IMG/VR virus record: IMGVR_UViG_3300047558_000077
Location: 62,001-126,000 of that record
Strand: one strand, 5' to 3'
DNA from: a virus
Length of the DNA stretch: 64,000 nt
How positions within the stretch are numbered: position 1 is the first letter of the stretch; every line of letters begins with the position of its first letter. Positions 1 to 64,000 of this stretch are shown in pieces. Made by a program: the position numbers and the translations under genes. The notes beneath the pieces were generated by a model, which did no database searches, was not told the origin of the DNA, and saw only the letters and a program-made list of their open reading frames with translations.

Positions 1-704
1 GCATGTGGATTGGGCTCGCCCTTCTAAATGTCTTTTATCTAATCGTCCGTATCTATGAACAGGTTTATGGCTGGCGTGCTGGTCTTGACTCGTTCGCACC
101 AGAGTTTCAGACATATTGGATGTCTATTCTTTGGACAGAAATCCCACTAGAACTTATCTCAGGTCTTGGTCTTGCAGGTTATCTTTGGAAGACTAGAACC
201 CGTGACTTCTCTCTTGTAACACCAAGGGAAGAAATGCGCCGTCTAGCGGTGTTGGTTCAGTGGTTGGTTGTTTATGCTGTTGCTATCTACTGGGGTGCAT
301 CGTTCTTCACCGAACAGGATGGTACCTGGCATATGACAGTCATTCGTGATACGGATTTCACTCCGTCCCACATCATTGAGTTCTACATGAGTTACCCAAT
401 CTACTCAATCATTGCTGTTGGTGCGTTCTTCTATGCTCGCACTCGTATCCCTTACTTTGCTCAGGGATATAGCCTAGCATTCTTGATTGTTGCTATTGGA
501 CCATTCATGATCATCCCGAACGTTGGCCTGAATGAGTGGGGCCACACCTTCTGGTTCATGGAAGAACTATTCGTTGCTCCTCTACATTGGGGCTTCGTGT
601 TCTTCGGCTGGATGGCTCTAGGTGTCTTTGGCGTTGTGCTACAGATCCTAGGTCGTGTCCACAGTCTCGTTGGACGAGATGGTGTAAGACTCCTTACCGA
701 ATAA
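1..704 (+). CDS. pmoC: Particulate methane monooxygenase subunit C, 5' end outside window
   Basis: Integral membrane subunit of the copper enzyme that oxidises methane to methanol. The visible 233 residues run colinearly with methanotroph PmoC (about 256 aa), so only some 23 N-terminal residues are missing off the window edge. Both metal sites are intact: D106, H110, H123 (in EQDGTWH and TPSHIIEFY) and N177, H181, H195 (in GLNEWGHTFW and APLHWGF). No frameshift or internal stop. Similarity is strongest to Methylocystis-type PmoC. pmoA and pmoB are not seen beside it, so the product probably joins host PmoA/PmoB. A terminator follows immediately. It could instead be amoC, but the sequence favours pmoC. 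Confidence 0.95.
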   Translation, partial: MWIGLALLNVFYLIVRIYEQVYGWRAGLDSFAPEFQTYWMSILWTEIPLELISGLGLAGYLWKTRTRDFSLVTPREEMRRLAVLVQWLVVYAVAIYWGASFFTEQDGTWHMTVIRDTDFTPSHIIEFYMSYPIYSIIAVGAFFYARTRIPYFAQGYSLAFLIVAIGPFMIIPNVGLNEWGHTFWFMEELFVAPLHWGFVFFGWMALGVFGVVLQILGRVHSLVGRDGVRLLTE

Positions 705-705
705 A

Positions 706-742
706 TGTCAACAGGGGTGCGACGCAATGTCGCACCCTTTTC
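706..742 (+). terminator. Terminator after pmoC, cassette hairpin
   Basis: Perfect 9-bp stem GGGTGCGAC (715-723) / GTCGCACCC (729-737), 5-nt loop, then TTTT. It is preceded by TGTCAACAG (706-714), which can pair with CTATTGACA (742-750), so the outer stem includes the -35 box of the next promoter. This is one copy of a repeated cassette described in the findings. Confidence 0.85.
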
Positions 743-744
743 TA

Positions 745-773
745 TTGACAACGGCAATATCCATTGATATAAT
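745..773 (+). promoter_or_regulatory. Sigma70-type promoter
   Basis: TTGACA (745-750), 17-bp spacer, TATAAT (768-773): a full consensus promoter between the pmoC terminator and the gene at 797. Confidence 0.85.
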
Positions 774-796
774 GCAAAGACACTGGAGATTCCAAT

Positions 797-1207
797 ATGC
801 CGTTGCTTCCCGCTTATTATACCACGACTAATCTTCGGAAGCGCAAGTCTAAAAAGACTAATACTTCCGAACATACTAAGTGGCTAGAGTCCATGGGTCT
901 TACGCCCAAGCAGATAAAAAGTAAAAAGTCAAAGAATACTTCCTGGAAGTCTGACTATACTGCCTCTTTGCATGTCGACCGTTCCACAAAACATTACGAA
1001 AAATCTATTCAAGAGGTGTGTAACGCACCTGCTAATGCCACGGCTAATCGTTCCGTGATGGCTAATCTACATAAAGAGAACGAAGAAACTCGCAAGGCTA
1101 TTCTTGATAAAGCCAAGCGGGTCATGCCACTTTACAATAAGGGTGGACTCCAGGTTCTCTCTGAGTCTGATGATCTCAAAGCACTCAACAAAACTGTGAG
1201 GGTATAA
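797..1207 (+). CDS. Conserved phage hypothetical protein, basic
   Basis: 136 aa, lysine-rich N-terminus that begins MPLLPAYYTTTN, a type of start seen in small hypothetical proteins of T4-like phages. It is the first gene behind a consensus sigma70 promoter, with GGAG upstream of the start, so early expression is likely. It is joined to the next gene by TAATG. No function recognised. Confidence 0.75.
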   Translation: MPLLPAYYTTTNLRKRKSKKTNTSEHTKWLESMGLTPKQIKSKKSKNTSWKSDYTASLHVDRSTKHYEKSIQEVCNAPANATANRSVMANLHKENEETRKAILDKAKRVMPLYNKGGLQVLSESDDLKALNKTVRV

Positions 1208-1341
1208 TGGCATTAGAAGAACATGACTATATTGAATGGCATTTCAATATTCGTTATAGAGCCTGGTGGTATTTTCATATTCGCTGGCATGATGATTATG
1301 ATGCATGTGAAATCGAACCTGTAATCTATTGGGGTGCATGA
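1207..1341 (+). CDS. Small hypothetical protein, 44 aa
   Basis: Start overlaps the previous stop (TAATG) and the end overlaps the next start (ATGA), as expected for a translated small gene. Rich in aromatic residues and histidine (W, Y, H). No family recognised. Confidence 0.6.
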   Translation: MALEEHDYIEWHFNIRYRAWWYFHIRWHDDYDACEIEPVIYWGA

Positions 1342-1607
1342 TGAGCAAGAAAGCAAGACGTAGACCTTCATGGAAAAAGTATATTGGCCCAAGATCGTTT
1401 TATATCGATCTAATCAATGAAGAAACAGGAGAACTATTTGAGAGGGTCATGGTTAAAGATGGCACCTTTCTTCGTGATATGCTAAAGAGAAATGGTCCTG
1501 TTGTTTTAGAAGAAAATCTAAGACAGGCATTTATAGACCTTGCGGAGAGGACACTAAATAATGACAGACAAGTCCAGATTGAAAGCAATAACTCAAAAGA
1601 TGTTTGA
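1338..1607 (+). CDS. Hypothetical protein
   Basis: About 89 aa, very basic N-terminus (KKARRRPSWKK). Two adjacent ATG codons (1338, 1341) are possible; the first gives an ATGA overlap with the upstream gene. It overlaps the following gene by 47 bp. Function unknown. Confidence 0.6.
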   Translation: MMSKKARRRPSWKKYIGPRSFYIDLINEETGELFERVMVKDGTFLRDMLKRNGPVVLEENLRQAFIDLAERTLNNDRQVQIESNNSKDV

Positions 1608-1800
1608 AGTGCATGACGAAACTTTTAAGCAGTTAGCAGAAAGCGAACGCAGAGATCGTAAGTTTAGATTGGAGATGGCAAATGAAATCTGGAGAAAAGT
1701 CAAAGGTATTGACATTCCCGAAGACTACTCGGAAGAGGATCGTTTGTCAATATACGAGCGTTACTACCACCGAGCCGTCTCCATGTCCCAAGGAGAGTAG
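1561..1800 (+). CDS. Hypothetical protein, 79 aa
   Basis: Charged, helical protein starting inside the preceding gene in another frame. Continues the run of tightly packed small genes behind the promoter at 745. Function unknown. Confidence 0.6.
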   Translation: MTDKSRLKAITQKMFEVHDETFKQLAESERRDRKFRLEMANEIWRKVKGIDIPEDYSEEDRLSIYERYYHRAVSMSQGE

Positions 1801-1870
1801 AAGTTATTGGCCCACATTGCTAGGCGCATTCATTGGACTGTTATACATTTCTATTCTATTTGTATTATAA
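1682..1870 (+). CDS. Possible overlapping small membrane protein
   Basis: Out-of-frame reading nested in the preceding gene, with GGAG about 10 nt before the ATG. Its C-terminus is a convincing transmembrane helix (TLLGAFIGLLYISILFVL) and it fills the otherwise empty 80 bp before the next gene. It may be a true nested gene or chance; evidence is weak. Confidence 0.35.
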   Translation: MKSGEKSKVLTFPKTTRKRIVCQYTSVTTTEPSPCPKESRSYWPTLLGAFIGLLYISILFVL

Positions 1871-1879
1871 GGAAGAGTT

Positions 1880-2059
1880 ATGGATCAAGATACTATTGTA
1901 GGCATCCAGAAGATGCGAGAACATAAACCCACAACTGTCTATGATCTTATGGACGAAAGAGATGCCTATAAACAGGCACTGTGGGATATCACAAAAGCAG
2001 CCACAGTAGGCGAAATGCTTGATATCGCCCATCGTGTATTGTCGGAGAATAAATCATGA
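1880..2059 (+). CDS. Small hypothetical protein, 59 aa
   Basis: Preceded by AAGGAAGAG, ends in an ATGA overlap with the next gene. Mostly helical and charged. No recognised family. Confidence 0.65.
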   Translation: MDQDTIVGIQKMREHKPTTVYDLMDERDAYKQALWDITKAATVGEMLDIAHRVLSENKS

Positions 2060-2220
2060 AAGAGTTGGTTTTCGCTATCATTAGCATTTGTCTAAATACA
2101 GGTGAATGTGAAACCCATCAGATGAAAGTTGAGCCTCGTGTATGTCAGTTGAAGACAGTTCGTGCCCAGGTTCCAATGTCAGGTGAATGGAAAGACGCCA
2201 CCGTAAAGTTCAAGTGCTAA
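2056..2220 (+). CDS. Small cysteine-containing, possibly exported protein
   Basis: 54 aa with a short hydrophobic N-terminus (MKELVFAIISICL) and four cysteines, one being the last residue. Similar short Cys-containing proteins occur in T4-like phages of aquatic bacteria. Function unknown. Confidence 0.6.
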   Translation: MKELVFAIISICLNTGECETHQMKVEPRVCQLKTVRAQVPMSGEWKDATVKFKC

Positions 2221-2232
2221 AAGGAGAATGTT

Positions 2233-2457
2233 ATGAGTGATAAAGCAAAGGTTACTTTTGATGCTGTTAGTGAGGCATATTGCCTTCTATCAGCATATGT
2301 TCGTGAAGATGGTAAAGTCGGCACACGATACAATAAGGACCGAATACAGACTTTTGTTGTGTTTCTAGCAGAACTAATGAAACATGGTGATGTTGATTTG
2401 GCAAGAGTTGAGTTTGATAATCAGTTTTCTGAATATGATGGTTCTGGTTTATCATGA
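2233..2457 (+). CDS. Hypothetical protein, 74 aa
   Basis: Good ribosome-binding site (AAAGGAGAATG) and an ATGA overlap with the DUF2061 gene. Acidic C-terminus. No family recognised. Confidence 0.65.
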   Translation: MSDKAKVTFDAVSEAYCLLSAYVREDGKVGTRYNKDRIQTFVVFLAELMKHGDVDLARVEFDNQFSEYDGSGLS

Positions 2458-2663
2458 AAGAGACGCACACCAGAACTCTGGTAAGAATGATTAGTTATCG
2501 AATAACCGCATGGGCATTCACCATTTTATGGACTTTTCTTCTTACAGGAGATATCGGCAAATCTACCGGTTTTGCCACACTGCTACATATTTTACTAAGT
2601 ATTGACTACTATATTCATGAAAGAGTATGGTTAAATATAAGATGGGGTCTAACGGAAAGGTGA
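2454..2663 (+). CDS. DUF2061 family membrane protein
   Basis: 69 aa. Begins KETHTRTLVRMISYRIT, a typical DUF2061 N-terminus, and ends with the family's IDYYIHERVW-type motif around two hydrophobic segments. DUF2061 proteins are small inner-membrane proteins of unknown role, also found in phages. Confidence 0.75.
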   Translation: MKETHTRTLVRMISYRITAWAFTILWTFLLTGDIGKSTGFATLLHILLSIDYYIHERVWLNIRWGLTER

Positions 2664-2668
2664 TTATA

Positions 2669-2908
2669 ATGAGGAAGTTTTTGGTTCTATTCGCACTACT
2701 ATTCAGCACAGCAGCACTAGCAGATGCACCATATGGCACATATTACAATCCGGTTCAGGATCCACCGTTCACAGGTGATTGGTCTGTTCCAGTTCATCGT
2801 GGTATGTATTGTGTTCAGGGAACTTGGCATCGTGGATGGCTACGTCCTTGGGAAGGTTCTATCGTAATCAAGCCATCTTGTGGTACTGCGATCTATCAGA
2901 TTCAGTAA
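2669..2908 (+). CDS. Small secreted protein
   Basis: 79 aa with a clear signal peptide (MRKFLVLFALLFSTAALADA). The mature part is rich in Y, W, P and G with two cysteines. The start at 2669 was chosen because it gives the signal peptide; an upstream in-frame ATG at 2627 only adds a polar extension. Role unknown. Confidence 0.65.
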   Translation: MRKFLVLFALLFSTAALADAPYGTYYNPVQDPPFTGDWSVPVHRGMYCVQGTWHRGWLRPWEGSIVIKPSCGTAIYQIQ

Positions 2909-2912
2909 CTCA

Positions 2913-3500
2913 ATGCTAGTCATCGATCATTTATTCTCAAAAGAAAATCAGGATTTGATTGAAACATCCGCCACAAGAATACCGTGGTTTTTTCAAGAGA
3001 ACACCTGCGACTTCTCATATATCAAAGGTTATCCTGAAACTATAGCTGGTGTAAAAGAAACACCGTTCTTTGTTAATATGATGGTCGATGACTTTAAAGT
3101 CCAATCAGATTACTATAAGTATTTTGCGCCGATTGTTGTGCATCTAGAAAAGCACACAGGTCGTTCATTTCGGAATAGATTGTTTCGTATGAAGGCCAAT
3201 ATGTATCTAAGACAACCCGACTATCCGGAAGGGTTCTTCCACACACCGCATGTGGATGTGTATGATGAAAAAACAGATACGACCGGTGAGGGTGAAATCT
3301 TTCTTTACTATGTTGATAAGAGTGACGGTCCGACATACATGTTCAATGAAAGATTTCCTACAAAAGATGTGACAAAGAGAGGAATGATATCACCGGAAAA
3401 AGGTAAAGGTGTTCTGTTCGATCTTCAAACACAACATGCTAGTTCTCCGCCTCGAATACATGAAAAACGGATCACGTTAAACTTCGTATTCACTAAATAA
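2913..3500 (+). CDS. 2-oxoglutarate/Fe(II)-dependent oxygenase
   Basis: 195 aa, double-stranded beta-helix oxygenase of the prolyl-hydroxylase-like kind common in aquatic T4-like phages. The iron ligands fit H113-x-D115 (TPHVDV) and H175 (TQHASS), with R186 as probable 2-oxoglutarate contact. It is a paralogue of the gene at 19894 (both carry the end pattern RITLNFVF). Substrate unknown; peptide or virion protein hydroxylation is plausible. A CTAAATA box overlaps its stop codon. Confidence 0.85.
   Translation: MLVIDHLFSKENQDLIETSATRIPWFFQENTCDFSYIKGYPETIAGVKETPFFVNMMVDDFKVQSDYYKYFAPIVVHLEKHTGRSFRNRLFRMKANMYLRQPDYPEGFFHTPHVDVYDEKTDTTGEGEIFLYYVDKSDGPTYMFNERFPTKDVTKRGMISPEKGKGVLFDLQTQHASSPPRIHEKRITLNFVFTK
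3493..3499 (+). promoter_or_regulatory. Late-promoter-like CTAAATA box
   Basis: CTAAATA across the stop codon of the oxygenase, 36 bp before the holin-like gene. Resembles the T4-type late box (TATAAATA). Confidence 0.5.
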
Positions 3501-3534
3501 GAGTGCCTAGCTAGGCATCTTAAAGGAGATTATT

Positions 3535-3762
3535 ATGTTCAAGAATCTAACAGTCAACTGGAAGACAACTGTTGCTGCCCTTATTCCACTAGTAGCATAC
3601 GGTCTAAAGTATGCTGGAGTTTGGCCAGAGAACATGCCACTTCCACCATTTGACGAAGTATGGCCATTTGTTCTAGGTCTTATTGGTGTCGGTGTTGCCG
3701 CTAAGGATAGCAACGTTACCAATTCAACAAATACAATCGAGCCACACAAGGTCGATCTATAA
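3535..3762 (+). CDS. Small membrane protein, possible holin
   Basis: 75 aa, with a hydrophobic segment (TTVAALIPLVAYGLKYAGVW) and a second one around WPFVLGLIGVGVAAK. Such NWKTT-type proteins are often annotated as holins or virion membrane proteins in phages. The neighbouring spanin pair and the late-type box upstream support a lysis role, but this is inference. Confidence 0.55.
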   Translation: MFKNLTVNWKTTVAALIPLVAYGLKYAGVWPENMPLPPFDEVWPFVLGLIGVGVAAKDSNVTNSTNTIEPHKVDL

Positions 3763-3770
3763 TATGAACT

Positions 3771-3793
3771 GGGCGGATTTACTCCGCCCTTTT
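3771..3793. terminator. Bidirectional terminator between convergent genes
   Basis: GGGCGGA (3771-3777) / TCCGCCC (3783-3789), followed by TTTT. It serves the holin-like gene and, read in reverse, the spanin pair, whose stop codon lies in the loop. Confidence 0.8.
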
Positions 3794-4060
3794 CACTTTC
3801 TTGTCAGCATCTTTTAGAAACTGACGAATTGACTCTATGGAACTTTTACATGTCAAATTGTTCTTATGTAGTTGAACAACCAACTTCGCAACCTGACTGT
3901 CCGTCAAAGTCTTCCAGTTCGGAAACTCTTTCACAACAGGACAATAATACATTGCCTCGTCAGGATGAACTACCATATGACGATATGACTTTATCACCTG
4001 CGACTGGTCATTACAAGAGGCCAGTAACAATACGCCTAACAATAGAATAATCTTTTTCAT
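3779..4060 (-). CDS. Outer-membrane spanin, Rz1-like lipoprotein
   Basis: 93 aa, N-terminal signal MKKIILLLGVLLLASC with lipobox LASC. Overlaps the i-spanin gene by 4 bp (ATGA), the usual spanin arrangement, and the pair is the only minus-strand unit here. Spanins link inner and outer membranes and fuse them at lysis. Called from architecture rather than sequence match. Confidence 0.7.
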   Translation of the reverse strand: MKKIILLLGVLLLASCNDQSQVIKSYRHMVVHPDEAMYYCPVVKEFPNWKTLTDSQVAKLVVQLHKNNLTCKSSIESIRQFLKDADKKVKRAE

Positions 4061-4440
4061 TTCATTTCCTCTAAGGATCTGATTGTGTCTTTTAGTATCT
4101 GTGAGGATTCTCTATCACGACCAGCGCCAACATGCTTATCAATCTGTGAAACGACGGACTCTAACTTCTTTTCTAGTTGTCTATTCTTTTGGGTAAGACC
4201 ATTGATTGCTTCCGATCTTGCTCGATTGACGTTCTCGATTTCCTCGATGTAAGCATTCCGATCTTTTATTGTCTGTTCCAACTGTTTGATGTTGTATTGC
4301 TGGAGTGCCATTTGTTTTTCGTTATTGACAATCTCACGGTGTTTCATGTATAATCCGCCTGCCAGCCCTGCTACAATGACAAGAATGGAAAGCCACTTTA
4401 TGGAACCTGATGTAATGAGAGATAAAAGAATTGTAGGCAT
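4057..4440 (-). CDS. Inner-membrane spanin, Rz-like
   Basis: 127 aa: one N-terminal transmembrane segment (about residues 14-31) followed by a long coiled coil (residues 35-110, with E/K/Q/L heptads). Size, topology and the overlapping downstream lipoprotein gene fit an i-spanin. Preceded by GGAGGTGTCAAG on the minus strand. Confidence 0.7.
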   Translation of the reverse strand: MPTILLSLITSGSIKWLSILVIVAGLAGGLYMKHREIVNNEKQMALQQYNIKQLEQTIKDRNAYIEEIENVNRARSEAINGLTQKNRQLEKKLESVVSQIDKHVGAGRDRESSQILKDTIRSLEEMK

Positions 4441-4441
4441 C

Positions 4442-4469
4442 TTGACACCTCCGCACAGTATGCTATACT
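4442..4469 (+). promoter_or_regulatory. Sigma70-type promoter
   Basis: TTGACA (4442-4447), 16-bp spacer, TATACT (4464-4469) in the divergent gap between the spanins and the ferredoxin-like gene; should drive the replication operon starting at 4496. Confidence 0.75.
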
Positions 4470-4495
4470 ATATATCTATGTGAGAGGAAAGGTAA

Positions 4496-4693
4496 ATGAT
4501 CTTATGTTCCTGTAACACAATCTCTTCCAATACCGTAGAGCAAATCATGAATGAGCATCCGTTTGACGATGTTCCTTCAGTTCAAGAGATAATGGAGAAA
4601 CATGGTTGCTCTGTTGTCTGTGCCACTTGTGCCCATAACATCAAGATTGAAATAAGGAGACATTATGAAAATCAAAATCGGACCGTATGTTGA
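4496..4693 (+). CDS. Bfd-like [2Fe-2S] protein
   Basis: 65 aa. Cysteine pattern C4-x-C6 ... C42-x2-C45 matches the [2Fe-2S] domain of bacterioferritin-associated ferredoxin, which releases iron from bacterioferritin. Helix-rich middle (PSVQEIMEKHG) also fits the BFD fold. First gene behind a strong promoter, GAGGAAAGG upstream. A phage copy could mobilise host iron, needed here for class II RNR reductants and three oxygenases; that link is inference. Confidence 0.7.
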   Translation: MILCSCNTISSNTVEQIMNEHPFDDVPSVQEIMEKHGCSVVCATCAHNIKIEIRRHYENQNRTVC

Positions 4694-5204
4694 TTGGATC
4701 GGACCTTATCAGATTGCTGATAAGATTCCTTTTATTAGCGAAGATCGTGCTGAAAAGATTGGCGATTGGCTTGCTGATACTTGGGTAAACGATTTTTGTA
4801 ACTGGATTCAAGAAAAGAAAAAGCGTAAGATTGATATTCGTATTGATCGGTATGATACTTGGAGCATGGACCATACACTTGCTCTTATCATTGTTCCTAT
4901 GCTCAAGCAGTTGCGAGATACCAAGCACGGTTCTCCTCTTGTTGATAACGAGGATGTTCCGGAGCATATGCGATATAGCAGTCTTGGTCCTGATGATCCT
5001 GAGTGGTGGCCAGATAACTGGGTTCATTACAAGTGGGAATGGGTTCTAAACGAAATGATTTGGACCTTTGAACAACTTGCGGATGATGATGACAGAGGTG
5101 AACAACTGTTTATGCTTGACAGAGACAAGTATAATGAGTATAATGATCGTGTTAAGAACGGACTTCGCCTTTTCGGCAAGTATTATCGTGGACTATGGGA
5201 CTAA
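4665..5204 (+). CDS. Conserved phage protein, function unknown
   Basis: 179 aa. Contains the strongly conserved stretch RYDTWSMDHTLALIIVPML and KWEWVLNEMIWTFEQ, a family very widespread in large tailed phages without known function. Overlaps the previous gene by 29 bp. Confidence 0.8.
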   Translation: MKIKIGPYVDWIGPYQIADKIPFISEDRAEKIGDWLADTWVNDFCNWIQEKKKRKIDIRIDRYDTWSMDHTLALIIVPMLKQLRDTKHGSPLVDNEDVPEHMRYSSLGPDDPEWWPDNWVHYKWEWVLNEMIWTFEQLADDDDRGEQLFMLDRDKYNEYNDRVKNGLRLFGKYYRGLWD

Positions 5205-5215
5205 GGAGAAAGACT

Positions 5216-5425
5216 ATGATTCCATCTAGTGAAAGTGCAATGCATGTCCTTGAGACAGCATTCAAGCAGCGTGCCTTTGATGGCAAGTGGGAACGAATCG
5301 TCAAGATTATGGATCTTGATAACTCTTATTCATTCGTGAATGAGAATGGTAATCGCACTACTCTAATTCCGGAGAAGTGGGTAACGGTCGGTGTTTACGA
5401 CTATCTTATGGAGATTGCAGACTAA
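5216..5425 (+). CDS. Hypothetical protein, 69 aa
   Basis: Start at 5216 chosen for the AAGGAGAAAGACT site just upstream; ends by overlapping the next ATG. No family recognised. Confidence 0.6.
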   Translation: MIPSSESAMHVLETAFKQRAFDGKWERIVKIMDLDNSYSFVNENGNRTTLIPEKWVTVGVYDYLMEIAD

Positions 5426-5733
5426 TGGCAAACAATGTAAAACTAATCAAGTTCCTCGGCGGTGAAGAGATTGTTGCTGAGGTTGTATCAGAAACAGATA
5501 ACACAATTGAAGTAAAGAATGCTGTTCGTATCGTTGTGATTCCCGACCAGCTAAATCCAAAGACACCGCAGGTCGGTCTTGCGCCGTATCTACAGTTTAG
5601 TGATACACGAGAACTAACATTCAATCGCAATCTAGTTGTCACAACTGCCGTGCCTCTTACTGACTTTCTAAATCAGTATAACAGCCTATTTGGCGGCATT
5701 CAGATTCCTAACTCAAAGATCATTACACCTTGA
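5425..5733 (+). CDS. LSm-like small phage protein
   Basis: 102 aa. VKLIKFLGGEEIVAEVV and VKNAVRIVVIP give the beta-rich pattern of an Sm/LSm-type fold seen in a family conserved next to replication genes of aquatic T4-like phages. Start at 5425 preferred over an upstream in-frame ATG because it begins the conserved block. Stop overlaps the polymerase start. Confidence 0.6.
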   Translation: MANNVKLIKFLGGEEIVAEVVSETDNTIEVKNAVRIVVIPDQLNPKTPQVGLAPYLQFSDTRELTFNRNLVVTTAVPLTDFLNQYNSLFGGIQIPNSKIITP

Positions 5734-8285
5734 TGAATAAATTTTATACGAATGTTGAGATATGGGGCGGCAAAATCCTATATCGTGGTGTTGAAAACGG
5801 TGTCTGTGTTCGATACAAGGTAGATTACAACCCTACCTTGTTCGTACCTTCCGATAAGCCAACCAAATACACGACAATCTATGGTGAGTATGTTGGGCCT
5901 GTAAAGCCTGGCACCATCCGTGATTGTCGTAATTTTGTTAAGCAATATGATGGTGTTGACAACTTCAAGATTTATGGTAATCAACGTTATCAATATTGCT
6001 TTATTGCCGATGAGTTTGAGGGAACCGTCGATTGGGATATTTCAAAGATTAAAATTGCTAACATCGATATCGAAGTCGGTGAACCTGACGGTGGTGGATT
6101 TCCTGAGCCAGATAAGGCCGACGGTGCGATAACTGCCATTACAATCAAGATGAACGGCTATTTCACCACTTTTGGTTGTGGTGAATATGAGAACACACGT
6201 TCTGATGTGAGATATTTTAAATGTATGGATGAGTTCGATCTCATTCGTAAGTTTCTAGGTTGGTGGCAAAGTGAGTATCCTGATATCATTACTGGATGGA
6301 ATGTCGAAGTCTTCGATATTCCTTATCTTATCAATCGTATCGTAAAACTACTAGGTGAGAGTGAAGCAAAGAAGTTGTCACCATGGAATGTTATTAACAC
6401 CAAGGTTCTGGAAATTGGTGTGAATCGTCGTGGTCAAGGATATTCTATTTTAGGTGTTGCCACACTAGATTTACTTTCACTATATAGAAGATACGCTCCT
6501 GATGGAAAATCACAAGAGTCTTATAAATTGGACAACATCGCTCATGTTGAGTTGGGCGAACGCAAACTGTCCTACGAAGAATATGGTTCTCTACACAATC
6601 TTTACAAAGAGGACTATCAAAAGTTCATCGATTATAACATCAAAGACGTTGATCTAGTTGATCGTATCGATGATAAAGGTAAGTTTATTGAACTAGCACT
6701 AACTCTATCTTATGATAACAAGTGCAACTACGAGGACGTGTTCGCACAGGTCCGCATGTGGGACGTTATTTGTTTTCACCATTTGAAATCAAAGAACATA
6801 GTTGTCCCTCCTATTGAGAAACACGAGAAGGAGGCTGCCTATGTTGGCGCATACGTTAAAGATCCTATTATTGGCTTCCATGATTGCGTGGTTAGTTTCG
6901 ACGTTAATTCAGAGTATCCGTCTGTTATTATGGGGTCCAATATCTCTCCTGAGACGATTGTTGAACCTGATTCTTATAGCGATGCTATGCGGGCTATTGT
7001 TGCCTCTGGTGTCAGTGTTGATAAACTTCTCAATCGTTCCATTGATACATCATGCCTAAAGGCAGACAATGTTTGTTTGACTGCTAACGGTCAGTTCTAT
7101 CGCCGTGATAAGCAAGGCTTCATGCCTGAAATGGTCGAGAAGATGTTCGCCGATCGTAAGGTATATAAGAAGAAGATGCTTGAGGCGCAAGCAGAGTATG
7201 AGACAGAGACCGATTCCGATAAGAGAGCGGAACTAAAAAACAAGATTGCGAGATATAACAATCTACAACTCTCTAAGAAAGTATCGCTAAACTCCTTATA
7301 TGGTGCTATGGGTTCAAAGTATTTTAGATTCTTTGACCTTCGTAATGCCACTGCCGTCACGACTACGGGTCAACTTAGCATTCGTTGGATCGAAAACGAT
7401 ATCAATAAGTATCTAAACAAACTATTGAAAACGGAGAAAGATTATGTTATTGCGGTCGATACTGACTCGGTGTATCTCAATCTTGCAGAGGTGGTTAGGA
7501 AAACTTTTAGCACACAGAATGTCGATCCAATTCGTGGAATCTCATTCATGGACAAGGTCTGCGAAACTGCTATTCAGCCAGTTATTGATAAGTCTTGCAA
7601 CCTACTTGGGGATTATACTAATGTCTATCAACAAAAGATTGTCATGAAGCGAGAGGTCTTGGCAGATAAAGCAATCTGGACTGCCAAGAAGCGTTACATT
7701 CTAAACGTCCATAACTCCGAAGGCGTGCAATACGCTAAGCCTAAGAAGAAAGTTATGGGCCTTGAAATGATCAAGAGTTCCACACCTACAGCATGTAGAG
7801 ACAAACTAAGAGAGGTTGTTGATGTTATCTTTGATGAAGACGAGGCGGCTGTCCAGTCTTTTATTCAAACTTTCCGTGGTGAATTTCAAAATCTTCCTCT
7901 GGCAGATATTGCTTTTCCTCGGGGAGTTAATGGTCTTGATAAATATAGTGATTCGAAATCTATATATGCATCCGGTTGTCCTATCCATGTTCGTGGTTCT
8001 CTCGTATATAATCATCTTTTACACATTCATAATCTTACTTCTAAGTATCCACTAATCCTGTCGGGTGAAAAGATCAAGTTCATTCATCTGAAAGAACCTA
8101 ATACAGTTCAATCAAACATCATAGCTTTTCCACAAGGTAATATACCGAAAGAATTTGACTTGCATAAGTATATAGATTATAATCTACAGTTTCAAAAGGC
8201 ATTTCTAGATCCACTTATCATCATTCTTGGTGCTATTGGCTGGAAGCCAGAACGAAGCGCAAGTTTGGAGGACTTCTTCTCATGA
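5733..8285 (+). CDS. 43: DNA polymerase, family B (T4 gp43-like)
   Basis: 850 aa replicative polymerase with proofreading. Exonuclease motifs: I D112-I-E114, II with D195 (NVEVFD), III Y301-x3-D305 (YNIKD). Polymerase motifs: A D390-V-N-S-E-Y-P-S, B KKVSLNSLYG (N520-G524), C D576-T-D578. Slightly shorter than T4 gp43 (898 aa). The ATG at 5733 overlaps the upstream TGA; the TTG three bases earlier is not needed. Works with UvsX, gp41 and gp61 elsewhere in the window. All catalytic residues intact. Confidence 0.97.
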   Translation: MNKFYTNVEIWGGKILYRGVENGVCVRYKVDYNPTLFVPSDKPTKYTTIYGEYVGPVKPGTIRDCRNFVKQYDGVDNFKIYGNQRYQYCFIADEFEGTVDWDISKIKIANIDIEVGEPDGGGFPEPDKADGAITAITIKMNGYFTTFGCGEYENTRSDVRYFKCMDEFDLIRKFLGWWQSEYPDIITGWNVEVFDIPYLINRIVKLLGESEAKKLSPWNVINTKVLEIGVNRRGQGYSILGVATLDLLSLYRRYAPDGKSQESYKLDNIAHVELGERKLSYEEYGSLHNLYKEDYQKFIDYNIKDVDLVDRIDDKGKFIELALTLSYDNKCNYEDVFAQVRMWDVICFHHLKSKNIVVPPIEKHEKEAAYVGAYVKDPIIGFHDCVVSFDVNSEYPSVIMGSNISPETIVEPDSYSDAMRAIVASGVSVDKLLNRSIDTSCLKADNVCLTANGQFYRRDKQGFMPEMVEKMFADRKVYKKKMLEAQAEYETETDSDKRAELKNKIARYNNLQLSKKVSLNSLYGAMGSKYFRFFDLRNATAVTTTGQLSIRWIENDINKYLNKLLKTEKDYVIAVDTDSVYLNLAEVVRKTFSTQNVDPIRGISFMDKVCETAIQPVIDKSCNLLGDYTNVYQQKIVMKREVLADKAIWTAKKRYILNVHNSEGVQYAKPKKKVMGLEMIKSSTPTACRDKLREVVDVIFDEDEAAVQSFIQTFRGEFQNLPLADIAFPRGVNGLDKYSDSKSIYASGCPIHVRGSLVYNHLLHIHNLTSKYPLILSGEKIKFIHLKEPNTVQSNIIAFPQGNIPKEFDLHKYIDYNLQFQKAFLDPLIIILGAIGWKPERSASLEDFFS

Positions 8286-9862
8286 GTAAACCAATTAATA
8301 AAATAGTTATCGTCGGAGGTGGTTCTGCTGGTTGGATGACAGCGGCCACGCTCATTCAAAGATTAGATAATCGTGAGATTGTTCTAATTGAAGATCCTAA
8401 TACGCCTACAGTCGGCGTCGGTGAATCCACACTTGGGTTTATCAATGAATGGATGCGTCTACTCGGCATTAAAGACACAGACTTTATGAGAGAGTGTAAT
8501 GCGACTTATAAGATGTCTATTAGCTTCACAGACTTTTATAAGAAGGGTTCAGGAACCTTTCATTATCCCTTTGGCGGTGTTGATATCACAGGAAACACAT
8601 ATGCAAAGAATGACTGGTATCTAAAGAAATTTCTGCATCCAGAAACACCAATCTCCGACTATGCGGATAATGTATATCCTATCATGTCATTGGTGAACGC
8701 TAATAGAATGACAAGTGAATCGATTTTACCTGGTTACAATTTTCACAATGATGTTGCGTTTCATTTTGATGCTGCCAAGTTTGGTGTTTGGTTGCGTGAG
8801 AAGTATGCTATTCCAAGGGGTGTTAAGTATATTCAAGGTAAAGTCAGACACATTCCAGTAAACGAAGACGGTGTAGAAAAACTAATACTTGATAGTGGTG
8901 AAGAGATCACCGCCGATTTGTATATCGATTGCACAGGTTTTAGATCAATCATTCTCGGTGAAGCGTTGCATGAACCTTTCATCTCATATCATGACATTCT
9001 ACCTAACAATTCTGCCTGGGCCGCACAAGTACCATACATTGATAAAAAGAAACAGATTGTTCCTTGGACTGATTGTCATGCAATAGAAAACGGCTGGGTA
9101 TGGAGTATTCCATTGTGGAGCCGTATGGGTATGGGCTATGTGTATTCTGACAGATACATCGATGATGCAGGTGCCTTGCAAGAGTTCAAGGATCATCTAA
9201 ACAAATATGGAATGTTAAAAGAAGATCAACATTTTCATAACATCAAATTTAGAGCCGGTATTCATAATCGTATTTGGGTGAAGAATGTTGCAGCTATTGG
9301 TTTGTCAGCGGGCTTTATCGAACCTCTAGAAAGCAATGGATTGTTTAGTGTTCATATGTTTCTTGTTAGATTGCTTCGTGCAATCGATAGAGACAAAGAT
9401 GAACATCTTGTTTCAGAATATGATCGCAATAGTTACAACTGGTCATGTCGAACAATGTTTGATGGCTTTTCACAGTTTGTTGCGTTGCATTATGCCCTAT
9501 CACACAGAACCGATACAGAGTATTGGAAAGATGTTGGTAGAAGAGACTATTGTGATGTTGATAAGTCGCTTCAAAGAGGAGTATCTAGAAACGAGTCATT
9601 CATTTCAGCTTTTGATTATAAGTATAACACTACACGATTTGGTGATGATGGCTTGAATGCTATTGCAACAGGACTAAATTACTTCTCAACAGATATGCAT
9701 TTTATCCATGCAATGAATGCATCAAATGTGAATCTTGCCGAGGAGTTTGATGTTATAACCAAACGACTAAACGCAAAGAAAGAGCTATGGGATTATATAG
9801 CTTCAAAATGTCCAACTACATACGATTTTTTAAAAGAAAGGATCTATCATGGCGAAGACTAA
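8282..9862 (+). CDS. Flavin-dependent tryptophan halogenase family protein
   Basis: 526 aa. FAD-binding G12-G-G-S-A-G-W18 (GxGxxG), the halogenase GWxWxIP signature at 271-277 (GWVWSIP), K77 at the position of the catalytic lysine of PrnA (TYKMSISF) and E347 in GFIEPLE matching the conserved glutamate. The family chlorinates or brominates tryptophan or other aromatics using FADH2; homologues occur in aquatic T4-like phages with unknown substrate. No flavin reductase gene is visible, so host FADH2 would be needed. ATGA overlap with the polymerase gene suggests co-expression with replication. Confidence 0.85.
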   Translation: MSKPINKIVIVGGGSAGWMTAATLIQRLDNREIVLIEDPNTPTVGVGESTLGFINEWMRLLGIKDTDFMRECNATYKMSISFTDFYKKGSGTFHYPFGGVDITGNTYAKNDWYLKKFLHPETPISDYADNVYPIMSLVNANRMTSESILPGYNFHNDVAFHFDAAKFGVWLREKYAIPRGVKYIQGKVRHIPVNEDGVEKLILDSGEEITADLYIDCTGFRSIILGEALHEPFISYHDILPNNSAWAAQVPYIDKKKQIVPWTDCHAIENGWVWSIPLWSRMGMGYVYSDRYIDDAGALQEFKDHLNKYGMLKEDQHFHNIKFRAGIHNRIWVKNVAAIGLSAGFIEPLESNGLFSVHMFLVRLLRAIDRDKDEHLVSEYDRNSYNWSCRTMFDGFSQFVALHYALSHRTDTEYWKDVGRRDYCDVDKSLQRGVSRNESFISAFDYKYNTTRFGDDGLNAIATGLNYFSTDMHFIHAMNASNVNLAEEFDVITKRLNAKKELWDYIASKCPTTYDFLKERIYHGED

Positions 9863-10037
9863 AAAAGACGATCACCATAAACACTCACCTGCTCGTCTTT
9901 ATGAATTTGCGCCTAAAGACGGAATAACTCCGAACAATATTGTTGAACTAGCAAAGATTGTTCGAGTAGGTGTTGGTGGTGACCTATTTGAAAAACTATC
10001 ACCAGAATTACAAAAGCACTTCAAAGAAGTTGCCTAA
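9849..10037 (+). CDS. Small hypothetical protein, 62 aa
   Basis: Basic, His-rich N-terminus (KTKKDDHHKHS). Overlaps the halogenase gene by 14 bp. A hairpin CCTAAC/GTTAGG (10033-10050) follows its stop, before uvsX. Unknown function. Confidence 0.6.
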   Translation: MAKTKKDDHHKHSPARLYEFAPKDGITPNNIVELAKIVRVGVGGDLFEKLSPELQKHFKEVA

Positions 10038-10077
10038 CGAGATTGTTAGGTGACTACTGACAAAAAAGGAGATTCTT

Positions 10078-11145
10078 ATGTCAGACATTTTCAATAAACT
10101 ATTAGCAGAAACAAATAACGAATACGCAGGCATCGTGGACGATGGTGTAGCGGCAGGCGATGTGTCAGGTTTCATTGGCACAGGATCATATGCTATGAAT
10201 GCTTTGCTTTCAGGTTCAATCTATGGAGGTCTACCGCAGAACAAGGTTACAGCATTTGCCGGTGAGCCTTCTGTTGGTAAGACCTTTTATGCGTTGAATG
10301 TGGTGAAACAGTTTCTAGAAGATAATGCAGATGGCTTTGTATTTTACTTTGAGTCAGAGTCCGCTATTTCCAAGCAGTTCATTACTGATCGTGGCATTGA
10401 CGCAAGGCGTGTTGGCATTGTTCCTGTGGCTACGGTGCAGGAGTTTAGAACGCAAGCGGTAAAGATCCTAGATAGATATCTAGAAGGCAAAGATAAGCCA
10501 CCGATGTTGTTTGTTCTCGATTCTCTTGGCAATCTTTCTACAGATAAAGAAATGCAAGACATTGCCGATGGTAAAGACACAAGAGACATGACACGAGCCC
10601 AGTTGGTTCGTGGTGCCTTTCGTGTTCTTACATTGAAACTTGGTAAGGCTAAAGTTCCACTAATCGTCACCAATCACGTTTATGACGTTGTTGGTGCATA
10701 TGTTCCAATGAAGAAGATGGGTGGTGGTTCTGGTCTAGAGTATGCTGCATCAACAATCATCTTCCTATCAAAGAAGAAAGACAAGACACTAGACGACGAT
10801 AACGGTCGCACCGGTGCCGTAATCACCGCACATCTCAAGAAGTCTCGTATGACTATTGAAGATAAGAAGGTTGAGACATGGCTAAATTATACATCAGGAC
10901 TTGATAGATATTATGGTTTGCTAGATTTGGCAGAACGATATGGTATCGTCAATAAGGTATCAACTCGATATGAGTTTCCTGATGGACGTAAAGCATTTGA
11001 AAAAGAAATCAAAAAGAACCCAGAAAAGTTCTTTACAAAAGAGATTTTAGATGCTATAAATGAAGGGTGTCAATCAGACTTCATGTATGGAAAGTATAAT
11101 GAAACGGAAGAGGTTGAGGAGGTAGAAGATGGAAGCGGCGACTGA
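10078..11145 (+). CDS. uvsX: UvsX RecA-like recombinase
   Basis: 355 aa strand-exchange ATPase for recombination-dependent replication and repair. Walker A G62-EPSVGK-T69, catalytic-glutamate region FYFESES (90-95), Walker [11 protein letters not shown] (144-153) and an acidic C-terminal tail. AAAGGAGATTC ribosome-binding site. Overlaps the next gene by 17 bp; gp41 helicase follows, a common T4-like order. Confidence 0.95.
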
Positions 11146-11500
11146 TTACGTTTTTAGAGATGACTTGTTTGATGCCAAAGAAGCCGGCTCAACAGTTCCT
11201 ATTGAGCTAAAGATTGAACCGTTTGTTGGTGTCGTATATCGATATACAACAGTTACTTTCAAGGTGGGCGAGGATGATATTCCTCGCCTACAATATGATT
11301 ACGAGATTATCAAAACAAATGATTTGTCTATGGTGACTTTACGAAAGAACCAAAAGTTCAATCACACCTTAGGACTTATACTAAATGCTATGTTGCTAGA
11401 TTTGGGAGATGCTGAAACGAATGAGATTGGAACAAATAATCCTCAAGAATCTGATACAGAAGGAAGACTTCACGAGGAAGGTTCTTCCATTCCTTCGTGA
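11129..11500 (+). CDS. Conserved protein between uvsX and gp41
   Basis: 123 aa. Body with alternating beta segments ([21 protein letters not shown]) up to about residue 93; the last 30 residues are polar and coincide with the 92-bp overlap with the helicase gene. A hypothetical gene at this place is usual in aquatic T4-like phages. Function unknown. Confidence 0.65.
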
Positions 11501-12800
11501 GGATTATTTCTCTAATCAGGAAGATCGGCTGCTTTTCAAAGAAGTTGCCGACTTCATCCTCAAGTATAATCAGCAACCAACCTTTGATGCTCTTTCTATT
11601 GAGATTGATAACATTCGTGGTGGTACCGATGATACCATCAAGAGTATTCAGGAAACTCTCAAAGAACTAAAGAAAGATGAGGAGTCAACAAACGAGCAAT
11701 GGCTTGTTGATTCCACAGAAAAGTTCTGTCAAGAGAAAGCAATCTATAACGCTATCACACAATCATTGGAGATTATGAATGGACGAGGGAAACTCTCTAA
11801 GGGCGCTATACCTTCTCTGTTGTCTGATGCTTTGGCTATATCTTTTGATCCGAATGTTGGTCACGATTATCTAGAACAAACGAATGAACGATATGAGCAT
11901 TATCACCGTGTTGAAGAACGCCTTAGATTTGACCTTGATTTCTTTAACAAGATTACAAAGAATGGAGTTCCGAGAAAAACTCTTAATGTCGTTATGGGTG
12001 GTGTCGGTGGTGGTAAATCTCTTACTCTTTGTCATTTTTCTTCTAGTTATCTTACCATGGGCAAGAATGTTCTTTATATCACACTAGAACTAGCCGAAGA
12101 AGAAGTTGCCAAGCGTATTGATGCTAATCTAATGAACATTACGTTTGATGATCTAATGGCTTTGCCGAAAGATTTGTATGATAAGAAGATTGCCAATCTA
12201 AAGCAGAAGACAAATGGTAAACTTATCATCAAAGAGTATGCCACTGCAACAGCATCAACTATTCATTTTCGTTCCCTGTTAAACGAACTAAACCTCAAGA
12301 AAGGATTCGTACCAGATGTTATCATGGTCGACTATCTCAATATTTGTGCGTCATCCCGTATCAAGCCTGGTAATGGTGTTAATAGTTATACCTACGTTAA
12401 AGCGATTGCCGAAGAACTTCGAGGTCTAGCAGTCGAGTTCAATGTGCCAATCTGGTCAGCAACACAGTTGACCCGAAGTGGTTACACATCTACCGATCCA
12501 GGCATGGAAGATACATCTGAGTCCTTTGGTCTACCAGCAACGGCAGACTTCTTCGTGGCGCTTGTCGTAACGGAACAACTCTCACAGTTGAACCAGATTA
12601 TGGTAAAGCAGTTGAAGAACCGATACAACGATCCAGGAATCAACAAAAGATTTGTTATTGGTGTTGACAAAGCACGAATGAAGTTGTATGATGTTGAATC
12701 ATCGGCACAGGACTTGGCTGATTCAGGACAGGAAGAAGTTGCTCCAAAGCCAACATTCAACAAATCTAATACTAACAAGTTCAAGGGCTTAAAAGTATGA
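11409..12800 (+). CDS. 41: Replicative DNA helicase (T4 gp41-like, DnaB family)
   Basis: 463 aa hexameric 5'-3' helicase. Walker A G197-GVGGGK-S204, Walker B DVIMVDYLNIC, later ATQLTRSGY segment with the DnaB-type sensor region. The N-terminal domain (residues 1-100) begins [12 protein letters not shown] as in gp41. The start lies 92 bp inside the upstream gene, an unusually long overlap; ATG 11421 is an alternative. Confidence 0.93.
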   Translation: MLKRMRLEQIILKNLIQKEDFTRKVLPFLREDYFSNQEDRLLFKEVADFILKYNQQPTFDALSIEIDNIRGGTDDTIKSIQETLKELKKDEESTNEQWLVDSTEKFCQEKAIYNAITQSLEIMNGRGKLSKGAIPSLLSDALAISFDPNVGHDYLEQTNERYEHYHRVEERLRFDLDFFNKITKNGVPRKTLNVVMGGVGGGKSLTLCHFSSSYLTMGKNVLYITLELAEEEVAKRIDANLMNITFDDLMALPKDLYDKKIANLKQKTNGKLIIKEYATATASTIHFRSLLNELNLKKGFVPDVIMVDYLNICASSRIKPGNGVNSYTYVKAIAEELRGLAVEFNVPIWSATQLTRSGYTSTDPGMEDTSESFGLPATADFFVALVVTEQLSQLNQIMVKQLKNRYNDPGINKRFVIGVDKARMKLYDVESSAQDLADSGQEEVAPKPTFNKSNTNKFKGLKV

Positions 12801-13036
12801 AAAAACTCTATACATATTATCCTGAGTTCAATAATAACGACGAACTTCTTTGGCTTGTGTTTGAGGAATCAACCAACAGTGTAGTCGCCGAGTTTTTCTT
12901 TGAAGATGACGCACAGGAATACGCTACCTTTCTAGACAACGGTGGTGGCTTTGCAGGATTCACTCCAAGATTTATCTTGACAAAGGTACCGAAACCAGAT
13001 ATAAATGAGGCATTCTTAGCAGAGTTTGCGGAATAG
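12797..13036 (+). CDS. Hypothetical protein, 79 aa
   Basis: Acidic protein; ATGA overlap with the helicase gene marks the end of the replication operon before the tRNA promoter. Unknown function. Confidence 0.65.
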   Translation: MKKLYTYYPEFNNNDELLWLVFEESTNSVVAEFFFEDDAQEYATFLDNGGGFAGFTPRFILTKVPKPDINEAFLAEFAE

Positions 13037-13071
13037 TTCCGAAAAAAGATAAAAAAATTCAAAAAAAGTGC

Positions 13072-13100
13072 TTGACATTCCGTTCCGGTGCCTATATACT
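13072..13100 (+). promoter_or_regulatory. Sigma70 promoter of the tRNA cluster
   Basis: TTGACA (13072-13077), 17-bp spacer, TATACT (13095-13100), 18 bp before the first tRNA. Confidence 0.85.
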
Positions 13101-13118
13101 ACTTAGACAATAAAGATT

Positions 13119-13195
13119 GGTTCCATAGCTCAACAGGATAGAGCAACCGCCTTCTAAGCGGTAGGTTGAAGGTTCGAATCCTTCTGGGACCGCCA
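13119..13195 (+). tRNA. tRNA-Arg(TCT)
   Basis: Full cloverleaf, anticodon loop CTTCTAA, canonical T-loop, encoded CCA. Reads AGA. Confidence 0.92.
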
Positions 13196-13200
13196 TTTAT

Positions 13201-13291
13201 GGGGGTGGGTGTAAGACACAAGAGGGACTTATAAACCCTTTAGCGGCCGATTACCGTTCTCGACCAGGAGCGTTACCTGGCACCCCTACCA
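13201..13291 (+). tRNA. Aberrant class II tRNA, anticodon TAT
   Basis: Acceptor GGGGGTG / CACCCCT then A and CCA; long variable arm (GCGG/CCGT). Body resembles tRNA-Leu(TAA), but the loop reads CTTATAA (TAT), the closing anticodon pair is A-A, the D-loop has lost its GG, and the T-loop is AGCGTTA. Either a tRNA with changed decoding or a decaying gene. Confidence 0.6.
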
Positions 13292-13306
13292 ACTTTGGAG
13301 TATGAC

Positions 13307-13453
13307 ATGGAAAACTTTGAACTGCTCTATCAGTGTTATCTATCTGGTCAAATGTCTGAAATGCAGTGGCAACTACATTTGAAGTGTGACGAAGGCCTAC
13401 AAGATTGGTATAAATGTAAACAGACTGCCTACTCTATAGAAGCGATAGAATAA
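13307..13453 (+). CDS. Small hypothetical protein, 48 aa
   Basis: TTGGAG precedes the ATG by 6 nt. The 3' end forms the left arm of a terminator that includes the stop codon. Four W/C-containing helical turns; no family recognised. Confidence 0.55.
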   Translation: MENFELLYQCYLSGQMSEMQWQLHLKCDEGLQDWYKCKQTAYSIEAIE

Positions 13454-13480
13454 GGGTGCGTCATTCTATCGCAGTTTTTT
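13442..13480 (+). terminator. Terminator overlapping the stop codon
   Basis: Perfect 10-bp stem GCGATAGAAT (13442-13451) / ATTCTATCGC (13463-13472), loop carrying GGGTGCGTC, then a run of six T. Confidence 0.85.
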
Positions 13481-13484
13481 GTGG

Positions 13485-13513
13485 TTGACTTCTGAATCCG
13501 TTTGGACTATATT
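13485..13513 (+). promoter_or_regulatory. Sigma70-type promoter, tandem copy 1
   Basis: TTGACT (13485-13490), 17 bp, TATATT (13508-13513). Reads into a hairpin terminator only about 45 bp further on. Confidence 0.7.
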
Positions 13514-13550
13514 ACGTGAACGGTGGGACGAAACAGAGAGACAGGAACAC

Positions 13551-13577
13551 GGTGCGACAACCTGACGCACTTTTTTC
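13551..13577 (+). terminator. Short terminator behind tandem promoter 1
   Basis: GTGCG / CGCAC hairpin (cassette-type GGTGCGACAACCTGACGCAC) followed by six T. Would release an RNA of about 50 nt. Confidence 0.6.
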
Positions 13578-13589
13578 TGAAAAAAGTTC

Positions 13590-13618
13590 TTGACTTCCTG
13601 TTTTTGATGCTATATAGT
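13590..13618 (+). promoter_or_regulatory. Sigma70-type promoter, tandem copy 2
   Basis: TTGACT (13590-13595), 17 bp, TATAGT (13613-13618). Again followed within about 60 bp by a cassette-type hairpin (GTGCGAC/GTCTCAC, 13658-13676) with a T run. Confidence 0.7.
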
Positions 13619-13697
13619 ATGCGAACGATGAAACGAAAGAGGGAAACAGGAAATCAGAGTGCGACGGAATGTCTCACTTTTTCCTAAAAAAAAGTTC

Positions 13698-13725
13698 TTG
13701 ACTTCCTGTTTGAGTCGTGTATAAT
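13698..13725 (+). promoter_or_regulatory. Sigma70-type promoter, tandem copy 3
   Basis: TTGACT (13698-13703), 16 bp, TATAAT (13720-13725). This copy drives the gene at 13755. Confidence 0.75.
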
Positions 13726-13754
13726 ACTCAAACGATGAAACAAGGAGACACGGA

Positions 13755-13940
13755 ATGAAAGATGAAGCCGTGAAACGAGACTATTTCTGGGTGGTAGAAG
13801 TTACCGATCATAATGGTCGTGTAAACTATCGCAAGGAATATCATAATAAAGATGGTTCGGCATTTCGTGATTATGCTCGGTTGAAAACGCAGGGTACCGT
13901 TTGTATCCAGCGTAAGTTCAAAGAGTATAAGATTGCCTAA
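13755..13940 (+). CDS. Hypothetical protein, 61 aa
   Basis: Behind its own promoter with AAGGAGACA ribosome-binding site. Short beta-rich basic protein (YFWVVEVTDHNGRVNYRKEY). No function recognised. Confidence 0.65.
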   Translation: MKDEAVKRDYFWVVEVTDHNGRVNYRKEYHNKDGSAFRDYARLKTQGTVCIQRKFKEYKIA

Positions 13941-13977
13941 TCAACCGCTGTTTGACAATTGAATCAGGATTGTATAA

Positions 13978-14053
13978 GGTGCCGTGCCCGGAATGGTTAC
14001 GGGGCGGTCTGCAAAACCGTTTTATGTGGGTTCAACTCCCATCGGCACCTCCA
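13978..14053 (+). tRNA. tRNA-Cys(GCA)
   Basis: Acceptor GGTGCCG/CGGCACC, anticodon loop CTGCAAA, encoded CCA. A TTGACA at 13952 with only 15 bp to TATAAG may be a weak promoter. Confidence 0.9.
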
Positions 14054-14194
14054 ATACTCTTAGAAAGATGTAGGCTCGTGCGGGCAAGGCGCCAATAAAA
14101 CTGATGCCCAAACCTTGTGTCACAATAGGTTCTGCTCTGGATTGCAACTATCAGAATGACTGACATAGTAAACCTACATCTCTCTAAGAGTATT
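14053..14194 (+). ncRNA. Structured RNA candidate with 22-bp closing stem
   Basis: Arms 14053-14074 and 14173-14194 pair at 21 of 22 positions (left begins AATACTCTTAGA, right ends TCTAAGAGTATT). Interior about 98 nt with smaller helices (GGGCA/TGCCC, TGTCA/TGACA). No CCA end, no anticodon arm, no ORF. Lies exactly between tRNA-Cys and tRNA-Asn. Could be a regulatory or processing element, or a decayed tRNA pair. Confidence 0.55.
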
Positions 14195-14196
14195 AT

Positions 14197-14275
14197 TCCG
14201 GAGAATCCGAGCAAGGTGCATGGACGTGACTGTTAATCACTGGTTAGTGGGGTTCGATTCCCCAATCCGGAGCCA
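14197..14275 (+). tRNA. tRNA-Asn(GTT)
   Basis: Anticodon loop CTGTTAA, T-arm GGGGTTCGATTCCCC, CCA encoded; one mismatch at the base of the acceptor stem. Confidence 0.88.
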
Positions 14276-14280
14276 ATTAC

Positions 14281-14355
14281 CGCCCCTTCGTCTAGTGGCT
14301 AGGATAACTGCCTTTCAAGCAGTAGAAACGGGATCGAAACCCGTAGGGGTGACCA
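14281..14355 (+). tRNA. tRNA-Glu(TTC)
   Basis: Acceptor CGCCCCT/AGGGGTG, anticodon loop CTTTCAA, CCA. T-loop is ATCGAAA, with A instead of T at position 54. Confidence 0.88.
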
Positions 14356-14360
14356 ATAAT

Positions 14361-14436
14361 GGCCGTGTAGGTTTCTGGGGAAACCACTTGTCTGTCTAAC
14401 AAGTTTAGGTGGGTTCGATCCCCATCACGGTCGCCA
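14361..14436 (+). tRNA. tRNA-Asp(GTC)
   Basis: Acceptor GGCCGTG/CACGGTC, anticodon loop CTGTCTA, canonical T-loop, CCA. Confidence 0.92.
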
Positions 14437-14450
14437 TTTGTATAGTATAT

Positions 14451-14526
14451 GGACCGTTAGCTCAGTTGGTAGAGCAGCCGACTCTTAATCGGCTTGTCGC
14501 AGGTTCGAACCCTGCACGGTCTACCA
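14451..14526 (+). tRNA. tRNA-Lys(CTT)
   Basis: Anticodon stem GCCGA/TCGGC, loop CTCTTAA, canonical T-loop, CCA. Confidence 0.92.
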
Positions 14527-14531
14527 TTTAT

Positions 14532-14607
14532 GGATCCGTAGCACAATAGGTGGTGCAAGGGACTTTTAATCCCAAGGCTGTCGGTTCGAGCCCGACCGGA
14601 TCCTCCA
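14532..14607 (+). tRNA. tRNA-Lys(TTT)
   Basis: Acceptor GGATCCG/CGGATCC, anticodon loop CTTTTAA, CCA. Confidence 0.92.
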
Positions 14608-14611
14608 ATAT

Positions 14612-14685
14612 GCGGCAGAAGTGTTACGGTAGCACAATAGGCTTCCACCCTGTTAGCGTGGGTTCGACTCCCACTTGCCGCTCCA
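14612..14685 (+). tRNA. tRNA-Gly(TCC)
   Basis: Anticodon loop CTTCCAC, T-arm GTGGGTTCGACTCCCAC, CCA. Confidence 0.92.
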
Positions 14686-14689
14686 GTAT

Positions 14690-14782
14690 AGATACATCAT
14701 ATTCTGGACATATCGGAGCACCGAGGTCATATGTTATGTCGTCATTGACGGCGAGATTAGAGACTTCTGCATGATGTATCTT
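14690..14782 (+). ncRNA. Structured RNA candidate, 11-bp closing stem plus T run
   Basis: AGATACATCAT (14690-14700) pairs perfectly with ATGATGTATCT (14771-14781), followed by TTTTT. Interior holds small hairpins (TCGG-AGCA-CCGA; CGTC-ATT-GACG). No CCA, no ORF. Could also act as a terminator. Confidence 0.5.
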
Positions 14783-14788
14783 TTTTAT

Positions 14789-14919
14789 AGATAAACTAGG
14801 TATCTCTTCGAGAGAGAAATAGGTGGGTAAAGAGTTGAAATACTCCATAGAGCCTCTAAGCAGATTGAAACGAGGTAGTCAACACTATGCAGTTTGATCC
14901 TGCACTAGTTTATCTTTTT
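14789..14919 (+). ncRNA. tRNA-like structured RNA without CCA
   Basis: AGATAAACTAG (14789-14799) pairs perfectly with CTAGTTTATCT (14905-14915), then TTTT. Directly before the right arm lies a perfect T-arm, TGCAG-TTTGATC-CTGCA. Other hairpins: CTCT-TCG-AGAG, GAGT/ACTC, CCTC/GAGG. Resembles a tRNA-like molecule but lacks CCA and a normal anticodon arm; same design as its neighbour at 14690. Confidence 0.55.
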
Positions 14920-14922
14920 ATT

Positions 14923-14996
14923 GCGGATGTAGTTTAATGGTAAAACGGTACCTTGCCAAGGTACAGTCGATGGTTCGATTCCATCCGTCCGCTCCA
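14923..14996 (+). tRNA. tRNA-Gly(GCC)
   Basis: Acceptor GCGGATG/CGTCCGC, anticodon loop TTGCCAA, canonical T-loop, CCA. Confidence 0.92.
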
Positions 14997-15171
14997 TTAC
15001 TCGTCCGAGGAGTTGGATACCTTGGGCTACCATATTACACGGGTGCGCTGTGTGGTATGGGTATAGGTGGCGGCAACCTAAACGTCCGTCTTAGCGCATC
15101 GTCTTATCCAGGCAAATCTGCCACAACGAAATAGTGGCTGGGAGATGGTAGTAACTCCCTGCGAGATTTAT
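14997..15171 (+). other. Non-coding gap in tRNA cluster with hairpins
   Basis: No ORF and no tRNA found. Visible helices: CCATA..ACAC / GTGT..TATGG (15030-15060), TAGG/CCTA (15064-15080), GGGA/TCCC near 15140-15160. May hold another structured RNA or tRNA remnants. Confidence 0.4.
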
Positions 15172-15252
15172 CTCCACGTATCCACCTTCGCTACGAACGA
15201 AGAGTAAGGTAACTGGATGCAAATGCAGGTTCGAATCCTGTCGTGGAGTCCA
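15172..15252 (+). tRNA. Aberrant tRNA-like gene without D-arm, possible Arg(ACG)
   Basis: Acceptor CTCCACG/CGTGGAG, T and CCA, and a canonical T-arm (GCAGGTTCGAATCCTGT) are intact. Hairpin CTTCG-CTACGAA-CGAAG would give anticodon ACG, but only 7 nt separate it from the acceptor, so there is no D-arm; flanks pair as ATCCA/TGGAT instead. Either a D-armless tRNA or a tRNA mimic. Confidence 0.5.
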
Positions 15253-15348
15253 GGTCGCTGGATTACTAATCGATGGTTCCTAGGCCTATCGAGGTGTGTA
15301 CCAGTAGTGGAAGCCCGTCACCACTATAAGAAAGCGTGGCTGCTATTC
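15253..15348 (+). other. Non-coding gap between tRNAs
   Basis: 96 bp with hairpin TAGTGG/CCACTA (15305-15326) and CGAT/ATCG around 15270-15290; nothing else recognisable. Confidence 0.35.
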
Positions 15349-15423
15349 GCTGGTAGGTCGGCAAGATGTCGAGGCGCTCTCATAAGGCGTTTAAGGTTGG
15401 TTTAATTCCAACTATCAGCACCA
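15349..15423 (+). tRNA. tRNA-Met(CAT), copy 1
   Basis: Acceptor GCTGGTA/TATCAGC, anticodon loop CTCATAA, T-arm GTTGGTTTAATTCCAAC, CCA. Could be Ile2 if the C34 is lysidinylated. Confidence 0.85.
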
Positions 15424-15429
15424 GTTTAT

Positions 15430-15504
15430 TGCGGTCAGGTGGTCCGGAGACCATTCTTGTCTCATAAGCAAGAGAGCCATGTTCGACTCATGGGTCCGCA
15501 TCCA
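15430..15504 (+). tRNA. tRNA-Met(CAT), copy 2
   Basis: Acceptor TGCGGTC/GTCCGCA with one T-T mismatch, anticodon loop CTCATAA, canonical T-loop, CCA. Elongator, initiator or Ile2 identity not resolved. Confidence 0.85.
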
Positions 15505-15538
15505 ATGTTGGTAAAGTGGTTCAGAGAACCGCATTTTA

Positions 15539-15564
15539 CTAAATAAGGGTAGGAGGTACCTACC
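15539..15564 (+). promoter_or_regulatory. Late box plus RBS-hiding hairpin of the HNH gene
   Basis: CTAAATA (15539-15545) is followed by hairpin GGTAGG (15548-15553) / CCTACC (15559-15564), which buries the Shine-Dalgarno AGGAGG two bases before the ATG. A late transcript would start near 15551, inside the left arm, and so escape the block. Confidence 0.6.
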
Positions 15565-15565
15565 A

Positions 15566-15883
15566 ATGGTCGCAAGAAACAAATACGGTATAAAGAAAAC
15601 TAATGAAGAGGTATTTGTAGAAAACTCTACATATCCGAGACATAGGTTAAAAGAACGGATCATAAAAGAAGAAATGATCCCGTATGTGTGCCATGAATGT
15701 GGTATGGATGACAACTGGAACGGTAAGAAAATCGTTTTACAGTTAGACCATATAAATGGTGTGAATGATGATAATAGAATGAATAACCTTCAGTTCTTGT
15801 GTCCTAATTGTCATTCACAAACTCATACATACGCAGCAAAGAATAGACATAACTCTGCGAGAAAACCAAAGAGATATGTTTGA
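15566..15883 (+). CDS. HNH homing-type endonuclease
   Basis: 105 aa. Zinc ligands CHECG and CPNCH flank the HNH core LDHINGVNDDNRMNNLQ, so the ββα-metal nuclease fold is intact. Free-standing HNH genes inside phage tRNA arrays are usually mobile elements that spread by cutting genomes lacking them. The next tRNA begins 2 bp after its stop, suggesting neat insertion. Translation is probably blocked on cluster read-through RNA by the upstream hairpin. Confidence 0.88.
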   Translation: MVARNKYGIKKTNEEVFVENSTYPRHRLKERIIKEEMIPYVCHECGMDDNWNGKKIVLQLDHINGVNDDNRMNNLQFLCPNCHSQTHTYAAKNRHNSARKPKRYV

Positions 15884-15884
15884 T

Positions 15885-15958
15885 GTTGGTGTAGTGTAAC
15901 GGTAGCACAACGGCCTCCAAACCCGTTAGTAGGGGTTCAAATCCTCTCACCTTCGCCA
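15885..15958 (+). tRNA. tRNA-Trp(CCA)
   Basis: Anticodon loop CTCCAAA, T-loop TTCAAAT, CCA. Acceptor GTTGGTG/CACCTTC has two T-T mismatches, possibly linked to HNH insertion next to it. Confidence 0.8.
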
Positions 15959-15965
15959 GTTTTAT

Positions 15966-16041
15966 CTAGGTGTAGCTCAATTGGCAGAGCATCCCGTTTG
16001 GGGCGGGAAGGCTGTTGGTTCAAGTCCAGCCACCTAGACCA
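15966..16041 (+). tRNA. tRNA-Pro(TGG)
   Basis: Acceptor CTAGGTG/CACCTAG, anticodon loop TTTGGGG, CCA. Confidence 0.92.
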
Positions 16042-16061
16042 TTTACGAAAGTGACATAGAT

Positions 16062-16175
16062 ATGGATACAGAATATCTAAAACGCCAAGCAATCTTTAGA
16101 CTTGTCGTGTTTTTTGTTATCGCTGTTGTAATAGGATTTATAGTGAGTGATATTAACATTCTAATGAGCCAATGA
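16062..16175 (+). CDS. Small membrane protein, 37 aa
   Basis: Single transmembrane helix (LVVFFVIAVVIGFIV). Sits between tRNAs with the next small gene 9 bp downstream. No strong ribosome-binding site. Confidence 0.5.
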   Translation: MDTEYLKRQAIFRLVVFFVIAVVIGFIVSDINILMSQ

Positions 16176-16184
16176 GGTATAACT

Positions 16185-16343
16185 ATGTTTAAGATTACAG
16201 AAGAGACTAAAAAAGAAGCTGTTGATAAGATGATAGAAATTCTTTTATTTGAAAGAATTGATAATAGAGAAAAGTTTGAAGAAGCATTTGATGCTGCCGT
16301 CGCTATCGTAATGAAGCAGTTTGGTATTAGTATAGATGTATAA
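16185..16343 (+). CDS. Small hypothetical protein, 52 aa
   Basis: Charged amphipathic helices (KEAVDKMIEILLFERID). GAGG 8 nt upstream of the start. Unknown function. Confidence 0.55.
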   Translation: MFKITEETKKEAVDKMIEILLFERIDNREKFEEAFDAAVAIVMKQFGISIDV

Positions 16344-16353
16344 CATATAATAT

Positions 16354-16444
16354 GGAGAGTTGGCTGAGTGGTCGAAAGCGGCCGTTTGCTAAATGGTTGA
16401 ACCCTAATACGGTTCCATAGGTTCGAATCCTATACTCTCCGCCA
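16354..16444 (+). tRNA. tRNA-Ser(GCT)
   Basis: Class II, acceptor GGAGAGT/ACTCTCC, anticodon loop TTGCTAA, long variable arm, CCA. Confidence 0.9.
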
Positions 16445-16448
16445 ATTC

Positions 16449-16537
16449 GGAGTAAGTAACAGGCAAGGAGTCTGCACCGCTTGGAAAGCGGATGGTTCCC
16501 GAAAGGGAATAGGTGTCGGATACCTACTACTCCGCCA
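16449..16537 (+). tRNA. tRNA-Ser(GGA)
   Basis: Class II, anticodon loop TTGGAAA, variable arm TTCCC/GGGAA, CCA. T-loop GTCGGAT lacks T54. Confidence 0.88.
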
Positions 16538-16544
16538 ATTCAAT

Positions 16545-16633
16545 GGATGGTTAAGCAGAGCGGCCTCTGTCCTCGCCTCGAAAGCGAAGGGTGCCTGTAA
16601 AGGCATGGTGATCGACACATCAGCCATCCGCCA
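16545..16633 (+). tRNA. tRNA-Ser(CGA)
   Basis: Class II, acceptor GGATGGT/GCCATCC, anticodon loop CTCGAAA, CCA. T-loop ATCGACA has A54. Confidence 0.88.
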
Positions 16634-16635
16634 AT

Positions 16636-16712
16636 TGTGCCTTCCATCAACGGCGTCCCCGTTAGGACACAGCAGGTTAGCCAGTCCCCTGTTGGAAGAA
16701 ATGTCTGGCACA
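16636..16712 (+). ncRNA. Structured RNA candidate, three-way junction
   Basis: 77 nt closed by TGTGCC (16636-16641)/GGCACA (16707-16712) and TTCCA/TGGAA, enclosing hairpins AACGG-CGTCC-CCGTT and CAGG/CCTG. tRNA-sized but with no T-loop, anticodon arm or CCA. Confidence 0.5.
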
Positions 16713-16719
16713 GTTTTAT

Positions 16720-16794
16720 GCGGGCTTAGTTCAGAGGTAGAACATCGGTGTTACATACCGAGTGTCGGTGGTTCGATTCCATCAGCCCGCACCA
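16720..16794 (+). tRNA. tRNA-Val(TAC)
   Basis: Acceptor GCGGGCT/AGCCCGC, anticodon loop GTTACAT, CCA. Confidence 0.92.
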
Positions 16795-16799
16795 TTTAT

Positions 16800-16876
16800 G
16801 CCCCTCTAGCCCAACTGGTAGAGGTGTCTGACTTAGAATCAGAAGGTTCTCAGTTCGAATCTGAGGAGGGGCACCA
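16800..16876 (+). tRNA. tRNA with anticodon TAG (Leu CUA), class I body
   Basis: Acceptor GCCCCTC/GAGGGGC, A73, CCA; anticodon stem TCTGA/TCAGA, loop CTTAGAA. The variable loop is only 5 nt, whereas bacterial Leu tRNAs have a long variable arm. Confidence 0.85.
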
Positions 16877-16880
16877 ATTT

Positions 16881-16956
16881 GCGTTCTTGGTGTAGGTGAT
16901 CCGCACGCCTGTTTGAAGCACAGAAGGACTTAGTTTGATTCTAAGAGAACGCACCA
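16881..16956 (+). tRNA. tRNA-Phe(GAA)
   Basis: Acceptor GCGTTCT/AGAACGC, anticodon loop TTGAAGC, T-loop TTTGATT, CCA. Confidence 0.88.
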
Positions 16957-16961
16957 GTTAT

Positions 16962-17038
16962 GCCCTCGTAGCCCAATCGGCAGAGGCAGTTGGCTCAAAC
17001 CCAATACAGTGTCGGTTCGAATCCGACCGAGGGCACCA
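16962..17038 (+). tRNA. tRNA with anticodon CAA (Leu UUG), class I body
   Basis: Acceptor GCCCTCG/CGAGGGC, A73, CCA; anticodon loop CTCAAAC. Short 5-nt variable loop, again unlike normal bacterial Leu tRNA. Confidence 0.85.
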
Positions 17039-17044
17039 ATATAT

Positions 17045-17118
17045 GCTGGCATAGTGTAAAGGTAGCACACGAGATTGTGGATCTTGTAGACTAGGATCGT
17101 TACCTGGTGCCAGTACCA
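17045..17118 (+). tRNA. tRNA-His(GTG)
   Basis: Acceptor GCTGGCA/TGCCAGT, anticodon loop TTGTGGA, CCA. T-loop ATCGTTA (A54, T58). Confidence 0.88.
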
Positions 17119-17126
17119 GGGCGGCC

Positions 17127-17201
17127 GCTGCCGTAGCTCAGTGATAGAGCATTCCCTTGGTAAGGGAAAGGTCGAAGGTTTGATTCCTTCCGGCAGCACC
17201 A
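17127..17201 (+). tRNA. tRNA-Thr(GGT)
   Basis: Acceptor GCTGCCG/CGGCAGC, anticodon loop TTGGTAA, CCA. Confidence 0.92.
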
Positions 17202-17207
17202 TAAATA
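17201..17207 (+). promoter_or_regulatory. Late-promoter-like ATAAATA box
   Basis: CATAAATATA directly after tRNA-Thr and about 40 bp before the gene at 17246. Confidence 0.4.
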
Positions 17208-17245
17208 TAATGTTGAACGATCAAGTTCGCATAGGAGTCTTTTAG

Positions 17246-17473
17246 ATGATCGTCATTTCAGACAAGGCCAATAGTAAAGTAATAATTTCAGAAGAAGTCA
17301 ATAGAGAACTTAGTCAGCTTGTGATGACCACACTAAAGACAAAGTTTCCGAATATTGATGAAACAACTCTAACAGATATCATGACAACGCAGAGAGATAT
17401 TTACATCGACTTTCTAAATGAAAGATATAATACGGTAGAACAATGGAACAATGAGAAGACAATACTCTGGTAA
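17246..17473 (+). CDS. Hypothetical protein, 75 aa
   Basis: Helical protein with a 23-bp overlap with the next gene, likely one unit with the oxygenase. No family recognised. Confidence 0.65.
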   Translation: MIVISDKANSKVIISEEVNRELSQLVMTTLKTKFPNIDETTLTDIMTTQRDIYIDFLNERYNTVEQWNNEKTILW

Positions 17474-18029
17474 CATATTAAACTTATGTGATCGACTAAA
17501 AGTAAGAATATATGATTTAGTAGGTTATGATAGCAAAAACAATCCAGAAGGTTGTTTGACAGGATACACCACAGCACACTTCAATAATCCTGTAGGCCGT
17601 AGATTGGATAAGTTGCCGGAGTTTAAAGAACCTTTAGATTTTGTTTTGAATACAGCAAAAGATTATGCCGTTGAAAACGGCTTAGACAAAGATCATCTAA
17701 CGACTGTCATGTGTTGGGTAAATGTCTATCCTCCTGGAACATTCATTAGTGCCCATAAACATATAACATTCGATAATCTGTTTACGTCCGTATTTTACTT
17801 ACAGAGTAAAGAAGACTCTGGGCAATTATATGTTGCCGACGATCCTAATCCAAAGAATATAAAGCAAGGTGAAGTGTATATTTTTCCTTCCAATATAGAT
17901 CATTGGACAACACCAAATGAAAGTGTTCAGGATAGAATAGTTTTCGGATGTGACTTTGTTTACTATCATATAGACGACCAAACAGTGGATAGAATCCTAT
18001 CTAACTGGCTTGACCGAAAAAAGACTTGA
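17451..18029 (+). CDS. Putative 2OG-Fe(II) oxygenase (TIGR02466-like)
   Basis: 192 aa. H102-x-H104 (SAHKHITFDN) followed by LFTSVFYLQ, then GEVYIFPSNIDHW with H151 and R162 (DRIVFG): the pattern of phage oxygenases of the TIGR02466 type, where HxH replaces HxD. Third oxygenase of the window. Substrate unknown. Confidence 0.75.
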   Translation: MRRQYSGNILNLCDRLKVRIYDLVGYDSKNNPEGCLTGYTTAHFNNPVGRRLDKLPEFKEPLDFVLNTAKDYAVENGLDKDHLTTVMCWVNVYPPGTFISAHKHITFDNLFTSVFYLQSKEDSGQLYVADDPNPKNIKQGEVYIFPSNIDHWTTPNESVQDRIVFGCDFVYYHIDDQTVDRILSNWLDRKKT

Positions 18030-18054
18030 CATTCCGTTTCGGGTGTGCTATTAT
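18026..18054 (+). promoter_or_regulatory. Sigma70-type promoter
   Basis: TTGACA (18026-18031), 17 bp, TATTAT (18049-18054); overlaps the end of the oxygenase gene and drives the phosphatase gene. Confidence 0.75.
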
Positions 18055-18080
18055 TAGACATAATGAGAAAGGAAAACGGA

Positions 18081-18557
18081 ATGAATAAGGTTTGGATTTT
18101 TGATATTGACGGAACGCTTGCTAACGTCCATCATCGTTGGCATCATATCAACGGTGGTGGTAAAAAGAACTGGGACGCATTCTTTGCCGATCAAATCAAG
18201 GACGAACCTTATCAGCCAGTGATGGATATCCTTCATGCTCTTGTGTCACATTATGTAGACGGAAGAAATAAGGTAATCTTTGTTACTGCTCGGGATGAAC
18301 GATTTCGGGAAGTCAGTTTACAGTGGCTAAATCGTCATATCAAGTATAAGGTTAGTGACGAAGACCTGTATATGCGTCCTGCTGGTAATCGTGAAAACGA
18401 TGACCTTATCAAGGTGCGTATTATCAAGAATTGGTTACAGCGGCATCCTGCTTATGAAGTCGGTGCGATCTTCGAAGATCGGCATCGGATTATCGATGCG
18501 TTTCGTGCCGAAGGCTGGTATACTTTTGAGTGTAACCAGCAGCGTTTAGAGTTTTAG
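18081..18557 (+). CDS. HAD-type polynucleotide 3'-phosphatase domain protein
   Basis: 158 aa. HAD motif I D8-I-D-G-T-L-A (IFDIDGTLA), motif II FVTARDE, motif III region ending IFEDRHRIIDAF. Resembles the phosphatase half of T4 polynucleotide kinase (PseT), without a kinase domain. With RtcB it could repair cleaved tRNAs, and it sits between tRNA genes. Start at 18081 fits the AAAGGAAAACGGA site and promoter. Confidence 0.78.
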   Translation: MNKVWIFDIDGTLANVHHRWHHINGGGKKNWDAFFADQIKDEPYQPVMDILHALVSHYVDGRNKVIFVTARDERFREVSLQWLNRHIKYKVSDEDLYMRPAGNRENDDLIKVRIIKNWLQRHPAYEVGAIFEDRHRIIDAFRAEGWYTFECNQQRLEF

Positions 18558-18563
18558 AGTTAT

Positions 18564-18637
18564 TGTCCCTTAGCTCAAAGGTAGAGCAATGTGCTGATAA
18601 CACATAGACACTGGATCGTTACCAGTAGGGACAACCA
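18564..18637 (+). tRNA. tRNA-Ile(GAT)
   Basis: Acceptor TGTCCCT/AGGGACA, anticodon loop CTGATAA, CCA. T-loop ATCGTTA (A54, T58). Confidence 0.9.
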
Positions 18638-18641
18638 ATAT

Positions 18642-18727
18642 GGGGGACTATTTGGCTAAGGACGCCAAGGGGTCTGTAAAACTCAAGCCTATGTGCTGGC
18701 CCGGATCGTTACCGGGGTCCCCTACCA
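18642..18727 (+). tRNA. tRNA-Tyr(GTA)
   Basis: Class II, acceptor GGGGGAC/GTCCCCT, D-arm TTGGC/GCCAA, anticodon loop CTGTAAA, CCA. T-loop ATCGTTA. Confidence 0.88.
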
Positions 18728-18733
18728 AATTAC

Positions 18734-18790
18734 GGGCGAGAGCAAGGATGCATCCTAGGTTATAGGGGTTCGATTCCCCCTCGTCCACCA
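18734..18790 (+). tRNA. 57-nt mini-tRNA-like gene
   Basis: Acceptor GGGCGAG/CTCGTCC, A and CCA, and a canonical T-arm (GGGGTTCGATTCCCC), but only 24 nt between acceptor and T-arm. These can fold as GCA-AGGA-TGC and CCTA-GGTTA-TAGG. Probably a truncated tRNA or mimic. Confidence 0.5.
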
Positions 18791-18796
18791 GTTTAT

Positions 18797-18870
18797 TCGG
18801 GGTTAGTTTAATGGTAGAACGTCGGTCTTTGGAACCGACTGTCTGGGTTCGAGTCCTAGACCCCGATCCA
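18797..18870 (+). tRNA. tRNA-Gln(TTG)
   Basis: Acceptor TCGGGGT/ACCCCGA, anticodon loop CTTTGGA, CCA. Confidence 0.92.
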
Positions 18871-18872
18871 AA

Positions 18873-18980
18873 TACCGGTTTCGGTCGCCCGGTCTGTTGC
18901 TGGCAACATAAGCAAGGCACGATTAAGTTGCGTATGCTGCTTATGCCAAGGGCAAGATACAGATAAAACCGAGCCTTTTT
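18873..18980 (+). ncRNA. Structured RNA candidate ending in a T run
   Basis: CGGTTT (18876-18881) pairs with AAACCG (18966-18971) and is followed by AGCCTTTTT. Inside, CATAAGCA/TGCTTATG and GGC/GCC form an extended helix. Looks like a small RNA with its own terminator; no ORF. Confidence 0.55.
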
Positions 18981-18997
18981 GTTGTAAGGAATACACT

Positions 18998-19138
18998 ATG
19001 AACAAGGTGAAAGTTTCTCTTAGAGAAATCATGGAAGATGATAATCATCCACTTATGCTGAAATGGGTAGATGAGTTTCACTCAACACTTAGGGAAAAAA
19101 TCCAAAGTTATATAATGAAATTTTCAGGGATAGTTTAA
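18998..19138 (+). CDS. Small hypothetical protein, 46 aa
   Basis: GTAAGGA upstream; its last 15 bp overlap the start of the next tRNA. Charged helical peptide; unknown. Confidence 0.5.
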   Translation: MNKVKVSLREIMEDDNHPLMLKWVDEFHSTLREKIQSYIMKFSGIV

Positions 19139-19198
19139 CAGGTAAAACCACGGACTCTGACTCCGTATTTCTTGGTTCGAATCCAGGTCCCTGATCCA
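19124..19198 (+). tRNA. tRNA-Gln(CTG)
   Basis: Acceptor TCAGGGA/TCCCTGA, anticodon loop CTCTGAC, CCA. Confidence 0.92.
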
Positions 19199-19215
19199 AC
19201 ACTAAAGGATATATT

Positions 19216-19710
19216 ATGAATAAGTTCTTGACAACCGCAGTCGTTTTTGCTACACTTACAACTTCGGCAATGGCCGACCCTGTTACCGATTTTTTCGGTG
19301 GTATCTTTGGCGATCAATCGCCTCCACAAGCAAGAATGAGAAAGAGTAAACATGCAAGACACACAGTTCCACAGAATGCTAACGACGGTGGTAATGATGA
19401 TTGGACTGCTTCTTGGGGCCATTCTAATCATGGAAGCAGTCATATGGTCGCTTCATTTTATGGGCATGGAGAACACCTTTCAAGACACACCGCCTCGGGC
19501 GCACTTTTCAATCCTCATGGATACACAGCCGCACATCGCAGTTATCCATTCGGCACTCATTTGAGAGTATGTCATCATGGATGTGTTACAGTTGTGGTCA
19601 ACGATAGAGGACCATTTGTCAGGGGTCGTTCTCTTGATCTTTCTTATGGTGCTGCAAGGGCTATTGGCATGGGTAGCACTTCAAATATCTCCGTTGAAAG
19701 ACTAAACTAG
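19216..19710 (+). CDS. RlpA-like secreted protein (double-psi beta-barrel)
   Basis: 164 aa with signal peptide cut near AMA-DPV (residue 20). Residues 76-160 match RlpA: MVASFYG, HTASGALFNP, AAHRSYPFGT and VVNDRGPFVRGRSLDLS with D130. RlpA proteins are septal peptidoglycan lytic transglycosylases acting on denuded glycans. In a phage it may aid lysis or wall remodelling. Lacks the lipobox and SPOR domain of cellular RlpA. Confidence 0.82.
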   Translation: MNKFLTTAVVFATLTTSAMADPVTDFFGGIFGDQSPPQARMRKSKHARHTVPQNANDGGNDDWTASWGHSNHGSSHMVASFYGHGEHLSRHTASGALFNPHGYTAAHRSYPFGTHLRVCHHGCVTVVVNDRGPFVRGRSLDLSYGAARAIGMGSTSNISVERLN

Positions 19711-19720
19711 ATAGTTATAC

Positions 19721-19795
19721 GGGCCTGTAGTTCAGGGGGAGAACGTCTGCTTTGCAAGCAGAATGTCGGCGGTTCGATTCCGTCCAGGTCCACCA
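19721..19795 (+). tRNA. tRNA-Ala(TGC)
   Basis: Acceptor GGGCCTG/CAGGTCC, anticodon loop TTTGCAA, CCA. Confidence 0.92.
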
Positions 19796-19799
19796 ATAT

Positions 19800-19874
19800 G
19801 CTTCATTCGTCTACTGGCTAGGACACCCGCCTCTCAAGCGGGAAAAAGGAGATCGATACTCCTATGAAGCACCA
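19800..19874 (+). tRNA. tRNA-Glu(CTC)
   Basis: Acceptor GCTTCAT/ATGAAGC, anticodon loop CTCTCAA, CCA. T-loop ATCGATA (A54). Confidence 0.9.
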
Positions 19875-19893
19875 AACACTAGAGAGTTATATC

Positions 19894-20502
19894 ATGGAAA
19901 TTATTAAAGACCTTCTCTCAAAAGAAAAGCAAAATGAAATTGAACATACTATGTTAAAAACTTCATTTCCGTGGTACTTCAATAGTGAAGCAACATATGA
20001 TATGTTCAATGATAATCGAACACTAAACACATCTTTCTTTGGTCATATGTTTTTCTATGGCGGTAAGATTGATTCGGAGTATTATTATCCGTTGATTTGT
20101 CAGCCGATCATCGAGGCTCTTGAACGTCACCAAGGTAGACGTTTTCAAAATCGTGTTTGGCGTATCAAAGCCAATCTCTACACGAAAGACGGATCATATC
20201 CAGAAGACTTTCATCATCCTCCACACATAGACAATTCAGAAGATAACTTCCGGGGAGAAACTTTTCTCTACTTTGTCAATGATGCTGATGGTGATACTTT
20301 TATGTTTAATGAGCATTACGACTATGTTCATAAGCGTTATGGTCCCGAAGGATTTAAAGGAAACTTTACAAATCAGCTAAGGATTCCGCCAGAAAAAGGT
20401 AAGTCAGTATTATTCCCACTGACACAATGTCATACATCATCTATCCCTAGAAAAGGTGGTCCACGCATCACATTAAACTTTGTGTTCGGTGAATATTTCT
20501 GA
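19894..20502 (+). CDS. 2-oxoglutarate/Fe(II)-dependent oxygenase
   Basis: 202 aa, paralogue of the gene at 2913. Iron ligands H111-x-D113 (PPHIDN) and H180 (QCHTSS), R191 as probable 2-oxoglutarate contact. An in-frame ATG at 19864 lies inside tRNA-Glu, so the start at 19894 is preferred. Substrate unknown. Confidence 0.82.
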   Translation: MEIIKDLLSKEKQNEIEHTMLKTSFPWYFNSEATYDMFNDNRTLNTSFFGHMFFYGGKIDSEYYYPLICQPIIEALERHQGRRFQNRVWRIKANLYTKDGSYPEDFHHPPHIDNSEDNFRGETFLYFVNDADGDTFMFNEHYDYVHKRYGPEGFKGNFTNQLRIPPEKGKSVLFPLTQCHTSSIPRKGGPRITLNFVFGEYF

Positions 20503-20530
20503 TTGACAAATCTAGAAAATGCTATATACT
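20503..20530 (+). promoter_or_regulatory. Sigma70-type promoter with structured leader
   Basis: TTGACA (20503-20508), 16 bp, TATACT (20525-20530). The 70-nt leader has hairpins TTGTGC-ATT-GCACAA and GCTTC/GAAGC before the gene at 20601. Confidence 0.7.
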
Positions 20531-20600
20531 AATGATTGTGCATTGCACAATTGAAACGGATGCTTCGCCTAATGGGAAGCGCAACTGAAAAGGAAAAGGA

Positions 20601-20837
20601 ATGAATAAGATTATTCCACTACTAACAGTTTTAGTATTGACATCCTCTGCTAATGCTGTAGAATATAACACTGATAGTTTTGAAAAGTATGGATACGGTA
20701 GTGCTGCGTCTGTGATTCCTGATACCAATCTAAAGAGCGGTCTTCGTGGATTACATGTAGCTTGTAATCATCCTACCACTAACGCATACTATCCAGGCTA
20801 TCTAGCAGTACCAGAGGCTGGTAAACAGACACACTAA
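20601..20837 (+). CDS. Small secreted protein, 78 aa
   Basis: Signal peptide MNKIIPLLTVLVLTSSANA; mature part Tyr/Gly-rich. Strong AAAAGGAAAAGGA site. Own promoter with a structured leader, so probably individually controlled. Function unknown. Confidence 0.65.
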   Translation: MNKIIPLLTVLVLTSSANAVEYNTDSFEKYGYGSAASVIPDTNLKSGLRGLHVACNHPTTNAYYPGYLAVPEAGKQTH

Positions 20838-20871
20838 ATAATGAACATTGGTCCCACGGAATTTCCGTGGG
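20834..20871 (+). promoter_or_regulatory. CTAAATA late-type box and leader hairpin
   Basis: CTAAATA (20834-20840) overlaps the stop of the preceding gene; hairpin CCCACGG (20853-20859) / CCGTGGG (20865-20871) lies between it and the start at 20896. Confidence 0.5.
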
Positions 20872-20895
20872 GCTCCTACCTGAAGGTGAGAAAAC

Positions 20896-21225
20896 ATGAG
20901 AAAGTTGTCTATTGCTCTTGTCGCAGTTCTTGGTCTTTCCCTAGCCGCAGCTACACCAGCTAAAGCCCAGTTTTGGGGCGGTTACTATCCTGGTTTCTAC
21001 GGAGGTTGGGGTTACGGCGGCTATGGTTACGGTGCAGCCGCTCTTGCTGCAGGACTAGCAGTAGGTGCTATTGCTGGTGCTATCGCTGCTAGTAATCAGC
21101 CATACTACGGTCCATATTATGGTGGCTATTATGAACCGGCTCCACGAGTATATCAGCGTAAGCAGATTATCATTCGCAATAGTCCTGGTGCCCGTGTAAT
21201 CGAACAGGACGTATTTGATTGGTGA
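20896..21225 (+). CDS. Secreted Gly/Tyr-rich protein
   Basis: 109 aa: signal peptide to about TPAKA-QF (residue 24), a GGYYPGFYGGWGYGGYGYG tract, then an Ala-rich hydrophobic stretch (33 residues) and a basic tail. Resembles small host-like Gly/Tyr-rich envelope proteins, so it may be host-derived. Possible lysis or envelope role; unproven. Confidence 0.65.
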   Translation: MRKLSIALVAVLGLSLAAATPAKAQFWGGYYPGFYGGWGYGGYGYGAAALAAGLAVGAIAGAIAASNQPYYGPYYGGYYEPAPRVYQRKQIIIRNSPGARVIEQDVFDW

Positions 21226-21232
21226 TCGTCTA

Positions 21233-21523
21233 ATGTGCTACTACACCTTGACACTAGAAAAGAATATCCCTAACGAAGGTCATAAACGTGCGATTATGAT
21301 CCTCGATGCTAGGGATAAGAAAGAAGCAACCGCTAAGTTTCTAAATACTTTCGGTGCTCAATACTATAATGATATCGATCTGGTGGAGGGAATACATATT
21401 CCTGATGGCTTTGATCGGTTGTTAACAGATCAGGCTAGAAAGTATATCTTGAAAGCCAAGACAAAGGCAGATGATGCTCCGCCTTTGGTATCATATCAAA
21501 ACATGATCCATCTAAGCTATTGA
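21233..21523 (+). CDS. Hypothetical protein, 96 aa
   Basis: Begins MCYYTLTLEKN; an upstream in-frame TTG at 21215 is less likely. No good ribosome-binding site. Function unknown. Confidence 0.6.
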   Translation: MCYYTLTLEKNIPNEGHKRAIMILDARDKKEATAKFLNTFGAQYYNDIDLVEGIHIPDGFDRLLTDQARKYILKAKTKADDAPPLVSYQNMIHLSY

Positions 21524-21530
21524 GGAGAGC

Positions 21531-21698
21531 ATGGAATATATTCTAGTGAATGAGTGGTACGTTTATTGGTATGCGACAGTTATGTTGTCGTTACTAACTT
21601 GGCTTAGTATCATGATTCTTTCAGGAACTGTGTTTATCGTTTCTGTAGTTTATGATATCGTCAAGCAGATATCTAATAAGTGGTCAACTAAAAACTAA
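21531..21698 (+). CDS. Small membrane protein, 55 aa
   Basis: GAGGAGAGC just upstream. Long hydrophobic span (VMLSLLTWLSIMILSGTVF). Function unknown. Confidence 0.6.
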   Translation: MEYILVNEWYVYWYATVMLSLLTWLSIMILSGTVFIVSVVYDIVKQISNKWSTKN

Positions 21699-21703
21699 TC
21701 AAT

Positions 21704-21779
21704 GCCGGTATAGCTCAGTAGGTAGAGCAGTTGATTCGTAATCATCAGGTCGTGGGTTCGATTCCTGCTACCGGCACCA
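21704..21779 (+). tRNA. tRNA-Thr(CGT)
   Basis: Acceptor GCCGGTA/TACCGGC, anticodon loop TTCGTAA, CCA. Last tRNA of the cluster. Confidence 0.9.
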
Positions 21780-21792
21780 TTTGGAGAATGAA

Positions 21793-22161
21793 ATGAAAAA
21801 GTTTATTATTAGCGGTCTTACACTCGGTCTACTTGCTCTTCCTTTTACATGGTCTGCCTCTCTAGGTGCTCCTACCAAGAAAGATGAACCTGTTACAGGA
21901 GAAAAGATTGTCTGTGAAAAGACCGAGAGTGCTGTAAAGATGATGAGTGAAAAAGGCTTCTATCATCTACTGAATATGACAAACAAGGATAATGTTGTCG
22001 AGAACATCTGGATTTCGGGTCAGGATATTGTTATCACCGCACAGACAGAAGATAATACCTGTATGCTCGCATTTATGAAAGATGTTACATACAATCCTGA
22101 TACACTACAGGGTCTAGTAAAGGCCTACGAAATGCAAAAGGGAAAGCAGAAGGATATCTAA
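21793..22161 (+). CDS. Secreted protein, 122 aa
   Basis: Signal peptide MKKFIISGLTLGLLALPF with cleavage near WSASLGA; two cysteines in the mature part. Start at 21793 follows TGGAGAATGA. Immediately followed by speD. Function unknown. Confidence 0.65.
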   Translation: MKKFIISGLTLGLLALPFTWSASLGAPTKKDEPVTGEKIVCEKTESAVKMMSEKGFYHLLNMTNKDNVVENIWISGQDIVITAQTEDNTCMLAFMKDVTYNPDTLQGLVKAYEMQKGKQKDI

Positions 22162-22509
22162 ATGGCGTGGGGTTATCATCTTATTCTAGATTGTTATGAT
22201 GCGGACAAAGAACTAATCACCGATGCAAAGAACATCACCGCTTTTGCCAAAACATTAGTAAATCGTATTGATATGAAGGCATATGGTGAACCGCAAGTCA
22301 TTCACTTTGGTGAAGATGATAAGCAAGGCTACACACTGGTGCAGCTAATCGAAACATCCAACATCGTCGCACATTTCTGTGATGATAGTGGAAACTTTTA
22401 TATGGATGTTTTCTCGTGTAAACCCTTTGAAACCGTGAAGGTGCTAGAAACTGTAAATCAGTTTTTCGCTCCAAAGAAGATTAGGGAGCGATATGTAGAA
22501 AGAGACTAA
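22162..22509 (+). CDS. speD: S-adenosylmethionine decarboxylase-like pyruvoyl enzyme
   Basis: 115 aa, class 1b size. The self-cleaving serine and its helpers are in register: S66, H71, C86 in LIETSNIVAHF and DVFSCKPF, with the same spacing (S, +5 H, +20 C) as Thermotoga SpeD. SpeD makes decarboxylated AdoMet for spermidine synthesis; some phage SpeD-like proteins are known to have switched to decarboxylating ornithine or arginine. No speE is visible. Polyamines could help pack DNA. Confidence 0.85.
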   Translation: MAWGYHLILDCYDADKELITDAKNITAFAKTLVNRIDMKAYGEPQVIHFGEDDKQGYTLVQLIETSNIVAHFCDDSGNFYMDVFSCKPFETVKVLETVNQFFAPKKIRERYVERD

Positions 22510-22511
22510 TC

Positions 22512-22982
22512 ATGCGTAAGAAACTGGATCTAGACGAAGTAAGAGAGTTCATTGCAGAGTCCTCGGAGTCTACCAAGATTTATATTGGTTCTGACTCGGA
22601 ACGCCATCGTCGTGGTGGTGTTTGGTTTGCTGACTATGCGGTGGTTGTAGTAGTTCATAAGGACGGTAAGCACGGTGCTAAAGTCTTTGGTGAGATTACA
22701 ACCGAGCGTGATTACGATCAGAAGAAGGATAAGCCACGAGTTCGCTTGATGACCGAGGTTATGAAGGCTGCTCAACTTTATCTGGATCTAGAGGAAGTTA
22801 TCGGTGACCGAGAGTGCCAGGTTCACATCGATATCAATCCAAATCTAAAGCATGGTTCGTCCTGTGTTATTAGTGAAGCAGTTGGCTATATCAAAGGCAT
22901 GACAGGAGTTACGCCTAGAGTAAAGCCAGAAGCATGGGCAGCATCTATTTGTGCTGACAAGTTTCCAGAGTTGCGTTCATAA
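22512..22982 (+). CDS. YkuK/DUF458-like RNase H-fold protein
   Basis: 156 aa. IYIGSDSERHRRGGVWFADYAVVVV matches the start of the DUF458 (YkuK) RNase H-like family, followed by VHIDINPNLKHGSS with conserved acidic residues. Probably a nuclease; substrate unknown. Confidence 0.72.
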   Translation: MRKKLDLDEVREFIAESSESTKIYIGSDSERHRRGGVWFADYAVVVVVHKDGKHGAKVFGEITTERDYDQKKDKPRVRLMTEVMKAAQLYLDLEEVIGDRECQVHIDINPNLKHGSSCVISEAVGYIKGMTGVTPRVKPEAWAASICADKFPELRS

Positions 22983-23000
22983 TGTGAACACATTTATATG

Positions 23001-23042
23001 CTAAATACTTATTCGCTAGGCAGTCATATTGCCTAGCGTTTA
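23001..23042 (+). terminator. CTAAATA box followed by terminator
   Basis: CTAAATA at 23001-23007, then a perfect 9-bp hairpin CGCTAGGCA (23014-23022) / TGCCTAGCG (23030-23038) and TTTA. Ends the speD unit; the box so close to the hairpin would give only a very short RNA. Confidence 0.6.
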
Positions 23043-23188
23043 TAGCCGTTGACTGCGAATGTACCAGCAACGGCATTTCACTCCTATACGACCTCGTCAG
23101 GTTCTTTTTCCTAAAACAATCTCACATTTCCTTCATCTTTCGTTATCGTGATATTGTGCGTGGTCGTATCTAACAGAAAGGTACTATT
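23043..23188 (+). other. Non-coding leader before M15 peptidase
   Basis: About 145 bp without ORF. Contains hairpin GCCGTTG (23045-23051) / CAACGGC (23068-23074). Otherwise nothing recognised. Confidence 0.4.
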
Positions 23189-23680
23189 ATGAAAAAGATT
23201 TTATTTGCTTTCATTACGGTACTTGCTCTTGCGGTACCCGCAGAAGCAAGAAATCTGGCTCAGACAGAGGTCCAGGAACATAATCTTCTAGATAATATTC
23301 TTGGTACTCAGGACGGTTCATGGGGCGTTTCGCCTCGTATTCGTGCTCCTATTCGTCATGCTAACCGTTATCACACATATAAGCGTCACTATGTAGGTAA
23401 TGTTTCTAATTCTATCGCTTCATACGGTAGAATGCTCCAGGCTTCTGGACTAAGAGTATCAGAACATCCTGCATTTGGAGGCGTTCATCATGTCCATCAT
23501 GGTTGGGCACATTATGCTGGAAGAGCAATTGATGTGAACATCGGGCGTGGTGTTAATGAAGCGTCAAGTAGAGCAACCAGAGCTAGATTTGATGCTGTTG
23601 CCGCACGAGCCAGGGCAGCAGGATACACCGTGCTGTGGCGAGTAGCTGGCCACTTTAATCACATACATATTCAACGTTAA
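23189..23680 (+). CDS. Secreted M15-type D-Ala-D-Ala peptidase
   Basis: 163 aa. Signal peptide to AEA-RN (residue 20). Zinc ligands H108-x6-D115 (HYAGRAIDV) and H158-x-H160 (HFNHIHI) fit the M15 fold that cuts peptidoglycan stem peptides. Exported, so may act as a signal-anchored or secreted endolysin. Followed by a strong terminator. Confidence 0.75.
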   Translation: MKKILFAFITVLALAVPAEARNLAQTEVQEHNLLDNILGTQDGSWGVSPRIRAPIRHANRYHTYKRHYVGNVSNSIASYGRMLQASGLRVSEHPAFGGVHHVHHGWAHYAGRAIDVNIGRGVNEASSRATRARFDAVAARARAAGYTVLWRVAGHFNHIHIQR

Positions 23681-23683
23681 CGG

Positions 23684-23711
23684 AGAGGGGAGCAGAAATG
23701 CTCCTCTTTTT
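23684..23711 (+). terminator. Intrinsic terminator
   Basis: AGAGG(G)GAGC / GCTCCTCT stem with loop AGAAAT and a T5 run, just after the peptidase gene. Confidence 0.85.
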
Positions 23712-23715
23712 CTTG

Positions 23716-23722
23716 CTAAATA
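23716..23722 (+). promoter_or_regulatory. Late-promoter-like CTAAATA box
   Basis: CTAAATA five bases before the ATG at 23728; a transcript starting 6-7 bp downstream would be leaderless. Confidence 0.45.
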
Positions 23723-23727
23723 CTCGT

Positions 23728-23925
23728 ATGCTAAAGATCGAAACATCATTTGCAAAAAACCGAGAAATTGCGGAACAAAGACTAAGCATATGTAAAGAAT
23801 GCCCTAGATATGTTGAAGCAATAAGCCGCTGTAGAGAATGCGGTTGTTTCATGAAAGCAAAAGCATTATGGCCCAGTGCTGCTTGTCCTCTAGGAAAATG
23901 GGGGCCACATAAAGGAGAAAAGTGA
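23728..23925 (+). CDS. Cysteine-rich zinc-binding phage protein
   Basis: 65 aa. Pattern RLSICKECPRY ... CRECGCFMKAK ... CPLGKW with six cysteines is a family widespread in T4-like phages near virion genes. The start at 23728 is chosen because an upstream ATG lies inside the terminator. Confidence 0.75.
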   Translation: MLKIETSFAKNREIAEQRLSICKECPRYVEAISRCRECGCFMKAKALWPSAACPLGKWGPHKGEK

Positions 23926-24554
23926 TGGCTTTTCTATTCAGAGATTACTGGCCTAGACCAATTGCGGGCAATCTATCAATACACAATTTTGGCAATGGCG
24001 CTGACGGCAAACCCTATTCATTCATGGTATGGAACGCAGGTGATAATCGTCACTACTATCAAGAAGACTATCACGATAACAAGTGGACCGCTACATGGGT
24101 CATGGACTATCTTGGCGAAAAAGGTGTAACCGAGACGGCGGATATCTATCCACGTTATCCATATCAGTTCTGGACAAAGTATAGAACTACAGCGTTTGTT
24201 AAAGGTAAGGAAATACTTTGGGGCGGTATTCAAAACATTGGTGATGAATTTACCGTTGATCTCATGATTGATCCTGTTAACTCAACAAAGTTCGAACTAC
24301 CAACTCCAGGAAAACAAAGAGTAAAGTTTTGTAATCAGTATAATCTATTCAACGGTTACACCGACGTTATCGAAATTGAATACGATCAGACATTTGGTAA
24401 CAAGACGGCTGGCTGGAGAGCATGGCACGCCCGTGGTGTAGGAATTGTTCAAATCAAGTGGAGATGGAAAGGAAACGATATCGGCGATCCTATTCCTGCA
24501 ACAGTTTCCGTTGTTAAAGGAAAGATTGTCAATAAGTATCCCGTATTGACATAA
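23925..24554 (+). CDS. Hypothetical protein, possible virion component
   Basis: 209 aa, rich in aromatic residues and beta strands, with repeated tryptophans. ATG overlaps the upstream TGA. Position after a late-type gene suggests a structural or adsorption protein; not recognised. Confidence 0.6.
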   Translation: MAFLFRDYWPRPIAGNLSIHNFGNGADGKPYSFMVWNAGDNRHYYQEDYHDNKWTATWVMDYLGEKGVTETADIYPRYPYQFWTKYRTTAFVKGKEILWGGIQNIGDEFTVDLMIDPVNSTKFELPTPGKQRVKFCNQYNLFNGYTDVIEIEYDQTFGNKTAGWRAWHARGVGIVQIKWRWKGNDIGDPIPATVSVVKGKIVNKYPVLT

Positions 24555-24574
24555 CGACCTTTCTTTGCTATAAT
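24546..24574 (+). promoter_or_regulatory. Consensus sigma70 promoter
   Basis: TTGACA (24546-24551), 17 bp, TATAAT (24569-24574). The next ATG is at 24581, where transcription should begin, implying a leaderless mRNA. Confidence 0.8.
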
Positions 24575-24580
24575 GACAGA

Positions 24581-24994
24581 ATGAAAAATGTGAATAAGGA
24601 AATCCTCAAAACCCTGACAAAGGTGGCCGCTGCTAATCCGCATCCTGCGGAAAAGTTTGCGGCCGCTATTGTTTTTCGTAATCGTATTGTTTCCATCGGA
24701 ATGAATAGTATGAAGTCTCATCCGATGGCAGCGAAATATTCCAAAAATCAACACGCCATTTTCCTTCATAGTGAGGTAGCAGCAATCAAGAATGCTCTCC
24801 GTGAGGTTGAGGTTGATCATCTCACCAAATGCGAACTGTATATTGTGCGAGTAAAGAAAGAGCAACCGTTTGCCCGAAATGTTGTTTGGGGTCTGGCTAA
24901 ACCTTGTATCGGTTGTCAAAGAGCAATCGCCGAGTTTGGTCTGAAACGAGTAATCTATACCTGTGATGGTGGAGACTATGAGGTGATGGAATGA
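24581..24994 (+). CDS. Cytidine/deoxycytidylate deaminase-like protein
   Basis: 137 aa. Zinc site H63-S-E65 (LHSEVAAI) and P108-C-I-G-C112 (KPCIGCQRAI) of the deaminase superfamily; E65 is the proton shuttle. T4-like phages use dCMP deaminase to feed dTMP synthesis; ThyX is encoded at 38110. Exact substrate not determined. Confidence 0.75.
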   Translation: MKNVNKEILKTLTKVAAANPHPAEKFAAAIVFRNRIVSIGMNSMKSHPMAAKYSKNQHAIFLHSEVAAIKNALREVEVDHLTKCELYIVRVKKEQPFARNVVWGLAKPCIGCQRAIAEFGLKRVIYTCDGGDYEVME

Positions 24995-25185
24995 GCATTG
25001 ATCAACTAAATCATGATATCTATGTTTCAAAACAAGAAAAAGAAATCAACCGACTTCAAAAGTATGAGAAGTTGGTTCAGTTTATTGCCAATGACTATCA
25101 TGAACTATCACACGATAAAGCCATGTGGCAGCGTGACGATTGGAAAAACCGTTGCCGCAAACTGATTGAGGAAGATAATGACTGA
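24991..25185 (+). CDS. Small hypothetical protein, 64 aa
   Basis: Charged coiled-coil-like protein with overlaps on both sides. Unknown. Confidence 0.6.
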   Translation: MSIDQLNHDIYVSKQEKEINRLQKYEKLVQFIANDYHELSHDKAMWQRDDWKNRCRKLIEEDND

Positions 25186-25624
25186 CGAAAACAAAATGAC
25201 TTGGTGGGAAGCAAGTCAAGAACTGGATAAGATGATGCTAGACTCCCATAATGATCTTGATGAAATGGCAGATAAATGTCCATCTAAATTGAAACTTGCC
25301 GTCACTCGATGGGTAATGAAACATATTGTGGATCATGCCCGTGAAGGTGGTTCTTACAGATATCTAATCTATAATCGTCTTGGTTTCGGACCAGAAGCAT
25401 ATGCCCCTCTATGTGATGATGGTATGACTATCTCTAATGAGTTTGATATTGATAACATGGATGCTATCAAAGCAAAGGTCAGAGAAGAAAAGATTGAATC
25501 GCTAAAGCCTCTTCTTAATATGTGTGATGAACCAGGTTGTTTCAAGAATGCAGGATGCGGATGGCCAAGCGAAAATGGATATCGTCGGACATGTGGTGAA
25601 CACTATAGAGAACATAAGAAGTGA
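25178..25624 (+). CDS. Hypothetical protein with C-terminal zinc-ribbon-like motif
   Basis: 148 aa. The C-terminus carries CDEPGCFKNAGCGW and RTCGEH, a small metal-binding pattern. Start at 25178 overlaps the previous gene. Function unknown. Confidence 0.6.
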   Translation: MTDENKMTWWEASQELDKMMLDSHNDLDEMADKCPSKLKLAVTRWVMKHIVDHAREGGSYRYLIYNRLGFGPEAYAPLCDDGMTISNEFDIDNMDAIKAKVREEKIESLKPLLNMCDEPGCFKNAGCGWPSENGYRRTCGEHYREHKK

Positions 25625-25675
25625 CATATATAATCCTGAACCCTCGCTTTTGATGCGAGTAACAGGAGTATATTC

Positions 25676-26341
25676 ATGGCTAAAACATTCAAAGAGGCAT
25701 TTGGTGCCGCAAGAAAAGCAGGTAAAGAAACATTCGTTTTCGACGGCAAACTATACACCACAGAAGTGGCAGTAAAAGATGCCGACGAAACAAAATTCGT
25801 TGACGTTACCAATACAGTTGCTGACGCTAAGGTTGCTACTGTAGGTAAACTAAAGAAGAACGTATGGCCATTACAGTCAGAGTTGCGTAAGAAGTTCGGC
25901 ACACCTGATTATGGTGGAGCATTCAGAAAGAATATGGTTCAGGTAAATCTACCATATACAATGTGGATGGACGATATTAAGATTACTAAAACATGGATGA
26001 ATAGAAGTTGCGCCGACTCTCTTGTTCGTGTTCTTACATATGTGTGGGACGAGAATGGTCGTGACTATGACAAAATCAAGGCACAGCAACTACATATCTT
26101 TTCTGGTTCATGGAACATTCGTAACATGCGTGGCGGTTCTTCGCTATCTACCCATGCTTTTGGTGTTGCCATCGATATCGCTGCCCCTTATAATGCTCTT
26201 GGTAGAAAGCCAGGATATAATAAGCATTCTTTCACTGATAACTCTCTAATCGTCAAGGCCTTCAAAGAAGAAGGATGGATTTGGGGCGGTGATTGGCAGC
26301 GTCGCCCTGACGGTATGCATTTCCAGGCTGCCCGTATCTAA
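25676..26341 (+). CDS. M15 family D,D-carboxypeptidase / endolysin
   Basis: 221 aa. Catalytic part residues 130-221: S-x-H160 (SSLSTHAFGVAID) with D167, then WGGDWQRRPDGMH with H215, the zinc ligands of Peptidase_M15_4. The N-terminus (KTFKEAFGAARKAGKETFVFDGK) is a module seen in front of other phage lytic enzymes. No signal peptide, so it needs a holin or is virion-borne. A hairpin CTCGC/GCGAG lies upstream. Confidence 0.85.
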   Translation: MAKTFKEAFGAARKAGKETFVFDGKLYTTEVAVKDADETKFVDVTNTVADAKVATVGKLKKNVWPLQSELRKKFGTPDYGGAFRKNMVQVNLPYTMWMDDIKITKTWMNRSCADSLVRVLTYVWDENGRDYDKIKAQQLHIFSGSWNIRNMRGGSSLSTHAFGVAIDIAAPYNALGRKPGYNKHSFTDNSLIVKAFKEEGWIWGGDWQRRPDGMHFQAARI

Positions 26342-26359
26342 CACAACGAGGTTTATATT

Positions 26360-26650
26360 ATGAAAATGATATACAAGTATCCACTTGGTACAGAAATATA
26401 TCACAATATGGTGACCGAGGTCGAGATGCCCAGAAACGCAGAGATATTATCCTTACAAATGCAAGGTGGTATTCCTGTAATCTGGGCTATCGTCAATCCC
26501 AAGAAACAAAAGCGCAAGTATGTGTTTCATGTCTTTGGTACAGGATATGAAATGCTTGACTATGAAAGAAAGCATTATGTTTATGTCGGCACAGTTCAAC
26601 AGAGCGGTCTAATGACTCTTGTTTGGCATATTTTTGAGGTGATAGAATAA
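26360..26650 (+). CDS. DUF7352-like phage protein
   Basis: 96 aa. Pattern IYKYPL ... VEMPRNAEILSLQMQGGIPVIWAIV is a small family common in phages; function unknown. Overlaps next gene by one base. Confidence 0.65.
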   Translation: MKMIYKYPLGTEIYHNMVTEVEMPRNAEILSLQMQGGIPVIWAIVNPKKQKRKYVFHVFGTGYEMLDYERKHYVYVGTVQQSGLMTLVWHIFEVIE

Positions 26651-27156
26651 TGGGCAGTTCACGAGACCTTTGGGACGAAGCAGTAGAAGACGCTAATGCT
26701 ACGGTCACTGGTAATATAACAAGGCCACCAGGATCATATATTACTTCTATACCATATCCTCACGGCGCTGTCGGAGCGTCTGGTTCTATTGTTGGTGCTC
26801 CTTCGACTACGGCTAGTGAACTAACGGTTATGACTTCTCACGGTCAAGTAAAGATAAATCTTGATACAGGTGTTCTTACTATTCCACATGGCATTGGTCG
26901 TGAAGAGGCTATTCGTGACTTTTGGTTGGGATTTCAAGAGAACTTCCGAGGTGCTGAAAGGGCAAAGTATGAGGATGAGGTTGCTTCTCTAAAAAAACAT
27001 ATATCCTATATCACTCAAAAAGCAGAAGAATATAAAAATGAGGTCCTTAATACAGCGAAGAAGTCTGTTGTCAAAAAGATTGCTGAAAAGTATGGCAATG
27101 AAAAGTTTATCATGGTGAAGCCTACTGATTTAATCAAGTTTATTGAGGAAGCATGA
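26650..27156 (+). CDS. Hypothetical protein, 168 aa
   Basis: Low-complexity G/S/T/P-rich first half, coiled-coil second half (residues 105-145). ATGA overlap with next gene. Could be virion-associated; unknown. Confidence 0.6.
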   Translation: MGSSRDLWDEAVEDANATVTGNITRPPGSYITSIPYPHGAVGASGSIVGAPSTTASELTVMTSHGQVKINLDTGVLTIPHGIGREEAIRDFWLGFQENFRGAERAKYEDEVASLKKHISYITQKAEEYKNEVLNTAKKSVVKKIAEKYGNEKFIMVKPTDLIKFIEEA

Positions 27157-27404
27157 GAGACAAACACGAAGAACTAATCCAACAACTACATGAACTGGCG
27201 GACTGGGTTGAGAAACATAACTCAGTCCATTGTCATTCTGTTACAAGGAAAGCAGCATACACGATTGCCAGATTTGAAGAAGAAAACCATCGCTTGCGTC
27301 TGCAACTAAACAAAAGATATGTGACTATTGGCGATCTATATCATAGAGTCGTTGGTGCTGTTAGATTGTGGATTTACATAATCAAAAAGAAACTTAGTCA
27401 GTAA
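27153..27404 (+). CDS. Hypothetical protein, 83 aa
   Basis: Helical with a hydrophobic C-terminal segment (VVGAVRLWIYIIKKK). Unknown. Confidence 0.55.
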   Translation: MRDKHEELIQQLHELADWVEKHNSVHCHSVTRKAAYTIARFEEENHRLRLQLNKRYVTIGDLYHRVVGAVRLWIYIIKKKLSQ

Positions 27405-27412
27405 GAAGAAAC

Positions 27413-27419
27413 ATAAATA
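27413..27419 (+). promoter_or_regulatory. Late-promoter-like ATAAATA box
   Basis: CATAAATA about 28 bp before the TTG start at 27448. Confidence 0.5.
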
Positions 27420-27447
27420 CTCTTAGTATTATACTAGGAGAATAATT

Positions 27448-28533
27448 TTGGCAGTCAAAAAGCCCGACTCAAAGACAGTTATTAGCGAAGCCGCCGATTT
27501 ACTGAACTCACTGGCCAAGAAGCATAACTTCCAGGTTGCTCCTACACAAAAGCTAGGTAAGCCTTCTAAGTCAAACTCTACAGTGAGAGAGTTTAGATTA
27601 CAGTTGATTATTACTAACAAAGACACATCAGAGGCTTTTAAAGCAGCCGTCTTAAAAGAGTTGAAACTTGTTAATGGTGTCACTAAGATCACATATAACT
27701 CAATCTCTCCTAATAGTAGCAAATATCCCTCAGTATCGTTCACATATCAAGGGATGAAGTTTGATGCTGTTATCGCCAAAGGCGCTAACAAAGGCGAAAA
27801 CTTTGAAAAGAAAACTATCACCGATCTATCAAATTTTTTTAAGAGAAAAGGTGTCAATAAGACATATAAGGATCTGGTAGAAAAACTCACGGCGGCGAAT
27901 CCTGCTTTCGGTAAGAATGAAATCATATCGGTCACGCAAAGAACAGGATCTACAAAAAAAGAAGGCGTAGCAACAGCCGATCTAGGTGCGATCATCGGCG
28001 ACATTGTTATTAAAGATTCAGGCAAAAACACCTGGTTCATTTCACTAAAAGATGTTAATGGTTCTACCTTTAGCTCCTATTCTGGAGCGGCTTCTCTATT
28101 CAATGCAGAGGGCACACTTCAACCCGACTCTGCCGGAGCAAAATTTCTCAATTCATTCGGTGTCGATCTAAATAAAGTTCAAGCGGGTTTTGATGAAAGA
28201 AACAAGATTAAGAAAAGACGACCCAAGATTCCTGTTGCCGCAGCTAACAAAAAAGAAATTAAAGCTATATTTGAACGTGCTTGGGGCATGAATTACTTTT
28301 ATGTAAGAAAGGTCGGAACGTCTGATTGGAAAGTTTTCTGGATGAGCAAAAGTAAGTTAGATTCTCTATCTGATAATATGACAGTTACTAAAGTTAACTA
28401 TCCTAATCCTGGTTCGAAGCAGATTACCATCTTTTGTTCTACACCAAATGCTGAATACTCAATTGAACTAAGAAATAGTAAGGCGCAAGAATATCCTAAT
28501 GATACCAAGTTTAAGATCATTCGATTTAAGTAA
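27448..28533 (+). CDS. Conserved phage protein, TTG start
   Basis: 361 aa. TTG start supported by AGGAG 7 bp upstream and lack of a better codon. Contains FEKKTITDLSNFFKR, SFTYQGMKFDAVIAKGANKG and WFISLKDVNGSTFSSYSG, suggestive of a nuclease-like or DNA-end-binding fold, but not assigned. Family seen in large aquatic myoviruses. Late-type box upstream suggests a morphogenesis role. Confidence 0.65.
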   Translation: MAVKKPDSKTVISEAADLLNSLAKKHNFQVAPTQKLGKPSKSNSTVREFRLQLIITNKDTSEAFKAAVLKELKLVNGVTKITYNSISPNSSKYPSVSFTYQGMKFDAVIAKGANKGENFEKKTITDLSNFFKRKGVNKTYKDLVEKLTAANPAFGKNEIISVTQRTGSTKKEGVATADLGAIIGDIVIKDSGKNTWFISLKDVNGSTFSSYSGAASLFNAEGTLQPDSAGAKFLNSFGVDLNKVQAGFDERNKIKKRRPKIPVAAANKKEIKAIFERAWGMNYFYVRKVGTSDWKVFWMSKSKLDSLSDNMTVTKVNYPNPGSKQITIFCSTPNAEYSIELRNSKAQEYPNDTKFKIIRFK

Positions 28534-28544
28534 GGAACTCAACA

Positions 28545-29786
28545 GTGATTAGACTATCAGACTTTTTAACAGAAGCAGCGGCCGAAAAAGATCGTCATCT
28601 TACACACATCGAAGATGCTGTGTTAGAAGGTGGTGTTGCTGGTACCAGAAATGCCATTCAGTTCCTAATTTCCCTCAGAGATATGTTTGCGGATGATGGA
28701 CAGACACTATCAGAGGCTCGTGGTTCTCTTATTCTTAGAACCAAGTTTGATGGTGCTCCAGCCATCTATGCTGGTATCAATCCTGAAAACGGCAAGTTCT
28801 TTGTCGGCTCTAAGTCTATCTTTGCCAAGAATGCTAAACTAAACTATACAGAAGCCGATGTTCGTGCTAATCACCAGGGTGGTCTGGCAGACAAGTTATC
28901 GGATGCTCTAAGATATCTACCAGAACTTGGTATCAAGGGTATCGTCCATGGTGACTTTATGTTCTCCAAATCCGATCTAAAGTCGGAAACCATCGATGGT
29001 AAAAAGTATATTACATTTCGTCCTAATACCATTACATATGCTGTTCCTGCTGATTCAAATCTTGCTAGACAGGTTCAGTCTGCCAAGATTGGTATTGTCT
29101 TCCATACCACATATCACGGTAAGACCATGCAAACCCTACAGACTCACTTTGATATCAATGTAAATAACTTTAGACCATCCAAGAATGTGTGGTATCGGTC
29201 TAATAAGTTCGTTGATGTTACTGGTCGTGCTACACTAACAAAAGCAGAAAACGCAAAACTAACAAGCATTTTGTCACAAGCTGGTTCCGTATTCAGAACT
29301 ATACCTGCTGGTCTAATGAATCAGATTGCTACCAGCGAAACATATAAAGTCCATATGATGACATTTTATAATCAAAAAGTTCGTGCTGGTGAACGTATGG
29401 GTGCTGGATATGTTCAGCAACTTATAAAATGGGTGGCAGATAAATATCAAAAGAACATTGATGATGCCAAGATGCCTGCAACTAAAGCAAAGCGTCAGGC
29501 TGAAAGAGATATGGTTCTTAGATGGTATCGCCAAAATGCTTCTGAGTTGAAAAAGATATTTCAACTACAGAACCTGTTCATTGATGCCAAGATGATACTA
29601 ATAAACAAGTTCAATCAAGTAAACGATCTAGGCACATTTCTACATACTGCCGATGGCGGATATAAAGTTACAACTCCAGAAGGATATGTGGCTGCTTGGT
29701 CATCTGGTGGAGATGCTGTCAAACTAGTCGACCGCATGGAGTTTAGCAGAGCAAACTTCCTAGCCGTCAAGAATTGGGGCAAATAA
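28545..29786 (+). CDS. DUF6267-like protein with ligase-type KxDG motif
   Basis: 413 aa, GTG start with AAGGA upstream. TKFDGAPAIYAG resembles motif I (KxDG) of the DNA/RNA ligase and capping superfamily; IVHGDFMF and the later YITFRPNTITYAVP could be motifs III and IIIa-like. The N-terminal IRLSDFLTEA is like T4 capsid-targeting sequences, so it may be packaged in the head. Enzymatic activity is inference. Confidence 0.6.
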   Translation: MIRLSDFLTEAAAEKDRHLTHIEDAVLEGGVAGTRNAIQFLISLRDMFADDGQTLSEARGSLILRTKFDGAPAIYAGINPENGKFFVGSKSIFAKNAKLNYTEADVRANHQGGLADKLSDALRYLPELGIKGIVHGDFMFSKSDLKSETIDGKKYITFRPNTITYAVPADSNLARQVQSAKIGIVFHTTYHGKTMQTLQTHFDINVNNFRPSKNVWYRSNKFVDVTGRATLTKAENAKLTSILSQAGSVFRTIPAGLMNQIATSETYKVHMMTFYNQKVRAGERMGAGYVQQLIKWVADKYQKNIDDAKMPATKAKRQAERDMVLRWYRQNASELKKIFQLQNLFIDAKMILINKFNQVNDLGTFLHTADGGYKVTTPEGYVAAWSSGGDAVKLVDRMEFSRANFLAVKNWGK

Positions 29787-29875
29787 TGTCTGACGAAAAG
29801 AAAAAGCCGGTGCCTGTCATTAGCACGATCAAGAAGATTGTCAAACAGGTCAGAGAAAAGAAAAAGTATAAATAA
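29786..29875 (+). CDS. Tiny basic protein, 29 aa
   Basis: ATG overlaps the previous stop (TAATG). Lysine-rich (10 of 29). Its end contains the TATAAATA late-type box. Confidence 0.4.
   Translation: MSDEKKKPVPVISTIKKIVKQVREKKKYK
29867..29874 (+). promoter_or_regulatory. T4-type late promoter box TATAAATA
   Basis: Exact TATAAATA, 25 bp before the large head-associated gene at 29899. Confidence 0.65.
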
Positions 29876-29898
29876 CCAATAATACCGCAGAGGTAAGA

Positions 29899-31905
29899 AT
29901 GAAGAAAATCGTATTTACATTTGGGCGATATAATCCGCCTACTACAGGTCACGCAGAACTAATCCTATACACAGCAAATCTTGCTAAAAGAACTGGTGCG
30001 GACCATCGCATCTACACCTCACAATCTCACGATCCTTCCAAGAATCCACTATCACCAAAACAAAAGATGGCATTTCTTCGTCAGATATTCCCTGGCGTAA
30101 ACTTTGTGGATGATCCATCTATGAAGACGGCATTTGCTATTGCCAAGAAATTGTCCGATGAAGGTTACGAAGATGTAACATTTGTGGTCGGTTCCGATCG
30201 TGTAAATGAGTTTTCAACACAACTTAGCAAGTATGTGAAGCCTAGAACAGCAAAAGACTTTGATCCCAAGAAGCATTATCCATTCAAGAAGTTTCAGGTA
30301 GTGTCATCTGGTGCCCGCAAGAAAGGCATTTCTGGCACCGATCTTAGAAATGCTGTCCGTAAAGGCGACTTTGCTACATTCGCCAAGGCATCGGCAGCGA
30401 GAGACAAGACATTGGCAAGAAAGATATATTCTGCTACCAAGTCACAACTAAATGAAGAAATGACTCGTAAAGAGTTTGACTCACATCTAAAGCGTTTCAT
30501 TGATTTCACCTGTCAGAAACTTGATATCAAGGAAGTTCCTTCACTCAAGTATAAAGAACCAACCGATCAAGGCGAGCAGCCATCTTTTGCTGCCTATTCT
30601 CCTGGTTCAAAAGAAGTTATCATTATGACCAAGAACCGTCATCCAATGGATGTGTTTAGATCGGTCGCACATGAGTTGGTTCATCATAAACAGAACGAAG
30701 ATGGCAAACTCGGTAAAGATGTTGCTAAAGAAGGTGCTACAGGTTCTCCAATAGAAGACGAAGCAAACTATATGGCAGGTCGTGTCATGCGTTGGTTTGG
30801 CAAGGCAAATCCAGATATGTTTGGTAAGTCATATGTTATTGAGAGCAAGGCTATTATTCTATCAGGTGTTCCTGGTAGCGGAAAAGACAAGATACTAAAA
30901 GAGACTATTCTTCCTCACGGCTACATTGAACTATCATCAGAGACATATAACACACCGACAGATAGATTGGTTGTTGTCAATGGCACAGCTAACTATGAAC
31001 GCATTCGTTTCATCAAAGAGGACCTAGAAAAAGCTGGTTACGAGACTATCATGGTCTTTGTTAATACTAGCAACGATGTTTCCAGACAGCGCAATGAAGC
31101 TAGGGCTGAAAAGGGTGGTCGTGTCATCAATGAAGCGGTTCGCTTTACTAAGTGGAAGAATGCACAAGATACGCTAGATCGTTATGATGATCTATTCGAA
31201 AGAGTGATTGTGGTTCAAAATGATCTAGACTTGAACCAGCCGCTAGAAGTCATTCAGGAGACACACAACAAACTGGTTGAAATGGTCTCCGAAGATATCC
31301 GTCAGTTCTCTCTAGCACCAGTTGATAGAAAATTTGAGAGTATGCTAGAAGGCTATTCCGACTTCTCACCTATACCAAAGAACAATCCTGTTGGTGGCGC
31401 TGGTAACTGGGGCACAAGCAAACTTACAGATCGTTATAAGAAAGACACACCAGGCCAGTTTCCTGGTAAGACAATTCAAATGGGCTATTTTCAGCCTAGA
31501 AAAGAAAAGACAAAAGTTAAGGTGTTTGGCAATCTACCCAAGTTTGGTGATAGACTTGGACCAACATACACATCCGCTAAGAATCCCTCATTTGTCGGCG
31601 ATATCACAAGCGATCAAAATGTATTCATGCCTGGCGAACCCATGCAAAAGTGGTCTGCAATTGATCGTTGGATGATGAAAGAAGAGACCCGCAAGAGATT
31701 TAAAGAGAAGTATGGAAAACTGGCCGAGCAAAAGATGAAAGAAACGGTCAATAAACTTAGAAAAGAAAGTCTAGTAGACCCATATATGGGTTCTCTAGGC
31801 ATGACTCCAAACGCATCTAATATTGACGATGTTAGACCTGACATTAATGCCGAGTTTGAGAAGATGACATTGTTTGGTAAAAGAAAATCAAAGAAAACTA
31901 AATAA
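29899..31905 (+). CDS. Nucleotidyltransferase-metallopeptidase-kinase fusion protein
   Basis: 668 aa with at least three domains. Residues 1-175: cytidylyl/NMN-adenylyl transferase fold with T16-G-H18 (NPPTTGHAEL) and GISGTDLR (143-150). Residues 185-300: zinc metallopeptidase-like, H258-E-L-V-H262, third ligand perhaps E288. Residues 315-470: P-loop kinase, G323-VPGSGKD330. Residues 480-668: Pro/Gly-rich, probably structural. The first and third domains together recall NadR (NMN adenylyltransferase plus ribosylnicotinamide kinase). Preceded by a TATAAATA box. Confidence 0.75.
   Translation: MKKIVFTFGRYNPPTTGHAELILYTANLAKRTGADHRIYTSQSHDPSKNPLSPKQKMAFLRQIFPGVNFVDDPSMKTAFAIAKKLSDEGYEDVTFVVGSDRVNEFSTQLSKYVKPRTAKDFDPKKHYPFKKFQVVSSGARKKGISGTDLRNAVRKGDFATFAKASAARDKTLARKIYSATKSQLNEEMTRKEFDSHLKRFIDFTCQKLDIKEVPSLKYKEPTDQGEQPSFAAYSPGSKEVIIMTKNRHPMDVFRSVAHELVHHKQNEDGKLGKDVAKEGATGSPIEDEANYMAGRVMRWFGKANPDMFGKSYVIESKAIILSGVPGSGKDKILKETILPHGYIELSSETYNTPTDRLVVVNGTANYERIRFIKEDLEKAGYETIMVFVNTSNDVSRQRNEARAEKGGRVINEAVRFTKWKNAQDTLDRYDDLFERVIVVQNDLDLNQPLEVIQETHNKLVEMVSEDIRQFSLAPVDRKFESMLEGYSDFSPIPKNNPVGGAGNWGTSKLTDRYKKDTPGQFPGKTIQMGYFQPRKEKTKVKVFGNLPKFGDRLGPTYTSAKNPSFVGDITSDQNVFMPGEPMQKWSAIDRWMMKEETRKRFKEKYGKLAEQKMKETVNKLRKESLVDPYMGSLGMTPNASNIDDVRPDINAEFEKMTLFGKRKSKKTK
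31898..31904 (+). promoter_or_regulatory. Late-promoter-like CTAAATA box
   Basis: Overlaps the stop of the fusion gene, 44 bp before the next start. Confidence 0.5.
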
Positions 31906-31947
31906 GTATATACCATATTATAGTCTCAGAAACAAAAGGAACCAAAA

Positions 31948-33072
31948 ATGAATAACCCATTTCTAACAAAGAAGGATTCGCTAGTAGAAGCAGTCCAGTC
32001 CGCCATGCAGGATGGTGAACTTCGTCGTCAGGCCGAGGCTCTTGTAAATGAAGAGTTCGGTGTTTATTCACGTAAGGCAGTTGTAAGAGAGCAACTAGCA
32101 GCATATGATGCTCGCCTTGAGGAAGCATACAAGTGTATGAAAGAGGCTCCAGATACCGGAGAATCTGATGCTCGTAAAACAGTAACATCAAGTAAAGAAG
32201 CAAAAGAAAAAGTTTTTGCTAAACATAAAGAAAGAGTGAAGAAACTTGCCGACAAGGACTATGACAAGGACGGCAAGATTGAGTCACCAAAGGACGAAGT
32301 TTGGGGTTCTCGTTTCCGTGCTGCTAAGATGGCAGGCAAGATGGAAGAAGAACAGATTGATGAAATCTCCAAAAAAACTTTAATGAGTTATCGTTCGAAA
32401 AGATTGAATCAGATTGACAAAATGTCAAAAGACATGAAGAGTTCATCTAAGTCAAAAGATGTTGAACCAGATAAGATTCGTAAAAGTCTAGTTGGAATAA
32501 AAACGGCTCACAAAAAACTTGCCAAAGAAGAAACGCAGATTGAAGAAGTATCAAAGCGTGCCGCTATCTCTGCCTATAGAGGTAAAGAGGGAGAGGAGCG
32601 TGATACATCAAAACTTCGTGGTCTAATCAAGAGAAAATGGGGCGAAAAGACTGCCAAGCACGCCGATCGTGCCGGTGCTAGAGACACTGGTAATCTAGTT
32701 CGTAGGGGTGAATCAAGCGGTACCGACCGTCTAGCAAGAGCAACATCATCTTCCGAAATGCGTAAGACCAAATCGGGTAAGGTTCATAAGCAAGATGTTG
32801 AGTCAAAGAAAAGTGAAATGAAATTCCGCAAGTCAATGAGCAAGTTTGATAAACCAAGAGGTCATCTACCAGAAGAAACAATGGATGAAGCAGCATATTC
32901 AGCAAAGGCTGCCCGTGCTGGCAAGGATATCGGAAAGCCAGGCAAGATGTTCTCTAAGATTGCTGCTAAGGCTGGCGAGAAGTATGGATCGGAAGAGCGT
33001 GGCAAGAAAGTTGCTGGTGCTATTCTAAAGCGTATTCGTGCCAAGCACATGAAGGAAGACCAGGATTTTTAG
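31948..33072 (+). CDS. Charged head/scaffold-type protein with repeated motifs
   Basis: 374 aa, extremely K/E/R-rich. Repeats EEEQIDEISKKTLMSY (residue 133 on), EETQIEEVSKRAAIS (195 on) and EETMDEAAYSAKAA (312 on). Such QIDE modules recur in aquatic T4-like phage internal/scaffold proteins, and I-x-E fits the (L/I)xE cleavage consensus of T4 prohead protease gp21. Ends GAT TTT TAG at a T5 run; the -1 frame stays open and leads into the next ORF. Confidence 0.7.
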   Translation: MNNPFLTKKDSLVEAVQSAMQDGELRRQAEALVNEEFGVYSRKAVVREQLAAYDARLEEAYKCMKEAPDTGESDARKTVTSSKEAKEKVFAKHKERVKKLADKDYDKDGKIESPKDEVWGSRFRAAKMAGKMEEEQIDEISKKTLMSYRSKRLNQIDKMSKDMKSSSKSKDVEPDKIRKSLVGIKTAHKKLAKEETQIEEVSKRAAISAYRGKEGEERDTSKLRGLIKRKWGEKTAKHADRAGARDTGNLVRRGESSGTDRLARATSSSEMRKTKSGKVHKQDVESKKSEMKFRKSMSKFDKPRGHLPEETMDEAAYSAKAARAGKDIGKPGKMFSKIAAKAGEKYGSEERGKKVAGAILKRIRAKHMKEDQDF

Positions 33073-33113
33073 ACGCACTGGAAACAGGTAAGTCGGTCAA
33101 TGAAGTTGTTTCT

Positions 33114-33524
33114 ATGTCACAACTAAATGCTTTCAGAAGCAAAGTTGGAAATAAAAATGCAACACTCGGACAATATATGAATGCCCAGAAAGGTCTAACC
33201 GCCCGTAAAGGTGGTGCTAATGACCCATCTATTATTCAGAGTAAATTAGGTGCTGGTAAAACTGCATATAATCCAAGTGCATCTAAACCTGATACCATAT
33301 CATCTGCTCAATATGATAAAGAAAGACAAATGGCTAAGCAGAATATGGCATCTAAACCTGTTGATACATCCGCTGCGGCACCAACACCAAAAGCAGGTGG
33401 ATTTTCATCAGCACCTGTGGTTCAGACTGATAAGTTCCAAAGAGATGACAAAAAGAAAACAGACGCACAACCTATGCAGGAAAGCTATGTTTTCGTAGGT
33501 GACAGTAAATATAGGATCGTATAA
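33114..33524 (+). CDS. Hypothetical protein, maybe frameshift extension of the preceding gene
   Basis: 136 aa from ATG 33114, with no ribosome-binding site. The frame is open upstream to the T5 run (33066-33070) and reads LDALETGKSVNEVVS before the ATG, which looks coding. So it is either a separate gene or the C-terminal part made by -1 frameshifting. Low-complexity Ala/Ser/Pro/Lys content. Confidence 0.55.
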   Translation: MSQLNAFRSKVGNKNATLGQYMNAQKGLTARKGGANDPSIIQSKLGAGKTAYNPSASKPDTISSAQYDKERQMAKQNMASKPVDTSAAAPTPKAGGFSSAPVVQTDKFQRDDKKKTDAQPMQESYVFVGDSKYRIV

Positions 33525-33781
33525 TGGTATATAGACCAAAAAGAAGTTCGGTATTTGGAGTTAGAAAGTTGGGTGATCTAACTGATAGAGAAGCGTCACG
33601 CAAGGCTATTGGTAATCAAAATCTAACTCCAGGTAGATATGATGTTAATGAAGAAGCAAAGAAAGGGACACAGAAGTCCCTTTCAAAAATCAAAGCTGGC
33701 AAGGCTGAAACTGGTGGCACAGAGACACCAGTTGTTATAAATCCCGAAAAGCCTGACGCCATCGGCAAAACTTATAACTAA
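33524..33781 (+). CDS. Hypothetical protein, 85 aa
   Basis: Basic, disordered-looking; starts on the last base of the upstream stop (TAATG). Probably part of the head gene block. Unknown. Confidence 0.6.
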   Translation: MVYRPKRSSVFGVRKLGDLTDREASRKAIGNQNLTPGRYDVNEEAKKGTQKSLSKIKAGKAETGGTETPVVINPEKPDAIGKTYN

Positions 33782-33795
33782 GAAGGAAAACTAAA

Positions 33796-34446
33796 ATGCC
33801 ACTATGGGGTAATTACGATAACGCAGCCAATTCAGACATTGGTGTGCTACCACAGGTAAATCATTCTGCTGCTAACACAACAGGTCGTGATCTACTATTT
33901 AATAACGTAACTGCTAACACAGTTGTAAAGAGTGCTAAGGGTGCTGGTAACGTAGTAGTTGGTCAGTTCCTTGCTAACACCGCAGAAATTCGTGCAGCTA
34001 ATGCAGGCGGTAAAGGTCATCCTCCACATGCTGGTTGGGTTCTACGTCACGAAGGTCGTGGTCTAAAAGCTGGTCGTGTATGGTACGAAACAATCGTCGC
34101 CATGGGTTCAGCTAAGAGCGATGCATCTGACGATACATACTTCCCGGATACATTTATTCAGATCACATCTAATCCATCTAGCAGCACATCAAACGTTGCA
34201 TCTAACGTAACATTTACTGTTGCTGCCACGTCAACACCATCTGCTACACTATCTTATCAGTGGCAGGTAAATAACAACGGTTGGCAGAATATCTCTTATG
34301 CTGCTGGTCAGTATTTCAATCCAACCACTGCTACACTTACAGCAAATAACGAGACAGCAAATGGCAATGTGTTCCGTGTTCTAGTAAGTTCAACTGGCGC
34401 AAACACAGTCAACTCCGCAAACGCTACCGTTCTTTACGTAGTATAA
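33796..34446 (+). CDS. Virion protein with C-terminal Ig-like domain
   Basis: 216 aa. Begins MPLWGNYDNA, a hallmark of a structural family in aquatic T4-like phages; residues 130-216 look like an Ig-like domain (NVTFTVAATSTPSATLSYQW). AAGGAAAACTAAA upstream. Likely capsid or tail decoration. Confidence 0.7.
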   Translation: MPLWGNYDNAANSDIGVLPQVNHSAANTTGRDLLFNNVTANTVVKSAKGAGNVVVGQFLANTAEIRAANAGGKGHPPHAGWVLRHEGRGLKAGRVWYETIVAMGSAKSDASDDTYFPDTFIQITSNPSSSTSNVASNVTFTVAATSTPSATLSYQWQVNNNGWQNISYAAGQYFNPTTATLTANNETANGNVFRVLVSSTGANTVNSANATVLYVV

Positions 34447-34458
34447 GGAGTGATATAA

Positions 34459-35643
34459 ATGAAATCATTCCGCAATTTTATCAGTGAAGAAGTGCTTCCA
34501 TCAGTCCAAGTGGCTGATGGTAGCCTTGACATTAGCAAGCCAGCCGTTCGTGCTGCTATCAATGCTGCCATCGCTGGCGTTGTATCACAGCCTGCGGTCA
34601 CACCTTACGTTGTGTTCAATCGTTTATCAAAGCTATTAGCACAGTATCACATTGTTCTACCTAAGAGATTTCTTGAAGGTGATAAAGGTGTAGAAGTATT
34701 TGAGCTAAAGCAGTTTGGTCATCGTATGGGTATGACTGACTCCGGCGAGTTTATCAATGAAGTTCCAACAACTCATTATCTATTCTTGCAGTATGGTATT
34801 CTTACACCAATGGGTGTGACATATGCTAAGCCACTCGTTGGCGGTATGTTTCGTGTTACTGCTAGATTAGTTGATAAGGCAGAACTTGATAAGCTACTTG
34901 ACATGGCTGAAATCACAATGAGTGAAGAAGCCGAAGTTCGTCAGAAGGCAGCTAAGGCTATGGCTCCTAAAGAAGATCCACATACCGCTCTAGGTGACTG
35001 TGACTGTAGCCAAGGCGACTCACCAAGCACCAAGAAAGCAGTCAAGGTTTCTATGAAGAAGATTGACGAAGACAAAGATCCTTGTTGGAAGGGTTATGAG
35101 ATGGTTGGCATGAAGAAGAAGGGTGGCCGCAAGGTACCTAACTGTGTGCCAGTCGAGGAAGAAAAGTCTTTTAATGAAATGACTCCTTCTGAAAAGATGC
35201 AATGGATGAAGGATCAGGTTCAGAAGGGTAAAGAAGAAAAGAAGCGTCTAAGAAAATCTTTGAGAGAAAAGCCAAAGAAAAACATCAAAGAAGAACAGAT
35301 TGATGAGGTTTCTGCTGGTCTTGCTCGCCGTGCAGCACATCATGCCTTTGTAAAGTCAGACAAAATGAAGGCTGACGCCAAAAAAGAACCTGATATGCAT
35401 TCTTATGTTCAGGCAGTTCACAAAGGTGAAAAGAAGAGTAAGCAGGGTATCAAGTTCGCTAAGTATGCTGCCAAGAAGATGGAAGAAGCACAGATTGATG
35501 AAAAGGCTCCTCCAGGTGCCAAGTTTGAGCGTATGGTCAAACACATCAAGAAGGGCTATTCTAAGGACGGTCTAACTGCCAAGGAAAAGTCTATCGCTTA
35601 CGCTACAGCATGGAAAGCAAAGAAGCGTGAAGAAAATAAGTGA
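34459..35643 (+). CDS. Multi-module head protein
   Basis: 394 aa. N-terminal FRNFISEE resembles a capsid-targeting sequence; a folded domain follows (residues 25-165), then the modules DPCWKGYEMVGMKKKGGRK (212 on), KEEQIDEVSAGLARRAA (279 on) and AQIDEKAPPGAKFERMVKHI (344 on), all recurrent in phage internal proteins. QIDE sites suggest processing by prohead protease. Exact role unknown. Confidence 0.68.
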   Translation: MKSFRNFISEEVLPSVQVADGSLDISKPAVRAAINAAIAGVVSQPAVTPYVVFNRLSKLLAQYHIVLPKRFLEGDKGVEVFELKQFGHRMGMTDSGEFINEVPTTHYLFLQYGILTPMGVTYAKPLVGGMFRVTARLVDKAELDKLLDMAEITMSEEAEVRQKAAKAMAPKEDPHTALGDCDCSQGDSPSTKKAVKVSMKKIDEDKDPCWKGYEMVGMKKKGGRKVPNCVPVEEEKSFNEMTPSEKMQWMKDQVQKGKEEKKRLRKSLREKPKKNIKEEQIDEVSAGLARRAAHHAFVKSDKMKADAKKEPDMHSYVQAVHKGEKKSKQGIKFAKYAAKKMEEAQIDEKAPPGAKFERMVKHIKKGYSKDGLTAKEKSIAYATAWKAKKREENK

Positions 35644-35878
35644 GCATCTAAAGAAAAGTAATACAACATACATGGCTCATTTGATTTGGGCCGTGTATGC
35701 TGGCTTTGTTCTAATAGGCACAGGTATTGCTTCTATTATACATGGTCTTGTACCGTCATTGTTTGAAGGCACAACCGCCAAGACAGTGATTGAAATGTTT
35801 TACAGAAGATTGTATAATCATCCAAGTAAAGAATATCAATACAAGATCATGAAGGAAATGAAAAGAGCCAAGAACTAA
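35627..35878 (+). CDS. DUF6356-like membrane protein
   Basis: 83 aa, GTG start overlapping the previous gene by 17 bp. Hydrophobic span VLIGTGIASIIHGLVPSLF fits the DUF6356 family, small membrane proteins of unknown function. Confidence 0.62.
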   Translation: MKKISEHLKKSNTTYMAHLIWAVYAGFVLIGTGIASIIHGLVPSLFEGTTAKTVIEMFYRRLYNHPSKEYQYKIMKEMKRAKN

Positions 35879-35881
35879 GTT

Positions 35882-36268
35882 ATGTTTGATTTGAACGATG
35901 GCAACTTTTTGATATATGCAGCAAAGCACTATGATCGTCCTCATATAATACAATCGGAGTTCGAGGATGATCTAAACCGTATCAAGTATGTCAAGAGGTT
36001 GCTTCGTAAGTATAGACAAACTGCCGAGTTCAAAGAACGTCTTGTTTTAAATCATGTAATCATTCTAGCAAATGTGTTTGGTGTAGAAGCCACAACTAAC
36101 ATGCTATTCTACAGAGTAGATAAAGAAGATTATCCGCTACTCAAAACTATTTTAATATATTTAAACTATATGCCGATACATCTAAACGTCACGTTTGATA
36201 AATACTACGTTAGACAAGAAGAGATTCCTGTAGACTTGTCTATAGCAGATAAATTGAGGAAGATATGA
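35882..36268 (+). CDS. DUF7207-like conserved phage protein
   Basis: 128 aa. MFDLNDGNFLIYAAKHYD and RLVLNHVIILANVFGVEA are signature stretches of a family conserved near structural genes of T4-like phages. Function unknown; ATGA overlap with the next gene. Confidence 0.7.
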   Translation: MFDLNDGNFLIYAAKHYDRPHIIQSEFEDDLNRIKYVKRLLRKYRQTAEFKERLVLNHVIILANVFGVEATTNMLFYRVDKEDYPLLKTILIYLNYMPIHLNVTFDKYYVRQEEIPVDLSIADKLRKI

Positions 36269-36678
36269 TAGAAGAAGATGCACCTACAGTAAACGCTGGC
36301 TCTGGCAATATTGCTGGTCTTGGTGTAGGACCTCAAGGCGAGCCTGGTGTTTCTAGAAAAGCGCAAAGAAAGAAACAACGTAATGTGTCAACTCCAACAT
36401 CTGTCATTATAAATATGTTGAAACGTAAGGCACCTAATCCAATCGTAGAAGATTTTGGATCATTTGCCGGATCAGTAGTCTTTGAAGTATCTTCTAAAGT
36501 TTTTCACATGGCTAGAAATGAAAAGCGTAAAGGCAAGCATTGGCGAACATACTTAGACGAAGATGATTGTTTCGCCGATATTAGAGAATATGCCAAGAAG
36601 AACCCTGGGAAAGGAATTGTTCTACGAAATGAAAACACTGGTGAGATGTGTTATGCCCGCTATCCCAAGAAAAGATAG
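36265..36678 (+). CDS. Conserved phage protein, function unknown
   Basis: 137 aa. EEDAPTVNAGSGNIAGLGVG start and DIREYAKKNPGKGIVLRNE end match a family widespread in T4-like phages, generally near virion genes. Confidence 0.68.
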   Translation: MIEEDAPTVNAGSGNIAGLGVGPQGEPGVSRKAQRKKQRNVSTPTSVIINMLKRKAPNPIVEDFGSFAGSVVFEVSSKVFHMARNEKRKGKHWRTYLDEDDCFADIREYAKKNPGKGIVLRNENTGEMCYARYPKKR

Positions 36679-36695
36679 ACAGGAAAGCAAAAGGA

Positions 36696-37043
36696 ATGGA
36701 AGCAACAATGGTTAATAACAACACCAACGATGATGATAATGCAGTTGGTGGTATTGTAGAAAAAGTTCCACACTTTATCACCGCTATTATTGCGGTAGGT
36801 GGTCTAATCGCTGCCTACTTTATGACCATTGGCGACTTCAAAATGAAGGACTTGGAACTTCAACAAAAAGTCACATATCTTGAATCAAAGGTAAATCGCA
36901 TAGAGGAAACAGTAGACTCCATCAAGTCAAAGTTGGACTCTCGTATTCCTGTTGTAGATAATGAGCGTCAGGATCTTCGTAAGGAAATAGATAACCTTAG
37001 AGAAGTCCTACAGCAAATGAAGCCTTACCTACAGAAAAAATAA
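36696..37043 (+). CDS. Membrane-anchored coiled-coil protein
   Basis: 115 aa. One transmembrane helix (ITAIIAVGGLIAAYFM) then a coiled coil (residues 45-110). Start at 36696 follows AAAGGA. Architecture is i-spanin-like, but a spanin pair exists at 3.8-4.4 kb, so role open. Confidence 0.6.
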   Translation: MEATMVNNNTNDDDNAVGGIVEKVPHFITAIIAVGGLIAAYFMTIGDFKMKDLELQQKVTYLESKVNRIEETVDSIKSKLDSRIPVVDNERQDLRKEIDNLREVLQQMKPYLQKK

Positions 37044-37044
37044 C

Positions 37045-37073
37045 TTGACATTGTGATTAGGATGGTATATCAT
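37045..37073 (+). promoter_or_regulatory. Sigma70-type promoter
   Basis: TTGACA (37045-37050), 17 bp, TATCAT (37068-37073); drives the primase-thyX-RNR unit. Confidence 0.75.
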
Positions 37074-37099
37074 GCTCTTTCATAATGCTCAGGTGACAA

Positions 37100-38113
37100 A
37101 TGACGGTATATGTAGATAAGAAATATGTTTCTCTCCTCGCTCCTAAACTCAAGCAGTTCAAGCAGCGGGGAGAATTTTTATGGAACTTTCGTTGTCCTGT
37201 ATGTGGAGACTCACACAAGGACAAACTGAAAGCCCGTGGATACATCTACAAGCGCAAAGAAAACTTTGGCTTTATGTGTCATAACTGCGGCAGTTCAATG
37301 TCGTTACAGAAGTTTATCAAGTATGTTGATCCGCACCTGTATAACGAATATCAGTTGGAATCATTTGTTCAGTCTAATACAACTAACACAAAGGTTGATG
37401 TGAATGATTTTGTTAGCAAGCCTAAGTTTGTTAGCAAACCAAAGTCTATTCTACAAACCGATGCTGTAAGATTAAATAGTCTAAATCCATACAATCCTGC
37501 TAGACAATATATGGAGAATAGAAAGGTTCCTATTGATGAACTATTCTATACGGAAGACTTTGCTAAGTTTGTTAGAGATATGTTTCCAGAGAATGACAAA
37601 ACACTATATAAAGAGTCACGCATCATCATTCCATTCTACGACAAGGAAGGCAATCTTCTAGGTGTCCAGGGTCGAGCAATCGGTCCTTCCAAAATCAAGT
37701 ATATAACGATCAAAGGCGATGAAACATATCCTAAGATATTTGGTTGGAATAGAGTTGATACTAGCAAAACTATGTATGTGGTTGAGGGACCCATCGATTC
37801 TCTTTTTCTTAACAATTGCGTGGCTACTATGGATGCAAGTCTGTATATTGCGCCTTCTATAGTAGGTCTTGACTTTGACTATGTTTTCTGCTACGATAAT
37901 GAATCTCGCAACAAGCAAATCGTAAGCAACATGCGGAAAACAATAGACATGGGTCGTAAGATTTGTGTATGGCCCGATACTATTGAGCAGAAAGATATCA
38001 ATGAGATGGTTTTGGCAGGAATGCATCCAAGTCAAATTCAACATATCATAGATAGTAACACGTATGAAGGACTGATAGCAACAATGAAAATGAACCAGTG
38101 GAGCCGAGTATGA
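37100..38113 (+). CDS. 61: DNA primase (T4 gp61-like)
   Basis: 337 aa. N-terminal zinc site C32-x2-C35 ... C60-x2-C63, then TOPRIM domain with catalytic glutamate in YVVEGPIDSLFL and the acidic segment YVFCYDNE. Makes RNA primers with gp41 helicase (11409). AGGTGA upstream; ends overlapping thyX. Confidence 0.88.
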   Translation: MTVYVDKKYVSLLAPKLKQFKQRGEFLWNFRCPVCGDSHKDKLKARGYIYKRKENFGFMCHNCGSSMSLQKFIKYVDPHLYNEYQLESFVQSNTTNTKVDVNDFVSKPKFVSKPKSILQTDAVRLNSLNPYNPARQYMENRKVPIDELFYTEDFAKFVRDMFPENDKTLYKESRIIIPFYDKEGNLLGVQGRAIGPSKIKYITIKGDETYPKIFGWNRVDTSKTMYVVEGPIDSLFLNNCVATMDASLYIAPSIVGLDFDYVFCYDNESRNKQIVSNMRKTIDMGRKICVWPDTIEQKDINEMVLAGMHPSQIQHIIDSNTYEGLIATMKMNQWSRV

Positions 38114-38946
38114 ACACAGCGAAGATTATTGCGATAACACAGCCATTCGTAAAGACTGAGAACTATGATGAATACCTTTCTCTCTTAGAGAAGGGTGATA
38201 TATCTCCTGCGGAACGTCCGAACAAATATCTTACTGCCGAAGAGTTTATCGCATACACCGCCCGAGTATCAAATCCATCTAATCAGCATAACACACTAAC
38301 CGCACCAAAACTCCTAAAGTATCTAATCTCACATAAGCACTGGTCTCCTTTTGAGATGGTGTCTGTGACTATGGACATTGAAACAACTCGTGACATTGCT
38401 CACCAGATTGTTCGTCATCGTTCATTCTCATTTCAGGAGTTTAGTCAGCGTTATGCTGATCCCACAAAGGACATGGGTTTCGTAACAAGAGAAGCAAGGT
38501 TCCAAGATCACAAGAACCGTCAGAATAGTATTGATGTAGAAGAGATTGCCGATTTCCATACTGCATATACTATTAGAGACGATTTTACAGCACTACAATA
38601 CACAGTTATTGAACAGGCAAAAGTTGCTTATGATATAGCAATCAAGAATGGTATCGCCAAAGAACAAGCAAGAGCAGTTCTACCAGAAGGTCTAACCAAG
38701 ACTCGTCTATATATGTCAGGGACGCTTCGTTCTTGGATTCATTACATTGATGTTCGTGCCGAAGAAGGCACGCAGAAGGAACATCGTGAGATTGCTTTGG
38801 CGGCACAGAAAGAAATCTTGAAGCATTTCCCATCATTGGAAGAGTATTGGTTTCCAACTATGAGTTATTCTATTGAAAAAGTGGAACTCAATACAAAGAC
38901 AAGACCGTTTGGCGAAACTAAACCTTGGTGGAGATTTTGGTCATGA
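38110..38946 (+). CDS. thyX: Flavin-dependent thymidylate synthase
   Basis: 278 aa. ThyX signature RHRX7S at 102-112 (RHRSFSFQEFS). Converts dUMP to dTMP using methylene-THF and FADH2. ATG at 38110 overlaps the primase TGA. C-terminal part carries the usual RxYxSGTLRSWIHYIDVR motif. Acts with the class II RNR and deaminase to supply dNTPs. Confidence 0.95.
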   Translation: MNTAKIIAITQPFVKTENYDEYLSLLEKGDISPAERPNKYLTAEEFIAYTARVSNPSNQHNTLTAPKLLKYLISHKHWSPFEMVSVTMDIETTRDIAHQIVRHRSFSFQEFSQRYADPTKDMGFVTREARFQDHKNRQNSIDVEEIADFHTAYTIRDDFTALQYTVIEQAKVAYDIAIKNGIAKEQARAVLPEGLTKTRLYMSGTLRSWIHYIDVRAEEGTQKEHREIALAAQKEILKHFPSLEEYWFPTMSYSIEKVELNTKTRPFGETKPWWRFWS

Positions 38947-39143
38947 GTAAGCAACTTCTAAATCTAAGTTCAGAAGACTTTCATCAAAGATTTGGTGAAG
39001 TATATCGCCGAAATCTAGTAGACAAAAACATAAAGAGACCTTGCACTTTAGCACAATGGCAATCCCAGATAATCATTATTGGAGAACTGCCTACAAGTGG
39101 TTTGTCAATCTTTTGTGATATTAAAGATGTCCCATGGTGTTAG
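38943..39143 (+). CDS. Hypothetical protein, 66 aa
   Basis: ATGA overlap with thyX and 10-bp overlap with the next gene. Unknown. Confidence 0.6.
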   Translation: MSKQLLNLSSEDFHQRFGEVYRRNLVDKNIKRPCTLAQWQSQIIIIGELPTSGLSIFCDIKDVPWC

Positions 39144-39328
39144 AATTGAAAGACTACATAAAGAACAACTATGGTAAATGTAAAGTCTATGATCCTAAGA
39201 TAAAAAACTCATGTTCATGTATGAAAGATGGATGGTTAGGTCTTGCGTGTCCTAACTGGCAACCTGTGGAATGGAATAGTTTTGAAGAACGAATTGAAGA
39301 ATTGAAAAGAAACAAAGAGGAAGAATAA
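39134..39328 (+). CDS. Small cysteine-containing protein, 64 aa
   Basis: Four cysteines (C16, C27, C29, C39 region: KNSCSCMKDGWLGLAC) and an acidic helix at the end. Unknown. Confidence 0.58.
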   Translation: MVLELKDYIKNNYGKCKVYDPKIKNSCSCMKDGWLGLACPNWQPVEWNSFEERIEELKRNKEEE

Positions 39329-39329
39329 A

Positions 39330-39470
39330 ATGATTGAAGATATTGAACACTTCAAAAAGAAGTTAGAAGAAACTACAGACCCTATAGAAAGAAACAAATT
39401 AGTTAAGCAGATTGAACTATTGGAAGATGCTGTTGCGATCTATAGGCTTACACGACCAGAGGAAGAATAA
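39330..39470 (+). CDS. Small helical protein, 46 aa
   Basis: AAGAGGAAGAA upstream, stop directly abuts the RNR start. Coiled-coil-like (HFKKKLEETTDPIERNKLVKQ). Unknown. Confidence 0.55.
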   Translation: MIEDIEHFKKKLEETTDPIERNKLVKQIELLEDAVAIYRLTRPEEE

Positions 39471-41363
39471 ATGGAATCACTATATCAAGAGTTTATCTAT
39501 AAAAGCAGATACAGCCGCTATCTGCCAGAGAAGAATCGCCGTGAGAACTGGGACGAAACTGTAAATCGTTACCTGGATTTCATGGAGAACCATCTACAGA
39601 AGAACTTCAACTATAATATGCAGGACATTCGTCCTCGTCTCTATAACGCCATCTATGATCTCAAAGTTATGCCATCTATGCGTGCTTTGATGACCGCAGG
39701 TGTAGCATTGACTCGTGATAATACATGTGGTTATAACTGTTCGTTTCTTCCTATTGATGATCCTAAGGCATTTGACGAAGCCATGTTCATTCTACTATGT
39801 GGAACAGGTGTTGGATTTTCTGTTGAGCGCCAGTTCATCAATCAGTTGCCAGAGATTCCAGAAAAGTTGTTTGATTCTGAAACTGTAATCTCTGTTAGAG
39901 ACAGCAAAGAAGGATGGGCAAAGGCACTTCGTATGCTTATCTCACTTCTATATGCTGGTGAAGTTCCAAAGTGGGATCTAACAAAGGTTCGTCCTGCCGG
40001 TGCTCCACTAAAGACATTTGGTGGTCGTTCCTCTGGACCTGGTCCTCTTTCGGAACTATTCAAGTTTGTTGTAAAGATTTTTAGGAATGCTCACGGTCGT
40101 CGCTTGACTTCCTTGGAGTGTCATGATATTATGTGCAAGATTGGTGAGGTAGTGGTTGTCGGAGGCGTTCGTCGTTCGGCAATGATTTCACTTTCTAATC
40201 TTTCCGATGACCGTATGAGACATGCCAAGGCAGGTGCTTGGTGGGAAGCAAATCCACAGCGAGCATTGTCTAACAACTCTGCGGTGTATAACGAGAAGCC
40301 TGAAATCGGTTCATTCATGTCCGAGTGGCTGGCACTATACGAATCAAAATCAGGAGAAAGAGGACTATTCAGCCGTGAAGCATGTCAAAAGATCGCCAAG
40401 CGAAATGGACGCCGAGACCATGATCAGTTATTCGGCACAAACCCGTGTTCTGAAATTATCCTTAGACCATATGGATTTTGCAATCTTACCGAAGTGGTTA
40501 TCAGAGCCACAGACACCATTGAACAGATTAAGGAGAAGATTGAGATTGCTACTATTCTCGGTACTTTCCAGTCTACTCTCACTGACTTCCCGTATCTAAG
40601 AAAGATTTGGCAGAAGAATGCCGAAGAAGAAAGACTGCTTGGTGTTTCTCTAACAGGCATCTATGACTCTAAACTATTCAACAATCCAGATGACAAGGGC
40701 ATCAAGGAGCGCCTTGCGTCTCTTCGTGACTTTGCTGTTGAGGTAAATAATGGACTTGCTAACACTCTCGGTATTAATCCTGCTGCCGCTATCACTTGTG
40801 TTAAGCCTTCAGGCACTGTATCACAACTCTGCGACTCTGCTTCTGGGATCCATCCCCGTCATGCTAGTTACTATATTCGCCGTGTGCGTGCTGATAATAA
40901 GGACCCACTCACCAAGTTTATGAAGGACAATGGTGTGCCATGGGAGCCAGATGTTATGAAGCCAGACTCAACAACAGTATTCTCCTTCCCAATGAAGGCA
41001 CCAAAGGGTGCTGTTGTTAGGGACGACATTGACGCAATCAAGCATCTTGAACTATGGGCAGTGTATCAAGAGGCGTGGTGTGAACACAAGCCATCCGTTA
41101 CAATCAATGTAAGAGAACATGAATGGATGGATGTTGGTGCGTGGGTATATCGTCACTTTGATGAAATGTCTGGCGTATCATTCTTGCCTCATGATGGCGG
41201 TTCATATCGTCAGGCACCATACGAGGAGATTAGTGAAGACCTTTACAGGGCAATGTTACCATCTATTCCAAAGTCTCTTGATTGGGACAGTCTGGTTGAA
41301 ATGGAAGATAATGTTGAAGGTGTCCAGACATTGGCTTGCACTTCAGGAAGTTGTGAAATATGA
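39471..41363 (+). CDS. nrdJ: Class II (adenosylcobalamin-dependent) ribonucleotide reductase
   Basis: 630 aa, single-subunit RNR. Motifs: NTCGYNCSFLP, LLCGTGVGFSVER, TNPCSEIILRPYGFCNLTE with the radical-site cysteine, VKPSGTVSQLCDSASGIHPRH and C-terminal redox cysteines (LACTSGSCEI). No small-subunit gene, no oxygen needed, but host B12 required. Supplies dNTPs for phage DNA. Confidence 0.92.
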   Translation: MESLYQEFIYKSRYSRYLPEKNRRENWDETVNRYLDFMENHLQKNFNYNMQDIRPRLYNAIYDLKVMPSMRALMTAGVALTRDNTCGYNCSFLPIDDPKAFDEAMFILLCGTGVGFSVERQFINQLPEIPEKLFDSETVISVRDSKEGWAKALRMLISLLYAGEVPKWDLTKVRPAGAPLKTFGGRSSGPGPLSELFKFVVKIFRNAHGRRLTSLECHDIMCKIGEVVVVGGVRRSAMISLSNLSDDRMRHAKAGAWWEANPQRALSNNSAVYNEKPEIGSFMSEWLALYESKSGERGLFSREACQKIAKRNGRRDHDQLFGTNPCSEIILRPYGFCNLTEVVIRATDTIEQIKEKIEIATILGTFQSTLTDFPYLRKIWQKNAEEERLLGVSLTGIYDSKLFNNPDDKGIKERLASLRDFAVEVNNGLANTLGINPAAAITCVKPSGTVSQLCDSASGIHPRHASYYIRRVRADNKDPLTKFMKDNGVPWEPDVMKPDSTTVFSFPMKAPKGAVVRDDIDAIKHLELWAVYQEAWCEHKPSVTINVREHEWMDVGAWVYRHFDEMSGVSFLPHDGGSYRQAPYEEISEDLYRAMLPSIPKSLDWDSLVEMEDNVEGVQTLACTSGSCEI

Positions 41364-41608
41364 GTGAGTTCAAGGAAATCATAATCAAGGCAAGAGTCCT
41401 CAATACAAAAGAGGAACTTGCCAATATGATGAAACGAGACAAACATAGAAACTATACAGAAGATGATCTATTGCTTGTTTCAAGGTTCGTAGATACAAAT
41501 ACATTTACCCCATGGGCGGTCTTTGCTATAAAAGAAGAAAACACACCGTTCTCGGAATGGTTGAAGTTTGCTGCGCCTATGGAACTAACTGCGAAAGAGA
41601 TGGTATAA
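41360..41608 (+). CDS. Hypothetical protein, 82 aa
   Basis: Begins by ATGA overlap with RNR, ends by TAATG with the next gene. Unknown. Confidence 0.62.
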   Translation: MSEFKEIIIKARVLNTKEELANMMKRDKHRNYTEDDLLLVSRFVDTNTFTPWAVFAIKEENTPFSEWLKFAAPMELTAKEMV

Positions 41609-42009
41609 TGAAAAATCTAATCGTTGCTATGATGCTACTATCTACACCAGCACTTGCTGAAACAAATATCACCGTCAGCAAGTCGCATCAGATGATGCAG
41701 GTTGATAGTGACTATGGTTCTTATCAGTGGCCTGTTTCTACCGCTCGTAGGGGTTTCTATACCCCTACGGGCACCTTCCATGTTCAATCAATGGAGAAAA
41801 TGCATTATAGTCGCCTTTATGATTGGTCGCCTATGCCAAGCAGTATCTTCTTCAATGGAAATATCGCCATTCATGGAACACCGCATACAGGTAACCTAGG
41901 CAGACCCGCCAGTCACGGTTGTATCCGAATTTCTCCAACCAATGCAAAAACACTTTATGACATTGTATCCAAGGATAGAAACGGAACGACCATTAGAGTT
42001 ATTGATTGA
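41608..42009 (+). CDS. Secreted L,D-transpeptidase (YkuD fold)
   Basis: 133 aa. Signal peptide to ALA-ET (residue 18). YkuD active site H89-G ... S102-H103-G-C105-I-R107 (IHGT, ASHGCIRIS) intact. Such enzymes form 3-3 crosslinks or attach proteins to peptidoglycan; in a phage it may alter the host wall. Start at 41608 gives the signal peptide. Confidence 0.88.
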   Translation: MKNLIVAMMLLSTPALAETNITVSKSHQMMQVDSDYGSYQWPVSTARRGFYTPTGTFHVQSMEKMHYSRLYDWSPMPSSIFFNGNIAIHGTPHTGNLGRPASHGCIRISPTNAKTLYDIVSKDRNGTTIRVID

Positions 42010-42015
42010 TGGTTG

Positions 42016-42084
42016 ATGGTAAGGTGATTCGTCCTGAAACAAATCCTACTGGACATTCTGTTTTCATAACATTCACCTTACCAT
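42016..42084 (+). repeat. 12-bp inverted repeat in 3' region
   Basis: ATGGTAAGGTGA (42016-42027) / TCACCTTACCAT (42073-42084), perfect, 45-nt loop with inner GTCC/GGAC. No T run. Fills most of the 110-bp gap between the transpeptidase and the phosphoribosyltransferase. Confidence 0.7.
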
Positions 42085-42119
42085 TATTTAGTAATCTTGT
42101 GATTTAGACGGAGTTATTT

Positions 42120-42497
42120 ATGGATAAAAAATCAAATCTATTCCAACTGGGAGATTTTACATCCCACGCCGGAAACATTCTTCCCTGGAAAATAGAGGCA
42201 GATGCCCTAACTGACGAAGACTGGGAATGTCTCGCCAAGATGATTGCCGATAGATGTTCTTTTGGTTCTGTGTATGGCATTCCTCGTGGTGGTGTAAAAC
42301 TACAAAAAGCATTGGAAAAGTATGCTGAACCTAACAATCCATTTCGTCTTGTGGTAGATGATGTGTATACTACAGGTAAATCCATGAGAGAAGAAATGAA
42401 ACAAGGTGATATCGGTTTCGTTGTCTTTGCTCGTAATAAAGTTGACTTTGATCCAGAAAGATATGTTCGGGCACTATTTACAATGGATGCGACATGA
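42120..42497 (+). CDS. Phosphoribosyltransferase-like protein
   Basis: 125 aa. PRPP-binding loop V79-DDVYTTGKS (79-88) and SVYGIPRGGVKL of type I phosphoribosyltransferases (pyrE-like); shorter than cellular enzymes. Could salvage bases; substrate not clear. Confidence 0.75.
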   Translation: MDKKSNLFQLGDFTSHAGNILPWKIEADALTDEDWECLAKMIADRCSFGSVYGIPRGGVKLQKALEKYAEPNNPFRLVVDDVYTTGKSMREEMKQGDIGFVVFARNKVDFDPERYVRALFTMDAT

Positions 42498-42769
42498 CAG
42501 AAGACAATTTCAAAGACGGATATCGTCAAGGTTTTACTGATGGGTTCAAACTAGCAAAAGAAATCTATGACAAAGAGAAAGAACCATATAAACCTGTAGA
42601 TTTGTTTCATAAGAAATACAAAAATGATATGGATCATATTGGAGCACCTCCAGTGCCTTCAAATGCTTGTAAAGTTTGTGGTATGAGTTTTGTTGATGAA
42701 ATGGGTAGACCAAAAGTCATGGGTTATGTCTGTGTGCATGATAAGTGCCCATCAAGGATTACATGCTAA
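42494..42769 (+). CDS. Protein with C-terminal zinc-ribbon motif
   Basis: 91 aa. CKVCGMSF ... CVHDKC pattern near the end, charged start. ATGA overlap with the upstream gene. Unknown. Confidence 0.6.
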   Translation: MTEDNFKDGYRQGFTDGFKLAKEIYDKEKEPYKPVDLFHKKYKNDMDHIGAPPVPSNACKVCGMSFVDEMGRPKVMGYVCVHDKCPSRITC

Positions 42770-42770
42770 C

Positions 42771-42911
42771 ATGACCGACGAACGATTTAGATCCATAATG
42801 GCACTAATAATCAACATAACTCTTTTCATGCTGTTAGCAGAGGCCACTAATCTGTCCTTTGCTATCGGCGCTGTGTTAGGTATATGTGCTGCTTTTGTGT
42901 GGCTAGTGTAA
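42771..42911 (+). CDS. Small membrane protein, 46 aa
   Basis: Two hydrophobic stretches (IMALIINITLFMLLA; AIGAVLGICAAFVWLV). Start at 42771 right after the upstream stop. Unknown. Confidence 0.55.
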   Translation: MTDERFRSIMALIINITLFMLLAEATNLSFAIGAVLGICAAFVWLV

Positions 42912-42922
42912 GAGAACTATGT

Positions 42923-43264
42923 ATGGATGAACTGGACGAAATACTATTAGAACAACTACATGCTGCCAAAAGAAGTAAGAAACTGGTAAAGCGTATCAGA
43001 AAACTATTCAAGAATGATCCGGCCATTGATAAAGGCGAAGTCTATATAGATGGTAGAATACAGTTTTTTGAGAACATGATCCAAGATAAGTCATTGCTTC
43101 TCAAGAAGGTCAAAAAGAAGAAAGCAAAACAATCAGACTTGCTGTCAAGGAATCCTGTTTATGAATGGTACAGAAATACTATGCTCATTACCAATCTCGG
43201 TTATAAGATGTTTACGGATTCATTATCGCAGTATATGTCTTATTTCAGAAAGGATAAAACGTAA
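42923..43264 (+). CDS. Hypothetical protein, 113 aa
   Basis: Lysine-rich helical protein. Start 42923 (MDELDEILLEQLH) preferred over an upstream in-frame ATG within the membrane gene. TAATG overlap with the next. Unknown. Confidence 0.6.
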   Translation: MDELDEILLEQLHAAKRSKKLVKRIRKLFKNDPAIDKGEVYIDGRIQFFENMIQDKSLLLKKVKKKKAKQSDLLSRNPVYEWYRNTMLITNLGYKMFTDSLSQYMSYFRKDKT

Positions 43265-43482
43265 TGGCAGGAGAAAGAGCAGCCATATTTGGACAGTTTA
43301 TTGAAACGTATTCAGAGAGTGATGTTGGTGTTCTAGAACGAGAAGAAACCTATAGAGTATTGCTTGAGGTTCTAGAAGAGTTTGAAATAAAAGGTATGGA
43401 GACATATCTAAACATTGACCCCGCATTTGATGAAGTTTGGAATGAAAAGTATCCACCTGAGATAGAAGACTACGAAGAATAA
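43264..43482 (+). CDS. Hypothetical acidic protein, 72 aa
   Basis: Strongly acidic, helical. Unknown. Confidence 0.58.
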   Translation: MAGERAAIFGQFIETYSESDVGVLEREETYRVLLEVLEEFEIKGMETYLNIDPAFDEVWNEKYPPEIEDYEE

Positions 43483-43493
43483 CTATATAGTCC

Positions 43494-43910
43494 ATGATGA
43501 CATGGACATACAACAACGAACCACTTACAGAAATACCACAAGGATACGAGGCTTTCGTATATCTGATTACGAACACGGTCACTGGTAGAAAGTATGTTGG
43601 GAAGAAACTATTCAAGTTTACTCGCACATCCAAGAAAAAGGGCAAGCGAGTAAAGAAACAAGTTGATTCTGATTGGATTGATTACTATGGATCAAACAAA
43701 GAACTCCTATCGCACGTTGATCTATTCGGTAAAGAAAAGTTCAAACGAGAAATCTTGTATCTATGTAAGAGCAAAGGCGAGGCTTCGTATATGGAAGCGA
43801 AAGAACAGTTCAATAGGGATGCTTTGATTTCCGAAGAATACTATAACGAATGGATTATGGTAAGAGTAAGGAAATCTCACATCAAAAAATCACTTGACAT
43901 TCCGAAATGA
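43494..43910 (+). CDS. GIY-YIG-like nuclease
   Basis: 138 aa. FVYLITNTVTGRKYVGKK is the GIY-YIG core (Y-L-I and Y-V-G) and DWIDYYGSNKELL follows as in putative phage Seg-type endonucleases. Could be a homing nuclease or DNA-repair enzyme. Two ATG codons at 43494/43497. Confidence 0.7.
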   Translation: MMTWTYNNEPLTEIPQGYEAFVYLITNTVTGRKYVGKKLFKFTRTSKKKGKRVKKQVDSDWIDYYGSNKELLSHVDLFGKEKFKREILYLCKSKGEASYMEAKEQFNRDALISEEYYNEWIMVRVRKSHIKKSLDIPK

Positions 43911-43922
43911 CTATGCTATAAA
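43894..43922 (+). promoter_or_regulatory. Sigma70-type promoter
   Basis: TTGACA (43894-43899), 17 bp, TATAAA (43917-43922), inside the end of the nuclease gene; start codon of the glutaredoxin lies at the expected transcription start. Confidence 0.75.
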
Positions 43923-43932
43923 TGAGGTTATG

Positions 43933-44166
43933 ATGGCAATTGTAATGTATTCCAAACAAGACTGTCCCTTCTGCGACAAGGCAAGGGAACTCCTGCGTTC
44001 ACAAGGAAAGTTTTTCATCGAATATAAACTTGACAGAGACTTTTCCAGAGAGACTTTAAAGGCACTATTTCCTACCGCAAAAACTTATCCCGTAATAACA
44101 CTTGACAGCCGCTATATTGGCGGCTATAATGAGTTATCAAAACTGCATGAGGAAGGGAAATTGTAA
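43933..44166 (+). CDS. Glutaredoxin
   Basis: 77 aa. Active site C11-P-F-C14, TYPVITLDSRYIGGYNEL with the cis-proline and GG glutathione motif. May reduce the class II RNR. ATG 43933 preferred over 43930 by spacing from GAGG, but both would be leaderless or nearly so. Confidence 0.88.
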   Translation: MAIVMYSKQDCPFCDKARELLRSQGKFFIEYKLDRDFSRETLKALFPTAKTYPVITLDSRYIGGYNELSKLHEEGKL

Positions 44167-44408
44167 TGTGGATCTCAGAATTAGATTCCGCACAATTAGG
44201 AACTGTAAAAATCGGATCGTTTCATTCCAAGGATGAGGCCATAGAGGCGACCAACAAATGGTTAAATGAAACGAAAATTTCTGATGGCGAAGAAGAAGTT
44301 ACCATGGGTGAATGGATCAACGATAGTTGGACAGATGAAATTTTCATCTTCGAGGAAAATGATTATGAATGGGAATATGAAGATGAAGATGGAGAGGAAG
44401 ATGATTGA
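44166..44408 (+). CDS. Very acidic hypothetical protein
   Basis: 80 aa, last 20 residues almost all D/E/Y. One-base overlap with the glutaredoxin gene. DNA mimic or regulatory role possible but unproven. Confidence 0.6.
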   Translation: MWISELDSAQLGTVKIGSFHSKDEAIEATNKWLNETKISDGEEEVTMGEWINDSWTDEIFIFEENDYEWEYEDEDGEEDD

Positions 44409-44661
44409 CAAGTATGCTCTCAAGGAAGACCTAAAGAACGGTGTTGTTACCGTTGTCTTTGAAAAGAAGGACGGAACAGAACGCACCATGCGGGCTACTC
44501 TTTCCGATAACTATGTTCCACAGGTATTGTCAGAGTATGATGGACAGGTTGCTAAGCCTGCTCGCCAGCTAAATGATGATGTTCAGGCAGTATGGGATAT
44601 TGACGCTAATGGTTGGCGTTCATTCCGTATTGATTCTGTCAAACAACTATTGAAGGAGTGA
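44401..44661 (+). CDS. SH3-barrel-like phage protein
   Basis: 86 aa. GVVTVVFEKKDGTERTMRATL and VQAVWDIDANGWRSFRIDSV match small phage proteins annotated as SH3 beta-barrel fold. Function unknown. Confidence 0.62.
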   Translation: MIDKYALKEDLKNGVVTVVFEKKDGTERTMRATLSDNYVPQVLSEYDGQVAKPARQLNDDVQAVWDIDANGWRSFRIDSVKQLLKE

Positions 44662-44663
44662 TA

Positions 44664-44762
44664 ATGGCGCATCCGCATAAGAATAGACCTCGCAAGGGTC
44701 GTCGTAAGATTGGTTCTACAAAACGCAAGGCTCGTCGTCTCAAAGGAAGAAAGAAGAAGTAA
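44664..44762 (+). CDS. Tiny highly basic protein, 32 aa
   Basis: GAAGGAGTGATA gives a strong ribosome-binding site. Over half K/R (PRKGRRKIGSTKRKARRLKG). May bind nucleic acid; joined to the next gene by TAATG. Confidence 0.6.
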   Translation: MAHPHKNRPRKGRRKIGSTKRKARRLKGRKKK

Positions 44763-45022
44763 TGCCTATCAATCTACCAGAAGGAATCCACAAAATGAAG
44801 GGTCTAGACAAGGCCAAGATTATCAATGTGTCTGCTACGTCCGAAGGCATCAACTTTTATGATGGTCTGGCACTATTGCTTATTGGTCTAAAACTAACCG
44901 ATCATCTTCCAACTTGGACATGGATCGAGATCCTCGCTCCTCTTTGGGTGCCTTTCATGTTGTCTTGGTTTGTTCGCCTAGTAAAGGGAACTTTCTTTAC
45001 CGATGATGAGGATGAAGAATAA
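44762..45022 (+). CDS. Membrane protein, 86 aa
   Basis: Hydrophobic segments at about 33-46 and 55-72, acidic tail. TAATG overlaps on both sides. Unknown. Confidence 0.62.
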   Translation: MPINLPEGIHKMKGLDKAKIINVSATSEGINFYDGLALLLIGLKLTDHLPTWTWIEILAPLWVPFMLSWFVRLVKGTFFTDDEDEE

Positions 45023-45315
45023 TGTCTGCTGATAACGGCATCTATGTTTTGCTAACAGAAACAGAAAAAGGTCCAGAGTATCGTGTAGCCTATGCCCAGG
45101 CGATTGACAACATTTACGGAAAGTTCAACGAGGAACTATGCCGTTATGAAGGAGACATTCAACAGATCCGTTCCGTATTTGAGGACTCTCAAGTATTTCA
45201 TACACTTAACGAGGCACTTGACTTTGCTGAAGGTATGGAGTATGATTATGAATATCTTGAAGACGGAATATGTGTGATAAATGAGTTCAAAGACTACAGT
45301 CATATCTTTACCTGA
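45022..45315 (+). CDS. Conserved small phage protein, 97 aa
   Basis: SADNGIYVLLT opening and a middle EALDFAEGMEYDYEYLEDG, a small family frequent in phages; unknown function. Confidence 0.65.
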   Translation: MSADNGIYVLLTETEKGPEYRVAYAQAIDNIYGKFNEELCRYEGDIQQIRSVFEDSQVFHTLNEALDFAEGMEYDYEYLEDGICVINEFKDYSHIFT

Positions 45316-45322
45316 GAAAAAT

Positions 45323-45778
45323 ATGGCAAAGATTGTATTACACGGACATCCTAAAAAGATTACCAGACAAGAGTTAATACAATCTGCTGCCTTCTTTAGC
45401 GACCATCTGCTGAAAAAACTTAGCAAGAATGTTACGGTGGTCATCAAACTCAAAAACAATCTATATAAGACGACCAAATGTTTCGGTCTATGCACCTATA
45501 CAGACGACGACATTAGAACTTCTAATCATCGTGAGTTTGAGATAGAAATGGACTCGGACTTTGGTCGTCCTTTTATGTTGAGAACACTAGCACATGAACT
45601 TGTCCATGTTAAACAATACGCCCGAGGTCAACTCATTGAAATGTCCGGACCATATCAGAAATGGAACGGTGTAATGTTTAGTGAGAATAAGGTGCCTTAT
45701 AAGAAACTGCCTTGGGAGGTAGAAGCATTACAGTTAGAAAAAGAACTGTATGAGTTATGGAAGCAACATCGTGGCTAA
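45323..45778 (+). CDS. Zinc metallopeptidase-like (HExxH) protein
   Basis: 151 aa. L-A-H-E-L-V-H-V-K-Q motif with a downstream E in PWEVEALQLE as possible third ligand, SprT-like. Start 45323 chosen; ATG 45281 within the previous gene is an alternative. Substrate unknown. Confidence 0.65.
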   Translation: MAKIVLHGHPKKITRQELIQSAAFFSDHLLKKLSKNVTVVIKLKNNLYKTTKCFGLCTYTDDDIRTSNHREFEIEMDSDFGRPFMLRTLAHELVHVKQYARGQLIEMSGPYQKWNGVMFSENKVPYKKLPWEVEALQLEKELYELWKQHRG

Positions 45779-45791
45779 TAAGGAGAAGAAA

Positions 45792-46889
45792 GTGAAAACG
45801 GCAACCGTTCGTCGTCCCAAGTTTGCTGATGAAAAGTATCTCGGTTCTGAGCCGACTGTGGATGAAAATGCCACAGAAATTGATATGGCCAAGGCATACA
45901 CCTGGTTCAACTATTTCTATAACTCGGAAGATGCCAAGACCTTCACAATCTCCTATCTCAAGCATATTAAATACAACAAAGACACTATCAAGAAACTCTC
46001 CAAAGTTAATGCTATCAATCTTCACAACATCGGTTGGAACTGCCGTTTGCTCTATAATGGCAGCACTCTACCTGATGGTGTGTGGGAGCGTTGCGACTCC
46101 AGAATTAAACAATTGGCTGATGCTATTACAATCGTCGATGACGAAGAAGTGGCAGCACCAGTCAAGGTCGTATCAATTCAGGATCGTATCAACAATAAGG
46201 CTGCCGAACTGATTGGCGAACTTGAAGAACAATTGGATGTGTTCTTTCAAGAAGGAGTTATTCAGTTTGACGTTAAGAAGTGGTCCCTTGAGAAGGGAAT
46301 TAAACCGCAAATTGCGAAGAGGATTGCGGACAAATTCCGTCCTCAATTTGCAGAAATCACCGAAGCCCTCGAAGGCAAAGACGCTGACTTGGTGGAAGCG
46401 TATAAGGGTTGGCGCAAGCCAGTTCTTAAAATCATGGCTCTATTCATCAAGCGTATAATCGACCATATGGTTGAACTGGACTCCGCTGGGCAGACAGTTC
46501 GCAAGCCACGCAAGAAGAAGGTAAAGCCTGCTTCGGTTCTGGTCGCCAAGATGAACTATTGTAAATCCGCAGATACTCTAACGAGTGTTGATCCGAAGGA
46601 GATTATCGGTGCTTCGCAACTTTGGGCATACAATCATAAAACTCGCAATCTTTCTGTGTATAATGCCGTGGGTCATTCTGGCCTTTCGGTCAGAGGGTCT
46701 ACGATTACAGGATTTGACGAGACAACTTCGGTTACAAAGAAACTCCGTAAACCAGAAGCAGTAATCAAGCCGCTGATGGAAGGTAGTAAGGTTTATCTTC
46801 GCAAGGTTATGGACAATCTCACAACGACCGAACAGAAAGCAACTGGTCGCATCAATGTGGACACAATACTACTGAGAGTGGTAAAATGA
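45792..46889 (+). CDS. Conserved phage protein, function unknown
   Basis: 365 aa from GTG 45792, favoured by AAGGAG six bases upstream; ATG 45750 is a longer alternative. Contains YTWFNYFYNSEDAKTF, DVKKWSLEKGIKPQ and AYKGWRKPVLKIM, a family of large T4-like phages. No catalytic motif seen. Confidence 0.68.
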   Translation: MKTATVRRPKFADEKYLGSEPTVDENATEIDMAKAYTWFNYFYNSEDAKTFTISYLKHIKYNKDTIKKLSKVNAINLHNIGWNCRLLYNGSTLPDGVWERCDSRIKQLADAITIVDDEEVAAPVKVVSIQDRINNKAAELIGELEEQLDVFFQEGVIQFDVKKWSLEKGIKPQIAKRIADKFRPQFAEITEALEGKDADLVEAYKGWRKPVLKIMALFIKRIIDHMVELDSAGQTVRKPRKKKVKPASVLVAKMNYCKSADTLTSVDPKEIIGASQLWAYNHKTRNLSVYNAVGHSGLSVRGSTITGFDETTSVTKKLRKPEAVIKPLMEGSKVYLRKVMDNLTTTEQKATGRINVDTILLRVVK

Positions 46890-46987
46890 CCGTAGAAGCA
46901 TTCATGTGGGCGTGGATATACATGGGTTATGTAGTGGCAGCACTCTCGGTGTTGACACTACTACTCATTACAATTTATAAGGACTAA
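46886..46987 (+). CDS. Tiny membrane protein, 33 aa
   Basis: One transmembrane helix (VVAALSVLTLLLITIY). ATGA overlap with upstream gene. Confidence 0.55.
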   Translation: MTVEAFMWAWIYMGYVVAALSVLTLLLITIYKD

Positions 46988-46989
46988 CA

Positions 46990-47391
46990 ATGGCTAATAA
47001 AGTAATCGAGTTCCCCAAGAGTAAGGTTGTTCGTGAAATTCCAGAAGAAGTTCATATAGAACGACAAGCCAAAGCAGACATGAAACAAGCCGATGTTATC
47101 GTGGACGAAGTTGCTGGTCTAATGATCACCGAACTTGATAACTACTTTGTCGATGTTACATCCAAACAGTTTAGTAAAGATATTATTCTGGTTGTGGATG
47201 CTCTAAAGGCTGCCGTGTATAGATCATACGGAATCGACCATCATCTTCATCCGTTCATTGACGATAATGTGAAACTGATTGAAGGCGATATCAACGGAAT
47301 GTCAAAAGAAGAAATCAAGGAAAAGATCGAAAAGATCATGCTGGAACTTTCCGAAGCGAAAGAAAAGATTGACAGCGAAGAAGAAGAGTGA
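46990..47391 (+). CDS. Hypothetical protein, 133 aa
   Basis: Helical, acidic C-terminus coiled coil (residues 105-130). Its 3' end carries the promoter for RNase H. Unknown. Confidence 0.62.
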   Translation: MANKVIEFPKSKVVREIPEEVHIERQAKADMKQADVIVDEVAGLMITELDNYFVDVTSKQFSKDIILVVDALKAAVYRSYGIDHHLHPFIDDNVKLIEGDINGMSKEEIKEKIEKIMLELSEAKEKIDSEEEE

Positions 47392-47397
47392 TATACT
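47369..47397 (+). promoter_or_regulatory. Sigma70-type promoter inside a gene end
   Basis: TTGACA (47369-47374), 17 bp, TATACT (47392-47397), 27 bp before the RNase H gene. Confidence 0.72.
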
Positions 47398-47423
47398 TTC
47401 TATTCACTCAATAAGGAAATATT

Positions 47424-48284
47424 ATGTCTTACATGCTGATTGACCTCAACCAGGTTCTAATCTCTAATCTGATGCAACACCTAAAGTTTGTATCAAAGCA
47501 GCACGAAATGAGTGAAGACCTTATTCGTCATATGTGCATCAATACAATCCGATCTAACGTAAAGCAGTTTCGTTCCAAATATCAGAACGTTATTCTTTGC
47601 TGCGACTCGAAGCATTATTGGCGGCGTGATTACTTTGCGTTTTACAAGTCGCATCGTAAGCATGATCGTGAGGCATCTGGTCTTGATTGGGATATGATCT
47701 TCACTGTCCTAAATGGTCTTCGTGATGAGTTGCGTGATAACTTTCCGTATAAGACACTAAATGTGGAAGGCGCAGAAGCCGACGATGTTATTGCTGTGCT
47801 AACTGCTAGACTGGCTCCACATGCTCCTGTTCTTATTCTATCGTCAGATAAAGACTTTGGTCAGTTGCAGAAGTATCCAAACGTTACACAGTATTCACCT
47901 ATTCTAAAGCGGTTTATCAAGATTGATGATCCGAAGACTTTCGTTCGGGAGCATATCATCAAGGGTGATCGTGGCGATGGCATTCCAAACTTTCTTACAA
48001 ATGACAATGCTCTTGCTGTTGGCGAACGACAGAAGCCTATCAGTAGCAAGAAACTGACCGAATGGGTTCACAAAGATGCCTCCGAGTTTTGCACTACGGA
48101 TTGGATGCTTCGTTGTTATAAGCGCAATCAGACTCTTATTGATTTTGACTATATACCTAACGAGATCCAGTCTAAAATCGTTGATGCATTTGAAGAGACA
48201 AAACCCGCAGACAAACAGAAAATGCTGAACTACTTTATCAACAAAGGACTCAAGGCGATGATTGAGTCTATTCATGATTTTTGA
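47424..48284 (+). CDS. rnh: Ribonuclease H / 5'-3' flap nuclease (T4 Rnh-like)
   Basis: 286 aa. FEN/PIN-like acidic residues: MLIDLNQ, EGAEADDVIAVL, SSDKDFGQL, KGDRGDGIPN. Removes RNA primers from lagging strands. AAGGAA upstream; overlaps neither neighbour. Confidence 0.88.
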   Translation: MSYMLIDLNQVLISNLMQHLKFVSKQHEMSEDLIRHMCINTIRSNVKQFRSKYQNVILCCDSKHYWRRDYFAFYKSHRKHDREASGLDWDMIFTVLNGLRDELRDNFPYKTLNVEGAEADDVIAVLTARLAPHAPVLILSSDKDFGQLQKYPNVTQYSPILKRFIKIDDPKTFVREHIIKGDRGDGIPNFLTNDNALAVGERQKPISSKKLTEWVHKDASEFCTTDWMLRCYKRNQTLIDFDYIPNEIQSKIVDAFEETKPADKQKMLNYFINKGLKAMIESIHDF

Positions 48285-48291
48285 GGATAAC

Positions 48292-48729
48292 ATGACAAAT
48301 AAAAACATATATGAAGTTTTCAATGAGTTTAAAAATGCCAAGACAAAACAAGATCGCTTAGAGGTTCTAAGACGTAACAACAACTACGCTTTAAAAAATG
48401 TTTTGTTAGGTGCATTCAATAACAATATCAAATTCACTGTTAATAAAGTTCCTGACTACAAAAAGATAGATGTGCCGCCAGGCATGTCATACTCACACAT
48501 GACCGAGGCATTATCAAAGGTATACCTTTTTGTGGAGGGTAATGCAAAACGACCACAAGGTCTGACAGAAAAAAGAGCAACAGAACTTCTGATACAGTTG
48601 TTGGAATCTCTTGAACCAAATGAAGCAGAAGTTTTTGCCAACATGATTCAAAAAGATTTAAAAATACCATATCTAACAGTCAATCTAATCAATGAAGCAT
48701 TCCCTGGCCTGTTGCCGGATAAGGAGTAA
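48292..48729 (+). CDS. DUF6433-like phage protein
   Basis: 145 aa. RLEVLRRNNNYALKNVLLGAF and LEPNEAEVFANMIQK are signature parts of a T4-like phage family located beside RNase H; function unknown. Confidence 0.7.
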   Translation: MTNKNIYEVFNEFKNAKTKQDRLEVLRRNNNYALKNVLLGAFNNNIKFTVNKVPDYKKIDVPPGMSYSHMTEALSKVYLFVEGNAKRPQGLTEKRATELLIQLLESLEPNEAEVFANMIQKDLKIPYLTVNLINEAFPGLLPDKE

Positions 48730-48744
48730 TCAAGGCTTAATACC

Positions 48745-48942
48745 ATGAAGAACAAATCACCAAGTTTGAAACACGATCCTTTATATGCCGAATTATTCGA
48801 AGAAGATAGAAAGTATGGTGGCAAACGTTTGGAACTTCCTCAAACCGACTTAAAAAAGAAACGTCCCATCCAAAATCTAAGGAAAGCATGGATGGAGCAC
48901 GAGGAAGACTTCGACGAGGTTGATGACTTTTACGAACATTGA
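48745..48942 (+). CDS. Small charged protein, 65 aa
   Basis: Disordered, with mixed K/E clusters. Unknown. Confidence 0.58.
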   Translation: MKNKSPSLKHDPLYAELFEEDRKYGGKRLELPQTDLKKKRPIQNLRKAWMEHEEDFDEVDDFYEH

Positions 48943-48960
48943 TTGTAAACAGGATAGTGC

Positions 48961-49029
48961 TTGACATTCCTTAAATTTCGAGTAGGATAGGTACCATGCT
49001 GATCAATAGTGACAGCAGGTATCTATCCT
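48961..49029 (+). promoter_or_regulatory. Promoter with leader inverted repeat
   Basis: TTGACA (48961-48966), 16 bp, TAGGAT (48983-48988). AGGATAGGTACC (48984-48995) pairs with GGTATCTATCCT (49018-49029) at 11 of 12 places plus one G-T, forming a structure just downstream of the -10 region. Confidence 0.55.
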
Positions 49030-49048
49030 TAACAGAAGGAATTATAGA

Positions 49049-50419
49049 ATGTCTAATTGGAAATATGTCACCCGCACAGTTCAGGAATTTGTCAACGAGG
49101 CTCAACGTGATAACTGGAATGTTGATCCTGAGTGGCAGCGCCTTGACACAAATTTAAACCTTAATGCTAAAGGCTCGAAGCCCTCTAAGGCACAGAGCAT
49201 CATTGCTTCCATGTTTAATGGCCAAGATATTGGTGAAATTAAACTTTGTGACTATGAAGGTGTTAAGTCCTCAATTGATGGTGGTAATCGTAAGAGAGCC
49301 ATTCTAAATTTTTATAATAACAAGTTTGCCCTTCCCAAGGGTAGCAAGTATGCAGGCCTAAAGTATAAAGACCTTAGCGAAGATGCGAAAGAACTCTTCC
49401 TTAGCTATGTGATCCGTTTCATCGAATACGGTGAAATCACTACACAAGAAATTGGTGAAACTTTCCGTAACACCAACAATACAACTCCCGTCAATAAGCA
49501 GGAAATGCGTAACAGCGAAGGACAGAATCCAGTTGCGGTTCTCGTTCGTCGTACCACACGCAAGATTGATGAGGTTGGTAATATCCCTCACATCCTCTTT
49601 GATTGGAGAATTAACGCAAAGGGTGATGCGGAATATACTTATCTTACCTTCAATAACAAAGGCCTGCATCTGGATGAACAGACGGCTCGTTTGCTTTGCC
49701 GTGTTTTACAGGGTGAAAAGTCCATTGCCGTGAGCGATGACGACCTTGATAAAATGTATGCAGATTATGAGGCGTTTTTGACCGATGAGGAAAACCTCAA
49801 GAAGGCTAAGAAGAAGTTGTATGAAGTATTGGACTTTATTGTCAATATTGCCGATACAGCTAGAAAGTATAAGAATGGTCGTGGTCTTGCCCATAAGCAG
49901 TATGAAATGCTGGTTCGCCTGTATTTCTACCTTAAAGAACACCACAAGTCCTTTAAGGTTACCGATGCTAGTGAATTTTGGGTTGCGTTCACTACCGCTA
50001 TGGACTCGGTTCTTTCGTGTGACGATATCACATTTAAGGAGCGTAGCGGTAAGACTCGTGTCGTTGCAGAAGCCTTCGGTCAGTATCTTAAAAGCGACTT
50101 GAACGACCAGTGGAAGTATGATAAGTCCCTCGAACTCTTCCTGAATGAGTTTAATCTTGATAACTGCGGTCTAAAGTTGCTTGATCCTAAGCGTTGCTTT
50201 AGCCGTGATGAAATCGAGAGTGCCTTGATCAAGCAAGGTTACAAGGACTTTATTGATGGTAAGAAACTGACCATGAAAGATGCGGTTGGTGCCCATGTTA
50301 TTGCACATTCTAATGGTGGTAAGACGGAGACCGACAATCTAGTGGTCGTTTCTAAGGCTCATAACACGGCGATGGGTACCATGCCCGTTGATGTTTACAA
50401 AGCCTCTCTCGGGTATTGA
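49049..50419 (+). CDS. DUF262/HNH nuclease (GmrSD-like)
   Basis: 456 aa. N-terminal DUF262 (ParB/Srx-like NTPase) with DPEWQR (27-32) and SSIDGGNRKRAIL (69 on); C-terminal HNH nuclease with VGAHVIAHSNGGKTETDNLVVV. Single-chain relatives include GmrSD type IV restriction enzymes that cut modified DNA. In a phage it might exclude rival phages or be a selfish nuclease. Own promoter and structured leader. Confidence 0.78.
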   Translation: MSNWKYVTRTVQEFVNEAQRDNWNVDPEWQRLDTNLNLNAKGSKPSKAQSIIASMFNGQDIGEIKLCDYEGVKSSIDGGNRKRAILNFYNNKFALPKGSKYAGLKYKDLSEDAKELFLSYVIRFIEYGEITTQEIGETFRNTNNTTPVNKQEMRNSEGQNPVAVLVRRTTRKIDEVGNIPHILFDWRINAKGDAEYTYLTFNNKGLHLDEQTARLLCRVLQGEKSIAVSDDDLDKMYADYEAFLTDEENLKKAKKKLYEVLDFIVNIADTARKYKNGRGLAHKQYEMLVRLYFYLKEHHKSFKVTDASEFWVAFTTAMDSVLSCDDITFKERSGKTRVVAEAFGQYLKSDLNDQWKYDKSLELFLNEFNLDNCGLKLLDPKRCFSRDEIESALIKQGYKDFIDGKKLTMKDAVGAHVIAHSNGGKTETDNLVVVSKAHNTAMGTMPVDVYKASLGY

Positions 50420-50438
50420 TCTAAGTCAAAGGTAACTT

Positions 50439-50513
50439 AGGTATGTCAACAGTCTACCTAAAACGTAGACTTAGGGTGCGTCACCCTGTCGCACCTGTTG
50501 ACATACCTTTTTT
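50439..50513 (+). terminator. Three-way-junction terminator cassette
   Basis: Outer stem AGGTATGTCAACAG (50439-50452) / CTGTTGACATACCT (50495-50508) is perfect over 14 bp, followed by six T. Inner hairpins GTCTAC-CTAAAAC-GTAGAC and GGTGCG/CGCACC. Confidence 0.85.
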
Positions 50514-50514
50514 A

Positions 50515-50543
50515 TTGACTCTTCCGTTCCGCCGTGCTATATT
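50515..50543 (+). promoter_or_regulatory. Sigma70-type promoter
   Basis: TTGACT (50515-50520), 17 bp, TATATT (50538-50543). The ATG of the next gene (50550) is at the predicted start of transcription. Confidence 0.75.
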
Positions 50544-50549
50544 AAGTCC

Positions 50550-50870
50550 ATGATCACGAAACGCAAGAAGCGGTCCGACCGCAATCACATAATCTACAGC
50601 TTGACTGTAAAGGGTCAGGAATATATCGGTGTTACCCATGTCGAAAACGGCAAGGTTAACAAGTCTTTGGACCGTCGCTGGCGCAAGCATGTCGGTCGTG
50701 CGATGACCGAAGGTAAACTGTGGAAATTGTGCGTGGCTATTCGTAAGCATGGACCTGACAATTTCACTGTCGGCGTTCTGGAAATTGTGCGTGGTAAGTC
50801 TGCGGCTCATATACGTGAGCGGGAACTTATCCGTGAACGTAAGCCTAAACTTAACTCGGATGTGCGCTAA
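50550..50870 (+). CDS. GIY-YIG nuclease
   Basis: 106 aa. HIIYSLTVKGQEYIGVTH is the GIY-YIG core, then RWRKHVGRAM with the conserved arginine and a glutamate in RERELI. Compact free-standing catalytic domain, perhaps a homing or recombination nuclease. Probably leaderless mRNA. Confidence 0.78.
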   Translation: MITKRKKRSDRNHIIYSLTVKGQEYIGVTHVENGKVNKSLDRRWRKHVGRAMTEGKLWKLCVAIRKHGPDNFTVGVLEIVRGKSAAHIRERELIRERKPKLNSDVR

Positions 50871-51109
50871 TGTCTACAACCTTCAATGATCTTATTGGTA
50901 TGCATGACCTTGACCAGAAGGTGATTGTAAAAAAGGCCTTAGAGAGCCTTACGCCCAGAATGCAATTTGTCGTCATTCGTCGGTTTTTTCAGAACCAGAC
51001 CTTGTCGTCAATCGCTGAGGAAATTGGTCTATCTGAGGCTAGACTATATCAAATTGAACGCAAAGCCCTATGCAGCCTAAAGCGTGGCTTTAGGCGAAAC
51101 AAAATCTGA
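50870..51109 (+). CDS. Stand-alone sigma-70 region 4-like protein
   Basis: 79 aa. LESLTPRMQFVVIRRFFQNQTLSSIAEEIGLSEARLYQIERKA-type arrangement is the helix-turn-helix of sigma70 region 4 (residues 25-72). Regions 2 and 3 are absent, so it may act as a phage transcription regulator that binds -35 DNA or core polymerase. TAATG overlap with the GIY-YIG gene. Confidence 0.75.
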   Translation: MSTTFNDLIGMHDLDQKVIVKKALESLTPRMQFVVIRRFFQNQTLSSIAEEIGLSEARLYQIERKALCSLKRGFRRNKI

Positions 51110-51110
51110 G

Positions 51111-51168
51111 GTGCGACAACCTGTCGCATATGTTTACAGTTGACTCTTCCATTCCGCTGTGCTAATAT
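51111..51168 (+). promoter_or_regulatory. Cassette hairpin plus sigma70-type promoter
   Basis: TGCGAC (51112-51117) / GTCGCA (51123-51128), then TTGACT (51140-51145), 17 bp, TAATAT (51163-51168). Confidence 0.7.
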
Positions 51169-51195
51169 ATTCCCATAATGATGAAAGGAACAAAT

Positions 51196-51366
51196 ATGTC
51201 TAACGCTCGCTTCGCTCCCAAGAACCCCAACGGCAAAGATACTGCTAACATTTTTGCGCTTATTCGCTGGCACGAAAATGGTGGTAAAATCACCAAAGTG
51301 AAATCGTCCAAGCGTCCGAAGCGTGGTTATACTGTCGGTAAATCTGTCAAAACGGGAGATAAGTGA
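51196..51366 (+). CDS. Small basic protein, 56 aa
   Basis: AAAGGAACAAAT upstream. Lys/Gly-rich C-terminus (KSSKRPKRGYTVGKSVK). May bind DNA or RNA; unknown. Confidence 0.6.
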   Translation: MSNARFAPKNPNGKDTANIFALIRWHENGGKITKVKSSKRPKRGYTVGKSVKTGDK

Positions 51367-51566
51367 TGGAAGTTTTCGTCCTGATGAGCCATATCCTCTA
51401 TGAATGCGACGAGTTGCTGGGCGTCTACCACAATGAATCGGACGCCGAGTTTGCCCGTGATGAATATAAACGAGAAAACGAAGATCATATGTTCGATCAA
51501 TTTAGCATTGAACGCCGTGTAATCGGTGCTGCGGCTCGGGCAGATTGGGAGACAGATAATGTCTGA
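51366..51566 (+). CDS. Small acidic protein, 66 aa
   Basis: Starts on the upstream stop (TGATG). Begins EVFVLMSHILYECDELLGVY. Unknown. Confidence 0.6.
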   Translation: MEVFVLMSHILYECDELLGVYHNESDAEFARDEYKRENEDHMFDQFSIERRVIGAAARADWETDNV

Positions 51567-51639
51567 TATCGTTCTGTTTATTGTGCTATTCGGTATGCCT
51601 ATATCCCTGGGCCTTATTGCTATTCTCTCGGAGGACTAA
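51559..51639 (+). CDS. Tiny membrane peptide, 26 aa
   Basis: Hydrophobic helix (IVLFIVLFGMPISLGLIAIL). Overlaps the previous gene by 8 bp; carries GGAGG for the next gene. Confidence 0.45.
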   Translation: MSDIVLFIVLFGMPISLGLIAILSED

Positions 51640-51640
51640 T

Positions 51641-51745
51641 ATGACAGAACAGGAAATCACCAAGCACAATAACCGCAATTCTGAACATCAGCTTATTTGG
51701 CATGGTGTTTGCGTTTGGATCTATTCTGAATATCTGAATGGATAA
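51641..51745 (+). CDS. Tiny protein, 34 aa
   Basis: Preceded by GGAGGACTAAT. Trp/His-rich end. Unknown. Confidence 0.45.
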   Translation: MTEQEITKHNNRNSEHQLIWHGVCVWIYSEYLNG

Positions 51746-51759
51746 CTCGGAGGACTAAT

Positions 51760-51945
51760 ATGATTGATCGTGATGCCTTAATAGCCGCAATATATGATCG
51801 TTATCTTGTTATAGGTAACTATTGGTGGTGTATTGATGATGTGCCCGACTTTTTAGATGATGTTATGTCCGATGGTCACTATGATAATATATCTTTTGAT
51901 CAGATAGTTGTCATGGTTTCCGATTATATGTATGATTGCGACTAA
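51760..51945 (+). CDS. Small acidic protein, 61 aa
   Basis: GGAGGACTAAT repeated upstream, as for the previous gene. Unknown. Confidence 0.58.
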   Translation: MIDRDALIAAIYDRYLVIGNYWWCIDDVPDFLDDVMSDGHYDNISFDQIVVMVSDYMYDCD

Positions 51946-51955
51946 GGAGAATGAA

Positions 51956-52060
51956 ATGATCGATAATTCTAAAACGGTTCAGTTTGTGGCACTAACGGTA
52001 ATGTCACTAGCATTGGTGTTCGGTGTTTATCTGATTTATCTTCTGGATGGAGGCATCTAA
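51956..52060 (+). CDS. Tiny membrane protein, 34 aa
   Basis: Transmembrane helix (VALTVMSLALVFGVYLIYLL). AAGGAGAATG upstream; TAATG overlap with next gene. Confidence 0.5.
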   Translation: MIDNSKTVQFVALTVMSLALVFGVYLIYLLDGGI

Positions 52061-52251
52061 TGGAGTTTACTCTCTTCAAGGCTCTAATGATTATTATGTT
52101 TATTCTCACGGCTGTTGGCATGGCATATAATGCTAAAATCATGAATGATTGTATTGATAGTGGCAGTCCAAAAAGCCAGGCGTGTTTCAAGTATAATGTA
52201 ATCAATAACAACATGCATAATCTCAACCTGAACGTAGATAATGGAGAATGA
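52060..52251 (+). CDS. Small membrane protein, 63 aa
   Basis: N-terminal membrane helix (LFKALMIIMFILTAVGMAY), two cysteines. Unknown. Confidence 0.55.
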   Translation: MEFTLFKALMIIMFILTAVGMAYNAKIMNDCIDSGSPKSQACFKYNVINNNMHNLNLNVDNGE

Positions 52252-52253
52252 AA

Positions 52254-52406
52254 ATGGCTAATGTGAAGACCTATAACCTTTCTATTCATCTGAAAGGTAA
52301 TCGCACTCTCACTTTTCGTGGCATTTCTCGTGTAGCGGTTGAACGATATCGCAAGCACTATGAAATCCAAATGGACTATATTTCCGCATCGGTGGAGAAT
52401 CGTTAA
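52254..52406 (+). CDS. Small basic protein, 50 aa
   Basis: GGAGAATGAAA upstream; TAATG overlap with rtcB. Unknown. Confidence 0.55.
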   Translation: MANVKTYNLSIHLKGNRTLTFRGISRVAVERYRKHYEIQMDYISASVENR

Positions 52407-53629
52407 TGTCTTATCAGTTCGTGCAAGGTCGTGGTGCGCCGCTCAAGATGTGGTGCGAAGGTGTTGAGGTCGAGGACGATGCTCGTACCCAGTTAGAGAA
52501 CATAGCGTCCTTGCCGTTCGTGTATAAGCATGTGGCGGTGATGCCGGATGTTCACTTGGGTAAGGGTGCTACGGTTGGTTCGGTTATCGCTACCAAGGGT
52601 GCGGTAGTTCCGGCGGCTGTTGGTGTTGATATCGGTTGCGGTATGATGGCAGTTCGGTTGTCTCTAAAGGCAAACGACTTGCCGGACAATCTTGCTTCGC
52701 TTCGTTCTCATATCGAGTCCGTAGTGCCGCATGGTCGCACGGACAACGGCGGTAAGAACGACAAGGGAACGTGGCTTGACCGCATTCCGAACTCGGCTTC
52801 AAATGCTTGGTTGTCTTTGTGTAGCCGTTATGATGCTATAGTGGCAAAGCACCCGAAGATTGCGTCTCATAAGACTTTTGAGTTTATGGGCACTCTCGGC
52901 ACGGGCAACCACTTTATCGAGTTGTGTCTGGACGAGGACGATTATGTGTGGGTAATGCTACACTCTGGTTCTCGTGGTGTAGGTAACAAGATCGGTCAGT
53001 ATTTCATCGAGGCTGCTCGCAAGGAGATGGAGCGATATCATATCCTGCCGTATCTGCCGGATAAGGACTTGTCCTATTTGGTAGAGCATACCACGCTATT
53101 CGATGATTATGTTGAAGCAGTATCCTGGGCACAGGAGTTTGCTGCTCTCAACCGTCAGGTGATGATGGATGCGGTGCTTGATGTTCTGCGTCAGCGTTTG
53201 CCGTCGTTTGTCGTGTCTGATGAAAAGGCTGTGAACTGCCACCACAACTATATCTCCAAGGAAAACCACTTTGGAGAAAATGTGTTTGTGACCCGTAAGG
53301 GTGCGGTTCGTGCCCGTGAAGGCGATCTTGGTATCATACCGGGTTCTATGGGCACGGGTTCGTTTATCGTTCGTGGTCTTGGTAATCAGGAGTCGTTTTG
53401 TTCGTGTTCTCATGGTGCTGGTCGTCGTATGTCCCGCAATGCGGCTCGTAAGGCTATCACGCTAGATGATCATATCAAGGCGACCGAGGGTATTGAGTGC
53501 CGTAAGGACGTAGATGTGATTGACGAATCGCCGGCTGCTTACAAGGATATCGGTGCGGTCATGGCTGCACAGGATGACCTTGTTGAGATTGTCCACCGAT
53601 TGCGTCAGGTTCTAAACGTAAAGGGATAA
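52406..53629 (+). CDS. rtcB: RtcB family RNA ligase
   Basis: 407 aa. Metal/GTP-site motifs of RtcB: DVHLGKGATVGSV, GVDIGCGM, GTGNHFIELC, HSGSRGVG, NCHHNYISKE, GSMGTGSFIVRG and SCSHGAGRRMSR with the guanylylated histidine. Joins 2',3'-cyclic phosphate to 5'-OH RNA ends, so it could repair tRNAs cut by host anticodon nucleases, consistent with the large tRNA array and the HAD phosphatase. Confidence 0.93.
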   Translation: MSYQFVQGRGAPLKMWCEGVEVEDDARTQLENIASLPFVYKHVAVMPDVHLGKGATVGSVIATKGAVVPAAVGVDIGCGMMAVRLSLKANDLPDNLASLRSHIESVVPHGRTDNGGKNDKGTWLDRIPNSASNAWLSLCSRYDAIVAKHPKIASHKTFEFMGTLGTGNHFIELCLDEDDYVWVMLHSGSRGVGNKIGQYFIEAARKEMERYHILPYLPDKDLSYLVEHTTLFDDYVEAVSWAQEFAALNRQVMMDAVLDVLRQRLPSFVVSDEKAVNCHHNYISKENHFGENVFVTRKGAVRAREGDLGIIPGSMGTGSFIVRGLGNQESFCSCSHGAGRRMSRNAARKAITLDDHIKATEGIECRKDVDVIDESPAAYKDIGAVMAAQDDLVEIVHRLRQVLNVKG

Positions 53630-53631
53630 AA

Positions 53632-53748
53632 ATGAAACGCAAGAATGTAAACCCAGTGGCTAAGGCGTTACGTCTTGGTGTATGTAAACCTAAGGTGATT
53701 GTAGACAGGAAAACTGTATACAATCGCAAAAGGCTACCAAAACTATAG
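53632..53748 (+). CDS. Small conserved basic phage protein, 38 aa
   Basis: KRKNVNPVAKALR start with a K/R-rich tail; 30-40 aa proteins of this type (RKNPVAKAL) are widespread in large phages. Function unknown. Two bases behind rtcB. Confidence 0.6.
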   Translation: MKRKNVNPVAKALRLGVCKPKVIVDRKTVYNRKRLPKL

Positions 53749-53907
53749 ACTATAGTGACTTGGTGTTCTAATATCTCAAAAATACCCCTTCAAGGGCAAC
53801 CATGCCCTGTCCGAAAAATCGATAGGAAGCACCAGGAGACTTTTCACGGTCTTCTGGTGCTATAGTCTCTTCCAGACCTCAAAACTCTCCTGGCGTCTCC
53901 TGGAGAT
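53749..53907 (+). ncRNA. Structured intergenic RNA candidate
   Basis: No ORF. Hairpin AGCACCAGGAGAC (53828-53840) / GTCTTCTGGTGCT (53849-53861) pairs at 12 of 13 plus G-T, and ACTATAG/CTATAGT flanks could extend it. A second CTCCTGG-type repeat follows (53886-53905). May be an RNA or a complex terminator. Confidence 0.45.
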
Positions 53908-53967
53908 TGTAAACAGTCTACCAACTCTATAGACTTTAGGTGCGACATCCTGTCGCACCTGTTGACA
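53908..53967 (+). terminator. Three-way-junction cassette, copy 2
   Basis: TGTAAACAG (53908-53916) / CTGTTGACA (53959-53967), inner AGTCTA/TAGACT and a perfect GGTGCGAC-N5-GTCGCACC (53939-53959). No T run here, so termination is less certain. Confidence 0.65.
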
Positions 53968-53978
53968 TACGATTTCTC

Positions 53979-54007
53979 TTGCTTCTTCCGTTCCGTTGTG
54001 CTACTAT
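53979..54007 (+). promoter_or_regulatory. Sigma70-type promoter
   Basis: TTGCTT (53979-53984), 17 bp, TACTAT (54002-54007); spacer nearly identical to those at 50515 and 51140. Confidence 0.6.
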
Positions 54008-54033
54008 ATCCGCATAATGTTGAAAGGAACAAA

Positions 54034-54675
54034 ATGATCAATCTCTCCAAGGCCTCTAAAATGCCTGCTAAGTCCTGGTCGCTTCAAGCGGGTTCGACCT
54101 GTCCGGGTTCTATCGATCCCGTTACCAAGCAGCCGCTTCCTGTTTGTGCGGGTTGTTATGCAAAAGATGGCATGTATAATATGCCAAACGTCAAGTCGGT
54201 TCGTGACGCTAATCGAGAAGATTGGAAGCGTGCCGAATGGGTCGATGAAATGGTTGCTTTGCTTAAAAAGCAAAAGTATTTCCGTTGGTTCGACTCGGGA
54301 GACGTTTATCATCCGGCTCTTGCTTTCAAAATCTTTCTGGTTATGCAAAAGACTCCGCATGTGAAGCATTGGCTTCCTACCAAGTCTTATAACATTCCGA
54401 AGATCCGTGCTATTCTTGATCAGATGAAAATGCTTCCGAATGCATCTGTTCGATATTCGTCTCCGTCTATTACGGGTGAATTTAATAGCGAACATGGCTC
54501 CACTGTTATCGCATATGCCGATGATGAAACGACCGCTACGGTCTGTGGTGCTTATTCTCGGAATGGCAAGTGTGGCGATTGCCGTGCTTGCTGGGATACG
54601 AATGTTAAGGTTGTCGCTTATCCCGCACATGGTCGTCGTATGATGTCCAAAGTCCGTAAAATGAAAGCAGCCTAA
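54034..54675 (+). CDS. GP88-like phage protein
   Basis: 213 aa. LSKASKMPAKSWSLQAGSTCPGS and CAGCYAKDGMY match the phage gene-product-88 family; nine cysteines, including CGDCRACW near the end, suggest metal binding. Function unknown. Own cassette promoter, AAAGGAACAAA upstream. Confidence 0.75.
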   Translation: MINLSKASKMPAKSWSLQAGSTCPGSIDPVTKQPLPVCAGCYAKDGMYNMPNVKSVRDANREDWKRAEWVDEMVALLKKQKYFRWFDSGDVYHPALAFKIFLVMQKTPHVKHWLPTKSYNIPKIRAILDQMKMLPNASVRYSSPSITGEFNSEHGSTVIAYADDETTATVCGAYSRNGKCGDCRACWDTNVKVVAYPAHGRRMMSKVRKMKAA

Positions 54676-54686
54676 GGAGGATTAAT

Positions 54687-54893
54687 ATGTCACGCATATC
54701 TGATCTGATTATTCAAGCAGAGAACCTCGTTATTGAGGCTATGGGCGTTTCGGGTATTATGACCGACCGTGATGTTCTCGAATATGTAAATGACCGTATG
54801 CCTATTTACGTCGATATGCATTTTGTCGAGAGTGTCCTTGACAAGTATTTCGGCGATGACTGGTATGGCGGCGATATTCGCTCTTATAATTGA
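54687..54893 (+). CDS. Hypothetical protein, 68 aa
   Basis: AAGGAGGATTAAT upstream. Acidic C-terminus with DDWYGGD. Unknown. Confidence 0.6.
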   Translation: MSRISDLIIQAENLVIEAMGVSGIMTDRDVLEYVNDRMPIYVDMHFVESVLDKYFGDDWYGGDIRSYN

Positions 54894-54902
54894 GGTGATG
54901 AA

Positions 54903-55145
54903 ATGTCGTGTAGATGGCATTCATTCTATGAAAATGGACGCCTAAGGATTTATCTTTCCCATGAATCGCTCGAAGACCTGGAAAATAGTCTTTGTCAAGG
55001 TTTCTTTGTAGCATACGGCACTTCGCCGAATGGCGGTCCGTCAGATTGTATCTGGTATGTGCCTAACACCATAATGCAACAGGAAGGAATTTTCGCTTAT
55101 GAAAACCCGAGAATATACCAACAAGATTATCGAAATGGTCGATGA
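54903..55145 (+). CDS. Hypothetical protein, 80 aa
   Basis: GAGGTGATGAA upstream; 47-bp overlap with the next gene. Unknown. Confidence 0.58.
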   Translation: MSCRWHSFYENGRLRIYLSHESLEDLENSLCQGFFVAYGTSPNGGPSDCIWYVPNTIMQQEGIFAYENPRIYQQDYRNGR

Positions 55146-55317
55146 AGGTCTAATCGATCGGGATATTCTTATTCGTGATCTTCTAAACTATATGTCCGAG
55201 TCCGATGTTGAAAACTTTTATGACCAGTATTATGGTTATGAGGACGAGGACGATGAATTGGATGATGGTCAGCCGTCGGAAATGGACGAATGGCACGACT
55301 ATGACCCAGGATGCTGA
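55099..55317 (+). CDS. Acidic hypothetical protein, 72 aa
   Basis: C-terminal half dominated by D/E (YGYEDEDDELDD). CAGGAAGGA upstream of the start within the previous gene. Unknown. Confidence 0.58.
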   Translation: MKTREYTNKIIEMVDEGLIDRDILIRDLLNYMSESDVENFYDQYYGYEDEDDELDDGQPSEMDEWHDYDPGC

Positions 55318-55331
55318 CTGTAAACGAGAGA

Positions 55332-55397
55332 ATGTCAACAGTCTACCGACTTTATAGAATATGGATGCGTCACCCTGTCGCACCTGTTGACATACCT
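55332..55397 (+). terminator. Three-way-junction cassette, copy 3
   Basis: Perfect 10-bp outer stem ATGTCAACAG (55332-55341) / CTGTTGACAT (55384-55393), inner TCTA/TAGA and TGCG/CGCA hairpins, then ACCTTTT. Confidence 0.75.
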
Positions 55398-55403
55398 TTT
55401 CGC

Positions 55404-55432
55404 TTGCAATCTGTCCTTACTTGTGTTATCCT
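55404..55432 (+). promoter_or_regulatory. Sigma70-type promoter
   Basis: TTGCAA (55404-55409), 17 bp, TATCCT (55427-55432), behind the cassette. Confidence 0.6.
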
Positions 55433-55462
55433 TAGTCATCAAATCGAAACAGGAGTTTTAAT

Positions 55463-56005
55463 ATGCCCCGTACCGCTCAATCTAATGGTATCAAACCCTA
55501 CCTGCGTGCCCTTGCCGTTATCAAGCTCGGTGTTCCTGTGACCCCGACCGAGATTAACGAGCATGTTGGCACCGGTGACTATGCTGCAAAGTATATCTCT
55601 TTTCTTCGCAATCGCAACGGCTTCGAGTTTACCATTCAGAAAGATGGTCGCAAGGTCGTTTCTTATACCTTGATCAAGGAACCGGCTGATGCCGAGGCCT
55701 TGCGTAATCTAATGCCAAAGGCCGCTAAGTCTAAGGCGCCTAAGGTTGCTAAGACTTCTGCTCCCAAGGTCGTGGTTGCTCCTGCTCCTAAGGCTGCTAA
55801 GACTAAAGCGCCTAAGAAGGTTGCGGCTAAGAAGTCTGTTGCCGATATCAAGGCAGCTAATCTTGCTAAACTCAAGGCAGTTGGTCAGCGTTTCAAGGCT
55901 GATCAGGTTCAGGTTCTGACCGAAGCGCCTGCGTCCACTTCGTTTAGCATTGACAACGACTGGGACTCGGTCGAAGGTCTTGACCTCAAGAACCTCATTG
56001 GATAA
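55463..56005 (+). CDS. Histone H1-like AK-rich DNA-binding protein
   Basis: 180 aa. Residues 1-75 look like a winged helix (PYLRALAVIKLGVPVTPTEI ... SYTLIKE); 85-140 is a K/A/P linker with PKAAKTKAPKK-type repeats as in bacterial H1-like proteins; acidic C-terminus. Probably coats DNA or modulates transcription early in infection. CAGGAG upstream. Confidence 0.65.
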   Translation: MPRTAQSNGIKPYLRALAVIKLGVPVTPTEINEHVGTGDYAAKYISFLRNRNGFEFTIQKDGRKVVSYTLIKEPADAEALRNLMPKAAKSKAPKVAKTSAPKVVVAPAPKAAKTKAPKKVAAKKSVADIKAANLAKLKAVGQRFKADQVQVLTEAPASTSFSIDNDWDSVEGLDLKNLIG

Positions 56006-56016
56006 GGAGTGCTAAT

Positions 56017-56271
56017 ATGGCATATGTTCGTATTGATATGGACGACATTGAAACAGAGGATTTGGTCGAGGAACTGGAGGATCGTGGTTATACTATGATT
56101 GAGCCTGGTGGTGAACATGAAAATGTAGAAACAATCAAGCGCATGGAAGATGATATCTATAATCTCTATCGTGATTATGTTCAATGGGCAGGTAATAAGT
56201 CGTCTTGTAGTTCCTTCGAGAGTGCCATAAAACGCTTCTTTGAGAAGCATACTAATAAGATTGTATCCTAA
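56017..56271 (+). CDS. Small conserved phage protein, 84 aa
   Basis: AAGGAGTGCTAAT upstream. Acidic N-terminus, helical end. Function unknown. Confidence 0.6.
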   Translation: MAYVRIDMDDIETEDLVEELEDRGYTMIEPGGEHENVETIKRMEDDIYNLYRDYVQWAGNKSSCSSFESAIKRFFEKHTNKIVS

Positions 56272-56281
56272 GGAGAAACAA

Positions 56282-56644
56282 ATGGCCCGTCTCAAAATCA
56301 AATATAAAAATACTCTGGTTTTGCGTGGGTCAAATGTTTATGTGCCTGATCATAGCGTATATGTCGGTCGTGTCGTAAAGCCACGGCCGTCTTGGCTTTC
56401 CAAAGACGAATTTCTTTTCACCACTGGTGATATTGACTCGCCTGTCCGTATTCTTGATAAGAAAAACATTATTGAGGCGTGGGTGTCACATAAGAATGTT
56501 GATGATGGTGTGACACTTGTTCCTGGTGAAAAGCGACCGTATGTTGTGACTCGTGGTCCATTCGGTCGTTATTCGTGTAACTGTACCGCATATGGCTATC
56601 GGCAGCGGTGTTCTCATATTGATGGAGTGAAACATGGGTCTTGA
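56282..56644 (+). CDS. SWIM-type zinc-finger-like protein
   Basis: 120 aa. C-x-C ... C-x-H motif at the end (SCNCTAYGYRQRCSHI) fits a SWIM-like zinc finger. AAGGAGAAACAA upstream. Probably nucleic-acid or protein binding. Confidence 0.62.
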   Translation: MARLKIKYKNTLVLRGSNVYVPDHSVYVGRVVKPRPSWLSKDEFLFTTGDIDSPVRILDKKNIIEAWVSHKNVDDGVTLVPGEKRPYVVTRGPFGRYSCNCTAYGYRQRCSHIDGVKHGS

Positions 56645-57065
56645 TATGAATCTTTATGGTGAAAAGATTATTTGTGGTTCGGAGGCGGCCCCGGAGGCAG
56701 CCCTCGAAGATGGATTTCCTCTTTCATCTAAAATTCTTGACTTGGGATATTGGCGTAAACATCCCAATCTTCATGGTTACATCGTTGATACTTTCGCTGA
56801 TGGTAAAGACGAATGCCAGCGTATTTATTTGGACGAGAATGAACTCCAAAAGATCATAGAAGCATTAGAAAACGATGCTATCTATGATGAACCTGTTACG
56901 GGTTTCTTCTTCGGCAAATCTTACTTTCCTGGTGAGAAAGATGAATATAGTTCTTATGAAGAACAGAAGTCCCGTGATATAGATATCTTCACAAAGGCAC
57001 TCAATTGGATTCAGAATAATCCTTCTAAAGAGTGGCGAAATCTGTATTATCAGGCATCGTGGTGA
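56634..57065 (+). CDS. Conserved phage protein (MGLDM family)
   Basis: 143 aa. MGLDMNLYG, LGYWRKHPNLHGYI and TGFFFGKSY are hallmarks of a family common in phages, sometimes wrongly labelled phosphoglycerate kinase. Function unknown. Confidence 0.7.
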   Translation: MGLDMNLYGEKIICGSEAAPEAALEDGFPLSSKILDLGYWRKHPNLHGYIVDTFADGKDECQRIYLDENELQKIIEALENDAIYDEPVTGFFFGKSYFPGEKDEYSSYEEQKSRDIDIFTKALNWIQNNPSKEWRNLYYQASW

Positions 57066-57069
57066 TAAT

Positions 57070-57198
57070 ATGTGGGACATTCACTGGATATGGAACCCTC
57101 GACATTGGGCGGTTCATAAAGTAACAAGATTCAATGGCGGCCGCCCCTATGAAAGTTATAGATTCGGTCCACTGTTTATCAGGAGATTTTGGAAATGA
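57070..57198 (+). CDS. Small basic Trp-rich protein, 42 aa
   Basis: Sits between two genes with an ATGA overlap downstream; contains HWIWNPRHWAVHK. Unknown. Confidence 0.5.
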   Translation: MWDIHWIWNPRHWAVHKVTRFNGGRPYESYRFGPLFIRRFWK

Positions 57199-57608
57199 AA
57201 ATACACAATGAAAGTTCCTGGCTAAACTGTGATGGCATCGCCATGGCAGAAAAGATGTATAATGCCAAGTATGTGTTCGAGTCCTGCTTAAAGACGAAAG
57301 ATGGTGGTTGGTGTAATATGCCAGTCGCTATCTTCTATACTGAAAAGGCCCACCCAGAAGGTTCAAACTATTTTGGATTGTATCGCACAGACTATGGTGA
57401 TCTAATGATCACAGACGGTATCTCTGCTACCGAACCATTTGATGCTTTACAGGTAGGTGAAGATATTATCTATTCTCGTTATCGTCACGATTGTCGTGAG
57501 TTTAATGGTGCGATGGTTGATGGTGGTCGAGATTACTTCAAGACCAATATGAAGGGCACTCCTGTCAAACTACAGGTTGTTGGTGATCATTTGGAGGTGG
57601 TGAAATGA
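57195..57608 (+). CDS. Hypothetical protein, 137 aa
   Basis: AGGAGATTTTGGA upstream of ATG 57195. Beta-rich. ATGA overlap with next gene. Unknown. Confidence 0.62.
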   Translation: MKIHNESSWLNCDGIAMAEKMYNAKYVFESCLKTKDGGWCNMPVAIFYTEKAHPEGSNYFGLYRTDYGDLMITDGISATEPFDALQVGEDIIYSRYRHDCREFNGAMVDGGRDYFKTNMKGTPVKLQVVGDHLEVVK

Positions 57609-57823
57609 AGATTAAACATTCAGTTGAATTAGACTTCGATTCTGTTAGTGAATTGATTCGTAAAAGTCTAATGTATGATTATGAAATCAATAGCAAACCT
57701 GATAAATTTGATTGTTCAGATGATGTTATTGAACCGGATCATGAGTTTCTAAGATGTTTAGAAGTTGTGATTCAGTATTATTGTAGTTGTTCTCAGTTCG
57801 AAGAATGGAAAAAGAATAGATAA
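57605..57823 (+). CDS. Hypothetical protein, 72 aa
   Basis: Acidic, helical, ending YYCSCSQFEEW. GGAGGTGGTGAA upstream. Unknown. Confidence 0.6.
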   Translation: MKIKHSVELDFDSVSELIRKSLMYDYEINSKPDKFDCSDDVIEPDHEFLRCLEVVIQYYCSCSQFEEWKKNR

Positions 57824-57906
57824 CCGATTATCATGGAGCTCCTGAATCATCGCTAATTATTTGGCTTCATGATGCCCATGATAGAAACCCTTTAAGGAGA
57901 AAGTAA

Positions 57907-58050
57907 ATGAAACTGGCATGGCTTTGCTATCATCTAATAGAGAACACTGGAAAACTGGAATACGATAAACCTGAAATTCTGTTCTATGAACCAGACCGTT
58001 ATCTTTATGATAAGGTTGTTCCAATCGTATATGCGGAGATTGTAGAATGA
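57907..58050 (+). CDS. Small hypothetical protein, 47 aa
   Basis: AAGGAGAAAGTAA upstream and ATGA overlap with the ligase gene. Unknown. Confidence 0.58.
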   Translation: MKLAWLCYHLIENTGKLEYDKPEILFYEPDRYLYDKVVPIVYAEIVE

Positions 58051-59177
58051 AAACCACCCAGAAACTTTACAAGATTGACTCCAACGGTAATGCTCGTGTC
58101 TGGTGGATGGAGTATGACAATACCAAGTATCGCACTCATTCAGGTATCGATGGTGGCAAGATTGTAGTTTCTGGTTGGAAGTATCCAGAGGCCAAGAATG
58201 TCGGTCGTGCTAATGAAACATCTGTGAAGGAGCAGGTTGAGTTAGAGGTTATTTCTCAACTCACTAAAAAGTCCGCACAAGGCAAGTATCACGCCAGCAA
58301 GAATACTGCCGCTAAGGGTGCCAAGTTCTATGAATGTATGCTGGCATCAAAGTATGATCCCAAGAAGCATAAGAACTTTCCCTATTACTCGCAGCCTAAA
58401 CTAGATGGCATTCGCTGTCTGGTTTCAAAGGACGGTATGCAGTCTCGCAATGGCAAGCCTATTCTTTCTTGCCCGCATATTCTTGAGGCGCTTGAACCGT
58501 TCTTTGACAAGTATCCTGATGTTGTGCTTGACGGTGAACTGTATAATCACGACCTGAAAAACGACTTTGAAAAGATTGTGTCTCTTGTTCGCAAGACTAA
58601 GCCAACCACCCACGATTATATCGAGGCATCTAAACTGGTTCAGTATCATATCTATGACTGTATGACAGACTATGATTTTGCTGGTCGTAATCAGATGATA
58701 GCGGATATATTCGAGACATTTGATTCAAAGTATAGAAAAGAGAACGATCCTATTGGTAGAGTGAATACTACTGTAGTTGAAAATGAACACGACATTGAAA
58801 CAATGCTTGGTCATTATCTTGAACAAGGTTACGAAGGTCAAATGCTTCGTGTTCCTAACTCTCTGTATGAAGGCAAGCGTTCAAAAGGACTTATCAAGCA
58901 TAAAGAGTTTGAGGATGACGAGTTTGAAATCGTCTCTATTGAAGAAGGCAAAGGTAACTGGGCAGGTGCTGCCAAGCGTGTTGAAATCCGTTTGAAAGAC
59001 GGAACGACACAGTTTTCGGGAGTGCGTGGCTCGTTTGACTTTCTGAAAGAACTGCTGTATAATGCTAATGATTATATCGGTACGGATGTTACCGTGAGAT
59101 ATCAGAACAAAACGGACGATAACAAACTCCGTTTCCCTGTGATCGTTACATTCTGGAAAGGTAAGCGTGATGTCTAA
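58047..59177 (+). CDS. ATP-dependent DNA ligase
   Basis: 376 aa. Nucleotidyl lysine motif K118-L-D-G (QPKLDGIRC), motif III VLDGELY, motif IV EGQMLR, motif V LIKHKEF. N-terminal 85 residues look like a WGR-type domain; C-terminal OB fold from about 290. Seals Okazaki fragments with gp43 and RNase H. Not closely T4 gp30-like. Confidence 0.9.
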   Translation: MKTTQKLYKIDSNGNARVWWMEYDNTKYRTHSGIDGGKIVVSGWKYPEAKNVGRANETSVKEQVELEVISQLTKKSAQGKYHASKNTAAKGAKFYECMLASKYDPKKHKNFPYYSQPKLDGIRCLVSKDGMQSRNGKPILSCPHILEALEPFFDKYPDVVLDGELYNHDLKNDFEKIVSLVRKTKPTTHDYIEASKLVQYHIYDCMTDYDFAGRNQMIADIFETFDSKYRKENDPIGRVNTTVVENEHDIETMLGHYLEQGYEGQMLRVPNSLYEGKRSKGLIKHKEFEDDEFEIVSIEEGKGNWAGAAKRVEIRLKDGTTQFSGVRGSFDFLKELLYNANDYIGTDVTVRYQNKTDDNKLRFPVIVTFWKGKRDV

Positions 59178-59373
59178 GGACATTGTTTACTACAAACTGG
59201 TAAAAGAAACCATTCCTCATAATCCTAATGCTTTTGTAACTGCTGCTGTTTGGTCGTGTGTCCTTTGTGACGAAACTATTAGCGGTCACAGTGGACCTGG
59301 TTCTGGTGAGATTTGTGTGCAATGTGCCGTTGATATTCGCTCAAATAAACTAAAATATAAGCGTGACCTATGA
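59170..59373 (+). CDS. Small zinc-ribbon protein, 67 aa
   Basis: C-x2-C ... C-x2-C (CVLCDE; CVQCAV). ATG 59170 overlaps the ligase end. Unknown. Confidence 0.6.
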   Translation: MSKDIVYYKLVKETIPHNPNAFVTAAVWSCVLCDETISGHSGPGSGEICVQCAVDIRSNKLKYKRDL

Positions 59374-59591
59374 CCGAGATTAGAAAGATTGACATTGAAC
59401 TGGATGAACGTGTGGAGACTGGTCCTCTCCAGTTTGGTGATGACTGGCCCGGCTTATTTATTCGTGGTGATAATGCCGCTTACTATGCCATGGTGCTTCG
59501 TTACCATCTTGATGGTGGTCGTGATGATATCTTTGGTAAAATGGCACTAGAAAGACTCTATAAAGACCTATCAGGGTGTATAGTGAAATGA
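59370..59591 (+). CDS. Small conserved phage protein, 73 aa
   Basis: Pattern GDDWPGLFIRGDNAAYYA and the helical second half are common to small phage proteins of unknown function. ATGA overlaps on both sides. Confidence 0.62.
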   Translation: MTEIRKIDIELDERVETGPLQFGDDWPGLFIRGDNAAYYAMVLRYHLDGGRDDIFGKMALERLYKDLSGCIVK

Positions 59592-59752
59592 TTACCGACT
59601 ATATGAGACAGATAGCATATAACGAAGGATATAAAGCATACATCGATAACTTTGATTGTAGGGATAATCCATATGAAGGTAATAGTGATGAGTTATATTA
59701 TATGTGGGATGATGGTTGGTGGGATGCTTTTTACGAGGATGAAGCACGATGA
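59588..59752 (+). CDS. Small protein resembling ribosome modulation factor
   Basis: 54 aa. YNEGYKAYID ... RDNPYEG ... YMWDDGWWDAF resembles the GY-x-A / NPY / W-x-x-GW pattern of Rmf-like proteins, which inactivate ribosomes as dimers. Similarity is weak; may be coincidental. Confidence 0.5.
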   Translation: MITDYMRQIAYNEGYKAYIDNFDCRDNPYEGNSDELYYMWDDGWWDAFYEDEAR

Positions 59753-60291
59753 ACATTTTCTATATCCATACTGACCCTAAAATGTGTGCCGAGTGGGCAG
59801 TGGATAGCCATTGTGTAAAAATGATTTTAGAGGCGAGCCAGTTGCTGTCTACCGCACATCGTTTGCTCGACGGTGTAGAGTATACCGATAAGACTAAGAC
59901 TGGTCGCAATGTAAAGCGTTGGCGTTTGCCTGATTCCAGAGAAACTGTATTATACTCCGCAACTCATGTGTCGCACCCATCGGCTGTGTGGGCTCGGGAG
60001 AATGCCCGCAACTATGGATGGCTATGGTGTTATCTAGATGAACATTGTAAAGAATACACCTATCGTTATGGTAAGATTCACAAGGTTGAAGAAAGTGGTC
60101 TAAAAGGCACACTTGCTCTTACACCGAATAACATTCCTAATAAAGACTTTACACAACCTCCAAGTGCGATGGATACTAAATACATCATATCAGAAGATGC
60201 GGTAAAGAACTATCGCAACTACTACAAGGTTGGCAAAGCGCATCTTCACAAGTGGCGCAATCGACAGCCACCAGCATGGATTATGGAGTGA
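59749..60291 (+). CDS. Conserved phage protein, pyrimidine-dimer-glycosylase-like
   Basis: 180 aa. DSHCVKMILEASQLLSTAHRLL, HPSAVWARENARNYGWL and KWRNRQPPAW mark a family spread through large phages, sometimes grouped with pyrimidine-dimer DNA glycosylases. Activity unproven. Confidence 0.68.
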   Translation: MNIFYIHTDPKMCAEWAVDSHCVKMILEASQLLSTAHRLLDGVEYTDKTKTGRNVKRWRLPDSRETVLYSATHVSHPSAVWARENARNYGWLWCYLDEHCKEYTYRYGKIHKVEESGLKGTLALTPNNIPNKDFTQPPSAMDTKYIISEDAVKNYRNYYKVGKAHLHKWRNRQPPAWIME

Positions 60292-60293
60292 CA

Positions 60294-60485
60294 ATGCCAA
60301 CATATAGTTTTCACAACAAAGAAACAGGAGAAGAGTTTGACATTTTCATGTCAATCTCCGAATTAGACAAGTATCTAGAAGACCATCCTGAGCTTGAAAA
60401 GCTATTGTCTGCACCTCATTTTTTAGGCGCTCAAATGAATGGCGGTTTGCTAAATAACAGAACATATGATCCAAAGGGTAAGTGA
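60294..60485 (+). CDS. Small FmdB-fold-like protein, 63 aa
   Basis: MPTYSFHNKETGEEFDIFMS has the layout of FmdB regulators but without zinc cysteines. Tandem paralogue of the next gene. Confidence 0.62.
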   Translation: MPTYSFHNKETGEEFDIFMSISELDKYLEDHPELEKLLSAPHFLGAQMNGGLLNNRTYDPKGK

Positions 60486-60749
60486 ATGCCATATTATACG
60501 TTTCGCAATAAAAAGACTAATGAAGAAATGACTGTCCAGATGACTATGGCAGAACATGATACATATCTAAATGACAAGCCTGATTGGGAACAGGTTATTC
60601 GTGCTGTCAACTTTGCTGATCCTGTGACCATAGGCGTCACCAAACCTCCGTCCGATTTTCAGAAGTATGTGCTTGGTCGTGTCAAAGAAAAGATGCCAGG
60701 CGCTACTGCTATTGCTAACAAGCGTTGGGACATTCCCAAGGAGATTTAG
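60486..60749 (+). CDS. FmdB-fold-like paralogue, 87 aa
   Basis: MPYYTFRNKKTNEEMTVQMT aligns with the upstream gene; longer C-terminus. Tandem duplication. Function unknown; followed by a terminator. Confidence 0.62.
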   Translation: MPYYTFRNKKTNEEMTVQMTMAEHDTYLNDKPDWEQVIRAVNFADPVTIGVTKPPSDFQKYVLGRVKEKMPGATAIANKRWDIPKEI

Positions 60750-60780
60750 CCTGTCAGAAGATCAACCTTCCAGAAAGTTT

Positions 60781-60817
60781 AGAGGTCGTGCCCGTAAAAA
60801 GGCATCGACCTCTTTTT
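60781..60817 (+). terminator. Intrinsic terminator
   Basis: AGAGGTCG (60781-60788) / CGACCTCT (60806-60813), extended by TGCC/GGCA, then a T run. Confidence 0.9.
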
Positions 60818-60858
60818 GTTATGATGATGTGACTAACAATAACAAAAAAGGTCAATAT

Positions 60859-61575
60859 ATGTCACGTAAGAATAGAAGAAATAGCAAGCAACAAAATCAA
60901 AATCAAAACTTTGAGGAGAACAATCATTTTGCTTTGCGTCATATCAATCCACTAACAGTAAACCAGCAAAGAGTGTGGGACGCATACAATAATGAATCTA
61001 ATCTCATGTTGCATGGCTATGCCGGTACCGGTAAAACCTTTCTATCAATGTATCTTGCACTAAAGGAGGTCCTAACCAGCGACATATATAAGAGGGTCGT
61101 TATCATCCGCTCAGTTGTTCCATCCAGAGACATGGGTTTTCTACCAGGAACAGAGAAACAAAAAGCGGAAGTATATGAACAACCCTATCAAGAAATCTGT
61201 GACAATCTATTTGGTCGTGGAGATGGATGGCGCATATTGAAACTAAAGAGACTTGTTGAGTTTACGACAACATCGTTTCTACGTGGCACTACGTTCAACG
61301 ATTCTATTATCATTGTTGATGAGTGCAACAATATGAACTTTCAAGAGATTGATACAGTTATGACTCGTATTGGTAATAACTCTCGTATCATTTTCTGTGG
61401 AGACTATCGCCAGGCAGATTTACATAAACCACATGATAAAACAGGTATCAAAGAGTTGATGGCAGTTACTCGCCGTATGCCATCATTTGAGCATATTGAA
61501 TTTGGTATTGAGGACATTGTCCGCTCTGGTGTGGTAAAAGAGTATATCATCCAGAAAACTGAAATGGGACTGTGA
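60859..61575 (+). CDS. phoH: PhoH-like ATPase
   Basis: 238 aa. Walker A G53-YAGTGK-T60, Walker B IIIVDECNNM, sensor FCGDYRQ. PhoH-like P-loop ATPases are common in aquatic phages; a role in RNA metabolism is suspected. The ATG at 60859 gives the usual length; its CTAAATA-like end (61576-61582) runs into the terminator. Confidence 0.9.
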   Translation: MSRKNRRNSKQQNQNQNFEENNHFALRHINPLTVNQQRVWDAYNNESNLMLHGYAGTGKTFLSMYLALKEVLTSDIYKRVVIIRSVVPSRDMGFLPGTEKQKAEVYEQPYQEICDNLFGRGDGWRILKLKRLVEFTTTSFLRGTTFNDSIIIVDECNNMNFQEIDTVMTRIGNNSRIIFCGDYRQADLHKPHDKTGIKELMAVTRRMPSFEHIEFGIEDIVRSGVVKEYIIQKTEMGL

Positions 61576-61584
61576 CTAAATAGC

Positions 61585-61609
61585 AGGTGGGAGTGCAATG
61601 CTCCCACCT
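61585..61609 (+). terminator. Terminator-like hairpin before promoter
   Basis: AGGTGGGAG (61585-61593) / CTCCCACCT (61601-61609), perfect 9-bp stem, directly upstream of a promoter, the same order as in the cassettes. Confidence 0.7.
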
Positions 61610-61615
61610 ATTCAC

Positions 61616-61644
61616 TTGACAATTCAGTAAAGGTGATATATAAT
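61616..61644 (+). promoter_or_regulatory. Consensus sigma70 promoter
   Basis: TTGACA (61616-61621), 17 bp, TATAAT (61639-61644). ATG 61656 leaves only a leader of about 5 nt. Confidence 0.85.
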
Positions 61645-61655
61645 GAACACATACC

Positions 61656-62333
61656 ATGAAAACTTTTAGACATTTATACAACGATCCGATTCTATGTGAA
61701 CTGAAAAGGGAAGAATATAATGGCAAGCGATACTACATATCTCCAACAGGCAAGAGACTTCCCTCCGTTACTACCTTCTTATCCCATTTTAAAGGGGACG
61801 CCATCCTCAAGTGGCGGCAAAAAGTGGGGGAAGAAGAAGCGAATAAAATATCAGCAAGAGCAAGCCGAAGAGGTACAAAATTTCATTCTCTTATGGAATC
61901 TTATCTCGGAAATCAGGAAGGATTCCTAACTCACAAAGATGTTATGCCAGATATGCGACATTCTTTCAGATTGATGCAGCCTCTGGTTGACAGAATAGAC
62001 AATATACATTATATTGAGACTATGCTTTATAGCGATGCATTAGGACTCGCTGGACAGGTAGATTGTATAGCAGAGTTCGATGGTGTTCCTTCCATTATAG
62101 ATTTCAAAACATCTCTAAAACTGAAAAAAGAGGAATGGATTCTAAACTACTTTGAACAATGCACCTGCTATTCTTTGATGTATGAGGAAATGACAGGAGT
62201 GAAGTGCAAGCAGATTGTTGTATTGATAGCAGTTGATGGCGAAGACCCGCAATGTTTTGTCAAGCAACGTAAGGACTACATTCCAGAACTAGCCAATAAG
62301 ATCAAAACATTTAGACAGGAGTTTGTGTTATGA
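61656..62333 (+). CDS. PD-(D/E)XK exonuclease
   Basis: 225 aa. LAGQVDCIAEFDGVPSIIDFKTSLK holds the D...D-x-K active site; RGTKFHSLMESYL and QCTCYSLMYEE flank as in Cas4/MGME1-like phage exonucleases. Likely end processing in recombination or degradation of host DNA. No ribosome-binding site. Confidence 0.82.
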   Translation: MKTFRHLYNDPILCELKREEYNGKRYYISPTGKRLPSVTTFLSHFKGDAILKWRQKVGEEEANKISARASRRGTKFHSLMESYLGNQEGFLTHKDVMPDMRHSFRLMQPLVDRIDNIHYIETMLYSDALGLAGQVDCIAEFDGVPSIIDFKTSLKLKKEEWILNYFEQCTCYSLMYEEMTGVKCKQIVVLIAVDGEDPQCFVKQRKDYIPELANKIKTFRQEFVL

Positions 62334-62449
62334 GAAAAGCATATCTAGCAATAGCATTGGTGTTTCTTAGTTTGGGTTTGTCTGGTTGTGTTTTGGCGAC
62401 CGTCGGTAAGTGCGTTGTATGGGATGCAACTAGCCGTCCCTGTAACTGA
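62330..62449 (+). CDS. Tiny lipoprotein, 39 aa
   Basis: Signal MRKAYLAIALVFLSLGLSGC with a lipobox (LSGC); mature part only about 20 residues with two more cysteines. Resembles entericidin-like or spanin-like small lipoproteins. ATGA overlap with the nuclease gene. Confidence 0.6.
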   Translation: MRKAYLAIALVFLSLGLSGCVLATVGKCVVWDATSRPCN

Positions 62450-62488
62450 ACCAATTATAGAAGATTTTGAAAATCAGATACCAGAAGA

Positions 62489-63955
62489 ATGATTATCACT
62501 CGTAACTGGATACGTGACGACATACTCATATACACCGAGAAAGCCACTGGCGGTCTTCGTGTGTATGGTAAGAAAGACATATGCGAGTTTATCAATTATT
62601 GGAAACTGAAACTACTATCACATAATGCAAAGCCTGGTGATAAATTAGGATTTACGTTTGAGAACACCGAGATTCATTCTTATGCTCTTATGTTTGCAGC
62701 ATTTGAACTTGGGTTACGTGTTGTGGTTTTACATCGACCAAGCACAGAGAAGGAATGTTTGGCACCAAAAAGCAATGCTCATTTACCTCTAGACTTCTAT
62801 GTCTATCTCACATCATACCTAAATCGTTCAACTACTGTCACGGGTGTCAATCATTATCGAAAGCATTCTAAAGTTTGCATTAGCTATGGTCCTATGGAAT
62901 GGACCGAGTTTAGTGAAGACTTTAGATCAAATGAAGAAACACCTATAACAGTCAAACCCGACGATGTTGCTTTTTGTTGTAACAGTAGCGGTACAACCGG
63001 AGATCCTAAACTCATATCATACACACACGAGTTTCTTTACAACCTATGCACACATAACTGGCAAGACTTAGGTTATAAAGACGATGATACCATTGTGCAT
63101 CTGTCTTCCCTAAATCACGGTGGAGTCATAACTTTACTATTACCGGCACTAAGAACTTGCAAGACACACTTCTTTTATAACTACATCTTTGCAGCATCAT
63201 ATGATCGTCTTCTATCATTCATAGATGTTTGTCTAGATTATAATGTGTCAAAAATATTCTTTGCAAACGGTGGGGAGCTGAATACGCTCATTGATCACTT
63301 AATAGAAACCGATAATAAACTATCCAATGTTAGTGCCTACATTCTTTCGTTTATCAGTCCTAGATGGTCAGATACTATTCGTGATCAAAGACTAAAGGAG
63401 ATTGTTAGCGTTTTTGGTTGTAGTGAGATATGTGGTCCTGTCTTTATGCCTAGACTAGACAATAGCAATGTTGATGGCTTTGATCCAAAGTTACTAGGCA
63501 AGCCAATGACAGGCTTCTATGAAACAAAGATCATTAATAACAGAATACACACGAAACTAAAAGACGGAGGAGAGTTTGTCTTTGATGATGTTGTAGAAGA
63601 TAGAGTAGAAGGCGCTTATTTCATATCAAAGAATAGACTACAGAAGATCAATGATGTGGATATCAATCCACTGGACATTATAGAGATAGTAGAAAGATAT
63701 GTATCACGGTATGAGTTTGAGTTATATGTGGACGAAATCTATAACGAGATATACATCATAACTTCCAATGCCAATCTTGATAGAGGGAAGATAAGACAAG
63801 ACATATCTGCATTCTATCTGGACAAGATAACTCTAACCGATATCATATACGAAAAGGAACTATATGATACTCGGATCACTCACAAAGCGGAAAGAGATAA
63901 ACTATCACACATAGTTGAAAGATTCCGCTTGACATTTCAGAATAACTCTGTATAA
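62489..63955 (+). CDS. AMP-forming acyl/aryl ligase (ANL superfamily)
   Basis: 488 aa. P-loop N165-SSGTTGDPK (165-174), later VFGCSEICGP (motif A5-like) and ISKNRLQKIND with the hinge region. Such adenylating enzymes make acyl-AMP/CoA or load carrier proteins, and are unusual in phages. Short C-terminal domain compared with cellular enzymes. Substrate unknown; a link to the halogenase and oxygenases is speculative. Confidence 0.8.
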   Translation: MIITRNWIRDDILIYTEKATGGLRVYGKKDICEFINYWKLKLLSHNAKPGDKLGFTFENTEIHSYALMFAAFELGLRVVVLHRPSTEKECLAPKSNAHLPLDFYVYLTSYLNRSTTVTGVNHYRKHSKVCISYGPMEWTEFSEDFRSNEETPITVKPDDVAFCCNSSGTTGDPKLISYTHEFLYNLCTHNWQDLGYKDDDTIVHLSSLNHGGVITLLLPALRTCKTHFFYNYIFAASYDRLLSFIDVCLDYNVSKIFFANGGELNTLIDHLIETDNKLSNVSAYILSFISPRWSDTIRDQRLKEIVSVFGCSEICGPVFMPRLDNSNVDGFDPKLLGKPMTGFYETKIINNRIHTKLKDGGEFVFDDVVEDRVEGAYFISKNRLQKINDVDINPLDIIEIVERYVSRYEFELYVDEIYNEIYIITSNANLDRGKIRQDISAFYLDKITLTDIIYEKELYDTRITHKAERDKLSHIVERFRLTFQNNSV

Positions 63956-63956
63956 T
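63929..63956 (+). promoter_or_regulatory. Sigma70 promoter at window end
   Basis: TTGACA (63929-63934), 16 bp, TATAAT (63951-63956). The transcript begins with hairpin ATGCCG/CGGCAT (63963-63991); its gene lies outside the window. Confidence 0.75.
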
Positions 63957-64000
63957 AAATACTATGCCGAGGTCGTTGAGAGGAACGGCATAGACGTTTC

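What the first reader, a model, noticed from the sequence alone, without database searches (positions are those of the whole stretch)
15539..15566. HNH gene with I-TevI-like translational switch
Hairpin GGTAGG/CCTACC hides the Shine-Dalgarno, and a late box CTAAATA is placed so that late RNA would begin within the left arm and free it. T4 I-TevI uses the same logic. The arrangement would silence the nuclease on early tRNA-cluster transcripts.
Basis: partly seen in the sequence, partly recalled or inferred. Interest (0 to 1): 0.72.

Follow-up and report, generated by a model that had tools for sequence, protein, structure and literature searches.

The report
Late-switched tRNA-cluster HNH homing nuclease
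A small selfish DNA-cutting gene sits inside a virus's transfer-RNA cluster, and an RNA hairpin seems to hide its start signal until the virus switches on a late promoter that makes RNA too short to form the hairpin; dozens of related genes show the same arrangement with unrelated hairpin sequences, so it looks selected for and not accidental.

Summary
CTAAATA behaves as this phage's late promoter: 30 forward against 3 reverse sites, some placed before T4-type portal, scaffold and tail-tube genes, and a gp55 homologue is present. The predicted RNA start (15551) removes 3 of the 6 pairs and lowers the Shine-Dalgarno opening cost from about 5.4 to 1.7 kcal/mol. For this locus alone that is not beyond chance (P 0.09-0.26). 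The support comes from relatives. Across HNH homologues that often abut a tRNA gene, late boxes just before the start codon are strongly enriched (25/60 and, in a hold-out, 30/98, against about 1% background). Shine-Dalgarno-hiding hairpins that the late RNA would lose exceed permutation nulls by 8 and 6 SD. The hairpin sequences differ, but the logic is the same. Relatives of this phage with tRNA-Met directly followed by tRNA-Trp show the empty site. The mechanism is known (I-TevI, mobE, segB, gene e), so this is a new member of a known kind. No transcript start was mapped.

The parts
15539..15545 (+). CTAAATA late-promoter box; predicted +1 at 15551
   Evidence: Aeh1 precedent PMC1524935
15548..15564 (+). 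RBS-sequestering hairpin GGTAGG-AGGTA-CCTACC
   Evidence: isolated hairpin -7.6 kcal/mol
15551..15556 (+). Shine-Dalgarno AGGAGG, half in the left arm and half in the loop
   Evidence: opening cost 5.4 (long RNA) vs 1.7 kcal/mol (late RNA)
15566..15883 (+). free-standing HNH endonuclease gene, 105 aa, directly 5' of tRNA-Trp
   Evidence: PF01844; homologues
15516..15532 (+). stem-loop GTGGTTC-AGA-GAACCGC with palindrome GTTCnnnGAAC, 6 nt before the box: possible operator, weak terminator or tRNA relic
15885..15958 (+). tRNA-Trp(CCA) immediately downstream of the insert
   Evidence: empty-site relatives
15430..15504 (+). tRNA-Met flanking the insert upstream, 96% identical in empty-site relatives L027/L029
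13698..13725 (+). nearest upstream strong sigma70-type promoter-like site on the + strand (TTGACT-16-TATAAT), presumed early promoter into the tRNA cluster

Best explanation
A free-standing HNH homing endonuclease gene has inserted between tRNA-Met and tRNA-Trp in the tRNA cluster of a T4-type phage. RNA read through from early promoters carries the hairpin 15548-15564, which closes over the Shine-Dalgarno, so little nuclease is made early. Late in infection, gp55-directed polymerase starts at about 15551 from CTAAATA. This short RNA lacks half of the left arm, cannot hold the hairpin, and is translated. Shown: the sequence elements, the insertion (relatives with the two tRNAs adjacent), the late-box geometry, and the recurrence of this layout in related genes beyond permutation nulls. 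Inferred: the exact RNA start, early read-through, the translation effect and nuclease activity.
For: CTAAATA strand bias in the record 30:3. Boxes lie before T4-type portal, scaffold and tail-tube genes, and a gp55 homologue has E 2.9e-17. The 5'-end scan shows SD opening at 5.2-6.0 kcal/mol for ends <=15548 and 1.7 for ends >=15550. Homologues with a late box 14-40 nt before the start: 25/60 vs 2/180 background windows; hold-out 30/98 vs 4/294 (Fisher 2e-15 and 4e-16). Mean SD opening cost in long RNA 6.19 vs null 3.10+-0.36, loss in late RNA 4.90 vs 1.59+-0.39; hold-out 4.74 vs 2.60+-0.39 and 3.38 vs 1.07+-0.39. In most of the 21 testable loci every pair between an upstream partner and the SD-to-start stretch is lost in the predicted late RNA. 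T4 segB gives 9.4 vs 4.5 kcal/mol by the same measure. Empty sites: L022, L027, L029. + strand early-type promoters 38 vs about 12 expected, five at the head of the cluster.
Against: For this locus alone the hairpin is within chance (P 0.09-0.26). Only 3 of 6 pairs are lost, so a late start 3 nt further upstream would keep the SD closed. Ordinary late genes also show some loss of structure (non-nuclease controls: median 2.1 vs 4.6 kcal/mol, p 4e-4), so the family effect is one of degree. A few homologues lack the switch by this measure (L156, L132, L283, L291). No close sibling of this locus was found to test covariation of this hairpin.
Confidence: 0.68

Rival explanations
1. Chance hairpin: the HNH gene has an ordinary late promoter, and the short inverted repeat around its AGGAGG has no regulatory role in this phage, even though some homologues use a switch.
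For: Random or permuted spacers give equal SD occlusion in 9-26% of trials; half of the stem would remain in late RNA.
Against: No other window ORF with a strong SD has a >=6-bp stem over it (1/33); homologues carry the same design far beyond the null in two sets.
Confidence: 0.17
2. The main early block is transcriptional: the stem-loop 15516-15532 and its T-rich tail end early transcripts before the gene, and the RBS hairpin only adds to it.
For: The terminator scan lists this stem (7 pairs, ATTTTACTAA tail); many homologues have a stem 3-10 nt before the box followed by T-rich sequence (17/55 vs 7/45 controls and 9% of shuffles).
Against: The T-tract is weak and interrupted; terminator-like hits in the region are barely above shuffles (7 vs 4.5); homologues such as L154, L186 and L126 lack the stem but keep a strong RBS hairpin.
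Confidence: 0.1
3. Late RNA starts at the base of the hairpin and keeps it, as a 5' stabilising structure or a constant brake on translation.
For: Several late boxes of this genome are followed within about 8 nt of the predicted +1 by a hairpin; with a start at 15548 the SD stays closed.
Against: The published -12 register puts +1 at 15551, and most homologues lose the whole left arm.
Confidence: 0.05

Closest known systems
T4 segB (GIY-YIG homing endonuclease in the tRNA cluster)
   Same: Free-standing homing nuclease in a tRNA cluster, immediately 5' of a tRNA gene; late box 22 nt before the ATG whose sequence takes part in an SD-hiding hairpin lost from late RNA (PMC2988022).
   Different: GIY-YIG, not HNH; different hairpin and no sequence relation; neighbour is tRNA-Arg.
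Aeromonas phage Aeh1 mobE
   Same: HNH homing nuclease with an RBS-sequestering hairpin and a late promoter (PMC2988022, PMC3014915); Aeh1 late box is CTAAATA (PMC1524935).
   Different: Lies in the nrdA region, not in a tRNA cluster; its sequence was not compared here.
T4 I-TevI (td intron)
   Same: Same logic: early and middle RNA hides the RBS, while late RNA starts inside the structure and frees it (PMC2988022).
   Different: GIY-YIG and intron-encoded; its operator overlaps the late promoter. The window gene is free-standing between tRNA genes.
T4 gene e (lysozyme), soc, 49
   Same: Early transcripts sequester the RBS; for gene e, late promoters skip the 5' arm (PMC3014915).
   Different: Not mobile elements.

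Membership tests
HNH endonuclease (Pfam PF01844) | profile match above the curated cut-off with CxxC ... DH ... N ... CxxC core | tested here: met
   21.8 bits vs 21.4; core residues invariant in 6 homologues
Free-standing homing endonuclease gene | present in some phages and absent at the same site in close relatives | tested here: met
   L022, L027, L029, L026, L030 have tRNA-Trp a few nt after the preceding tRNA or tRNA-like sequence and no insert
Free-standing homing endonuclease gene | site-specific cleavage of the empty allele and biased inheritance | not testable with these tools
   needs purified protein and crosses
I-TevI-type late translational switch | RBS closed in read-through RNA | tested here: met
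   predicted opening cost 5.4 kcal/mol; not significant for this locus alone
I-TevI-type late translational switch | late promoter placed so that late RNA lacks the 5' arm | tested here: inconclusive
   predicted +1 15551 removes 3 of 6 pairs; start not mapped
I-TevI-type late translational switch | measured translation only late | not testable with these tools
   needs infection of a host
I-TevI / SegB protein family (GIY-YIG) | GIY-YIG catalytic domain | tested here: not met
   no GIY-YIG match; only HNH passes its cut-off
I-TevI-type autorepression | operator resembling the homing site overlaps the late promoter | tested here: inconclusive
   GTTCnnnGAAC palindrome 8-10 nt before the box in 10/55 family loci, 0/45 controls; homing site unknown

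The most novel reading that the evidence does not exclude
A widespread, previously undescribed family of small HNH homing nucleases uses the 5' side of tRNA genes (mostly Trp and Ser-UGA) as its niche. It carries a portable control cassette: a GTTCnnnGAAC stem-loop shaped like a tRNA anticodon arm, then a T4 late box at fixed spacing, then an ever-changing RBS hairpin. The stem-loop would be an operator that mimics the nuclease's tRNA homing site, a second invention of I-TevI-style autorepression.
Probability: 0.15. Interest if true: 0.75.

Novelty: new member of a known kind. Interest (0 to 1): 0.52.

Why it matters
The late-only RNA switch has been described for a handful of T4-type nucleases (I-TevI to III, segB, mobE). 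Finding it again and again in a separate HNH lineage, with hairpins that share no sequence but keep one geometry, points to strong selection on when a homing nuclease is made. It gives dozens of natural replicates for testing why. It also ties another nuclease type to phage tRNA clusters, where SegB was recently shown to drive tRNA amplification against host defence (PMC13096335).

Tried and rejected
Full tRNA pseudogene at 15503-15552: no Rfam match even at E 5; a 5' tRNA half is only weakly supported in one homologue (L106, 16.4 bits, E 0.16). Late genes from relatives' early regions as clean controls: several proved to be nucleases themselves and were removed before the final comparison. 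TATAAATA as the late box of this genome: only two in the window, below expectation. Covariation test on the window hairpin: no close sibling in the collections searched. The Vibrio D479 homologue as a query found no further relatives. My first script on the late boxes used the wrong sequence for the window and was redone.

Full report
WHAT IS THERE. The window is bases 62001-126000 of a 172,364-base virus record. It is a large T4-type phage: T4-like portal, scaffold, tail-tube and terminase proteins and a gp55 homologue lie in the same record, and there are 24 ARAGORN tRNAs in the window. The ORF (15566-15883, 105 aa) is an intact HNH protein between tRNA-Met (15430-15504) and tRNA-Trp (15885-15958).

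IS IT AN INSERTION. Relatives identified by the gp41-like helicase gene carry the same tRNA order. In L022, L027 and L029 tRNA-Met is followed after 4 nt by tRNA-Trp with no HNH gene, and in L026 and L030 the preceding tRNA-like sequence runs straight into tRNA-Trp. In L027 and L029 the tRNA-Met flank is 96% identical to the window, while tRNA-Trp and beyond is about 72%. The insert is bounded by imperfect copies of the tRNA-Trp start (ATGTTGGTAAAGTG upstream, ATGTTGGTGTAGTG downstream). This is the picture of a homing gene at a tRNA, arriving with its own tRNA copy; that last step is inference.

IS CTAAATA A LATE PROMOTER. Its count in the window is unremarkable. In the whole record it is 30 forward to 3 reverse, while the reversed pattern gives 9 and 17. 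Boxes stand 16-27 nt before genes of the late class: portal gp20, T4-type scaffold and a gp19-like tail tube. CTAAATA starting at -12 is the published late box of Aeh1 (PMC1524935). With that register +1 is 15551.

DOES THE GEOMETRY WORK. Folding with different 5' ends gives an SD-opening cost of 5.2-6.0 kcal/mol for ends up to 15548, 2.5 at 15549 and 1.7 from 15550 on. Early read-through is plausible: sigma70-type sites with at least 10 of 12 matches number 38 on the + strand against about 12 expected, five of them at 12664-13698 and none then until 18026.

IS IT MORE THAN CHANCE. For the locus alone, no or barely: P 0.09-0.16 for occlusion with random or permuted spacers, 0.16-0.21 for the long-versus-late difference, 0.17 and 0.26 in a second permutation. 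Only one of 33 strong-SD ORFs in the window has such a stem, which is suggestive but was counted after the fact.

THE FAMILY. Homologues were fetched from IMG/VR and GenBank phages. Starts were chosen by SD score without regard to late boxes. In 60 distinct loci, 25 have ATAAATA or CTAAATA 14-40 nt before the start, against 2 of 180 background windows. Of the 60, 37 lie within -60 to +20 nt of a downstream tRNA, mainly Trp-CCA (13) and Ser-UGA (12). In the 21 testable loci the mean SD-opening cost is 6.19 in long RNA against a null of 3.10 (sd 0.36), and the loss in late RNA is 4.90 against 1.59 (sd 0.39); none of 200 permutations came near. In most of these loci every pair formed between an upstream partner and the SD-to-start stretch is lost in late RNA. 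Examples with unrelated sequences: L106 AATACTCC/GGAGTATT; L154 TTGAACCTT/AAGAGGTTCAA with the box in the loop; L186 (Vibrio phage D479) CTCCTACTGCTG/CAGCAGTAGGAG with TATAAATA in the loop; L103 with the box itself as left arm. A hold-out set of 98 further loci, same criteria, repeats the result: box 30/98 against 4/294; cost 4.74 against 2.60 (sd 0.39); loss 3.38 against 1.07 (sd 0.39) in 20 testable loci. T4 segB scores 9.4 and 4.5 kcal/mol by the same measure. Ordinary late-box genes without nuclease domains show a smaller effect (median loss 2.1 vs 4.6; p 4e-4).

AN EXTRA ELEMENT. In the window and nine other family loci a palindrome GTTCnnnGAAC, or a close variant, lies 8-10 nt before the late box; none of 45 control promoters has it. 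It forms a stem shaped like a tRNA anticodon arm (18 of 55 family loci against 2 of 45 controls). The motif was seen first and tested after; the hold-out part (7 of 30) is weaker than the discovery part (11 of 25). It may be an operator near the late promoter, as in I-TevI (PMC2988022), a weak terminator, or a remnant of a tRNA.

COMPARISON WITH THE KNOWN. The logic is that of I-TevI, I-TevII, I-TevIII, mobE, segB and gene e (PMC2988022; PMC3014915). The protein is HNH like mobE; the site is a tRNA cluster like segB, whose association with phage tRNAs was recently surveyed (PMC13096335). It is not a member of the GIY-YIG families. In the papers searched I found no description of this HNH lineage, its tRNA-abutting niche or its family-wide switch; the library holds open-licence papers only.

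VERDICT. Observation confirmed. The mechanism is known in kind and unproven here until RNA 5' ends are mapped.

Noticed in passing
window 15516-15532 and equivalents in L102, L106, L107, L109, L113, L117, L131, L145, L299: Palindrome GTTCnnnGAAC (or close variant) 8-10 nt upstream of the late box in 10 of 55 HNH family loci and 0 of 45 control promoters; operator, terminator or tRNA relic is undecided.
   Followed up: partly
L001-L013, L102-L186, L193-L410: HNH homologues very often end within -60 to +20 nt of a downstream tRNA gene, the ORF's 3' end frequently overlapping the tRNA 5' end; Trp-CCA, Ser-UGA and Leu-UAG dominate.
   Followed up: partly
window 3493, 20834, 23001, 61576 (record positions 65493, 82834, 85001, 123576) and record positions 11228, 55977, 61869: Several late boxes of this phage are followed close to the predicted +1 by a strong hairpin that does not cover the SD, as if late mRNAs carried 5' hairpins.
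   Followed up: no
window 3-704: AmoC/PmoC subunit (PF04896, E 9e-103), as in the freshwater phages of PMC7674155, which suggests a methanotroph or ammonia-oxidiser host.
   Followed up: no
window 8282-9862 and 62489-63955: Tryptophan halogenase (PF04820) and an AMP-binding enzyme (PF00501) in a phage genome.
   Followed up: no
window 2880-3500, 17451-18029, 19864-20502: Three 2OG-Fe(II) oxygenase-like genes, two of them within the tRNA cluster.
   Followed up: no
L164 and L167 upstream of the HNH start: A strong terminator-like hairpin encloses CTAAATA in its loop just before the HNH gene; probably not a late promoter there.
   Followed up: no
window 14997-15429: Stretches that look like tRNA genes (CCA ends, T-arms) but are not called by ARAGORN or Rfam; possibly unusual or decayed tRNAs.
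   Followed up: no
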